Positions 1 to 40,235 of a stretch of DNA of 40,235 bases are shown here, one piece after another (the stretch's first letter is position 1; every line of letters begins with the position of its first letter). The notes beneath the pieces were generated by a model, which worked only from the letters and a program-made list of their open reading frames with translations, ran no database searches and was not told the origin of the DNA. Origin of the DNA: Candidatus Nitrosotalea bavarica (GTDB lineage Archaea > Thermoproteota > Nitrososphaeria > Nitrososphaerales > Nitrosopumilaceae). Position numbers and translations under genes: made by a program. The stretch is taken from positions 66,404 to 106,638 of the forward strand of contig NZ_FUYK01000010.1 of assembly GCF_900167955.1 (NCBI RefSeq), given 5' to 3'.

Positions 1-69
1 TGTTTTCGCAGACAAGGATTTGTGTTGAATTTAAGGGGTTTAGAACGGGGTTCCGGATACTGGAGTAAA

Positions 70-144
70 TGGGTCCACAGGGATTTGAACCCTGGATCTT
101 CGCCGTGTAAGGGCGACGTCATAACCGGTCTGGACTATGAACCC
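70..144 (-). tRNA. tRNA-Val (anticodon UAC)
   Basis: On the minus strand the sequence folds as a full cloverleaf. A 7-bp acceptor stem (GGGTTCA/TGGACCC) is followed by discriminator A at 70. T8 is present, the D arm closes with GTC/GAC, the anticodon stem TCGCC/GGCGA encloses the loop CTTACAC with anticodon TAC, and the T stem CAGGG/CCCTG closes the T loop. CCA is not encoded. A TATA-like GTTTAAATGC lies at 166-175, about 26 bp before the 5' end. No intron is seen. Confidence 0.95.
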
Positions 145-165
145 AAGCAAGCTCCAATTTAAAAT

Positions 166-175
166 GCATTTAAAC
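166..175 (-). promoter_or_regulatory. TATA box of tRNA-Val
   Basis: GTTTAAATGC on the minus strand is centred about 26 bp upstream of the tRNA-Val 5' end, the usual archaeal TBP spacing. A second TTTTAAATTG (155-164) is too close to the tRNA to serve its 5' end. Confidence 0.5.
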
Positions 176-231
176 TTTGAGAATTATTCAAAATAAAAAT
201 GAAGAAATTGTACGTTAATTAAATTACAGAT

Positions 232-1248
232 ATGTTAGACCTTGTTTTTTTCTCTAGCCCTACAGGATTAGGACATGCAACAAGAGATATCGCAATATCT
301 CAGAATTTGGACGGAATAACAAAAAAATTTGTGAGTGGAGGAGCTGCTTCTCAATTTATCTCACAGAATGGCTTTGATGTAGATAACCTATACAAACCTC
401 CACCTTTTCAAATTGAAAACGGTAATCTTAAACAGCCTCTAAAGTGGCTTTTTAGATACTATTCCTATTACAAAGAGTGTAAAGTAATTTCATCTCAAAT
501 ACTTGAAACTTGTTCCCCAAAACTTGTCATAAGTGATGAAGACTTTGCATCACTAGTGGTGGCTCAAGAGAAAAGAATCAAAACTGTTTTGGTAACTGAT
601 ATACTTGAAACAAAATTTGCAAAAGGAATTGGCTCTATAATTGAAAATCAAATGAACAAGTCAATGAAAAAAATAATTAAAAAGTGTGATCTTGTAATTT
701 TACCAGAGAATGGAAAGGACGAAGGTAACATAGTAAGAGTTGGGCCAATAGTTCGTAAAACTACACAATCACGCGAACAATTAAGAGAAAAGTTTGCTTT
801 TCATAAAAAAACAATTATTGTAAGTATTGGTGGAACTGATTCTGGAAGATTTTTGATAGAAAAAATTCTTGATGTTTATCCAAAAATTGAGTTAGATGTA
901 GAACTTGTTATTGTATCTGGCCCATCTCTTAACTTAGATCTGCAACATATCAGAAATATGGGATTTGTAAATAATTTGCATGAGGTTGTATTTGCAGCAG
1001 ACCTGGTTATTTCACTGGCTGGAAAATCCACCATAGATGAATCAAGGCATTATGGAACGCCTGGAATATTTATTCCAATAAAGGGTCATTTTGAGCAAGA
1101 GGAGAATGCAAAGGAGCTAGGGTACAAATATGATGATATTTTTCATCTAGACAAATTAATCAAGGAAAAGATTAACCAGAGAAGAAATCCGCAGCCTGTT
1201 GATGGAGCAAAAAGGGCGTCAGATCTTATAAGAGATTTTCTGTCCTAG
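232..1248 (+). CDS. MurG-like glycosyltransferase (GT28-type fold)
   Basis: A 338-residue protein resembling GT-B glycosyltransferases of the MurG/UDP-GlcNAc-transferase type. The N-terminal Rossmann half has a glycine-rich loop, SSPTGLGHATRD (residues 8-19), as in sugar-acceptor domains. The C-terminal half has SIGGTDSGRF (near 197-206) and then GKSTIDESRHYGTP...HFEQEENAKEL (near 264-296), which matches the nucleotide-sugar-binding end of GT28 enzymes. It has no signal peptide or membrane helix, so it is probably cytosolic or peripheral at the membrane. It starts with ATG; the next gene begins about 85 bp downstream on the same strand. Donor and acceptor cannot be read from sequence. A role in surface glycan or lipid-linked sugar synthesis is inference. 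Confidence 0.75.
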   Translation: MLDLVFFSSPTGLGHATRDIAISQNLDGITKKFVSGGAASQFISQNGFDVDNLYKPPPFQIENGNLKQPLKWLFRYYSYYKECKVISSQILETCSPKLVISDEDFASLVVAQEKRIKTVLVTDILETKFAKGIGSIIENQMNKSMKKIIKKCDLVILPENGKDEGNIVRVGPIVRKTTQSREQLREKFAFHKKTIIVSIGGTDSGRFLIEKILDVYPKIELDVELVIVSGPSLNLDLQHIRNMGFVNNLHEVVFAADLVISLAGKSTIDESRHYGTPGIFIPIKGHFEQEENAKELGYKYDDIFHLDKLIKEKINQRRNPQPVDGAKRASDLIRDFLS

Positions 1249-1333
1249 ATATTTTGTTGAAGATTAATGCAACAGGTGAATCTTGAAAATATCCAATACT
1301 TTATAGAAGGATTTGAAGAGAGGAAACCAAGTT

Positions 1334-2749
1334 TTGGAAAACCTAATTATTTCAAAATTTGGTGGAAGTGCAGTTGGTGTTGATGGTGTACTAATTCCAA
1401 CAATCATTAGAAGGATAAATGAGCTAAAAAAAGACTCTAAAGTAATTACGGTATTTTCTGCCCCCCTTACAACATATAACGGAAAACAAAGATCACTTAC
1501 TGATATTGCACTTGAGATTGGACGCATGGCAGAAAAAGGAGAGAATGTTGGTATTGACATTTTAAAAAAACCATATCAAAAAATTGTTGAATTAATAGAT
1601 AAGACGCTTCAAAGTGATTGTAATAGAATCATCGACTCTTTTTTAGCAAAGGCTGAAGCTGCATTAACAGAAACACTACAAAAAAGAGAATTTGCCAATG
1701 AAACCAGGGCAAGATTACTTGCATATTCAGGCGAGATATTAATGTCACAAGTGATGAATTATGTCTTGAAAAGTTTTGGTATAAAGTCAGAAGCTATAAC
1801 ATTTGACATATGGCCCATAATTACTGATAATAATTTAGAATCTGCAAATTTTCTTGCTACCGAGTCTTTTGAGACAATGAATGATGTTGAAAAATTGTTA
1901 GAAAAAAATGACGTTTTGACAATAGGCGGATTTATCGGAAAGACAAAAGATGGAATAGAAACAACGTATGAGAGAGGAGGTTCTGACAGAACAGCAGCAG
2001 ATCTTGGTATTCTTTTTAATAAAAAATACCATACTAGAATTGATTTTGAGAAGGATAGTGCTGTATTATCTGCAGATCCACGAGTTGTCAAAGAAGAACT
2101 AGAAAGCATTACTCATCTCTCATATAATGAGGCAAGAATCGCAGGAATGTTTGGAATGAAGATTCTAGATCCAATTGCAATTAAAGAGATTGTGGAAAAT
2201 GGTGTAGAAATGCCAATAATAATTACGGACATGGGCAAACCTGAAAAGATTACAACAATTGAAAGAAAACTTGGTGAAAAAAACGGTCATCCACTTAAAA
2301 TAGTTACAGGGAAAAAAAATTGTGCTATTGTTAGAATTGAAAAGGATTCTTCTGAAAAATTGTTCCATTCACTAGACAAAGATAAAAGATATAGTGAGTT
2401 TGTAGTCTTGTCGCCATTTACTAAGGATGATATTGAATTTACAAGAATATTATTTCTAGATGGCGACTATGTTAAGCGCAATGAAAGATACATCTTAGGA
2501 TTTGACTCATTAGCATCCATAACTTACAATAGAGGTGTCATAACCTTAATTGGGGATGAAATGTGGCGTGTTCAGCAAGTCGCATCAAAGGCAAGTTCCA
2601 GAATAGGTGAGGCAGGTTTGAACATCCTCAACATGGATGCCCAGGAAGAGACATCTCGAATCATAATAATAATTGAGGATAGTGGAGACAGTATAGAAAA
2701 AGCAATTCGTGCAGTTCATGCTGAAAGATCTAAAATAAAATTTGTTTAA
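1334..2749 (+). CDS. lysC: Aspartate kinase with C-terminal ACT domains
   Basis: Phosphorylates L-aspartate, the first step towards Lys/Thr/Met in the cytosol. The N-terminal ISKFGGSAVG is the amino-acid-kinase nucleotide loop and YERGGSDRTAADLG (about 220 residues in) is the conserved aspartate-kinase GGSD box. The last ~150 residues look like two ACT domains (VASKASSRIGEAGLNILNMD), which normally carry feedback inhibition. The frame is open from a TTG at 1313, but that codon has no well-placed ribosome site. The TTG at 1334 sits 9 nt after GAGGA (1320-1324) and begins immediately before the KFGGS strand, so I choose it. The usual SAM(G)xTT segment here reads SAPLTTYNG, a mild deviation. The deposited start could be either codon. 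Confidence 0.9.
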   Translation: MENLIISKFGGSAVGVDGVLIPTIIRRINELKKDSKVITVFSAPLTTYNGKQRSLTDIALEIGRMAEKGENVGIDILKKPYQKIVELIDKTLQSDCNRIIDSFLAKAEAALTETLQKREFANETRARLLAYSGEILMSQVMNYVLKSFGIKSEAITFDIWPIITDNNLESANFLATESFETMNDVEKLLEKNDVLTIGGFIGKTKDGIETTYERGGSDRTAADLGILFNKKYHTRIDFEKDSAVLSADPRVVKEELESITHLSYNEARIAGMFGMKILDPIAIKEIVENGVEMPIIITDMGKPEKITTIERKLGEKNGHPLKIVTGKKNCAIVRIEKDSSEKLFHSLDKDKRYSEFVVLSPFTKDDIEFTRILFLDGDYVKRNERYILGFDSLASITYNRGVITLIGDEMWRVQQVASKASSRIGEAGLNILNMDAQEETSRIIIIIEDSGDSIEKAIRAVHAERSKIKFV

Positions 2750-2803
2750 CTGAAAATAATATCATCGGAATAATTTTGGCATAATAAAATTAAAACGATG
2801 GTT

Positions 2804-2878
2804 TTACTTTTTTCTTTTTCTGCGTGCAGCTCTCTGATCTGCTTTTCGCTTGTGTTTTCCAGTCTTTCTTAAAACCAT
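2804..2878 (-). CDS. Possible 24-residue very basic peptide
   Basis: An ATG-to-TAA frame encodes a 24-residue peptide with 12 Lys/Arg, one His and a single Asp: it begins MVLRKTGKHKRK and ends RRKRKK. Size and charge recall ribosome-embedded mini-proteins such as eL41 or bacterial Thx, but I cannot align it to either and give no family. AT-rich DNA with TTTTTATAT directly upstream could act as a promoter element, although it lies closer to the ATG than the usual 25 bp. The gene sits alone between the convergent end of aspartate kinase and a structured intergenic element. It could be chance coding in a purine-rich tract. Confidence 0.4.
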   Translation of the reverse strand: MVLRKTGKHKRKADQRAARRKRKK

Positions 2879-2940
2879 ATATAAAAATCAGGATTATTTA
2901 CTAGAATTTCTATCTTTGGTATATCAGAATTTGTATAACA

Positions 2941-2977
2941 TTTGACCCCTACAAGTCCATACCTGTAGGATGTCAAA
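2941..2977. other. 12-bp inverted repeat / hairpin
   Basis: TTTGAC (2941-2946) pairs with GTCAAA (2972-2977), and CCTACA (2948-2953) pairs with TGTAGG (2964-2969). The arms are separated only by a 1 x 2 internal loop and enclose a 10-nt loop. It sits in a locally GC-richer island (about 2941-3036) flanked by very AT-rich DNA, with TAATATAATTA (3038-3048, minus strand) placed as a TATA box. It may be the 3' hairpin of a short RNA, a terminator for the 3083-3331 gene, or an operator. Confidence 0.45.
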
Positions 2978-3082
2978 GTGGGTTTATTCTTGAGCCTCTT
3001 TATCTAGAATCAGCTCGGCGTTACCCAAAACACGCGCTAATTATATTACGACAAGGAAATATTTAGACCTGATCTATATAGA

Positions 3083-3331
3083 TCACGTATAGGAACCGTT
3101 GATTGCCCATAGTACAAGTGCAATCCCAATCAACGCATACCACTTGAAGTTGCGCTTGTCAAGAAATGCATTCTTTGGGACAAGTTGCCCTTCTGCTGTG
3201 GACAGACGAATCTTTCTCATCTCAAATCCATTACCTACAAGACCGATAACAAACAAGGCAACAGAGATTATTGATAATACAGGTTGTGGTGTCATAGCAA
3301 AGTCATGGTATTTTCCTTGATTTAAAGACAA
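3083..3331 (-). CDS. Small two-helix membrane protein
   Basis: An 82-residue hypothetical membrane protein. Two hydrophobic helices are visible, PVLSIISVALFVIGLVG (about residues 17-34) and WYALIGIALVLWAI (about 64-78), joined by a basic, polar loop rich in Arg and Lys. The frame opens at TTG 3331; an in-frame ATG at 3295 (MTPQPV) would give a 70-residue product starting just before helix 1 and is a real alternative. It has no recognisable domain. It is divergent from ilvE, with start codons about 75 bp apart. An opposite-strand frame (3099-3320) lacks such coherent hydrophobic segments and is treated as a shadow. Confidence 0.6.
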   Translation of the reverse strand: MSLNQGKYHDFAMTPQPVLSIISVALFVIGLVGNGFEMRKIRLSTAEGQLVPKNAFLDKRNFKWYALIGIALVLWAINGSYT

Positions 3332-3376
3332 CCGCGCCTTTCCAGTAATGATAACTCATTCAGATTTGATTAATTC

Positions 3377-3384
3377 TTTAAATT
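3377..3384 (+). promoter_or_regulatory. TATA box of ilvE (leaderless)
   Basis: TTTAAATT is centred about 26 bp upstream of the ilvE ATG at 3407, so transcription should start at or next to the start codon. No ribosome-binding site is present, which fits a leaderless mRNA. Confidence 0.55.
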
Positions 3385-3406
3385 ACCAAACTCTATCTAA
3401 TTTTGT

Positions 3407-4321
3407 ATGAAAGAGCAAAGTAAGATTTGGATGAATGGTAAACTTGTGCCATACAAAAATGCAAAAGTCCATGTCCTTACTCATGCATTACATTATTCAA
3501 CTGCAATATTTGAGGGAATTAGATGTTATAACACTCCAAGGGGTCCAATGATTTTCAGATTACCAGAACATGTAGACAGACTATTCAAGTCTGCAAAAAT
3601 GTATTCAATGAAAATGCCTTATTCAAAAAAAGAAATTTCGGGTGGAATAATCAAGACAGTCAAAGCAAGTAAATTAAAAGAATGCTACATCAGACCCATT
3701 GCATATTATGGTCATGGTGTTATGGGTCTTACACCAACTCCAAATAAAGTACAAGTTGCAATAGCTTGTTGGGAATGGAATCTTGGTGAATCCAGTGCAG
3801 GAAAGGTACGGGGAGCCAGGTGTAAGGTATCAAGTTGGCTAAGAATAGATTCTAGATCTCAACCCATGCAAGCAAAGGCTGCATCAAATTATGCAAATGC
3901 TGCACTTGCAAGAGTTGAAGCATTAAGAGATGGCTATGATGAAGCAATCATGCTAAACTATCATGGTAAAGTATCAGAAGGAAGTGCAGAAAATATTTTC
4001 ATTGTAAATAAAGGCGAGATCTCAACACCTCCACTTAGTGCTGGAATCTTGGATGGAATAACAAGAGATAGTGTTATCAAAATAGCACGGTCAGAGGGAT
4101 TTACAGTAATTGAGAGAGATATTGACAGAGAAGATCTCTATGTAGCAGATGAGGTATTCATGACTGGTACTGCAGCAGAAGTAAAATCAGTAACTGAGAT
4201 TGATAATGTAGCAGTTGGAGACGGCAAACTAGGCGAGGTGACACGTAAGCTACAAGATGCTTTCTTTGTAGCATCAAGAGGAAAAGATGAACGTTATCTA
4301 GAGTGGTTCACTCTAATCTAA
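3407..4321 (+). CDS. ilvE: Branched-chain amino acid aminotransferase (class IV PLP)
   Basis: A 304-residue fold-type IV aminotransferase that transfers amino groups between glutamate and the keto acids of Leu/Ile/Val in the cytosol. Visible signatures are HALHYSTAIFEGIRCY (about 26-41), the PLP-lysine segment QAKAASNYANA (K157), GKVSEGSAENIF and the cofactor-phosphate loop SAGILDGITRD. The tail EVFMTGTAAEVKSV is the conserved IlvE C-terminal element. Length and motif order are normal for IlvE rather than D-amino acid transaminase or aminodeoxychorismate lyase. It is monocistronic, with its own TATA box and a probably leaderless transcript. Confidence 0.93.
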   Translation: MKEQSKIWMNGKLVPYKNAKVHVLTHALHYSTAIFEGIRCYNTPRGPMIFRLPEHVDRLFKSAKMYSMKMPYSKKEISGGIIKTVKASKLKECYIRPIAYYGHGVMGLTPTPNKVQVAIACWEWNLGESSAGKVRGARCKVSSWLRIDSRSQPMQAKAASNYANAALARVEALRDGYDEAIMLNYHGKVSEGSAENIFIVNKGEISTPPLSAGILDGITRDSVIKIARSEGFTVIERDIDREDLYVADEVFMTGTAAEVKSVTEIDNVAVGDGKLGEVTRKLQDAFFVASRGKDERYLEWFTLI

Positions 4322-4376
4322 AACCTGAAAGATTCAATTATGCCAAACCAGATTATATCACTTGATGGTACTATCA

Positions 4377-4538
4377 ATGGTTGATCAACACAAACCAAAG
4401 TGTCATCTATGTAGCAATGTGTTTGAAAATTTGGAAGAATTAAGAAAACATCAAGATAGTGCACATAAAGAATTTACGGAATTTCACAAGGATGCAAGTG
4501 ATCATTCTCCTACACCTGGAGATGTAACTATCTTTTAG
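4377..4538 (+). CDS. C2H2 zinc-finger microprotein
   Basis: A 53-residue protein with one canonical C2H2 finger: CHLC then 12 residues then H-X4-H (C9, C12, H25, H30), with the hydrophobic core F and L in the usual places, followed by an acidic, His-containing tail. TTATAT (4353-4358) lies just over 20 bp upstream, suggesting a leaderless start at ATG 4377. An in-frame ATG at 4365 would add four residues. Such single-finger proteins are common in Thaumarchaeota; DNA, RNA or protein binding cannot be distinguished. The next small gene starts 10 bp downstream of the stop. Confidence 0.7.
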   Translation: MVDQHKPKCHLCSNVFENLEELRKHQDSAHKEFTEFHKDASDHSPTPGDVTIF

Positions 4539-4548
4539 ATGAAGTAAC

Positions 4549-4704
4549 ATGGAGTGTAATGAAACTGCTAATTCAATTTGTTGGTTTTGTAAAAAAGGTC
4601 GTCACGAAGATTGTATGAAAAAAATTCCTACATATGCCAAGTCAGAAGGTCCTCATGACTGCACATTTGATACAAAACTTGTTGATTGTCAGTGCACTCA
4701 CTAG
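4549..4704 (+). CDS. Cysteine-rich, probably zinc-binding microprotein
   Basis: A 51-residue protein with seven Cys (3, 11, 14, 22, 38, 47, 49) and three His (19, 36, 51). The spacing CX2C followed by HX2C, then a C-terminal CXC-X-H, suggests two metal sites. It has no signal peptide or hydrophobic helix. It begins 10 bp after the C2H2 microprotein and is probably co-transcribed with it, so the pair forms a small zinc-binding unit. I do not recognise a named family. Confidence 0.6.
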   Translation: MECNETANSICWFCKKGRHEDCMKKIPTYAKSEGPHDCTFDTKLVDCQCTH

Positions 4705-4744
4705 ATAACAAAAATAATCAGATTTTTTCTTGTATGATGTTATA

Positions 4745-4898
4745 TTATGATTCTACAGTTCTTAGTACGCTTATGTTTTCTATATCTTCTTCAAGTTCTT
4801 TAACCAAACCTTTCCACCACTGTTCAAATTCTTTCATGTCTTTGCAAAACTCACAAAACCCTCTTTATAGATCTGCCGATTTTTTTGTAAGATGACAT
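4745..4898 (-). pseudogene. Broken CxxC microprotein gene (one-base frameshift)
   Basis: ATG at 4898 opens a 15-residue frame (MSSYKKIGRSIKRVL) that ends in TGA. The next frame continues with GFCEFCKDMKEFEQWWKGLV and an acidic helix, ending in SVLRTVES at 4745. Removing one G from the GGG run (AGAGGGTTTTG on the minus strand) joins them into a ~50-residue protein with a CxxC motif and a charged amphipathic helix. TTTTATACAC (about 4927-4936) is a TATA candidate. Alternatively only the last 30 residues are made from ATG 4837, which has TCTATAAAG about 30 bp upstream. It could be an assembly indel, a decayed gene or chance. Confidence 0.35.
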
Positions 4899-4999
4899 TT
4901 GAAAATTCAGTGGTCTTAACAATCAGTGTATAAAATCCAAAACTTGTCTTGGAGTAGTTACAAAATATTTCAAAAGATTTTTCAAGATATAAAATAGAC

Positions 5000-5644
5000 T
5001 CAGGTTGAAAGAAAACGTCCGTAACCTACTATGCCATTGTCATAAAGGCTCCAAGTAGCTGGCTTTATCCAGAGGTAGTTATCACTATCTGCCTCAAGGT
5101 ATAAAGTTGCAAGCACATTTGATGGGGAAGCTTGAAGTGAAGCAGGTCCTGCAAAGGCTTTTCCATTTAATGGATTATACATGCTTCCGTGACAGGGGCA
5201 TTGACCATTGTTAGCAGGCTGTTGTGCAGTACTAGGCACATATCTCCAGAGGCACCACAGGTGCAAGCATACCATGCTATAAACTCGAAATGCAGTAACA
5301 TCAGTTGAAGAACCTCCAAGTTCTGTAGGCAATCTAATTAGCTGCCACTGCCTGAATGGTTCTGAATTAAGAACTGTATCAGTTGAAGATGGATATATGA
5401 TAATCTCGGAATGGTTTATGGGAAATGTGTTGATGTTTGCGTTAGTACCATCGGACAACACTACTTGTTGCTTTCCTGGGACAGAATTATCGGGATTTGG
5501 CATGAATTGTCCCCATGGAATAAATGGAGTAAATGTAAGTGCGACACTTCCAGCTGCTAGTAATTTTAAAAAGTCGCGTCTTGTCAAGGCATTTTTATCA
5601 ATATTGCTTGGCTCATCTTGTTTGGGTTCTGTCACATTACTCAA
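5000..5644 (-). CDS. Rieske iron-sulfur protein with Tat signal
   Basis: A 214-residue 2Fe-2S electron carrier, probably of a bc1-like complex, on the outer membrane face. The N-terminus has a twin-arginine motif, LTRRDFLKLL (R22, R23), and a hydrophobic stretch, so it is Tat-exported and anchored. Box I is C126-L-H128-L-W-C131 and box II is C149-P-C151-H152-G-S. All four cluster ligands (C126, H128, C149, C151? by family pattern the first Cys-X-His of each box) and both disulfide-type Cys are present. The family consensus of box I is CxHxGC, so Trp replaces the usual Gly. It starts at TTG 5644. No cytochrome b gene is adjacent, but the oxidase operon lies 1.6 kb away. Confidence 0.87.
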   Translation of the reverse strand: MSNVTEPKQDEPSNIDKNALTRRDFLKLLAAGSVALTFTPFIPWGQFMPNPDNSVPGKQQVVLSDGTNANINTFPINHSEIIIYPSSTDTVLNSEPFRQWQLIRLPTELGGSSTDVTAFRVYSMVCLHLWCLWRYVPSTAQQPANNGQCPCHGSMYNPLNGKAFAGPASLQASPSNVLATLYLEADSDNYLWIKPATWSLYDNGIVGYGRFLST

Positions 5645-5715
5645 ATTAATTTAATGAATAAAGATCTTGTCAAACAATGTAAGTGAACAATGTTTGTGAA
5701 GGTTCCATCTAGATT

Positions 5716-5731
5716 TTATTACATGTAATAA
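5716..5731. promoter_or_regulatory. 16-bp perfect palindrome upstream of the Rieske gene
   Basis: TTATTACATGTAATAA is a perfect inverted repeat centred about 80 bp before the Rieske start codon, in the 170-bp gap between that gene and tRNA-Lys. A dimeric regulator site is plausible, but no other copy was noticed in the window. Confidence 0.3.
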
Positions 5732-5816
5732 TCATCTGATCAACTGACTAGAGAATTCCATCAGAGGACGCATATAATCATAAAATGAAAAATAGTATTT
5801 TAGAACTAGAAAGAAG

Positions 5817-5905
5817 CGGGTCTAGTGGGATTTGGACCCACGACATAGGGATATCTCCGAAAGATCTTAAGAGTCCCTCGCTCTACCTGGCTGAGCCATA
5901 GACCC
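5817..5905 (-). tRNA. tRNA-Lys (anticodon CUU) with a 15-nt intron
   Basis: The minus-strand cloverleaf has acceptor stem GGGTCTA/TAGACCC with discriminator G (5817), D stem GCTC/GAGC, anticodon stem AGGGA/TCCCT, and T stem GTGGG/CCCAC. The anticodon loop is interrupted: CTCTTA (anticodon CTT at 5869-5871) is followed by 15 extra nucleotides (5853-5867) before A38. The extra segment contains ATCT/AGAT and can form the helix of a bulge-helix-bulge, the substrate of the archaeal splicing endonuclease, at the canonical 37/38 position. TATA-like GTTTAAATAA lies at 5931-5940. Confidence 0.93.
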
Positions 5906-5930
5906 GGTAAAGAAGCTCACGCAAAGTTCG

Positions 5931-5940
5931 TTATTTAAAC
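5931..5940 (-). promoter_or_regulatory. TATA box of tRNA-Lys
   Basis: GTTTAAATAA (minus strand) is about 30 bp before the tRNA 5' end. It closely matches the GTTTAAATGC in front of tRNA-Val. Confidence 0.5.
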
Positions 5941-5962
5941 TTGAGTCAAAAAGAAAATGATT

Positions 5963-6562
5963 TTAGTTTTTTGCTGTTTCTATTTGAGAATATTTCTCTA
6001 GAATAGTTGTCAGCACAGTAGAGACCGGAGCATTGTTCATCTTTTCTTTCTCTGCCAAGAGTTTTCTGTATGCATCTAGTGTGATATACACAGGAATCGA
6101 GCCGTTTCCTTCCAACAAGCCTCTTACTCTATACAAAGCAGTTTCCATTCCCTTTTCTGCAATCTTTGCAAACTTTGCCTTGTCCATAATTGCGCCAAGA
6201 GGACCAAATGGCATGTCATAATTTACTGTCATGGTAACTCGGGTTTGTTTCTCGCCAAGTTCCTCAAAATCAACTGTAATTTCCCATTTCTTAAATGGAC
6301 CTTTGATCATTTTAGCGGCAACCTTTCTTTCTGGAATGAATTCAGTTGTCTCACAGTCCCACTCTAGTCTCTTACCATCAAAGTCACCAATTACTCTAAA
6401 TGTTGTACCTACTCCCATTCCTGCCTTTACATCCATAGGAACTACGGTCATTCCTACTCTCTCCTCAAATTGGTCAGAGATGTGTTCAGGTCTTGCAAAG
6501 TATGTAAAAACGTTCATGGTTTTTTCTTTGATGTCTATTGTCTTACTAACAGTGGTCATCAT
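5963..6562 (-). CDS. SRPBCC (START/Bet v 1-like) protein with a ribbon-helix-helix-like tail
   Basis: A 199-residue protein. Residues 1-150 look like an SRPBCC hydrophobic-ligand-binding fold: an initial strand MTTVSKTIDI, a conserved RPEHISDQF-type segment, alternating strands (TTFRVIGDF, WEITVDFEEL, TRVTMTVNYDM), and a long C-terminal helix. Residues 156-191 (IPVYITLDAYRKLLAEKEKM then VSTVLTTILEKY) have the strand-helix-helix pattern of a CopG/MetJ-type ribbon-helix-helix domain. That is an unusual partner, and I infer possible ligand-responsive DNA binding. Start at tandem ATG 6562; GCTTTAAATC (6583-6592) 26 bp upstream indicates a leaderless mRNA. No operon partner on its strand. Confidence 0.7.
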   Translation of the reverse strand: MMTTVSKTIDIKEKTMNVFTYFARPEHISDQFEERVGMTVVPMDVKAGMGVGTTFRVIGDFDGKRLEWDCETTEFIPERKVAAKMIKGPFKKWEITVDFEELGEKQTRVTMTVNYDMPFGPLGAIMDKAKFAKIAEKGMETALYRVRGLLEGNGSIPVYITLDAYRKLLAEKEKMNNAPVSTVLTTILEKYSQIETAKN

Positions 6563-6582
6563 TGGCAGTTTTCGTAGAACTT

Positions 6583-6592
6583 GATTTAAAGC
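6583..6592 (-). promoter_or_regulatory. TATA box of the SRPBCC gene
   Basis: GCTTTAAATC on the minus strand is centred about 26 bp upstream of ATG 6562, consistent with leaderless transcription. Confidence 0.5.
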
Positions 6593-6630
6593 TTTTGCTA
6601 ATTTTCACAGATCGGAGGATGTTGTAGCAT

Positions 6631-6640
6631 TATATTAAAG
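6631..6640 (+). promoter_or_regulatory. TATA box of the 6661 gene
   Basis: TATATTAAAG is centred 26 bp before the GTG start at 6661 and decides in favour of that start codon over downstream alternatives. Confidence 0.5.
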
Positions 6641-6660
6641 AAAACAGTCTCAAAATAATA

Positions 6661-7215
6661 GTGAGTGATATACGTTTTGCCGCTCTTGCGGTTCTAGCTC
6701 TTTTAATATTTCCAACAATAAATTATGCCAGTGCACACAATAATCTAAACTCTGATGATCAGACAATAGGAAACTATGAGGTTCAAATAGCAACCGATCC
6801 AGAAATACCAGAAGCCAATCATCCATTCAAGCTTAGTCTTAGAGTACTAAATCATCAATCAGCATCAAATATTTTGAACTCGCTTAATACGCAGATTAGT
6901 GAGGTGGATCATTTTAGGATGGGATTAAGGATTTACTACAATGACGAGCTTGTTGGAACCATTCCAGTACAGAGCTTTGACAGAGGAGAGTGGTCAACAC
7001 AGTATACATTTCATGAAACAGGAAATCACATAGTAGATGTTGATCTATATGACATGGGTCCAGACGGTAAGATTCTGACTTATACATTCAACATTACAGT
7101 TCTCAATGTATTTGGCAATATTTTTCCATACATCATATCATCAGGCGGTATTGGATTTGTTATCATAGTTGTGTGGGCTTTGATGACAAGAAATAAAGTA
7201 AAACCTAAGCACTAG
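6661..7215 (+). CDS. Secreted, C-terminally anchored FixH/YtkA-like protein
   Basis: A 184-residue exported protein. It has a signal peptide at 1-25 (hydrophobic core LAVLALLIFPTINYASA) and an extracytoplasmic beta-sandwich of about 120 residues with the IATDPEIPEANHPFKLSLRV strand pattern seen in FixH/YtkA-like domains, ending in a DxDLYD-type turn. A C-terminal membrane helix (about 152-173) precedes a short basic tail, so the domain faces outward. The start is GTG 6661: TATTAAAG-type DNA (6631-6640) is 26 bp upstream, implying a leaderless GTG start. It overlaps the 3' end of ctaA by 11 bp, tail to tail, next to the oxidase operon. A role in oxidase maturation or metal handling is inference from position. 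Confidence 0.65.
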   Translation: MSDIRFAALAVLALLIFPTINYASAHNNLNSDDQTIGNYEVQIATDPEIPEANHPFKLSLRVLNHQSASNILNSLNTQISEVDHFRMGLRIYYNDELVGTIPVQSFDRGEWSTQYTFHETGNHIVDVDLYDMGPDGKILTYTFNITVLNVFGNIFPYIISSGGIGFVIIVVWALMTRNKVKPKH

Positions 7216-7651
7216 TCTCTATCTTTTGACTTTGATCTATCCTAAACGCAAACAATACAGTAAGTAAAGTCATTGCAAAAAGTAAAATTCCAACACCGTT
7301 ATGAATTGCAACTATAACTGCATGAAGTTTTGTATTAATCACTATAGCTCCAAGACCTATCTGTGATACTGCAAACACTCCTGCTAGTGTACCAGTAATT
7401 CTAATTTTTTTGTGCGATCCTTTGGTCTTCCAGGCACAGATTGCAGTTGCAACTATCAAGACTCCTGTTGTAGCTGCAATGAATCTGTGTATCCATTCAG
7501 TTAGAAACTGAGCAGAAGGTAAAATCCCACTTGGGCAAAGAGGCCAGTTAGGACATGTTAATCCCTGGCCACTTGCTTGAAGATATCCTCCAATAAACAT
7601 TAGAGAGTATAAAATCACTAAAGAAGCAAGTGCTAGATATTTGAAGTACAT
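7205..7651 (-). CDS. ctaA: Half-size heme A synthase (CtaA/COX15 family)
   Basis: A 148-residue, four-helix membrane protein that would oxidise the C8 methyl of heme O to make heme A for the adjacent oxidase. Visible: helix 1 (1-21), the paired-Cys loop GQGLTCPNWPLCPSG (C33, C39), EWIHR (H55) at the start of helix 2, and H110 and H117 in and near the last helices. Bacterial CtaA has eight helices in two homologous halves; this protein matches one half, as in other archaeal short CtaA proteins, so it probably dimerises (established for the family, inferred here). Its ATG overlaps the stop of the cupredoxin gene by one base, so it is translationally coupled at the end of the oxidase operon. Confidence 0.88.
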   Translation of the reverse strand: MYFKYLALASLVILYSLMFIGGYLQASGQGLTCPNWPLCPSGILPSAQFLTEWIHRFIAATTGVLIVATAICAWKTKGSHKKIRITGTLAGVFAVSQIGLGAIVINTKLHAVIVAIHNGVGILLFAMTLLTVLFAFRIDQSQKIETSA

Positions 7652-8631
7652 TATTGAACTATGAATGGAGCATCCATTCCAAGTTGTGCATGTCCTGGAA
7701 CTGTACAGATGTAATGATATGTTCCTGGTGCACCTGCTACAAATGTTACATCCTGATTTGCGTTAGGCTTTAGTGGATTATCTGCTGTTCCAGCTGCTGA
7801 ACTCCACAATACATCAGATGGGTCAGTGGGATCAACAACTACTCCAAATGCATGGAATGATTTGCTATCGTTCTTAACATGAATGGTTACAGTATCACCT
7901 GATTTTACTGTGATTGTAGGATTGGTACCTGGTTGACCTGGTAATGTATCAAATGCATATTGTTTAAAGTCAGCACTCATAACAAAACTCACTGTAAATT
8001 CTACTTTATTTCCAGTCGGAGCAACTACTGCACCAGATGGAGCAGCACTACTGCCAGAACCGGCTGTTACCATAATTTTACCTTCCATGCCCAATTCTCT
8101 ATGTCCTGGGACTGCACAAATGTAATAATATGTACCAGCCTTTGGTGGTACAAATGTTACTTCACCAGATGCACCTGGTTTCATTGGGTTGTCAGCAGTT
8201 CCAATTTCTGTTCCATCAATATCAGGACCTGGACCTGAAGTTGAATCAGTTATTGCAAATGCATGAAATGATTTACCAGAATTCTTAACATCAAATACTA
8301 GCTTGTCTCCAACATTTGCGTTAACCGTTGGATTATGATTTGGATCAGTTAATGATACAGTGTTAAAGGCATATACCTTAAAGTCAGAAGACTCTACAAA
8401 AGCAAGAGCTACGTTAATTGTTTTGCCTGTTGCCTGAACAGTTCCTGTACTTGCTGCATGTGAAGTTAGTCCTTCTTGAATTTTTCCAGCAGTTGGAAGA
8501 TAGGAATTCCAATAATCATAATTTGCAAAAAATATTACACCGCCGACAACCATGATTCCTATTAGAATTGCCAGTAGCTTGCCTAATCTAGCAGGGCTTG
8601 TCCTAAGTATTGGTTCTTCAGTATGACTCAT
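7651..8631 (-). CDS. Membrane-anchored double cupredoxin of the oxidase operon
   Basis: A 326-residue type I copper protein with an N-terminal signal anchor (about 17-37) and two plastocyanin-like domains outside the membrane. Domain 1 (about 65-190) has a full set of blue-copper ligands, H123, C172, H177 and M182. Domain 2 (about 205-326) has H260, C309, H314 and M319, each in the pattern (Y/H)YIC..PGH...GM. The domains share KSFHAF and TADNP segments, so they arose by duplication. The gene lies 1 bp after coxA in the same operon, so it is probably the electron donor to, or an extra subunit of, the terminal oxidase in an organism that uses copper proteins instead of cytochrome c. Confidence 0.88.
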   Translation of the reverse strand: MSHTEEPILRTSPARLGKLLAILIGIMVVGGVIFFANYDYWNSYLPTAGKIQEGLTSHAASTGTVQATGKTINVALAFVESSDFKVYAFNTVSLTDPNHNPTVNANVGDKLVFDVKNSGKSFHAFAITDSTSGPGPDIDGTEIGTADNPMKPGASGEVTFVPPKAGTYYYICAVPGHRELGMEGKIMVTAGSGSSAAPSGAVVAPTGNKVEFTVSFVMSADFKQYAFDTLPGQPGTNPTITVKSGDTVTIHVKNDSKSFHAFGVVVDPTDPSDVLWSSAAGTADNPLKPNANQDVTFVAGAPGTYHYICTVPGHAQLGMDAPFIVQ

Positions 8632-8632
8632 A

Positions 8633-10174
8633 TCAATATCCTATATGATGGGGATTCTTGGCAGTATGTGGATAGTAATACTTGCCACCAAGGTCAAATG
8701 GATCGTCCATGTTTGCCTCCTTACCCTTTGAGGAAGAATATATCAAGTTAATCAAGAATGCCAAGAATCCTCCACCTAGAATCCATGCACCTACTGTTGC
8801 AATCTGGTTGAGTTGTACCCAAGAGGTGTACTCTGGAGGATAATCATAAATTCTTCTTGGCATTCCTTCAAGGCCAAGCAAGTGCTGTGTAAAGAATACT
8901 TGGACTGTTCCCCATAACATCATAATGAAATGAATTTTTGCAAGTTTTTCATTGTACATTCTTCCAGTGATGAACGGGAAGATGTAGTATACCATGCCAA
9001 CAAATCCAAATGCGATTGTACCTGTGAGGAACAAGTGCATGTGTCCTACTACCCAATAAGTTCCATGGCTGATAAAGTCAAGTGGCATTGCAGAGTTGAG
9101 AACACCACCAGCACCTGCAGAGAAGAATAGTGCAATTCCACCTACTGCAAATAGCATAGGTGCTGCAAATTTGATTCTGCCTCCCCACATTGTTGCAAGG
9201 AAATTAAATACGTGCATACCAGATGCTGGTACTGCAGCTAAGGTTCCAATCATAAATACGACTTTGGTTGTAAAGTCCATACCTGTAGAATACATGTGAT
9301 GACCCCAAGATGCAAATCCAATCATTCCAAGCATTACAAATGCAAAGACACCACTGCCTTGACTATACAACGGCTTGCGTGAAAATCTAGGAATTAATTC
9401 ATACATCATTCCAATTGCAGGTAACAAGAAGATATACACCTCAGGATGGAACGTAAACCAAAACAAGTGCAAGTATGCAATTGGGTCTCCTCCTGCTGTT
9501 GGGTTGAAAAAGCCTGACACTCCAAGTCTATCAGTAAGTAACATGATTAATGCTGCAGCATATGATGGCATGGCAACAAGTGTCATTAGAGATACAGTAA
9601 GCATGGACCATGCAAAGAGTGGAACTTTACGCAGTGGAAGATCTGGGTGCTTGCATTTGAGAATTGTGACTATAAAGTTAATGGAAGATAGAATGGATGA
9701 GACACCCAAAATCTTTAGGCCAAATATCATCATGTCTGCAGCTGGACCTGGTGCCCTGATTACAGAATATGGAGCATATGAAACCCAAGAAGTGTCAGAG
9801 AATCCAAGCCATAACAATACACCACCAATCGGATTCATCCAAAATGCAATTGCGTTTAGTTTTGGATAAGCCATATCTTTGTATCGTACCATGAGTGGAA
9901 CGAGATAGTTACCAATTCCGTTTGCAACTGGAAGTGCAAACAAGAATAACATTGTAAGACCGTGAACTGTGAATATTCTGTTAAACGTTACAGAATCAGA
10001 GATTAGAAAGTTCTGACCTGGGAAGAACAAGTGTGTTCTTATCAACATGGCCAAGACTCCTGCCATAAACAAGAATGTAAGACCTGTCACTGTATAGAGC
10101 AAACCCACATCTGTGTGATGCGTTGAAAACATTATCTGCCAAATTGGACGTGATTTCTTTAGTTCTAGTACCAT
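8633..10174 (-). CDS. coxA: Heme-copper oxidase subunit I
   Basis: A 513-residue, about 12-helix catalytic subunit of the A-type oxygen reductase that reduces O2 to water and pumps protons. All metal ligands are visible: low-spin heme His H71 (TVHGLTM) with H380, CuB ligands H243 (in HPEVY, with cross-link Tyr Y247), H292 and H293 (WGHHMYSTGM), and the high-spin heme His H378 (GHMHLFLTG). The Glu of HPEVY lies one residue after H243; other proton-channel residues were not mapped. An ATG at 10174 is used; the GTG-like frame at 10178 is out of phase. It lies between the CuA gene (58 bp upstream) and the double cupredoxin gene. No subunit III gene is in the cluster. Confidence 0.96.
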   Translation of the reverse strand: MVLELKKSRPIWQIMFSTHHTDVGLLYTVTGLTFLFMAGVLAMLIRTHLFFPGQNFLISDSVTFNRIFTVHGLTMLFLFALPVANGIGNYLVPLMVRYKDMAYPKLNAIAFWMNPIGGVLLWLGFSDTSWVSYAPYSVIRAPGPAADMMIFGLKILGVSSILSSINFIVTILKCKHPDLPLRKVPLFAWSMLTVSLMTLVAMPSYAAALIMLLTDRLGVSGFFNPTAGGDPIAYLHLFWFTFHPEVYIFLLPAIGMMYELIPRFSRKPLYSQGSGVFAFVMLGMIGFASWGHHMYSTGMDFTTKVVFMIGTLAAVPASGMHVFNFLATMWGGRIKFAAPMLFAVGGIALFFSAGAGGVLNSAMPLDFISHGTYWVVGHMHLFLTGTIAFGFVGMVYYIFPFITGRMYNEKLAKIHFIMMLWGTVQVFFTQHLLGLEGMPRRIYDYPPEYTSWVQLNQIATVGAWILGGGFLAFLINLIYSSSKGKEANMDDPFDLGGKYYYPHTAKNPHHIGY

Positions 10175-10232
10175 GCAAATCCCTCTAATTTACTAGATAT
10201 TTTTTGTATACATAAAATGTTTTTGATAATTA

Positions 10233-10655
10233 TCAAGGTGTATCCTCCACTACTAACGATCCTCTCATGTTGTAATGTAACAAACCACAATATTCTCTGC
10301 ATTGTATTGGGAATTCACCTGCTTGATCTGGTGCAAACCATGCATGGTTTACATGACCTGGAACAACATCTTCAAAGACTACATAATCTGGAATGTTAAA
10401 AGAATGCATTACATCCTTGCCGTATATCTCAAAATTATACGCATGTCCTTTCTTTACATGGAGTGTGCTTATTTCTTTAGTTCCGTCTTGGTGCTCAAAA
10501 CTCCAGAACCACTGCTGACCTGTTACTTTGATGGTTTCAGCATCTGCTGGAACGTCTTCAACTTCTTTTTGAACAACCCAGGAATCAACACCGACATATA
10601 ATAAAATTGCAATAACTACTCCTACCATTACCCATTCTGCGGTATCGTGACCCAT
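10233..10655 (-). CDS. coxB: Oxidase subunit II, second half (TM2 and CuA domain)
   Basis: A 140-residue protein that carries the second transmembrane helix (about 8-27) and the CuA cupredoxin domain of subunit II. The family box GQQWFWSF (47-53) follows the helix. CuA ligands are complete: H84 (MHSFNIP), C119, E121, C123, H127 and M130 in CREYCGLLHYNM. It has no signal peptide and lacks TM1, which is encoded by the gene directly upstream; the upstream TAG stop is followed immediately by this ATG, so both halves should be made stoichiometrically by termination-reinitiation. Docking site for the electron donor, facing the outside. Confidence 0.93.
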   Translation of the reverse strand: MGHDTAEWVMVGVVIAILLYVGVDSWVVQKEVEDVPADAETIKVTGQQWFWSFEHQDGTKEISTLHVKKGHAYNFEIYGKDVMHSFNIPDYVVFEDVVPGHVNHAWFAPDQAGEFPIQCREYCGLLHYNMRGSLVVEDTP

Positions 10656-10967
10656 CTAATGTCCACCCTCTTTTTCGTATGTACCAGTGGTTGGATCGTC
10701 TAGTTTTTCCCATCTAGTAGGAATCTTGTTCTTGGGATGGGATTCACGGAATCTCCAAACAAGCCAGATCATTGTGCCTGATACTACTGCACCAACTGTA
10801 AAGGCTGCAGTTGTCATTCTAAAGAACTCGTTCCATACTTCAGCTCTTAGGTTAATATACTGCTTTTCAGATTGCCCCTGACTTGATTGGGCATGTGCAA
10901 AGTGTATCTGTGGAACAAGAGCTAATACGATTAATGCAAATAGTGAAACAACAATGATTCTCTTCAT
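10656..10967 (-). CDS. Oxidase subunit II, first half (signal peptide and TM1)
   Basis: A 103-residue protein with a cleavable-looking signal peptide (MKRIIVVSLFALIVLALVPQ...AHA, residues 1-26), an amphipathic stretch EVWNEFFRMTT, one membrane helix (about 52-71) ending LVWRFRE, and a basic, proline-containing loop with TRWEKLDD. This is the topology and wording of the first hairpin of COX2 (TM1 followed by a charged R-rich loop). It is the first gene of the oxidase operon. By homology-free reasoning I infer it pairs with the CuA protein next door; an unrelated accessory subunit is the alternative. Confidence 0.75.
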   Translation of the reverse strand: MKRIIVVSLFALIVLALVPQIHFAHAQSSQGQSEKQYINLRAEVWNEFFRMTTAAFTVGAVVSGTMIWLVWRFRESHPKNKIPTRWEKLDDPTTGTYEKEGGH

Positions 10968-10994
10968 TTGCTGTTTTGAGGATGAAACAATTTT

Positions 10995-11004
10995 CTATTT
11001 AAGC
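10995..11004 (-). promoter_or_regulatory. TATA box of the oxidase operon
   Basis: GCTTAAATAG on the minus strand is centred about 33 bp before ATG 10967, giving a predicted leader of only a few bases for the whole five-gene operon (COX2 halves, coxA, cupredoxin, ctaA). Confidence 0.5.
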
Positions 11005-11115
11005 CTTTTGTAGATTGCCAGCGATCAAAGTTTGTATTTTTAAAGAAAAATTAAGAGATAGAACATGAAGTGATTTACGATCGCTTTTGTTAAAGATCTA
11101 TTGGATATATCACAA

Positions 11116-12219
11116 TTAATTTAGCAAATTTTGGTCATTCAAATACTGTATCATATTAGCAAAATCAGATTTTGTAATTTCACTGTTTATAACCAAATTT
11201 GCAGAATTAGAAACCCAATATGGTACATGTTTTCCCTGTACATCATAATCACTTAGCAATTCAGTTACAGCGGATGGATCATTTGGATATCTTAACCAGT
11301 TAGCTAGATCATCAATTAGATCTGCTGGATCTTGCAGTTGTAAAGAACGTATTAATTGTTCAGAGTGGAGAATCTTAAATTCAGGATAACAGTTCAACAT
11401 GGTATAGTTTCCTGCCATGTAAAAATTCCAATTGTTACAATCTACATTATATTCATATTTTGAATTATCATACTGCCAGCCAAACCCATTTTTAATTGTT
11501 GAATCTGGATAACCGTGCCCATTGACAAGGGTTATTGTATTAGTGGAATAGTTTGCTTGAACCTCGGCATAAAGCGCGTTAGGATACAAGAATATCACAT
11601 CTGGGTGACTGGTTATTGCGTCAAATTCCTTCTTTGTCACATATTCATTATGTAATACTATGACTCGTTTGTACTGTTTTAAAATATCAGGATTCTGGTC
11701 AACATCCTGGTCTTTTACATAAGAGTAATTCAATAGCTTCAAAGCCCATGCGCCAAAAATGCTTGAAGATTGAAATCCATTTACTTTATTTGGTATCGGT
11801 ACTGTCAAGCAGCTAGAATCACAATTGTTGCGGTAAAAATCATAAAAACCTCCCCTTTCGTATGCTGCCTGTGTAAAGCTTGGATAGATAAACACTGCAT
11901 CATGTGATCCTTTGTGCAATTCCAAGTCATGGTACAAGTTTTGTAGTTCAGGTTTACGTTGTATGGAAATAGTCAATAGATTTCCATTTTGATCCGTATT
12001 GCCTATGACATCAAACAAAAGATCCGCTTTTGGAATATGTAGAGATTGAATTGTGCCTTCAGTGGTTGAATTTATTTCGATGAAATCGTTTGTTATAGTA
12101 AAAGATGCGGTGCTTTCTGATTGTTCTGCATGTACGTTAGGTAAGGAAAGAAGATAACTTGCGACACAAAGACTTGCAATGCAAAGAAGATAACTTGACG
12201 TAGCTAGTATACTTGCCAA
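11116..12219 (-). CDS. Secreted protein of unknown function
   Basis: A 367-residue exported protein. The signal peptide (about 1-32, ending NVHA) contains a short internal repeat. The mature part has four Cys in two close pairs (NNCDSSC; VDCNNWN...LNC), many N-x-S/T sequons, a central segment KRVIVLHNEYVTKKEFDAIT...DVIFLYPNALYAEV that looks like an alpha/beta fold, and a last ~35 residues (VPYWVSNSANLVINSEITKSDFANMIQYLNDQ) that resemble the C-terminal WIKNNA..W..G.I.D.DF..GIQYL domain found in many thaumarchaeal secreted proteins. It starts at TTG 12219. TTTTATATTG (12261-12270) is the likely promoter. No enzymatic motif is recognised. Confidence 0.7.
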   Translation of the reverse strand: MASILATSSYLLCIASLCVASYLLSLPNVHAEQSESTASFTITNDFIEINSTTEGTIQSLHIPKADLLFDVIGNTDQNGNLLTISIQRKPELQNLYHDLELHKGSHDAVFIYPSFTQAAYERGGFYDFYRNNCDSSCLTVPIPNKVNGFQSSSIFGAWALKLLNYSYVKDQDVDQNPDILKQYKRVIVLHNEYVTKKEFDAITSHPDVIFLYPNALYAEVQANYSTNTITLVNGHGYPDSTIKNGFGWQYDNSKYEYNVDCNNWNFYMAGNYTMLNCYPEFKILHSEQLIRSLQLQDPADLIDDLANWLRYPNDPSAVTELLSDYDVQGKHVPYWVSNSANLVINSEITKSDFANMIQYLNDQNLLN

Positions 12220-12368
12220 TTCCCATACGAATTGACTTGAATCAAGTATTTGATGCTATTCAATATAAAAAATGTAAGGCAAATACAAATTGAATTTTCT
12301 ATATAGTTTGCTAAAATTTGATTATAGTTTTTAAAATTAGTTTAGAACTATCGTTAGGAGTTTTTTTA

Positions 12369-12417
12369 AGATAAAAAGGAAAAAGAGGGAAAGTTAGTTT
12401 GGTTTTAGACTAGTCTA
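12369..12417 (-). terminator. Pyrimidine-rich terminator of the S-layer gene
   Basis: On the minus strand, the S-layer stop codon lies within a perfect 12-bp palindrome TAGACTAGTCTA (12406-12417). About 15 bp later a tract CTTTCCCTCTTTTTCCTTTTT (about 12372-12392) follows. U-rich tracts of this type end archaeal transcripts; the palindrome may add a weak hairpin. Confidence 0.5.
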
Positions 12418-15400
12418 TGCTACGTTGATTGTAGTACTCAAAGGCGGTGACAATGCGTTTGGATTATCAATGCTCTGCCATACAAAGATTTGAGCAGTGT
12501 ATGTTCCAGAGGCTGATGGAGTCCAAGATTGTGCCGGATTGAGTGATTGACCTGCAGTCAATGTTCCTGTGATCCAAGAGAGTGATACTGTAACACCGTT
12601 AGCATCTTGTATTTGTACAAGGTATGCAAATGGCTGATCTCTGTCCTGGCCGTTTGTCAAGTCAGCAGTAACTTGTATCTGCTGTCCTGATTTTACTGTG
12701 CCATTAAGTGCATTGCCAAACGAGTCAACTATTCTTGGGTTAGATGCCGGTGCTCTTTCGAGTGGTGGCACGATTGTTCCAATGAATGTTGTCGATGTCA
12801 ATCGCAATTGATCAGATGGTGTGTATGGGGCTGGCAGAGTTCTGTCTGCATATTCGCCTGTAACTGTATCGCCTTCTGCAACGTGGAGTCTGTTTCCAGA
12901 TGACTGGAAGTTAGTGGTAAAGTACACTGTACCTTGGAAGATACCTGTTGCTTGACCTGTCTCTGTCATGGTGAGTTTGATACCACCAGCATCAGAGTCA
13001 GACCATACGTTGGTGTCGAACTTGTCGACTGCCTTTGGATTAAGGTTCATGTCTGGGTCAACTATCTGCAATACTCCTTGTCCATTTGCTGGATAGGATG
13101 CTTCTAACCATTTGATTTCACCAATGTTCCATCGGATGAGTGCTGAACCAGTAACTGTTTGATCTCTTGTGAATTCAAACGATACTGATACACCGTCCTG
13201 TTCTTCAGAAGGTAAGAATCCGTCTGTTGGACCGACTCCTGATGGGCCTGAACCTGTTGGTTCCAAGCCTGCTCCGTCAACTCCAGTTGAGCCCTTTAAG
13301 TTGGGATCTCCTGTGAGGATGACGTAACCTGTGAAGATACCTGTATCGACTCCAGTCTCGACCAATTGATATTGTGCGATGCTGTTACCTCTTGTGGAAA
13401 CACTTACTGTGTTTTCATTGTTGGTACCAATGGTGTCGATAAGGTTTGGATCAAAGTTGTGATCTGGTGCGACTACGGTTATGTAGACACGGTCAGTCCA
13501 AGTGTATACTTTCTGATCGAGTTCAACTGTTGCACCAAAGTTTGATGTGTAGATGGTCAAGTCAATATCTTGACTGTTTGCACCTACTACTTTGGAGCCT
13601 GCTGGACCCCAGTCAGTGTATTCTAATTGGATCTGTTCTCCTCTTTCAAGTAAATTATTATTCAATGTTGATGGAATCTTAATTACTGATTGGAAGATAC
13701 CTGTGTCTTTACCTGTCTCCACAAATGAACCTGGCTTTGCATCAAATGCAGAAGCCTGGCCACCTTGTTGACCCATTGTGCCCTTGAAGGCATGTGAGTC
13801 CCATTCGATGACATCTAGTGGGACGGTTTCAGCAGTCTGTGAATCAAGGTTCAAGTCTGGTTCCACGAGTGTGAGAATCATGTCTGAACCGATGATGTAT
13901 ACGGACTTGTCTGATTGTAGTACACCGTTTCTTAAGTCAAATGTTGAAGAATCTGTGACAGTTTGTGTATGACCTGAAGCATCATTCAAGTCTGTGTAGG
14001 TTACGGTGAGTACATCACCTTGTCTTACACAGTAATTGCCTGATGGTTGGGTTGTAGATACAGAAGAATGGACGGTATGGAATCTGTCTTTTTCAGCAGT
14101 ACTAGTGGTTCCATCTGTTGGAGTCCACTGGGTTTGTGTTGATGGACAGTCTGTACCTGTAGGACCGTCAGAGTATCTAATTGGCAAGTCTGCTTGGAAG
14201 ATTCCTGCGTCTGGAGCGATTTCGGTCATTGGACCAAGATCTCTAACAGCAGGCCAAGTTGGATCGCTAGTACCTCCGTTAAGTCCTGTTGCGGTAGCCG
14301 GAATGGCTGTGCCGTTTAGGTTAACGATGGTACCAGGTGATACACCTCCGCCGCCGTTGTAGACTGCTGGACCTCCAGCGGTTGCTAATAGAACTGAGTT
14401 TCCTTGTCTTGTAATCTGTACTGCTACTGGGCCGTGATTCACGTCATTTACACCTTGTGCAATATGGTCTGTACCCGTTGCGGCTAAGTTAAAGTCCTGA
14501 TCATTTACTCTGATATGGATTAAAACGTCACCGTTTGACAGAGTATTGAGAGCGGTTAAACCGCTGCCAGTAAGATCTCTGTGCATTGGGAAGACACCTG
14601 CTTCACTGGTTGTAGATTTAGTATTTGGAACTGGGAAGTCACCAACACCAGCAGTAGCAATGCTACCAAATGGTACTGGATATACTGCCTTGTCCAATTT
14701 GACTGAACCTGTGTTGCCTTGTATACCTGCATTGTCAGAAACTTCTACAGTCTTGCCAGAGTCATCTCTAAAGTCAACATAGTTGACCTTGATGTTCTGA
14801 CCTACTGATGAAATTACTGCGCTATTTTGACACAATTGGTCTGGGACTTCAAAGGTACCAGTAAAGATACCTGTTGATGGGCCAGTCTCAACTAGTGAGA
14901 AGCCAGTAGCGGATAAGCTTGATGCAAATCCACCAACGGTTGCCGTATTGTTGTCATCTGCAAGTATTGCGTTATTACCGCCAAAGCATGAACCAGTGTT
15001 CTCAGATGTGAATGCAGTTGTTGCGCCACTTAATGTGTGACCCATGTTTGCATCTGACCATCTAACGTTTTGCTGACCAAATTCGACATCTGCGAGTCTA
15101 CCAAATGCGTGGCCATCTGATAATGTTCCAAGGCCTGCTTTACCGATTGTATCGGTTGCATTGTCTTGAATATTACCGAGGTTATTACCAGAATTTGGTC
15201 CTAGGCCAGTTGTTGGCTTGACTGCTGTGTAGATATCTATCAAGTCGTTGTTAACGTTAAGGTCACTATCTGCTAGTGTAATTGTCACAGTATCGCCTAT
15301 CTTGTATGTCTTGCTATCAAATGAAATGACACCAGTGTGAGTTGGGATATCTTGTTGTGCAGATATCTGTGTGTTTACACCATCGGCACCAAGATCCAAG

Positions 15401-17886
15401 TATGTGATCTGTGGAGCACGAGCCTCTGACTGGAGCATGTCTTGAATTGCTGGGAAGTACACATCATGCTGGATGGTTCTTAATACGGAGTAGGTATTTG
15501 GATCAAAGATGTTCAACTGGTTGAGCATTAGATACTGGTTTGTACCTGTAAAGACTCCAGTGTTGTCACCGGTCTCTTCAAGTTCATACCTGTAAATGCC
15601 GTTGTTGATTCTTTGATTATTTTGTGTACCGTCACCGATTAGACCAACGCTGAAGAAATCAACTACTATTGGTTGTCCACCCTGTGATGAGGATAGAACA
15701 ACATTTCCTCCACTTGTGGTGAAGTTAATGAGTATACCAATTGGAGCTGTCTTCGGAACATTAAACAGATCTTTATTCAATTGAGCTGGATTTGCTACTT
15801 GTGCGGTAGGTGAACCAGTAACGCCGTTAGTGGTTGTACCGTTCAAGTTGACAAAGTCCTGTGTATTGGTGTCGTTTACCAGTGAAATCAAGTTTAATGC
15901 TCCACTTGGTAAGCCGTCCTTACCTCCATGACCTGTTAAGGCAGTTCCAGTTGCATTGTATGCTAGGAATACCTGAACATTAGAAATTGATCCACCTGTT
16001 GCCTGATTAAGACTAGAGAATGATCTCACGTCATAATTGAGGAAGTTGAATCCCTTGAAATTCTGTGTATTCAATGTCCTGTTTGTAGGATGAATTGTAT
16101 TCAACAGAGTATTCATGGTTGTCTTTAAGTCAATGAATAGACCTGTGCCGGTGCCTAATGCACCTGCGTTAAATGTTCCTGAACCAGTTTGATTTGTGAA
16201 ATTGAAGATTGGTCTTGCGCTAAATGCTTCATCCTCTTGCTTGTTCACGGAACTTGCATTGTGATTATTCACACCAATTCCACCAGTCAATCTCACGGTA
16301 GTAATACCGGAAACTGCTGTTTGAGTGGCTCTTATCTGGCTGATTAATGTAGCATTTTCTGCTGCTACACCACCGCTAGATAAGGTAAATGGAGTTCCAA
16401 TGACCATTGCTGTGGATCTCTTGTATGTTGGATCCCAGAGGAACATTCTCTCAGAGAGTTTTGCATTCTTGTTATCATCGTTGTCAGTTAGAGTAACCGG
16501 AATTCTCTGACCAGATGCCCAAGTATTATTTTGTGCAGTCTGTGTTAGAGTTGCAAATGCGAAACCGCCTACGATACTTGTAGAGATATCATTGTATCTT
16601 ACAACTGCAGACTGGCCTCGTATTATTGGTGAATCTACTGTTACAACGTTTGATTTCTTACCACCGTCCCAGTTACCAAAGATTCCAGTGTTTACACCAC
16701 CTTGCTCATTGAAGGTCATTGGCTGTGAACCAGTAGTAGCAGTGACTGATTTAGTACTGACTTTAGCTGGGTCACCACGCTGTGTACCATAGAAGATTTG
16801 TTTACCGTTTGCTTCGAAGTCAACTACTCTTACAGATTGTGCTGTTGGAGCGAATGTTAACTTTCCATTGTGGTTGAACATCATGGTTGTCATGTTACCG
16901 ACGAGGTTTTGTGCACCGGCTGTGCCGTCTGCATCAGTACCACCGTTTCGGTTAAAGAGCTCATAAAATGCTGTATTGTTGTTAGCATTAGTGCCCCATG
17001 TCCACGAATCATCTTCTGTTGGGTCTATGTTTAACTGTGGATCGTTGATTTGAATGAAGACTTGAGAGTTTTGTGGATAAGCGCTTCTATCTGCAGTAGT
17101 AGTGATTAGATTCTGTGGAATCCTGTCAAAAGTCAAGTTGACGATTTGGTCGCCACCGTTCTTTTGATAATCAACTGTTACTGTTGTTGGAATTGCTGAG
17201 AAATCATAGAGCTGAATTACTGGCCAAATGTGGGTATATTCGGTCATGTTCTTACTTGAACCAAATCCTGATGGATTGTAGTTGAGAGTCTTATTTTGTC
17301 TCACAACGTGTTCCATTTGGAGATAGCCGTTATCATTACCACCTAGATCTGTACAGCTACCAAACGTTCCTGAGGTAACTATATGACCTAGAGTATGATT
17401 TGTAGAACCTTGACCACCCTGTGCAATGGTGAATCCCTTTGTATCAGAGTATGATAATCCTCCAAGTTGGCCACCTAAGGCACTTGTTGAAGAACAGAAT
17501 CCACCAAAGTTGAGGCCTTTACCACTAATACCTACTTGGGTATTAGCTGCTGTAATTGCTTGATTTCTATCCGCAAAGTACGCATACCAATTTCCGTCTG
17601 TCGCCTGTGCCATTCTCAGTCTCTTACCGTTGACGGTTACTACAGGTTCTCCATAAGACTGGTCTAATCTGTTTATATCAGGATCAGCCACGACTACTTG
17701 GACAACTTGAGGACCGGCAAAGTAGTTATTCCACTGAGAATTTTCAGCAGAGACAAACAAGTTTGCGTTTGTTGATTGAGCTTGTGCGTGTGGGAGTGCG
17801 TTTGGCATTCCTACTACTGCACTGCTCGCTAGAAGTATTGTTAATAGTGTTAGACTAGTTATTTTTCGTAATATGTTGTTGTACAT
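12415..17886 (-). CDS. S-layer protein with tandem Ig-like ETG/TGIF domains
   Basis: An 1823-residue exported protein, by far the largest gene here, matching the thaumarchaeal S-layer type. The signal peptide is MYNNILRKITSLTLLTILLA...AQAQS (about 1-38). The body is a string of beta domains, each opening with D..VY..GD.V.ITV.D.DLN.D and closing with ETG..TGIF.G...L. The ETG..TG(I/V)F box recurs near nt 12940, 13340, 13695, 14200, 14595 (degenerate), 14865, 15550 and 16685. A distinct C-terminal domain of ~110 residues follows ERAPAS. Acidic D/N-rich turns suggest calcium or cation binding, and N-x-S/T sequons are abundant. G/C-ending codons are more common than in neighbours, as expected for very high expression. 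TATA at 17914-17923, near-leaderless ATG. Confidence 0.93.
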   Translation of the reverse strand: MYNNILRKITSLTLLTILLASSAVVGMPNALPHAQAQSTNANLFVSAENSQWNNYFAGPQVVQVVVADPDINRLDQSYGEPVVTVNGKRLRMAQATDGNWYAYFADRNQAITAANTQVGISGKGLNFGGFCSSTSALGGQLGGLSYSDTKGFTIAQGGQGSTNHTLGHIVTSGTFGSCTDLGGNDNGYLQMEHVVRQNKTLNYNPSGFGSSKNMTEYTHIWPVIQLYDFSAIPTTVTVDYQKNGGDQIVNLTFDRIPQNLITTTADRSAYPQNSQVFIQINDPQLNIDPTEDDSWTWGTNANNNTAFYELFNRNGGTDADGTAGAQNLVGNMTTMMFNHNGKLTFAPTAQSVRVVDFEANGKQIFYGTQRGDPAKVSTKSVTATTGSQPMTFNEQGGVNTGIFGNWDGGKKSNVVTVDSPIIRGQSAVVRYNDISTSIVGGFAFATLTQTAQNNTWASGQRIPVTLTDNDDNKNAKLSERMFLWDPTYKRSTAMVIGTPFTLSSGGVAAENATLISQIRATQTAVSGITTVRLTGGIGVNNHNASSVNKQEDEAFSARPIFNFTNQTGSGTFNAGALGTGTGLFIDLKTTMNTLLNTIHPTNRTLNTQNFKGFNFLNYDVRSFSSLNQATGGSISNVQVFLAYNATGTALTGHGGKDGLPSGALNLISLVNDTNTQDFVNLNGTTTNGVTGSPTAQVANPAQLNKDLFNVPKTAPIGILINFTTSGGNVVLSSSQGGQPIVVDFFSVGLIGDGTQNNQRINNGIYRYELEETGDNTGVFTGTNQYLMLNQLNIFDPNTYSVLRTIQHDVYFPAIQDMLQSEARAPQITYLDLGADGVNTQISAQQDIPTHTGVISFDSKTYKIGDTVTITLADSDLNVNNDLIDIYTAVKPTTGLGPNSGNNLGNIQDNATDTIGKAGLGTLSDGHAFGRLADVEFGQQNVRWSDANMGHTLSGATTAFTSENTGSCFGGNNAILADDNNTATVGGFASSLSATGFSLVETGPSTGIFTGTFEVPDQLCQNSAVISSVGQNIKVNYVDFRDDSGKTVEVSDNAGIQGNTGSVKLDKAVYPVPFGSIATAGVGDFPVPNTKSTTSEAGVFPMHRDLTGSGLTALNTLSNGDVLIHIRVNDQDFNLAATGTDHIAQGVNDVNHGPVAVQITRQGNSVLLATAGGPAVYNGGGGVSPGTIVNLNGTAIPATATGLNGGTSDPTWPAVRDLGPMTEIAPDAGIFQADLPIRYSDGPTGTDCPSTQTQWTPTDGTTSTAEKDRFHTVHSSVSTTQPSGNYCVRQGDVLTVTYTDLNDASGHTQTVTDSSTFDLRNGVLQSDKSVYIIGSDMILTLVEPDLNLDSQTAETVPLDVIEWDSHAFKGTMGQQGGQASAFDAKPGSFVETGKDTGIFQSVIKIPSTLNNNLLERGEQIQLEYTDWGPAGSKVVGANSQDIDLTIYTSNFGATVELDQKVYTWTDRVYITVVAPDHNFDPNLIDTIGTNNENTVSVSTRGNSIAQYQLVETGVDTGIFTGYVILTGDPNLKGSTGVDGAGLEPTGSGPSGVGPTDGFLPSEEQDGVSVSFEFTRDQTVTGSALIRWNIGEIKWLEASYPANGQGVLQIVDPDMNLNPKAVDKFDTNVWSDSDAGGIKLTMTETGQATGIFQGTVYFTTNFQSSGNRLHVAEGDTVTGEYADRTLPAPYTPSDQLRLTSTTFIGTIVPPLERAPASNPRIVDSFGNALNGTVKSGQQIQVTADLTNGQDRDQPFAYLVQIQDANGVTVSLSWITGTLTAGQSLNPAQSWTPSASGTYTAQIFVWQSIDNPNALSPPLSTTINVA

Positions 17887-17913
17887 AGTTATTATAAGAA
17901 TTGGTCTGAAATT

Positions 17914-17923
17914 GATATATAAG
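17914..17923 (-). promoter_or_regulatory. TATA box of the S-layer gene
   Basis: CTTATATATC (minus strand) is centred about 32 bp upstream of ATG 17886, giving a leader of roughly 5-8 bases. It is the strongest-looking TATA match in the window and fits a highly expressed gene. Confidence 0.6.
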
Positions 17924-18529
17924 TATAATGGACGATTTGTTCATTTTCTAGGTCTAAAGCATGTTATTTTGATATCATGAGTTAATTTTATGAAAAATTC
18001 ATAATGCATGTATAAAGAATTTACAAATTTGTCTCTTATTTGTAGATCGCTGAATATTTTTCATTGTTTTTCTCTTATTAGTGTATAATTACATATAGCA
18101 ATAATACGTATGCAACAAATGAATATCTTGAATCCTCATGATAGTACTGTATGGGCCTGATTGTTTTTTGAGTATAATCAAAAATCCAGAATCTACTTGT
18201 AAACTTCTTTTCTGCATACAAATTAAGCAAGACATATTTTCTCCAGTTCTATTCTCCATATGTCAACAAGATCTGCGGTGAGTTTTGATCAGGCAATTGA
18301 TTGAGTTTTGCCACATCAATTAATGGTTATTTTAGTGCACTCGATATGATACTAAATTACCATTCATAGTCTTGTACTTTGATTTGAACAAATGCTGCAA
18401 GATTGTTTGCGGTTTGTGCATACGAGTATCATCATTACCAAAATATATTACAACAATAATCAGTAATATTCGTATTATATCCCAAATATCGTTTCAGGTC
18501 TAATAAGATTCTCGCGCGATAAAGTAACA
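17924..18529. other. 606-bp AT-rich intergenic region, no gene recognised
   Basis: The longest gene-free stretch here, between the S-layer promoter and tRNA-Gln. All six frames are broken by frequent stops; the longest peptide-like piece is a minus-strand run ending in AFVQIKVQDYEW (about 18357-18420) without a start codon. I see no tRNA, direct repeat array or clear hairpin. It may hold regulatory sites for the S-layer gene or a non-coding RNA that I cannot recognise by eye. Confidence 0.5.
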
Positions 18530-18537
18530 TTATAAAG
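18530..18537 (+). promoter_or_regulatory. TATA box of tRNA-Gln
   Basis: TTATAAAG is centred about 28 bp upstream of the tRNA-Gln 5' end at 18562. Confidence 0.55.
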
Positions 18538-18561
18538 GAATGCAGATGAAGGTTCCAAAGA

Positions 18562-18634
18562 AGCCCGGTAGTGTAGCGGTCAAGCATAGGGGCCTTTGGA
18601 GCCCTTGACCCCAGTTCGAGTCTGGGCCGGGCTA
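18562..18634 (+). tRNA. tRNA-Gln (anticodon UUG)
   Basis: Acceptor stem AGCCCGG/CCGGGCT with discriminator A at 18634, TA at positions 8-9, anticodon stem GGGGC/GCCCT (one G-T pair) around loop CTTTGGA with anticodon TTG, variable TGAC, and T stem CCCAG/CTGGG with loop TTCGAGT. No intron and no encoded CCA. Confidence 0.95.
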
Positions 18635-18636
18635 CT

Positions 18637-18876
18637 TTACATATAATGCATATTTGAAGAAGTGTTTGGTAAGTGTGGCAATAGAGTAATTCCAATCAAG
18701 ATGGGTACCATAATCAATAGAATAGGTATGGCAGCAAGAATCAATCCAAGGTACAGACAGTTCTTGGCTTTTTTTAGATCATCCTCTTTTATTACAAAAA
18801 ATGCAATAATTCCTCCAGCTACATTGAATATAATAGGTAACAAAAACCAGAAACTGCTGCGTCTTTTTACTTGCAT
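18637..18876 (-). CDS. Small membrane protein of thaumarchaeal type
   Basis: A 79-residue protein: KRRSSFWFLLPIIFNVAGGIIAFFVIKEDDLKKAKNCLYLGLILAAIPILLIM. A first helix (about 9-25) ends at a charged DDLKKAK turn, and a second long hydrophobic segment (33-60) follows. This RSSFWFLLPI...KKAKNCLYLG wording is common in small, uncharacterised Thaumarchaeota membrane proteins. The frame is open to a codon at 18948, but ATG 18876 is preferred: TTTAAATT (18899-18906) is 27 bp upstream and gives a leaderless transcript. Its stop lies 3 bp from the end of the opposite-strand tRNA-Gln. Confidence 0.75.
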   Translation of the reverse strand: MQVKRRSSFWFLLPIIFNVAGGIIAFFVIKEDDLKKAKNCLYLGLILAAIPILLIMVPILIGITLLPHLPNTSSNMHYM

Positions 18877-18898
18877 GATACCATAATAGTCAAAGTCT

Positions 18899-18906
18899 AA
18901 TTTAAA
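18899..18906 (-). promoter_or_regulatory. TATA box deciding the start of the 79-residue membrane protein
   Basis: TTTAAATT on the minus strand is 27 bp from ATG 18876, and this places the longer start (18948) upstream of the promoter. Confidence 0.5.
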
Positions 18907-18913
18907 GGAAATT

Positions 18914-19675
18914 TTACATCTCCAATTTTGACAAAAGTTTGGTTGCAATTACAAATAGTATCACAGCACCAACTCCCAGAATTATCATCTCAGTTGCAAC
19001 AAGACTATTAAAGTATCCAAATATTCCAGCACGAACCACATCAACAAGATATGTTAGCGGATTAAAGTAAAATGCAGTAGACAGTATAGGTGGAGCGCCC
19101 TGTGCAGGATAAAATGCCGTACTTACAAATGCAAAGAACAAAAATACTGTATTAATTATAACATTGAATCCCTCGCTTGACTTTAGTCTAGTTGATATTA
19201 TAGATGCAATAGAACCAAATAAAATAGAACCAGTAATTGATGCAAATATCACAAGCGGAACAGTCAATATGTTAAACTCTACCTGCTTGAAAAACAGCGG
19301 ATATCCTACAGCAGTTATCATTGCAGCACTTACCAGTCCTATAATTCCAATAGTATAGACATTTGACACAATATACTGGGCTCGTGTAAATGGCCCTACG
19401 AGGATCTGCTCAAACATTCCATGTCTTCTGTCATTCCAAATTATTATTCCAGATATCAGAGTGCTATTCATTATATTGAACCCAATCATCCCTGTTGCAA
19501 TAAAGGCAGGATAGTCAAGTGTCTTGTTTCCAAATGGTACCTGATGTATCAATGCAGTATACGCAAAGCCTGCAACAAAAATGTAAATCAGTGGAAAGAT
19601 TATCTGCCAGATAACAAATCCCATGTTAAGTGAAATTGTAAGATTCCTGTTTACCAGACGGATTATTTCATGCAT
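18914..19675 (-). CDS. ABC-2 type exporter permease
   Basis: A 253-residue integral membrane protein with six hydrophobic segments, of the ABC-2/DrrB type. It begins with a cytosolic amphipathic stretch and includes the conserved loop RHGMFEQILVGPFTRAQYIVSN after TM2, and the AFYPAQGAPPILSTAFYFNPLTYLVDVVRAGI segment near TM5 that is typical of the family. It overlaps the ATPase gene by 8 bp, so the pair forms a two-gene operon. Substrate is unknown; DrrAB-like systems export drugs, lipids or glycans. Confidence 0.88.
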   Translation of the reverse strand: MHEIIRLVNRNLTISLNMGFVIWQIIFPLIYIFVAGFAYTALIHQVPFGNKTLDYPAFIATGMIGFNIMNSTLISGIIIWNDRRHGMFEQILVGPFTRAQYIVSNVYTIGIIGLVSAAMITAVGYPLFFKQVEFNILTVPLVIFASITGSILFGSIASIISTRLKSSEGFNVIINTVFLFFAFVSTAFYPAQGAPPILSTAFYFNPLTYLVDVVRAGIFGYFNSLVATEMIILGVGAVILFVIATKLLSKLEM

Positions 19676-20600
19676 TAGAATTTTTCACCACTGAAAGAAA
19701 TATCTCTTCCAAGCTAGTAGGTACAACACTTAGGTCTTCTACTGCCATATCATTTGAAGCAAGTATTTTTAATATATCTTGTAAAACCTGTTCTGAATGA
19801 CTTGAACGGACTGTAATAATAACACCAGAGTCATGCTCAATGGTACACTCTGGTATGCCAGCCAGGAGAGAAGAGATGTCTTTTTGTTCCGATATGTGGA
19901 TTTTGATAGTTTTTTCTTTTCCAAACTTGTTTTTGAGTTCCCCAGGAGTATCAACTGCAATTATCTTCCCCTTGTTAATTATTGCTATATCATCACAGAG
20001 ATATTCAGCTTCCTCCAAAATATGTGTAGTAAAAAATATCGTAAGGCCGTCTTTTACCTTTCCTTTGATAAAATCAAGCAAGCCTCTTCTTGCAGACGGG
20101 TCAAGTCCTACAGTAGGTTCATCCAAGAATAACAATTCCATGTCATGCATAAATTCCCGTGCTACCTGTACTCTACGTCTCTGTCCTATGGACAAGTCAT
20201 CATTCTTCTTTTTTCTAATATCTACAAGGTCAAATGCAACAAGAAGTTCTTCAACACGGTCTTTGCGAATATTTTTTTCAACATTCCACATCATGCCATA
20301 TTTATCAAGTGCTTTTTCAACACTCAGAGTTGGCTCGTAGCTTGGCTGTTGTAATACAACCCCGATCTTTTTCCTTACCTCAAGGGGTGATTTTATTGCA
20401 TCAATTCCCAGAATATTCATTTGTCCCCCTGTAGGCGGAATTAGTGTAGTCAAAAGCTTCATCGTAGTAGTCTTTCCAGCACCATTTGGTCCCAAAAATC
20501 CAAAAATTTTGCCTGACGGTACTTGCAGATCAATATTATCTACTGCCATAAAGTTACCATAAGATTTTGAAAGTAATCTAGCTTCTATGCAATACAACAA
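19668..20600 (-). CDS. ABC exporter ATPase (DrrA-type)
   Basis: A 310-residue nucleotide-binding subunit. Walker A is GPNGAGKTT (about 38-46), the Q-loop is VVLQQPSYEPTLSV, the ABC signature is LSIGQRRRVQ, Walker B is LLFLDEPTVGLD, and the H-loop is FFTTHILEEAEYL. A C-terminal ~90-residue domain (KIHISEQKDI...LEEIFLSVVK) is typical of DrrA/NodI-type ATPases. It starts at TTG 20600 (tandem TTG). AGATAAATTA (20621-20630) is 25 bp upstream, so it is leaderless and divergent from the RPA-like gene 70 bp away. Confidence 0.92.
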   Translation of the reverse strand: MLYCIEARLLSKSYGNFMAVDNIDLQVPSGKIFGFLGPNGAGKTTTMKLLTTLIPPTGGQMNILGIDAIKSPLEVRKKIGVVLQQPSYEPTLSVEKALDKYGMMWNVEKNIRKDRVEELLVAFDLVDIRKKKNDDLSIGQRRRVQVAREFMHDMELLFLDEPTVGLDPSARRGLLDFIKGKVKDGLTIFFTTHILEEAEYLCDDIAIINKGKIIAVDTPGELKNKFGKEKTIKIHISEQKDISSLLAGIPECTIEHDSGVIITVRSSHSEQVLQDILKILASNDMAVEDLSVVPTSLEEIFLSVVKNSNA

Positions 20601-20637
20601 GAGCGATCTTTTCTTCCCACTAATTTATCTACTGAAA

Positions 20638-20645
20638 TTTTATAT
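20638..20645 (+). promoter_or_regulatory. TATA box of the RPA-like gene
   Basis: TTTTATAT is centred 28 bp before TTG 20670, so the mRNA should start at the TTG codon. Together with AGATAAATTA (20621-20630, minus strand) it forms a compact divergent promoter. Confidence 0.5.
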
Positions 20646-20669
20646 GATCCACTTTCCATCAAGACGTGA

Positions 20670-22067
20670 TTGTCAGAATTTGATTCATTGTTAAGCAAAC
20701 TCTTGGAGCAAAGGCCCGACCTCACAAAGGCACAGATTGATGAGATGATACAGAAAAAGAAAGAAAAGATTGGTGCAGGATATCTAACAGACCAAGGAGC
20801 GCTCTTTCTGATAGCATCTGATCTTGGAGTTTCACTAAACGAGCCACTAAAAGTAGAGATGGGTCTAAAGGATCTCTATGTTGGTGCAAAAGAGATAACT
20901 CTTGCCACAAGAGTGATGAATGTTTATCCAGTAAAGCAGTTTGCACGCAAAGATGGTTCCCAGTTTCTATTACGTACAATGACAGTATACGATGGAGATT
21001 CAAGAGCCCAGGTAAAACTATGGGACGAAAAGGCAAACTTGCCAGGAATTGAGAATCTAAAACCAGGTGACCTTGTAAAAATAATCAAGGCATATGTCAA
21101 GTCAGATATGAAGGGAAATCCAATAATCAACGTAGGCTCTGGCTCAAATATTGAGCCAAATGGAACGGTAAGTAATATCCCATCTCTTGATGCAATAACT
21201 GATGACGTAGGCAGTGTAAAAGAGAACCAGCAAAATCTCGTAGTGACTGGCATCCTTGATGGAAATATCAGGGCTACAGAATTTACAAACTTTAAAGGAG
21301 AGCCCGGAAAGTCAGTGCAGCTTAGACTCAAAGGAAAAGATGGAACAGTTGTACGAGTAGTTTTGTGGAATGTAGATCAAAAAACTATACCCAAAGTAAT
21401 TACATCGGGTGCAAAGACCAGACTGATTGGAGTAAAGACAAAGGTTGGCCAGATGGGTCTTGAACTTCATGGTGATGAAGGAACAGTAATAGAGATAGAG
21501 GGAGCAACAGAGATTCAACCAATTATTATGAGAATTTTATCTATTACAAAAAGCGATTCTGGAAATACATTAATTCTTGGAACAAGGCAGGACAAGAATC
21601 TCATCAGCATTACTGATACAGTATCTTTGACAAAAGATCTTGTCTTAGGTGATGTCATAGAATGCATGCCATCAAAGGTATATGGAAATTCTATCACACT
21701 TGAGGGTGATTCATTTGTAAGAAAGATTGATGATCAAAAAATTCCAACGTTATCAGAAATTAGAACAAAGATTAAGGAAATAAAACCAGCTGACACACTT
21801 TACTGTGTTGAAGCAATAATTCTAAAGTCACCAGAAAAAAAAGAGATCCAGACAAAGACAGGTGAGACTATCTTACTTTCTGAGACATTTATTGAAGACG
21901 ATACAGGTCAGATATGGCTCAAGGGTTGGAGATCACAGGCAAGACTTTTGGAACAATTTACTCAAGGAGAAATAATTACAGTAACTGCAGTTAATGCAAA
22001 ATCAGGTCTTGAAGGAAGAATAGAATTGTTTTTGAGCCCCTATTCTGTTATAACACGAAAGAACTAG
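20670..22067 (+). CDS. Single-stranded DNA-binding protein, RPA-like, multiple OB folds
   Basis: A 465-residue protein with the archaeal RPA/RPA41-like layout. An N-terminal helical region (1-60) with the LTKAQIDEMIQKKKEKIGAGYLTDQGALFLIASDLGV motif is followed by at least three OB folds, about 65-165 (DLYVGAKEITLATRVMNVYPVKQF...), 180-280 (NLVVTGILDGNIRATEFTNF) and 360-460 (DTLYCVEAIILKS...IWLKGWRSQA). It binds and protects ssDNA in replication and repair. No CxxC zinc finger is seen in the last domain. It starts at TTG 20670; its stop overlaps the helicase gene stop by 4 bp, tail to tail. Confidence 0.85.
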   Translation: MSEFDSLLSKLLEQRPDLTKAQIDEMIQKKKEKIGAGYLTDQGALFLIASDLGVSLNEPLKVEMGLKDLYVGAKEITLATRVMNVYPVKQFARKDGSQFLLRTMTVYDGDSRAQVKLWDEKANLPGIENLKPGDLVKIIKAYVKSDMKGNPIINVGSGSNIEPNGTVSNIPSLDAITDDVGSVKENQQNLVVTGILDGNIRATEFTNFKGEPGKSVQLRLKGKDGTVVRVVLWNVDQKTIPKVITSGAKTRLIGVKTKVGQMGLELHGDEGTVIEIEGATEIQPIIMRILSITKSDSGNTLILGTRQDKNLISITDTVSLTKDLVLGDVIECMPSKVYGNSITLEGDSFVRKIDDQKIPTLSEIRTKIKEIKPADTLYCVEAIILKSPEKKEIQTKTGETILLSETFIEDDTGQIWLKGWRSQARLLEQFTQGEIITVTAVNAKSGLEGRIELFLSPYSVITRKN

Positions 22068-24817
22068 TCCCAAAATCCCCTAGTTGTAACATACTGTCGT
22101 TCTGCTTCGTAAATTTGTTTATAGAGTTCTTCTTCTCCAACCATGTTTCTTAGAATCCTTGCAGCAGTGTCAGCTCCTACACCATAGCCTGATATGACAA
22201 CAAGCGCAGTCTTGCCAAAGTTTGCAAGAAGTGATGACACCTTCCAGGCTCGATTAAACTTGTGGTTCTCTTCAGCAGTAATTTTTTTGCCTGCAAACTT
22301 TTTTTGCACTATTTTTGGCAGGTCATAGTCAGAGTAAAATGTAGCAGATATCTGCCGTGACTTGCAATATGGACACGATGGAATCTCATTTATCTGACCT
22401 GTCTCAATTACTTTTTCCCACTTGCCACACCTTACACACACCAGCCTATGTCGTGTCTTTAAGAGTCTAGATTTTACCAGATCCAATATCCCCTTGTCCA
22501 TATTTGCAGGAGATGCATAGTATTTTGTTGTATGATCAAGTATAGGCTCTGCAAGTTTTGAAAAACCATCAACTTCAACCCATGTTATCTTGATCTTGTT
22601 TAATTTTATATCTTGGAGTAATTGAGAGGTGTTTTGCAAGTCATACTTGTCATGATATAATTCCCGTAGTGCCTCTTTTGCAAGTGCAGTTTTAGAATAT
22701 TTTTCATACAAAAATCTTGCAGATTTTCTGTCATAGACTGCCCCTCTTCCCACGATTCCAAACTTTTTTGCCACACACCAAGTTCTCCAGTTTACATTGT
22801 GTGTCCCAGCAAGCGAAGCTTGTACAATTTCTTGAAGATCATAATCATCTATAAGAATATCAATAACAGCTTTTTCCAATATCCTCCCATTTGATGAAAG
22901 CATTATTCTATATGCATCAGACCTAGAGTTTACAAGATATCCACTTTTGGCAGAGAGCATTGCAGAAAGCAACATTGCAAGGGTAGAATTTATCCTAGTC
23001 CCAAAACAGCAATGTACCACTACAGTATTTCTCACTCGTTGTGATTCAACAACAATATTTTTTTCGTCTGGAATTACATCAAGTTTTAGGTTATCCATTA
23101 TTTTATTTGTAAAAGATGTAATGATGGTCTTTGTTCTGACCATACCGACTTTTTTCGCCGTATTATAGTCAACTGGGATGTTCTCACCTTCCCAGTATGG
23201 TACATTAATTCCAGCAGACTGGATGGGCTCTACATTTACTTTTAAAGACTTGTCATCTACGTTTAGAATTCTCCATTGCATGCCCCTTAGTACAAAGACA
23301 CTTCCTTGTTCCCCATTATCACCTACAAATCTCTGGTCAAGGCTACCGATTATTTTCTTTGAAGCAGTATCAAATACTTTGAATTTTAAAATGTCTGGAA
23401 TTGTTGAAAGATTTTCAAAATAGTACCTAAATGAGCGGCCTTTTTTTGTAAACGTCATCTCTTCTTTATCTAGATAAATTATAGAGCCATTGTGCAAAAT
23501 CTCAAGTACTGCAAGAAGGTCTTCTGCGGTTATGTTTCTAAATGAATAGGCCTGTCTTGCCATATTTAATGCAAAGTCAACTGAGACTTGGCCAAATTGC
23601 ATAGCCATCCCTACCAAGTGATGTGCAAGGACATCTAGTGCACCGTCATGAACTATCTGATCCTCAATAGATTTCTCCTTTACACGCTCCAAGATTGCAA
23701 GTGCTTCAATCTCATCATCAGGATTGTTAGTTACAATCAGTCCCTTTGCAGAAGAACCTCTTGTGTGTCTACTTCGTCCAATTCTTTGCATTAGTTTTGA
23801 CACTTGCCTTGGTGAACCATAATGAATTACAAGTTCAACAGATCCAATATCAAGACCAAGCTCAAGTGATGAAGTACAAACCACAATACCTGGTTTTCCA
23901 GACTTGAGTGTCTCTTCAGTCTCCTCACGAACCTGCTGAGAAAGAGAACCATGATGCAATTCTATTGCAAGACTAGATCTTTCCTTTAGAACTGATGCAA
24001 GATATTCTGATTCGCCCCTAGTGTTGGTAAATAACAATACCGGAGAATTGGCATAGTTTTTTGTGACATATTCTATGATGTGGTCTACTACATCTGTAAT
24101 TGTACCTTCTATGTATTTTACCTCAACGTCGTATTTTCTAATTGAATGATCTTCAATTATTCTACATTTTCTTTTTGTTCCAACTACAAATTTTCCAGCA
24201 TCTCCAGTATTTCCTACTGTTGCAGAAAGTCCCACTCTAGTAATTGGATATGTAGTGTTTGCCTGCAATCTTTCAAGACTGAGTGAGAGTTGTGCGCCTC
24301 TTTCGTTGCCTAAAAGTTCGTGTACTTCGTCCAATACTATCCATTCAAGCTCATCAAGTGCCTTTAGCATTCCAGCTTGTGTCAGTAAAATTATGATTGT
24401 TTCAGGTGTTGTTATCAGTATGTCAGGCGGTGAGAGATTTATCTTGCGTCTCATTGATTGAGACGTATCACCGTGTCTTACTTCGATTCGAAGACCCTCA
24501 GTTTCTGCATATTCAATAATCCTCTTAAAGACATCCCTATTGAGTGCACGAAGTGGGGTGACGTATAGTACTTTTATCTTGTCTTGTTTTTTAGATTTTG
24601 CAACTCTTGCAAAGATTGGAATTACAGCAGTCTCCGTTTTTCCCGAACCTGTTGGTGCAATTACCAGCGAATCAATCTTTTGAAATATTATAGGAGCAGC
24701 CTTCTTTTGTATCTCAGTTAAATTCTTAAAACCAAGATTACGAAATTTTACTTCTAACTCAAGTAGTAGATGATTCTGGCTCTTTACTTTGTCTTGTTCT
24801 AGATCGCTCGTATACCA
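22064..24817 (-). CDS. Lhr-type superfamily 2 helicase; no canonical start codon in frame
   Basis: Large DEAD/DEAH helicase of the Lhr type. The 5' part, which has no ATG, GTG or TTG, carries LGFKNLTEIQKKAAP (Q motif), APTGSGKTET (Walker A, near 24640) and TPLRALNRD (Ia). The first in-frame ATG is at 24454, after these motifs, and would give an inactive 796-residue product. Downstream are LDEVHELL (motif II), SATVGN (III), and QRIGRSRHTRG (VI). The C-terminal Lhr region ends with a zinc-ribbon-like CVRCG...CPYC and a helix-hairpin-helix-like tail. The frame is open to 24817, so coordinates give the open frame, not a proven start. Likely cause is an indel near 24760 or non-standard initiation. 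Acts in DNA repair in the cytosol. Confidence 0.75.
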   Translation of the reverse strand, partial: WYTSDLEQDKVKSQNHLLLELEVKFRNLGFKNLTEIQKKAAPIIFQKIDSLVIAPTGSGKTETAVIPIFARVAKSKKQDKIKVLYVTPLRALNRDVFKRIIEYAETEGLRIEVRHGDTSQSMRRKINLSPPDILITTPETIIILLTQAGMLKALDELEWIVLDEVHELLGNERGAQLSLSLERLQANTTYPITRVGLSATVGNTGDAGKFVVGTKRKCRIIEDHSIRKYDVEVKYIEGTITDVVDHIIEYVTKNYANSPVLLFTNTRGESEYLASVLKERSSLAIELHHGSLSQQVREETEETLKSGKPGIVVCTSSLELGLDIGSVELVIHYGSPRQVSKLMQRIGRSRHTRGSSAKGLIVTNNPDDEIEALAILERVKEKSIEDQIVHDGALDVLAHHLVGMAMQFGQVSVDFALNMARQAYSFRNITAEDLLAVLEILHNGSIIYLDKEEMTFTKKGRSFRYYFENLSTIPDILKFKVFDTASKKIIGSLDQRFVGDNGEQGSVFVLRGMQWRILNVDDKSLKVNVEPIQSAGINVPYWEGENIPVDYNTAKKVGMVRTKTIITSFTNKIMDNLKLDVIPDEKNIVVESQRVRNTVVVHCCFGTRINSTLAMLLSAMLSAKSGYLVNSRSDAYRIMLSSNGRILEKAVIDILIDDYDLQEIVQASLAGTHNVNWRTWCVAKKFGIVGRGAVYDRKSARFLYEKYSKTALAKEALRELYHDKYDLQNTSQLLQDIKLNKIKITWVEVDGFSKLAEPILDHTTKYYASPANMDKGILDLVKSRLLKTRHRLVCVRCGKWEKVIETGQINEIPSCPYCKSRQISATFYSDYDLPKIVQKKFAGKKITAEENHKFNRAWKVSSLLANFGKTALVVISGYGVGADTAARILRNMVGEEELYKQIYEAERQYVTTRGFWD

Positions 24818-24896
24818 TTACACCAACTAAACCTATACCAAATAAAACCGCCGAGATAATTGGTATATAATCAAAAATTCCTGCCATATGATTCAT
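24759..24896 (-). CDS. Small single-helix membrane protein overlapping the helicase N-terminus
   Basis: Frame of 45 codons from ATG 24896 (or 42 from ATG 24887). The N-terminal part is hydrophobic (DYIPIISAVLFGIGLVGVMVY, one helix) and the C-terminal part is polar and basic (RSRTRQSKEPESSTT). It has the form of a tail or signal-anchored microprotein and no recognised domain. ATTTATC-like DNA around 24908-24917 is about 26 bp from ATG 24887, favouring that start. It overlaps the open helicase frame by 59 bp in a different phase, and its TGA abuts the place where a helicase start would be expected. Confidence 0.5.
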   Translation of the reverse strand: MNHMAGIFDYIPIISAVLFGIGLVGVMVYERSRTRQSKEPESSTT

Positions 24897-24918
24897 TATT
24901 TCTACAGTGATAAATAGG

Positions 24919-25569
24919 TTAAGATATTTCTACCAATCCTGCTTGGGTTATCTCGTACAAGATCTCTTTTCTTTTTCCAAATGAAGGCAATACCCGTGCT
25001 TTGTATATTTTTCCATCTTTTTCAAGCTTGATTTTTCTATGTGTAAACATACTAATTGACTTGTTCAAGGATTCAATCTCTTGATCATCTGAACTTCTTA
25101 CAATATTAGTTACAACTATTGGAATCCTTGCGTTAATTGAAATCATACTTAGCAAATGCATATACTCCATAAATCGAATATGTTTTTCAAGGGAATTTGT
25201 CTCTCTAGAATATTCAAATGTAAACAGATCAGTTATGTTTTCTATTACAACCAGTTTAGGTGCTAGCTCTGATATTTTTTTTACATACTCAAATTGTTCT
25301 GCAGTATTTGTTATTCTTGCTACAATCATGTTATCAAGAAGCGAAGCTTGTAAATTTTTTAGTTTGATTAGTTGCAGCATCCTTTCGGGTCTAAATCCAC
25401 CTGTAGTATCTTGATACAATACGATTCCATCTTGCAATGAATTTAGAGAAATCTGCATTGCAAGTTGTGTCTTTCCACTTCCTCCAGGTCCAAAAATATC
25501 GATTATCATACCATCCATTATGCCACCCCCAAGCAGATCATCAAGTCCTAGAAGACCAGTGGAAATCAA
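24919..25569 (-). CDS. radB: RadB-like RecA-family ATPase
   Basis: A 216-residue RecA-fold ATPase without the N-terminal helix-hairpin-helix domain of RadA, the size and form of archaeal RadB. Walker A is GPGGSGKTQ (27-35), Walker B is KLVVIENITDLF (about 104-115), and the core loop ISMFTHRKIKLEKDGK lies near the end. RadB proteins modulate RadA-mediated recombination; a KaiC-like regulator is the alternative. TTG 25569 is used; CTTTAATTTC (about 25593-25603) lies 29 bp upstream. It is divergent from the Sm gene. The gene symbol is a family assignment. Confidence 0.7.
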   Translation of the reverse strand: MISTGLLGLDDLLGGGIMDGMIIDIFGPGGSGKTQLAMQISLNSLQDGIVLYQDTTGGFRPERMLQLIKLKNLQASLLDNMIVARITNTAEQFEYVKKISELAPKLVVIENITDLFTFEYSRETNSLEKHIRFMEYMHLLSMISINARIPIVVTNIVRSSDDQEIESLNKSISMFTHRKIKLEKDGKIYKARVLPSFGKRKEILYEITQAGLVEIS

Positions 25570-25665
25570 TTCTAATCTAGAATTTATCAGAAATTAAAGA
25601 GTATAAGTGATGATCGGGAAGGCTTTTATTCCCTATTTCAAGCAGTGGTGACAAGTGATTTGTGA

Positions 25666-25911
25666 TTGTCACAAGCAGCAACTCCAAAAAGACCTTTAAC
25701 TACACTTCAAAAAGGGATTAACAAAAAAGTTACAGTCCGACTAAAAAGTGAGATAGAATACAAAGGCAAAATGAATAACGTAGATTCGTATATGAATCTC
25801 ATAATGACAGATGCCGAAGAGATAAGCAATGGCAAAATTATTGCAAATTACGGCAGAGTCATAGTCAGAGGAAACAACGTACTTTTCATAAAATTAGAAA
25901 ATGAGTTATAG
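25666..25911 (+). CDS. Archaeal Sm-like RNA-binding protein (SmAP/Lsm)
   Basis: An 81-residue Sm-fold protein that assembles into a ring and binds U-rich RNA. Sm1 is visible as [24 protein letters not shown] and Sm2 as [16 protein letters not shown]. The N-terminus carries a short Pro/Thr-rich lead ([18 protein letters not shown]). TTG 25666 is the start; GGTGA at 25648-25652 is 14 bp upstream, far for a ribosome site, and CTTTTATT (25623-25630) is the TATA candidate. Followed by metK after 11 bp, so both are probably transcribed together. Confidence 0.92.
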
Positions 25912-25922
25912 GGAATTCAATT

Positions 25923-27086
25923 ATGGCCTCTTCTAGAAGCTACCTATTTACTTCAGAATCAGTTACAGAGGGTCACCCAGACAAGATTTGTGACCAAATA
26001 TCTGATGCAGTTTTGGACGAATTTTTAAAACAAGATCCTGATTCAAGAGTAGCAGTAGAGACTTTGACTACCACAGGTGTTGTAGTGGTAGCTGGTGAAG
26101 TTACCTCAAAGGCAAGATTTGACATACAGGATATAGTAAGAAAAACCATTAGAGAGATCGGATACGATAATCCACAATATGGCTTTGATGCAGACTCTTG
26201 CAGTGTTTTAGTTGCACTTCATGCACAGAGTCCTGACATATCAATGGGAGTTACTGCAAATGACAATAAAGATCAAGGAGCTGGAGACCAGGGTCTCATG
26301 TTTGGATATGCAACAAATGAGACAGAAGATTTTATGCCCATGCCAATTTTACTTGCACACAAGCTTACAAAACGTCTTGCTGAGGCAAGAAAGAAAAAAG
26401 AACTTCCATGGGCAAGACCAGATGGCAAGTCTCAGGTTACAGTAGAATATGAAAATGGTAAACCAAAACGCATAGATGCTATTGTTATTTCAACACAGCA
26501 TTCTCCTGAGATTACAAATGAACAAATTAGAAAAGAGATAATTGATAAAGTAATCAAACCAGTTTGTGGAAAATTGTGGGATGACAAGATAAAGATTCAT
26601 GTAAATCCAACTGGCAGATTTGTCATAGGAGGTCCCCCAGGAGATGCAGGACTTACGGGCAGAAAGATAATTGTCGATACTTATGGTGGCATGGGAAGAC
26701 ATGGTGGTGGTGCCTTTTCTGGAAAAGATCCATCAAAGGTAGACAGATCAGCATGTTACATGTGCAGATACATAGCAAAGAACATTGTCGCAGCAGGTCT
26801 TGCGGACAAATGTGAAGTACAAGTTGCATATGCAATTGGTGTTGCAGAACCAGTCTCTCTTATGGTAAACACGTTTGAAACAAATAAAATTCCTGAAGAG
26901 CAGATTGAAAATATAGTAAGAAAACATTTTGATATGAGGCCTTCTGCCATTATTTCCCAGTTAAAATTAAAGAATGCAATATACCGAAAGACTGCGGCTT
27001 ATGGACATTTTGGAAGAAACGAACCTGAATTTACATGGGAAAAGACAGACAAGATAGAAGTATTAAGAAAGGCTGCTGGACTTTAA
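25923..27086 (+). CDS. metK: S-adenosylmethionine synthetase, bacterial type
   Basis: A 387-residue enzyme that makes S-adenosylmethionine from ATP and methionine. It carries the bacterial/eukaryotic MetK boxes: [21 protein letters not shown] (about 9-29), the [12 protein letters not shown] loop (117-128), [24 protein letters not shown], the Lys/Arg-rich [15 protein letters not shown] segment, and [11 protein letters not shown]. Most euryarchaea and crenarchaea use a divergent archaeal synthetase instead. It forms an operon with the Sm gene. It supplies the SAM needed by the downstream corrin methyltransferases (inference). ATG start. The stop region overlaps the frameshifted 3' tail of the opposite-strand epimerase. 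Confidence 0.96.
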
Positions 27087-27153
27087 GACTTCGCCATATT
27101 TTGTAAATCTCATTTGTGCAAGACTTGCAAGTTTTTCATGATTGCCAACATAA

Positions 27154-27876
27154 TCACCAATCATTATGCTTAAAATCTATTTTTTTTATCTCTATTTTTT
27201 TTACGCCAATGAATTGTCTGACAAAAGTATTGTAACTTACTGTTTGAGGCCCTGCCAAATCAAGTATTTTATTTGAAAATGAATTTTCCATAATTGATTT
27301 GATCATAACCTTTGCTACATCACCAACAAAGATTGGCTGGAAGCGATAATTACCAGAACCAGGAATCATAACTTTGCCTTTTTTTATTTGTCTTTGTAGA
27401 TTTTTTGAGAGAGGATCATCTTTTCCTATAATATATGACGCTCTAAGAATAGTATAATCAAGTCCAGAGTGGATTATTTCTTGTTCAGCTTTGTATTTTG
27501 AAATAAAATAACCAAGAGTAGAGGATTTATCAACTCCAAGACCGCTAATGTAAATTATTTTTTTTATCCTTGCTTTTTTACATAGTTTAATGACATTTTT
27601 AGTAAGAGAGACGTTCACCTTTTCATAATCTGAATCTATAGTCTGTCTTCCTTGACCAATAAAATGTAATAATGCACTGGAACCTTTTATTTTGGATACA
27701 AGATTATTTTCAGATAGAGTATCAGATGATATTACTCTTGCAAAGTTTATTGATTTTTCATTTCCTTTACGCACCAAGCCTATAACATGAAATCCATTTT
27801 TTGAAAGAAACTTGCCTACATTCTTTCCCACAAAGCCATTTGCGCCAGTAATCACCACTGATCTACTTTGATTCAT
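27154..27876 (-). CDS. NAD(P)-binding epimerase/NDUFA9-like protein, 3' end frameshifted
   Basis: A 240-residue atypical SDR. Nucleotide loop VVITGANGFVGKNVGKFL lies near the N-terminus, the strand IIYISGLGVDKSSTLGYFISKYKAEQEI carries the Ser and the YxxxK-like YFISKYKAE, and the C-terminal half has YTILRASYIIGKDDP and YRFQPIFVGDVAKVMI, the pattern of NmrA/NDUFA9-like epimerases. ATG 27876 begins just before the GxxGxxG loop and is preferred over the longer frame to 27957. The frame ends early at 27154 (KKIDFKHNDW). Another frame continues the protein to 27063; see findings. Divergent from the J-protein gene. Confidence 0.8.
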   Translation of the reverse strand: MNQSRSVVITGANGFVGKNVGKFLSKNGFHVIGLVRKGNEKSINFARVISSDTLSENNLVSKIKGSSALLHFIGQGRQTIDSDYEKVNVSLTKNVIKLCKKARIKKIIYISGLGVDKSSTLGYFISKYKAEQEIIHSGLDYTILRASYIIGKDDPLSKNLQRQIKKGKVMIPGSGNYRFQPIFVGDVAKVMIKSIMENSFSNKILDLAGPQTVSYNTFVRQFIGVKKIEIKKIDFKHNDW

Positions 27877-27936
27877 ACAAAAACAGGGATATAATGCCGA
27901 CAAATTAATTTTGGTCTTTGATATATAATATAGCAG

Positions 27937-28377
27937 TTGAATATAGTAGACTGCCATCAGATCTTAGGCATCCAAGTAGGAGCTTCACAAAAGGAGATAA
28001 AGAATGCATACAGACTACTTTCTTTAAAATATCATCCAGATAGGAATAAGGACAACAAGGATGAAGAGAGATTCAAGAAGATAATTGAAGCGTATCAACA
28101 ATTAAGAAACGCTGAAAAGAAAAAGGACAAGATTTCAGAAAGTGAGGTAGCTGCAAAATACTCTGATTTTTGGAAAAAGTATGACAAGGACGCAAGTGAG
28201 GAATTTAATTTTGGATCAAACTTTGCTGAATTTAGACATGAGTTTGGAGCAAAAGTTACTCAAGACTATGAACATAACCAAGAAAAGGAATCCTCCCCAA
28301 TGAGTACTCACATAATACTTTACGGAGGATTAGGAGCAATTGCTCTATGGATAATTCTATCAAGCATATTGAAATAA
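27937..28377 (+). CDS. J-domain protein with C-terminal membrane anchor
   Basis: A 146-residue protein with an N-terminal J domain (about 1-65) including the HPD tripeptide (H33-P34-D35) that stimulates DnaK-type ATPases. A charged middle segment (about 66-120) follows, and a single C-terminal membrane helix (about 123-145, IILYGGLGAIALWIILSSIL) with few residues after it. It lacks the G/F, zinc-finger and CTD domains of DnaJ, so it is a type III J protein. The J domain should face the cytosol. Start TTG 27937. No Hsp70 gene lies nearby. Confidence 0.85.
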   Translation: MNIVDCHQILGIQVGASQKEIKNAYRLLSLKYHPDRNKDNKDEERFKKIIEAYQQLRNAEKKKDKISESEVAAKYSDFWKKYDKDASEEFNFGSNFAEFRHEFGAKVTQDYEHNQEKESSPMSTHIILYGGLGAIALWIILSSILK

Positions 28378-28417
28378 TCTGATAAGGGATTAATACATAA
28401 GAAAATAAGTCATTTTC

Positions 28418-29533
28418 ATGGTAGAAGAAGAGAAGCCAAAAGGGAAGATGAGGACAGGTTTTACCACGGGGACCTCAGCAACAGCTGGTGCAAAAGCTGC
28501 TATACTTGCAATCATAGAACAAAAAAAGATAGATTTTGTTGATGTTACCTTACCCAAAAAATCTCAGATTCGAATAAAAATTGAAAATTGCAAATTTAGT
28601 AAAAACAGTTCTACAGGTATAGTGATAAAAGATGGGGGAGACGATCCCGATGTCACTCATGGAGCTGAAATAATAACAGAGATCTCACTTACTGAAAAAC
28701 CCGGAGAGATAGAAATTGATGGTGGAGAAGGGGTTGGCAGAGTTACCAAACCCGGATTAGGGTTAGAGATAGGCACTGCTGCCATAAATCCAACCCCAAA
28801 AAAAATGATAAAAGAAAATATTTTAGAAGTAGCAAAAGATCTTCTTGTAAAAAATGGAATCAGAGTATTGATATCAGTACCAAAGGGAAGAGAGCTTGCA
28901 CTCATGACAGATAATCCAAGACTTGGGATTATTGGAGGCATTTCAATTCTTGGAACAAGTGGTATAGTTGTTCCATATTCTACAGCTTCATTTGCTGCAG
29001 CAATTAGACAAAGTATCGAAGTTACTAGAGCAATGGGAGATGACACTGTTGTTTTAACAACGGGTGGGAGAAGTGAAGATTTTGCAAGAAAGATAATTAA
29101 TTTGCCAGACCATTGTTTTGTACAAATGGGAGACTTTTCAGGATATACCGTACAGGTTTGTGCAAAGAAAGACATCAAGAAAGCATATGTTGCTGGATTT
29201 ATCGGAAAGCTAGCAAAAATGGCAATGGGGGTAAAACAGACTCATGTAAAGGGCTCAAAGGTTGATATGGAATTTCTTGCAGATTTAGCCAAGAAATGCA
29301 AGGTGCCACAAGAGGTGGTAGATAATATCAAAAAGGCAAACACTGCAAGGCATGTATTTGACATTATAAATGAAAAAAACATTTCTGGCTATTTCGACAT
29401 TGTTTGCTCAGAGGCTCACAAACAACTAGGAAAATATTCTGATAACAAGTTTGAGATCGAGGTTATAATGTTTGATTTTGACGGTAAGGTAATCGGGGTT
29501 TTCCCAAAGAGTAACAAATATCTTAAGACCTAG
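28418..29533 (+). CDS. cbiD: Cobalt-precorrin-5B C1-methyltransferase
   Basis: A 371-residue SAM-dependent methyltransferase of anaerobic cobalamin synthesis. The N-terminal signature RTGFTTGTSATAGAKAA (about 12-28) and LISVPKGRELA...NPRLGIIGGISILGTSGIV are characteristic of CbiD, and the C-terminal LAKMAMGVKQTHVKGSKVD segment also belongs to it. First gene of a plus-strand cbiD-cbiG-cbiX-cbiC run. ATG start with TTAATACATAAG about 23 bp upstream. Confidence 0.95.
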   Translation: MVEEEKPKGKMRTGFTTGTSATAGAKAAILAIIEQKKIDFVDVTLPKKSQIRIKIENCKFSKNSSTGIVIKDGGDDPDVTHGAEIITEISLTEKPGEIEIDGGEGVGRVTKPGLGLEIGTAAINPTPKKMIKENILEVAKDLLVKNGIRVLISVPKGRELALMTDNPRLGIIGGISILGTSGIVVPYSTASFAAAIRQSIEVTRAMGDDTVVLTTGGRSEDFARKIINLPDHCFVQMGDFSGYTVQVCAKKDIKKAYVAGFIGKLAKMAMGVKQTHVKGSKVDMEFLADLAKKCKVPQEVVDNIKKANTARHVFDIINEKNISGYFDIVCSEAHKQLGKYSDNKFEIEVIMFDFDGKVIGVFPKSNKYLKT

Positions 29534-29545
29534 AAAAATTACCTT

Positions 29546-30610
29546 GTGGAAAACGTAGTAATAATTGCTATAACAAAAAATGGTATTGCTACAGCACATT
29601 TGCTCAAACAACGTTTTCCAACATGGAAGATATTTTCTCCCTCAAAGCTTCGCCAAGATGGAAAAGATATCGAGTGGTTTGATGAATCAACTACCCTAAA
29701 GGTAAAAGAGTTGTTCCAAAATAATGAAGCTCTAGTATGTATTTTTTCTCTTGGTGCAGTGATAAGATTGGTTGCACCTCACCTGAAGGATAAAAAGACA
29801 GATCCTGCAGTAGTAGTAATAGACGACACTGCAAAATTTGTCATAAGTACACTCTCAGGCCATCTGGGAGGTGCAAATGAGCTTGCCGAAAAAATAGCTT
29901 CTACGCTTGGCGCCATTCCAGTTATTACTACCGCAGCAGATGTAAACAAGACAATTGCAGTGGACCTGCTTGGAAGGGAGTTTGGTTGGAGTATTGATGA
30001 AACTTCTAGTGTAACAAAGGTTAGCGCATTTATGGTAAATGAAGAAAAAATTGGCGTCTTCCAAGATGCAGGAGAAAAAGATTGGTGGTTACCAAAAAAG
30101 GAGCTTCCAAAAAATGTCCACATTTACAAATCATTTGACGAGATGATAGCATCTGACTGTAAGGGATTTCTTATAATTTCTGATAAAATAATAGAAAACA
30201 AGGAAATCCAAGATCGTGTTGTTATTTACAGACCAAAGACCCTGTTTGTTGGAGTAGGCCTACACTGGGATACCACAAAAGATACCATTAGAGAAGGGAT
30301 GAATTTTTGCCTGTCTAAATTCAAGATTAGTCCAAAATCAGTTGCAAAATTTGCATCAATTAAAAAAGAAGATAATGTAAAGGGATTACAAGAATTATCA
30401 AGTGAGATGAATGTGCCATTAGAATATTTTGACAAGACAGATCTTTCTGCCATAAGCATACCCAATCCTTCAGATGTTGTACAGACGTTTGAGGGTACAC
30501 CAAGTGTATCAGAAGCTGCCGCAATCAAGTCCTCTGGAGGAGAGTTGATTGTACAGAAACATAAATTTCCTCCAAACCTTACAATTGCGATAGCACGGAG
30601 ATCAAATTGA
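29546..30610 (+). CDS. cbiG: Cobalt-precorrin-5A hydrolase
   Basis: A 354-residue enzyme that opens the lactone ring of cobalt-precorrin-5A, releasing the C20 fragment as acetaldehyde. The N-terminal CbiG domain (ICAITKNG-like IIAITKNGIATAHLL, and LSGHLGGANELAEKIA...GAIPVITTAAD) is joined to the C-terminal CbiG_C domain (LFVGVGLHWDTTKDTI...TPSVSEAAAIKSSGGELIV). GTG start 12 bp after cbiD. The TTGA junction overlaps the next gene start by 4 bp, so they are translationally coupled. Confidence 0.95.
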   Translation: MENVVIIAITKNGIATAHLLKQRFPTWKIFSPSKLRQDGKDIEWFDESTTLKVKELFQNNEALVCIFSLGAVIRLVAPHLKDKKTDPAVVVIDDTAKFVISTLSGHLGGANELAEKIASTLGAIPVITTAADVNKTIAVDLLGREFGWSIDETSSVTKVSAFMVNEEKIGVFQDAGEKDWWLPKKELPKNVHIYKSFDEMIASDCKGFLIISDKIIENKEIQDRVVIYRPKTLFVGVGLHWDTTKDTIREGMNFCLSKFKISPKSVAKFASIKKEDNVKGLQELSSEMNVPLEYFDKTDLSAISIPNPSDVVQTFEGTPSVSEAAAIKSSGGELIVQKHKFPPNLTIAIARRSN

Positions 30611-31353
30611 AGCGTGGCCTTTTGTTAATAGATAGAGGAAGTAAGGAAAGGGAAGCTGGCGAGGAGCTTGAAACTATTTGCAAGGAAATAAAGAAGAAAG
30701 GCGATTATGATTTTGCCGAGTATTGTTTTCTAGAAGTAACACCGCCATACATCGAAGACGGAATTAAAAAGTGCCTAAAAAGTGATATAGATTCTCTTAC
30801 TATAGTGCCATACTTTTTGTATCCAGGAAAAAAAGTTAAGGCATCTGTTACAGAAGTAATGAAGTATCAGACAACAACAAATGTCAAGTTTCTTGTCACA
30901 AAACCCATGTCCATGCATATGACTCTTGTGAGACTAGTTGAAAGTAGGATCAAATCGGCACTTGATAAAGGTGGAGTTTTACTAACAAATGACAAGATAG
31001 ATGTCTTGGTAATTGGGCATGGAAGTAAAGATCCTAATGCAAAAATGTCAATAAAATATGTGGTAGATGAACTTGGTCATTTGTATAGAAATGTAGATTA
31101 CTGTTTCCTTGAGATCGAAGAACCAAACATAGAACAAGGAATAGAAATCTGCAAGAAAAGAGATCCAGAGGTTCTTGTAGTTGTTTTTTACTTTTTACAT
31201 GAGGGAGCACATGTAAAAACAGATATCAATGCTGATCTTAGGCCAGCATTGGAGAAGCATAAGTTGAAAAAAGTTTTGATCACGCAACACATAGGAACTG
31301 ATCAGAAGATGATCGACCTGATCATTGAGAGAGCCCAAGAGGTAGAGACATGA
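30607..31353 (+). CDS. cbiX: Tandem CbiX-like sirohydrochlorin cobaltochelatase, first half degenerate
   Basis: A 248-residue protein made of two CbiX domains. Domain 2 (about 128-245) keeps both expected metal-binding His: H138 in VIGHGSKDP and H202 in FLHEGAHVKTD. Domain 1 (about 1-120) aligns in the same pattern but has R10 (LLIDRGSK) and K76 (FLYPGKKVKAS) instead. The protein inserts cobalt into sirohydrochlorin to start the anaerobic corrin pathway; one active site per chain would remain. Archaeal CbiXS is a single-domain homodimer, so this is a fused pair in which one half lost its ligands. TTG start overlaps the cbiG stop by 4 bp; its stop overlaps cbiC by 4 bp (ATGA). Confidence 0.85.
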   Translation: MKRGLLLIDRGSKEREAGEELETICKEIKKKGDYDFAEYCFLEVTPPYIEDGIKKCLKSDIDSLTIVPYFLYPGKKVKASVTEVMKYQTTTNVKFLVTKPMSMHMTLVRLVESRIKSALDKGGVLLTNDKIDVLVIGHGSKDPNAKMSIKYVVDELGHLYRNVDYCFLEIEEPNIEQGIEICKKRDPEVLVVVFYFLHEGAHVKTDINADLRPALEKHKLKKVLITQHIGTDQKMIDLIIERAQEVET

Positions 31354-31988
31354 TTACCCAAAAGGGTCAGTCAATAGAAGACAAGAGTATGGAAATAATA
31401 GATAGTGAGATCGGCTCTCACCCATACTCACCTGACGAGTGGATAATAGTAAAAAGAATAATTCACTCCACTGCAGATTTTGATTTTGCAAGACAGAACA
31501 AGGTGGTGTTTCACAAGGATGCAATACAGAGTGCCATAGATGCATTACAAAAAGGATGCAATATCATAGTTGATGTCAATGGCGTAATAGGCGGTTTTAA
31601 CAAGGACAATATGAAAAAATTTGGAAATCAAGTGATATGCAGTATATCAGATCCTCAGGTAGTAGAGGAAGCAAAAAAACTCAACAAGACACGTGCCCAG
31701 ACTTCAATGAGATTAGCAGCAAAGCAGATGGACCATGGAATAGTAGTCATAGGAAATGCGCCTACTGCACTCATCGAGGTAATACAGATGATAAAAGAGG
31801 GTGTAACATCTCCTGCACTTGTCATTGGAATTCCTGTAGGATTTGTCTGTGCAGTAGAGTCAAAGGATGAGCTTCGCACTACAGATGTGCCATATATCAC
31901 AAACATTGGCAGAAAGGGAGGCAGTCCATGTGCTTCTGCAATTGTCAATGCACTTTACAAAATTCTTGCAGCAAGATCAAAATCTTAG
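31350..31988 (+). CDS. cbiC: Cobalt-precorrin-8 methylmutase
   Basis: A 212-residue enzyme that moves the methyl group from C11 to C12 to give hydrogenobyrinate/cobyrinate. The catalytic His is H39 in RIIHSTADFDF, and GNAPTALIEVIQMI and GIPVGFVCAVESK are family signatures. Last gene of the plus-strand cbi run; stop one base away from the convergent cbiA stop. Confidence 0.95.
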   Translation: MITQKGQSIEDKSMEIIDSEIGSHPYSPDEWIIVKRIIHSTADFDFARQNKVVFHKDAIQSAIDALQKGCNIIVDVNGVIGGFNKDNMKKFGNQVICSISDPQVVEEAKKLNKTRAQTSMRLAAKQMDHGIVVIGNAPTALIEVIQMIKEGVTSPALVIGIPVGFVCAVESKDELRTTDVPYITNIGRKGGSPCASAIVNALYKILAARSKS

Positions 31989-31989
31989 A

Positions 31990-33345
31990 TTACTTTCTTG
32001 AATAAGATATGCATGATTTTACAAAGTTGGCAGCAATTGGAGAGCCATCAAAGTGTACATGCATGTATGATGCAAGTGCATTGTATATAGTCAGGCCATC
32101 TTTTTTATCTTTGATGCCAATGCCAATGGACAGATCATATGCAAATTTTGAATCTTTTGACAGTAAATCCAGTTCAGAATAATGAAATTCATGACCTTTG
32201 ATAGTTTTTGATTGCAAGGAAAATGGGAAATTTGATCCTAACTTGGCACTAGTATAATTTAGTTTTAGTTTCTTTTCCATTATAGTAACAGCGTCAAAAA
32301 GTCCCACCATCTTGAATTTCCCAGACTTGTAACTAATGGATTTGGTCAGATACATAAGCCCCCCACACTCTGCATAAATCGGCATTCCATCTTGGGCATA
32401 TTTTTTTACCAGTTTCTTCATGATATCGTTTCTTTGGAGTAGGTCTCCTTTGACTTCAGGAAATCCACCTCCAATGTAGATTCCATCACATGGCGGTATT
32501 TTTTCATCTGAAACTGGACTAAAGAATACAATTTCTGCACCAAGCCTCCTTAGCGAGTCTAGATTATCCTGATAATAGAAATTAAAGGACTCGTCCATAG
32601 CGATGGCTATCCTGGTTTGTGTTTTTTTATCTTTTGTATAAGGAACTTTAGGTAGATCAGGTCCACTTTTGGCAAGTTTTATTATTTTTTCAATTTCAAT
32701 AAAACCTGAAAGTGATTTTGCAATGGACTTGATTTTCCCATCAAGAGATTGCTTTTCTCTTACAGGTATAAGACCAAGATGTCTTGATTCAAGCTTGATG
32801 TCATTTATTCTTGGAATGACTCCAAGTATTGGAAGCCCTACTTTTTTTAATGCATCCCTGCACAGGGTTTCATGTTTTTTACTCCCAATTTTATTTAATA
32901 TAACACCGCAAATTCTAGAGTTTTTCTCAAAATTATCAAATCCAAGTGCAGTTGCAGCAATAGAGCGAGCAGCTTTACTTGCATCCAAGACAAGTATAAC
33001 ATTAGATTTTGTTATATTTGCAACATCATACGTGCTTGCAAAGCTTGATTTTCCATCAAATCCATCATAGTATCCCATTACGCCTTCAATTATAGAAATG
33101 TCTTGATGGGAGTTTTTGACAAAATTCTTTAAAACTCTATTTTTTCCCATCATCCAGACATCAAGATTACGAGCAACTTTACCTGAGACAGAGCTGAGAT
33201 AGCTTGGATCTATAAAATCTGGTCCCACCTTGAATGGCTGAACCGAGTATCCCTTTTCCCGTAGTCCATGTATTATTGCAGTTGTTATAGATGTCTTACC
33301 TACTCCACTTGTAACACCTGCAAGAACAATTCTTGGAATCTTCAT
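31990..33345 (-). CDS. cbiA: Cobyrinate a,c-diamide synthase
   Basis: A 451-residue ATP- and glutamine-dependent enzyme amidating carboxyls a and c of cobyrinate. The N-terminal P-loop GVTSGVGKTSI (about 9-19) heads a dethiobiotin-synthetase-like domain (FKVGPDFIDP, IIEGVMGYYDG). The C-terminal class-I glutamine amidotransferase domain has IYIGGGFPEV and the nucleophile Cys in AECGGLMYL. Its ATG overlaps the end of the flavoprotein gene by 4 bp (ATGA), so the two are coupled on the minus strand, opposite to the other cbi genes. Confidence 0.95.
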   Translation of the reverse strand: MKIPRIVLAGVTSGVGKTSITTAIIHGLREKGYSVQPFKVGPDFIDPSYLSSVSGKVARNLDVWMMGKNRVLKNFVKNSHQDISIIEGVMGYYDGFDGKSSFASTYDVANITKSNVILVLDASKAARSIAATALGFDNFEKNSRICGVILNKIGSKKHETLCRDALKKVGLPILGVIPRINDIKLESRHLGLIPVREKQSLDGKIKSIAKSLSGFIEIEKIIKLAKSGPDLPKVPYTKDKKTQTRIAIAMDESFNFYYQDNLDSLRRLGAEIVFFSPVSDEKIPPCDGIYIGGGFPEVKGDLLQRNDIMKKLVKKYAQDGMPIYAECGGLMYLTKSISYKSGKFKMVGLFDAVTIMEKKLKLNYTSAKLGSNFPFSLQSKTIKGHEFHYSELDLLSKDSKFAYDLSIGIGIKDKKDGLTIYNALASYMHVHFDGSPIAANFVKSCISYSRK

Positions 33346-34571
33346 GTCTCTTCGTCTTTGTTAGTATTTTTTATAATTTGAAAAAGTTGCTGGAGTGCAA
33401 GTTTTGGATGATGTGCTGCAAGTTTTAGCATATTGGTCACACCAAAATCTGCCTTGATGAAATCAAGAAATTCTTCAGCAGAGAGTTCACCTATTATTTC
33501 AATTTCCTTGTCCCATTCTTGATCACTTAGATTAAGCCACCTATACTGTACCTTGACTGCAGCTGCTATCTTTGATCCTATTGCTTTTTTCATGGTTTGC
33601 TCATAGGATTTCAGAGATTCCTTGGATACATCACCTTGAAGTATAGACTCGCCACCAATTCTGCCTGCTGCTCTGCCAAATTCAATTGCATACCTTATCC
33701 CCTCAAGAACCAACGGGTTTGCCTGTCCTGCAGAGTCGCCCACCATTATGAGATTGTCATCTATGGTTGACTGTCTTAGTCCTTCGTTTGGAATCAGACC
33801 ATAATGAAACTCGACTGGAACAATTCTTCCAAGATCATTTAGCGGTTTTGGTCTTTTTTCCAACAGTTCAATCAAGAGTTTGCTTGCATCTGCTTGAGAA
33901 TTGGGTTTTCCCACTCCCACTCCTATACGGACCTTATTTTTCCCCAAAGGAAAAATCCATGCATAGCCTGCGGGAGAATATTGTGAACCCACCATGAGAT
34001 ACCACGTATCAGAGTCAATTTTATCGACATATGCTTCATACTCTGCACCTGCCCCAAATCTTTTCCATGGCATAACAATGCCAAGAGATCTTCCAACAAC
34101 AGAGTAAAAACCACTTGCATCTATGACAAGTTTTGAATTAAAAACTAGTTCTTCTTTAAGCGAGGTTGCCTTTACTCCACTTAATTTTCCCTTGTCATTT
34201 TTTATCGCATCAGTCACACTAGTTCTTAAAAAAATGTCTGCCCCTACACTTGCAGCTTGGTATGCTAGAAATTGGTATGTCTTTCTTACATCCAAAACTG
34301 CAGCTTGTGCAGTATCACTTTTTTTTATTACATAATTATTTGGAGAGTAAAATGCATAGTTGCTTATTTCATTATAATACTCGGATGGTATTCCAAATGA
34401 TTTTGCTTCCTTTATCCATGTTACACCGCTTGTCCTAACATTTTGTCCTATTGCTTCATCTCTTTCAAGGACTACAACACTGAGACCTTTTTTTGCAGCT
34501 CCCCACGCTGCTGACAAGCCTGCCGGTCCTCCTCCCACAACGACTACATCATAATCATAACTTTTAGTCAT
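33342..34571 (-). CDS. Geranylgeranyl-reductase-family flavoprotein
   Basis: A 409-residue FAD enzyme. The dinucleotide fold is VVVVGGGPAGLSAAWGA (about 8-24), followed by VVLERD, and later GXGD-like VGDSAGQANPLVLEGIRYAIEFGR. The GGR family reduces isoprenoid double bonds, including those of archaeal lipids, and also includes several less defined oxidoreductases. The strict coupling with cbiA (4-bp overlap) is unexpected and raises the possibility that this paralog serves corrin chemistry, for instance cobalt reduction; that is inference, and lipid saturation is the conservative function. Confidence 0.82.
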   Translation of the reverse strand: MTKSYDYDVVVVGGGPAGLSAAWGAAKKGLSVVVLERDEAIGQNVRTSGVTWIKEAKSFGIPSEYYNEISNYAFYSPNNYVIKKSDTAQAAVLDVRKTYQFLAYQAASVGADIFLRTSVTDAIKNDKGKLSGVKATSLKEELVFNSKLVIDASGFYSVVGRSLGIVMPWKRFGAGAEYEAYVDKIDSDTWYLMVGSQYSPAGYAWIFPLGKNKVRIGVGVGKPNSQADASKLLIELLEKRPKPLNDLGRIVPVEFHYGLIPNEGLRQSTIDDNLIMVGDSAGQANPLVLEGIRYAIEFGRAAGRIGGESILQGDVSKESLKSYEQTMKKAIGSKIAAAVKVQYRWLNLSDQEWDKEIEIIGELSAEEFLDFIKADFGVTNMLKLAAHHPKLALQQLFQIIKNTNKDEET

Positions 34572-34678
34572 TAGTATTACTCAAATTTTCCAATGTTCAA
34601 TATTATAAGCTGTGGTTTTGCCAAGACAGGTCATTTTCCAACCCAATCTTTTTACCTAACACACAAAAAATATTCTCA

Positions 34679-35209
34679 ATGACAAAGGGACTAGTCATAG
34701 TTTACACTGGAAAGGGAAAGGGAAAAACAACAGCAGCTCTTGGAATAGCTCTTCGTGCAGTTGGCTATGATCATAAAGTTTGCATGATACAGTTCATCAA
34801 GGGTTCATGGCATTATGGCGAGATGACATCATCAAAGAGGCTAGAGCCCGAGTTTGAACTCACTGCAATTGGCAAGGGCTTTGTTGGAATAATAGACGAC
34901 AAGAGTCCTATTGAGGATCATAAAAAGGTGGCAGAGGAGGCACTCAGAGTTGCACAGGAAAAAATTAATTCAAAAATCTACAATATAGTAATACTTGATG
35001 AGATAAATTATGCCATAAATCTTGGCCTGATAAATCTAAAAGATGTCTTGGAAATTATTTCAAACAAACCTAATGATGTCAGCTTGGTTCTTACTGGAAA
35101 TTATGCCAAAGATGAAGTAATAGAGAAAGCGGATCTAGTTACTGAAATGAGGGAGATTAAACACCCGTTCAAATCTGGAATAAAAGCAAAAAAAGGAATC
35201 GACTTTTAA
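34679..35209 (+). CDS. cobA: Cob(I)alamin adenosyltransferase (CobA/CobO type)
   Basis: A 176-residue P-loop enzyme that attaches the 5'-deoxyadenosyl group to Co(I) corrinoids. Signatures are YTGKGKGKTTAALGIALRAVG (P-loop 10-20), IQFIKGSWHYGE (about 38-49), and VILDEINYAINLGLI (Walker B-like). It belongs to the CobA/BtuR/CobO family, not PduO. ATG start, monocistronic, 29 bp before the aIF2 alpha frame. Divergent from the flavoprotein-cbiA pair. Confidence 0.95.
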   Translation: MTKGLVIVYTGKGKGKTTAALGIALRAVGYDHKVCMIQFIKGSWHYGEMTSSKRLEPEFELTAIGKGFVGIIDDKSPIEDHKKVAEEALRVAQEKINSKIYNIVILDEINYAINLGLINLKDVLEIISNKPNDVSLVLTGNYAKDEVIEKADLVTEMREIKHPFKSGIKAKKGIDF

Positions 35210-35238
35210 TCAGCAACATTAAATTATGTACAATAAAT

Positions 35239-36045
35239 TTGAAGGCTATGACAACAACTATCCAGAATTTTCCTGAAGTGGGAGAGATTGTAGTTGCCAC
35301 TGTAACACGAATAGTAGATCAGGGAGCTTATGTTGCACTTGATGAATATAATAATGTCCAAGGATTCTTACATGTCTCAGAAATTGCTACTGGTTGGATA
35401 AGAAATGTAGCAAAATTTCTCAAAGTAGGAGAGAAAAAAGTTTTACTGGTAAAACGAGTAGATCCTCGAAGATCTGAAATAGACTTGTCATTAAAACAAG
35501 TATCATCTGATCAAAAAAAGAAGAAGCTTTTAGAGATAAAACGCGGTGAAAAAGAAGAGGCTTTAATTGAAAATCTAAAATCTCGCATAAGCTTGTCCGA
35601 GTCTGAGATGGGAAAATTAGAAAATGTTCTAGTAGAAAAATTTGGCTCAGTTTATGATGCATTTTCTGAAGTTTCAACCAAAGGCATATCAGTTTTAGAT
35701 AACCTCAACATTTCTCCAAAGGCATTAACTATTATTGCAGAATTGGGTTCAAAAATTCAGGTTCCACATGTTGAGATACGCGGAATTTTTGAGCTAACCT
35801 GTAACAAGTCAAATGGCATTGAAATAATCAAGCATGCATTAATTGATTCTACAGCTAACAAGAAGGAGATCTCTATTACATACATTGGTGCTCCCAAATA
35901 TCGTATTACTCTTACTGCTCCAAACTTTAAGGAGGCTGAAAAGGAACTCAAACCAATTATTTCCTCAGTACAAGATGCCATAGAGAAGAAGGGAGGCACC
36001 TTCAAGTTCACAAGAGAAGAATCAAAGAAGACAAGAGAAGGCTAA
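35239..36045 (+). CDS. Translation initiation factor aIF2 subunit alpha
   Basis: A 265-268-residue subunit of the initiator-tRNA delivery complex. S1 RNA-binding domain (about 12-85) with GEIVVATVTRIVDQGAYVALDEYNNVQGFLHVSEI, then a helical domain, then an alpha/beta domain with ITYIGAPKYRITLTAPNFKEAEKEL. The TTG at 35239 is in frame, but ATG 35248 (MTTTIQNFPEVGE) has TTAAATTATG (about 35218-35227) 25 bp upstream and is a leaderless alternative giving the usual aIF2 alpha N-terminus. It is followed 2 bp later by the Nop10 gene, a widely conserved archaeal pairing. Confidence 0.93.
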   Translation: MKAMTTTIQNFPEVGEIVVATVTRIVDQGAYVALDEYNNVQGFLHVSEIATGWIRNVAKFLKVGEKKVLLVKRVDPRRSEIDLSLKQVSSDQKKKKLLEIKRGEKEEALIENLKSRISLSESEMGKLENVLVEKFGSVYDAFSEVSTKGISVLDNLNISPKALTIIAELGSKIQVPHVEIRGIFELTCNKSNGIEIIKHALIDSTANKKEISITYIGAPKYRITLTAPNFKEAEKELKPIISSVQDAIEKKGGTFKFTREESKKTREG

Positions 36046-36047
36046 CA

Positions 36048-36206
36048 ATGCACTTTCAGATGAGAAAATGTACAGATTGTAAAAGATACACCCTAAAAGA
36101 TGAGTGTTCCAAGTGCGGACACCAGACTGTTACTGTACATCCGGGAAAATATTCTCCAGATGACAAGTATGCAAGATATCGTATTTCAGACAGATACAAG
36201 CAGTAA
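36048..36206 (+). CDS. H/ACA RNP protein Nop10
   Basis: A 52-residue protein of the pseudouridylation guide RNP. It has the diagnostic zinc ribbon RKCTDCKRYTLKDECSKCG (C8, C11, C20, C23) and the C-terminal VHPGKYSPDDKYARYR that binds Cbf5. It is too short to be listed by ordinary ORF cut-offs. ATG 36048 lies 2 bp after the aIF2 alpha stop; a second ATG at 36060 would remove four residues just before the ribbon. Confidence 0.93.
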   Translation: MHFQMRKCTDCKRYTLKDECSKCGHQTVTVHPGKYSPDDKYARYRISDRYKQ

Positions 36207-36212
36207 CTAGTT

Positions 36213-39011
36213 TTATTTTGTCGTACTGTTTGATGATTCTATACTAATTTTGGATACCCGTGCAGCATCAGCATCTACTGGCTGGTTAGTAGCAGGATCT
36301 GTCTGTAGTGCTGCTATCTTGTCAACAACATCTTGACCAGATACGACCTGACCAAATAAAGTATACTGATTGTTCAACCAAGGCGCATCTCCAACTGTGA
36401 TAAAGAATTGAGAGCTTCCACTGTTAACATCAGTGCTGCGTGCCATGCCTACCATGTATTTTGTGAAATTCATATTAGAACTAAATTCTGGTGGAATTGT
36501 ATGTCCTGAATCTCCAAGGCCCCAAGTACTTCTATCACCTTTTATCGTATTTGGATCACCGCCCTGAATCATAAAGCCTGGAATTATTCTATGAAATACA
36601 GTTCCGTCATAGAAACCAGAATTAGCAAGATTGACAAAATTTGTTGTTGTCTGTGGTGCTACATTATTAAAAAATTTGAATTTTATCTCTCCAAACTTTG
36701 TATCAATAACTGCAATGTTTCCACCATTGCTTGTAGTGGTTGTGGGTTTTATTGTAGGTGTAACTGAGCCACTTCCTTGTGAATTACTATTAGTAGATGA
36801 TGTCACATTCTGAGATTGATAGTCTGGGTTTACTTGATAAATCAATACGCCTGAAAAGACACCCGAGTCTGTCCTATTGAGACTTGCAGATGAATATACT
36901 AGACGTAGTGGCCCATTTCCGTTTGAAGGGTATTTGATGGTTTTTGAGTAAATTGCCGTATAACCTGTAGTGTAGGTTGGTGATTCATTGTGAGTATTTG
37001 AATCATAATATGTTAGAGGAGTAAACGGAAACATTTGTCCAAGCAAAGTATTTTGCCAGAAATAATCTGTTGGCGTAAAGGCATCATCTTGTAGGAATTT
37101 AGATGAATCAAGGCCGCCTATTTTCATGAACCATTGTTTCTTGCTTTCATCTCCTCCTCCTCCAAGTACGTAAAGGTCTTGACCGTTTGAAACAAACTTT
37201 TGGCCTACAACATAAACTAGAACATAGTTTGCTCCCATCTTCTTTAATGCCTTCCATGCTTCATCAGGAGAATCTAAAAGCATTCTTGCAATGTTTGCTA
37301 TTACATTTGTATCAACTGTGGCGTTATCAGCAATTGTCGTTCTTTCTCCCAAAGTCTGTATCCAGTATCCATAGTCCCACCATGAGGCAACCACAGAATC
37401 TTTTGGAGTGTTAGTTTTTAGCCAGTTTAGAGCATCTGGCCAGTCACTAGTTGAGATGGCAAAGTTTGAACCTCCATTAAGAATTGTAGGTGGGGATTTT
37501 GTTATTGATATCCAATTTCCATTTACTGGATACAAGGTTGGAACCAGAAATAATGCCACTATCACAGCAACAAACGCTATCTTTGGAATTCTTCCAAGCA
37601 AATCACTAGTTTTCTTAATCGGAGTTGTTTCCTTTCTTGTTCGAGTTGTTCCTTTGTTTGATGATTCGATGACCTTGACCTGCTTGTTTTCTTTTTTCAG
37701 AATATCTGTCACAAGTATGGCAAGACCTATAGATGAAAGTATGATTACAGAAGTTGCAGTAAGTAATTCTAATCTAGAGAAAGTAGAACCAGAATACGCT
37801 CCAACTATACCTATGATCAAAGCAAATACAATCATCTCATTTCTAAGAGAGAATTTGGACGTATTTTCATCTCCATTCTTCTTTCTGAACACAAGCCAGA
37901 TTCCAAGGCCTGCAAATAACATTAGCACTGAGAAATAGCTAAAGTTTTGTGCAAGTGTTGGCGTAGCATGCTCTGCAACAGAGTCAACAAGAGGATCCTC
38001 GGAGGTCAGGAATGGATCCATTGCATTTAGATAACGAAAACTTGTAGAATGAAAAGCGCCTGAAGATAATACCATGCCACCAATTATTACAAGAGCGGCT
38101 AAAGCTAGTAGACTATTACGCATACGATGTTGTTCTTTACTATATTTTTGAATGAAGATTATTATTACAAGCAATATAGTTGGCCCAATCATTGCAAATC
38201 CCCTCATGCCAAATACAAAAGTTGGACCAGGTCTTGCAAACAGACCTCCAGATATCACCATGGTTACTGCTACAAATAATGGAACTGCCCAAAGCAGAAA
38301 ATTATGATCTTTTCGTATGAAAGGCAGGGCAACGAAGAACAATCCCAGAGGAAGAAGGAAGAACTCTATTCCTCCCCAAGATGCAAAACCTGTAGCAAGG
38401 AAGAATCCTCCTCCTACCATCTTGGCAGCAGCAACTTTTTTGTTCTTGGATTTTAGTCCACTTAGAAACAGATAGACTCCCAATAACCCATAAAACAAAC
38501 CTAAAGGTTCAGACTTGAACCATCCAATGGTTCCTCTAACTATTATTGGAGGCGATAATGCAAAGAAGAGAGAAGCAAAGAGACCTGCACTAGTACCTCC
38601 CAAAACACGCACAAGTGCAAATATGACTATTACCGTCATAGAACCAAAAACTACTGGAAAAATTATTGTAAAGTCATAAAGACTCATTCCGCCACCAAAT
38701 ATCTTGTATAGAACTGCATCAGTAACATGTAATGGTACTTGTGCTGTATCAAAGACATCTCTCCCAGCAGGATACCAGCTCATAGTATCATGCCAATGGA
38801 CATATGCATCTAATCCATTATCTAATAGATACTGTGTTGCTCTATAATTAAAGAATGGATCAAATTCGTTTAATTGAAAACCATAATCAGCAGCTTGAGA
38901 TCTAACCATTGCAGAAATGGAAAATGAAATTATAAGAATTCCAATTACAAGTAGATGCCTTAGATGAAAGTCAAATTTTCTTACAGTAAACAATTTAGCA
39001 TCTTGTATCAA
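36213..39011 (-). CDS. aglB: AglB oligosaccharyltransferase fused to a C-terminal cyclophilin
   Basis: A 932-residue membrane protein that transfers lipid-linked glycans to N-x-S/T sites on exported proteins. The N-terminal ~480 residues are a STT3-type multi-helix domain with the catalytic-acid loop NEFDPFFNYRATQYL (D51). An extracellular domain contains WWDYGYW (about 543-549). After a Ser/Thr/Asn-rich linker (about 725-764), residues 765-932 form a complete cyclophilin peptidyl-prolyl isomerase: FHRIIPGFMIQGGD (catalytic Arg), GSSQFFIT, and LFGQVVSGQDVVDKI. The isomerase would therefore lie outside the cell with the glycosyl-transfer site. It starts at TTG 39011. Convergent with Nop10. The gene is otherwise normal for AglB, so this is a true fusion, not a run-on. 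Confidence 0.93.
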   Translation of the reverse strand: MIQDAKLFTVRKFDFHLRHLLVIGILIISFSISAMVRSQAADYGFQLNEFDPFFNYRATQYLLDNGLDAYVHWHDTMSWYPAGRDVFDTAQVPLHVTDAVLYKIFGGGMSLYDFTIIFPVVFGSMTVIVIFALVRVLGGTSAGLFASLFFALSPPIIVRGTIGWFKSEPLGLFYGLLGVYLFLSGLKSKNKKVAAAKMVGGGFFLATGFASWGGIEFFLLPLGLFFVALPFIRKDHNFLLWAVPLFVAVTMVISGGLFARPGPTFVFGMRGFAMIGPTILLVIIIFIQKYSKEQHRMRNSLLALAALVIIGGMVLSSGAFHSTSFRYLNAMDPFLTSEDPLVDSVAEHATPTLAQNFSYFSVLMLFAGLGIWLVFRKKNGDENTSKFSLRNEMIVFALIIGIVGAYSGSTFSRLELLTATSVIILSSIGLAILVTDILKKENKQVKVIESSNKGTTRTRKETTPIKKTSDLLGRIPKIAFVAVIVALFLVPTLYPVNGNWISITKSPPTILNGGSNFAISTSDWPDALNWLKTNTPKDSVVASWWDYGYWIQTLGERTTIADNATVDTNVIANIARMLLDSPDEAWKALKKMGANYVLVYVVGQKFVSNGQDLYVLGGGGDESKKQWFMKIGGLDSSKFLQDDAFTPTDYFWQNTLLGQMFPFTPLTYYDSNTHNESPTYTTGYTAIYSKTIKYPSNGNGPLRLVYSSASLNRTDSGVFSGVLIYQVNPDYQSQNVTSSTNSNSQGSGSVTPTIKPTTTTSNGGNIAVIDTKFGEIKFKFFNNVAPQTTTNFVNLANSGFYDGTVFHRIIPGFMIQGGDPNTIKGDRSTWGLGDSGHTIPPEFSSNMNFTKYMVGMARSTDVNSGSSQFFITVGDAPWLNNQYTLFGQVVSGQDVVDKIAALQTDPATNQPVDADAARVSKISIESSNSTTK

Positions 39012-39041
39012 GCTAGTTTTTGATGGAATTTACTCTGTTTA

Positions 39042-39701
39042 TTACTCTTTTGTAAGGATTTGAACCTCACATGATTTTATCAATTGTTTAAAATCCTGAG
39101 CGTCTTTTTCAGTACCAACAATTGTTCCAAAATGCATTGGAATTACGATCTTTGGTTTTATTTTTTCTACGGCTTTAGCTGCTTCATTTGCAGTCATAAC
39201 ATATGTTCCACTAACGGGTACAAGTGCTACATCGGGCTTTAGATCAGACATCTCTGGAATCAAGTCAGTATCTCCCGTATGATAGATTGTAGTACCATTT
39301 AGTTCAATCAGAAAACCTATTTTATCATCTTCCTTAGGATGAAACGGTTTTTTGGTTTCTGGGTTTATCTTGTCTATATTATACGCCCTAGTTGCTTTAA
39401 TTTTAATTCCTCGTACAGTCTTTTCTTCACTTGGAGAGATGCCAATCTTTTCTTTAAAGGTAAATCCTTTCAGCATGTCAATGCATTCATTTGCAGCAAC
39501 AATGCTAGTATTCTCTGTTGAGACACTTTTTAGATCATCCAAACTAAGGTGATCAAAATGATTATGTGAAATCAAAATCAAGTCTGCTTTTTCTTGTTTT
39601 GTTATCTTGTACGGATCAGTTATAATTTTGATATTATCACCAACTATGCTAAAAGAGTTATGACCAAGCCACTTTATTTTGATTCCTTTATACTCAAACA
39701 T
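39042..39701 (-). CDS. Metallo-beta-lactamase-fold hydrolase (UPF0173-like)
   Basis: A 219-residue MBL-fold metal hydrolase. The motif LISHNHFDHLSLDDL gives the HxHxDH metal site, with further ligands YHTGDTDL (Asp) and VIPMHFGTI (His). The pattern WLGHNSFSI at the N-terminus is typical of the UPF0173/YtcJ-like small cytosolic group, which includes predicted hydrolases of unknown substrate. It has no signal peptide. CTTTAATTTT (39723-39732) is 27 bp before ATG 39701, so it is leaderless, with the TATA box overlapping the end of the PIN gene. Confidence 0.87.
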   Translation of the reverse strand: MFEYKGIKIKWLGHNSFSIVGDNIKIITDPYKITKQEKADLILISHNHFDHLSLDDLKSVSTENTSIVAANECIDMLKGFTFKEKIGISPSEEKTVRGIKIKATRAYNIDKINPETKKPFHPKEDDKIGFLIELNGTTIYHTGDTDLIPEMSDLKPDVALVPVSGTYVMTANEAAKAVEKIKPKIVIPMHFGTIVGTEKDAQDFKQLIKSCEVQILTKE

Positions 39702-39725
39702 ACCTAGAATTATGTCCTACCAAAA

Positions 39726-40102
39726 TTAAAGCTTACCTGGTTCAAGAACAATTTTATCACTTGAGACAGAAAGAACAGAACCGCCATTTTTCTTGATTCT
39801 CATTTTAAGTTCAGTATCAAGTGTAGCAACTATTCCTCCATGTTCTTTCACAAAAGAAACTAGAGCATCATCAACAGATTTCCCCGAAATACTGATCTTT
39901 TTTAATTCTCTTACAATTTTTAGAGCATTTTCAGCAGAACTTTTTTTTTATCATCCATAGTTATTCTTTCCAATTCTTTTACCACCATATCTGGTACAAC
40001 ATACTCTATTGCTCCAATCTCTGTCTCTATACTAGAGATATTTTTTATTCTTCTAGAACCAAGAATCATTAGAAAACTAGAATCACAGATAATTTCAACC
40101 AC
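39726..40102 (-). pseudogene. Fcf1-like PIN-domain nuclease gene with a frameshift in an A9 run
   Basis: Two frames together give a full PIN domain of about 124 residues. Frame 1 (GTG 40102 to stop at 39920) encodes VEIICDSSFLMILGSRRIKNI...VVPDMVVKELERITMDDKKK. Frame 2 continues with SSAENALKIVRELKKISISG...SVDDALVSFVKEHGGIVATLDTELKMRIKKNGG and ends LEPGKL at 39726. The break is at a run of nine A (39941-39949, minus strand). The four PIN acidic residues (first Asp in CDSS, Glu in ELER, Asp in SVDD, Asp in TLDT) all survive. The gene overlaps the aIF2 gamma stop by 8 bp, the usual archaeal neighbour of this ribosome-processing factor. It could be an assembly indel rather than a pseudogene. Confidence 0.8.
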
Positions 40103-40235
40103 TTGCTACACCAGCACCAATTAATCTCCATCTTTCAGCTATTCTTCTACTGATTGCTACCTTACTATTGTCAAAAATACACACTGGTCTTTTGAATTGC
40201 AATTCCACTGTCTTGCCTCTTACACTAGTAACTTT
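40095..40235 (-). CDS. Translation initiation factor aIF2 subunit gamma, 3' end only
   Basis: The last 46 codons of a gene that runs off the window. KTVELQFKRPVCIFDNSKVAISRRIAERWRLIGAG is the C-terminal beta-barrel end of eIF2/aIF2 gamma (family pattern RPVC..G..VALSRRI..RWRLIG). It is in frame with the window end and stops at 40095, overlapping the PIN gene start by 8 bp. Its GTPase domain lies outside the window. Confidence 0.88.
   Translation of the reverse strand, partial: KVTSVRGKTVELQFKRPVCIFDNSKVAISRRIAERWRLIGAGVASG

Follow-up and report, generated by a model that had tools for sequence, protein, structure and literature searches.

Candidatus Nitrosotalea bavarica was found to encode an oligosaccharyltransferase of the AglB/STT3 type that carries a cyclophilin-type prolyl isomerase at the C-terminus of the same polypeptide. 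The fusion of this cyclophilin to AglB, its intact active site and its location outside the cell are well supported, and on the sequence evidence the protein is a genuine and ancient fusion and probably a bifunctional enzyme. Its function is best explained, at a probability of about 0.55, as that of a one-chain glycosylation-and-folding station in which AglB, with an active cyclophilin tethered to it, would serve exported chains as they emerge. All coordinates below refer to the window, i.e., the whole 40,235-nucleotide stretch that was analyzed, unless another contig is named.

An Oligosaccharyltransferase and a Cyclophilin in a Single Open Frame

The features of the fusion gene, together with the S-layer gene discussed further below, were assigned as follows.

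36213-39011, minus strand: AglB/STT3-cyclophilin fusion gene, 932 codons, TTG start, single open frame
37515-38972, minus strand: oligosaccharyltransferase membrane part, residues 14-499 (hydropathy, AlphaFold2 helices, PDB fold matches)
38859-38861, minus strand: catalytic Asp D51 in the first-loop EFD motif, aligned with EFDP of human STT3A; invariant
38508-38516, minus strand: second metal motif KSE, residues 166-168 (phmmer alignment; DNE in human STT3A)
37971-37982, minus strand: EL5 motif SVAE, residues 344-347 (E347); invariant
36831-37514, minus strand: extracellular C-terminal globular domain, residues 500-727 (Pfam AglB/STT3 core, invariant WWDYG)
37368-37382, minus strand: WWDYG, residues 544-548; invariant
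36717-36830, minus strand: Ser/Thr/Asn-rich linker, residues 728-765 (low pLDDT, relaxed selection, lengths and composition in relatives)
36267-36716, minus strand: cyclophilin-type prolyl isomerase domain, residues 766-915 (Pfam, PDB cyclophilins, pLDDT, active site)
12415-17886, minus strand: putative S-layer protein, 1823 aa, with signal peptide (partial match to the NCBIfam S-layer model, below cut-off)

The preliminary description of this DNA had proposed an AglB-cyclophilin fusion, and this was confirmed, since the open frame holds STT3 (PF02516, residues 46-409, E 1e-26), STT3/PglB/AglB core (PF21436, residues 538-596, above cut-off) and Pro_isomerase (PF00160, residues 769-912, E 7e-45) domains in Pfam searches. 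The C-terminal span that it had given for the cyclophilin, nt 36216-36719, was correct and corresponds to residues 765-932, with the domain core at 766-915, and all the cyclophilin motifs that it quoted were found in the frame. A whole-genome search also returned the fusion as an unbroken 938-aa stop-to-stop frame. The source genome (1.55 Mb, 97% complete) has one AglB and, besides the fused cyclophilin, one other, a free 166-aa protein. Among named relatives, the AglB part was closest to Candidatus Nitrosotalea, at up to 88%. Elsewhere in the window, an Lhr-type helicase-like ORF (22064-24454, minus strand) has its listed start inside the DEAD domain, with a profile match from position 91; its true start may lie upstream, or the ORF may be truncated.

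The Oligosaccharyltransferase Part

Residues 14-651 gave human STT3A as the best PDB sequence match (E 7e-55), and a PDB fold search with the oligosaccharyltransferase part returned human and yeast STT3 (E 1e-18 to 1e-26) as well as Archaeoglobus AglB. The acceptor-binding WWDYG motif, the catalytic D51 and the EL5 residue E347 were all present, the SVAE motif being what we take to be the counterpart of the eukaryotic SVSE. At the second metal motif (DXD/DXE), the fusion has KSE instead of DNE; the AglB, earlier called otherwise complete and full in both its STT3 and AglB core domains, is odd in the first acid of the DXE motif, which is a lysine (K166). The K166-S167-E168 triplet was invariant in all 18 aligned Nitrososphaeria AglBs, whether fused or unfused. 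Since this motif is known to vary among AglBs (D161/H163 in Archaeoglobus AglB), and since N-glycosylation has been reported for Nitrososphaera viennensis, a member of the same class as the fusion host (PMC12153357), AglB orthology was retained and the metal site flagged. By its domains, its fold matches and its remaining motifs, this part of the protein qualifies as an AglB/STT3 oligosaccharyltransferase.

Topology and Tether

The last hydrophobic segment spans residues 478-496 by hydropathy, and taken together with the AlphaFold2 model it indicates a final membrane helix at about 469-496; no transmembrane helix was found after residue 496 by either approach. Given the extracellular position of the AglB C-terminal domain (PMC5131992), this predicted topology strongly implies that the cyclophilin is extracytoplasmic and tethered next to the oligosaccharyltransferase catalytic domain, which agrees with the outer-side placement suggested at the outset.

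The segment joining the two enzymes, previously noted as Ser/Thr-rich, has that composition and is predicted to be disordered (728-765), with AlphaFold2 pLDDT below 50 at residues 735-763. It is about 38 residues long, contains one N-X-T sequon at N735 and is under relaxed selection, unlike both flanking parts. Across relatives, the tether ranges from 12 to 98 residues and is rich in Thr, Ser and Asn. When repeat-rich and near-duplicate rows were dropped, these linkers held 30 N-X-S/T sequons against 21.8 in shuffled sequences, a modest effect, with 18 of 1000 shuffles reaching the observed count; the excess fits exposure to the oligosaccharyltransferase, and the tether is probably glycosylated. 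In the L092 linker (genome G100), the tether contains tandem NGTSPSNITTLASSLA-type repeats with N-glycosylation sequons in each. The AlphaFold2 model had no fixed contact between the oligosaccharyltransferase and cyclophilin halves, which, with the predicted disorder of the linker, speaks against any firm claim of their physical coupling.

The Cyclophilin Domain

Residues of about 765-913 matched many PDB cyclophilins in sequence (E 1e-29), AlphaFold2 modeled the domain with block-mean pLDDT of 70-93, and in a fold search the model lay within an rmsd of 1.4-2 Å of PDB cyclophilins. We numbered its active site after CypA, a presumed correspondence with the positions set by motif. The equivalents of R55, F60, Q63, A101, Q111, F113 and L122 were all found in the window cyclophilin (R808 for R55 and Q868 for Q111), and the claim that the domain is intact was thus upheld. 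Among the fused copies, R55, A101, Q111 and L122 equivalents were conserved in 34 of 34, and F60, Q63 and F113 equivalents in all except one or two. The N102 position is Arg and the H126 position Tyr, as in most relatives, and the W121 equivalent, present in the window cyclophilin, occurs in 9/34 fused copies. Within the genus, dN/dS for the cyclophilin was 0.05-0.12, similar to that of the oligosaccharyltransferase part, and it was 0.165 against the next genus. Judging from these ratios (about 0.05-0.17), the cyclophilin is maintained by purifying selection, and we infer that the tethered domain is catalytically active.

Distribution and Origin of the Fusion

The AglB part was searched in 80 sampled Nitrososphaeria genomes, 71 of which had an AglB. 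Fused proteins, cross-checked with cyclophilin positions, were present in 34 of the 80 genomes, i.e., 12 in family f1 and 20 in family f3, which appear to be Nitrosopumilaceae and Nitrososphaeraceae, respectively, and one each in f5 and f2. The AglBs of the ten other sampled Nitrososphaeria families were all unfused, and among 250 genomes sampled from the phylum no cyclophilin frame longer than 700 aa was found outside Nitrososphaeria. Among 80 named contigs, the fusion occurred in Nitrosotalea, Nitrosotenuis, Nitrososphaera, Nitrosocosmicus and unnamed Nitrososphaeraceae, and was absent from Nitrosopumilus, Nitrosarchaeum, Nitrosopelagicus, Cenarchaeum and Marine Group I. Most named Nitrososphaera contigs were fused, strain AFS alone being unfused, and going by these contigs the AglB of N. 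viennensis is likely to be fused as well. The preliminary description had let its case depend on close relatives, and these, including named Nitrosotalea contigs, do carry the fusion; a restriction to the source genus was rejected, as the fusion was found over four families and in other named genera. No STT3 was found in genomes G067, G077, G080, G099 and G163 (f2 g22) or in G123, G146 and G289 (f1 g15, ~0.8 Mb), and those of them checked for a cyclophilin were also without one, making this a joint absence.

In the AglB tree, a single clade (support 100) took in every fused copy; each of its three deep branches had fused members, and unfused copies were nested within the clade. The simplest reading of this tree is a single ancestral fusion with several later losses, and the pattern fits loss in Nitrosopumilus, Nitrosarchaeum, Nitrosopelagicus, Cenarchaeum and a Nitrosopolaris-like branch. 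The unfused AglBs of the Nitrosopolaris-like branch end in a Ser/Thr/Pro/Asn-rich tail without cyclophilin, as expected of a leftover after cyclophilin loss; apart from this tail, tblastn found no cyclophilin remnants downstream of unfused AglBs. The cyclophilin-domain tree was poorly resolved and had fused copies in three groups, and after removal of long branches a single fused-cyclophilin clade cost only 0.08 log-likelihood units and was not rejected (AU p 0.496). Three independent fusions are unneeded in light of this test and of the one clade in the AglB tree; independent origins are possible. Several lineages dropped the fusion yet have both functions in separate proteins, and so it is dispensable.

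Other Prolyl Isomerases of the Group

Of 14 unfused f1 genomes, 13 had a separate cyclophilin whose frame measured 505-923 aa; the large cyclophilins examined there all had a signal peptide, joined to PsbP-like and CFI-box-CTERM parts or, in one case, to a PQQ dehydrogenase and a DsbA-like domain. In the outgroup families, cyclophilins are anchored by an N-terminal transmembrane helix. Because cyclophilins are thus secreted separately in unfused f1 and membrane-anchored in outgroups, the class appears to have a constant requirement for a cyclophilin outside the cytoplasm. Five of the 12 fused f1 genomes also have a large secreted cyclophilin, and 11 fused genomes yielded no cyclophilin besides the fused domain; the comparison of fused and unfused complements is descriptive and confounded by phylogeny. 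Most fused genomes have a parvulin gene, and replacement of the lost fusion by parvulin was unsupported, the gene occurring in fused and unfused genomes alike.

Several other cyclophilin proteins were observed in the course of these searches. In genome G037, a single 923-aa frame (L104:1892-4660, plus strand) encodes a signal peptide, a cyclophilin, a PQQ glucose/sorbosone dehydrogenase and a DsbA-like thioredoxin domain. On L222 and L223 (minus strand; genomes G431 and G351), which come from elsewhere in the phylum, an anchored extracellular protein of ~600 aa has a C-terminal cyclophilin and, by eye only, a solute-binding resemblance. Nitrosocosmicus-like genomes of group f3g23 (L074:526-1977, L117:109-1467 and L116) have a second secreted protein of ~300 unassigned residues and a cyclophilin, which is close to the AglB-fused one and apparently its duplicate.

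Possible Function and Clients

In the one-chain station that we propose, an exported chain would leave the Sec channel and be N-glycosylated by AglB, while the tethered cyclophilin would isomerize (cis/trans) prolines near or beyond the sequon. This might help the freshly glycosylated segment to fold, or it might hold sequon regions accessible long enough for glycosylation, and in either case glycosylation and folding would be coupled in the fusion. Clients would be S-layer proteins and other secreted surface proteins. In N. viennensis, whose single AglB is detected in the proteome, glycosylation was detected on the S-layer protein and on two multicopper oxidases (PMC12153357), which makes S-layer proteins plausible clients. 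The putative S-layer protein of the window is a possible one; it has 81 Pro and 20 N-X-S/T sequons, where its composition would predict about 28, and hence no sequon enrichment. A wider version of the proposal, which we put forward tentatively, is that the fusion is a co-translocational one-polypeptide machine in which prolyl isomerization sets whether and when sequons are glycosylated, ancestral in the fused, ammonia-oxidizer families and lost, with its functions split, in Nitrosopumilus-type marine lineages.

AglB might instead be mainly a membrane anchor, the fusion having replaced the cyclophilin's own transmembrane segment while both enzymes serve their clients independently, an equally simple reading and the chief rival of the proposed station, which we hold to be possible, if less likely. 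The N-terminal helix of the outgroup cyclophilins, the signal peptide, PsbP-like and CFI-box-CTERM parts of unfused Nitrosopumilaceae cyclophilins and the predicted disorder of the linker all agree with it, and the other extracellular cyclophilin fusions, to the solute-binding-like protein and the PQQ dehydrogenase-DsbA, suggest that anchoring is a general theme. However, that an oligosaccharyltransferase was chosen among membrane proteins and kept over four families argues for a benefit of the position, and the additional secreted cyclophilin of five of the 12 fused f1 genomes indicates that the fused copy is no mere substitute. It is improbable, in our estimation, that the cyclophilin is a non-catalytic peptide binder that holds Pro-containing acceptors at the oligosaccharyltransferase site and so raises glycosylation efficiency, much as has been proposed for yeast Ost3/Ost6. 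The conservation of the peptide-binding F60, Q63 and L122 equivalents would suit such a role, as would the effect on site efficiency of Ost3/Ost6, the eukaryotic oligosaccharyltransferase partner subunits (PMC7226087), and the buried catalytic site of FKBP11 in a human structure (PMC12804085), but the catalytic Arg55 equivalent, kept in 34/34 fused copies, is unneeded for simple binding. Finally, a merger of adjacent genes through a missed stop or an assembly error is hardly conceivable despite the low-complexity linker and a related contig, L151, with a split frame (783 + 150 aa), as homologues in independent genomes of four families show in-frame fusions with differing linker lengths and thereby answer the worry about a stop or frame break at residues 725-765.

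Comparison With Known Systems

In eukaryotes, the folding factors around the oligosaccharyltransferase are separate subunits or visitors, and a coupling of prolyl isomerization to N-glycosylation is hard to test there. One chain with both enzymes makes this coupling directly testable in a simple system, with an oligosaccharyltransferase whose sequence closely resembles that of eukaryotic STT3 and a host from a very abundant archaeal group, and fused and unfused ammonia oxidizers offer a natural comparison. The S-layer of N. viennensis is glycosylated, while N-glycosylation was undetected in Nitrosopumilus piranensis, a contrast of two species only (PMC12153357); the AglB of Nitrosopumilus, its genus, is unfused. 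Our search of open-access papers turned up no description of an AglB-cyclophilin fusion, and within that scope the initial impression of novelty held; neither a survey of archaeal PPIases (PMC8530231) nor the glycoproteomics paper on ammonia-oxidizing archaea (PMC12153357) mentions it. Both domains belong to known families, and their joining in one oligosaccharyltransferase polypeptide is apparently undescribed.

The fusion shares with archaeal AglB and eukaryotic STT3 (GT66) the multi-transmembrane part, the EFD, SVAE and WWDYG motifs and the extracellular catalytic domain, human and yeast STT3 being its nearest solved structures, and differs from them in its C-terminal tether and cyclophilin and in the Lys at the first DXE acid. 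PpiA/PpiB, PPIL1 and PPWD1 have the same cyclophilin fold and active site, but are free, nuclear or membrane-anchored, whereas the present domain is covalently attached to an oligosaccharyltransferase outside the cell. For NmPin of Nitrosopumilus maritimus, likewise a prolyl isomerase, a role on the S-layer in the space between it and the membrane has been proposed, but NmPin is a membrane-associated, lipid-bound, unfused protein of the parvulin family (PMC4922055). Ost3/Ost6 (MAGT1/TUSC3) also keep a folding-enzyme-type domain at the oligosaccharyltransferase, in their case an oxidoreductase on a separate subunit rather than a prolyl isomerase on the catalytic one (PMC7226087). A functional parallel comes from human OST-A translocons, which can carry FKBP11, a PPIase-family protein that sits beside STT3 on the lumenal side; its catalytic site is buried by CCDC134, and the authors of that structure oppose nascent-chain isomerization there (PMC12804085). 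FKBP11 is a separate polypeptide of the FKBP family with ribosome-dependent binding (PMC12804085), whereas the domain described here has a cyclophilin rather than an FKBP fold and belongs to the same chain as the oligosaccharyltransferase.
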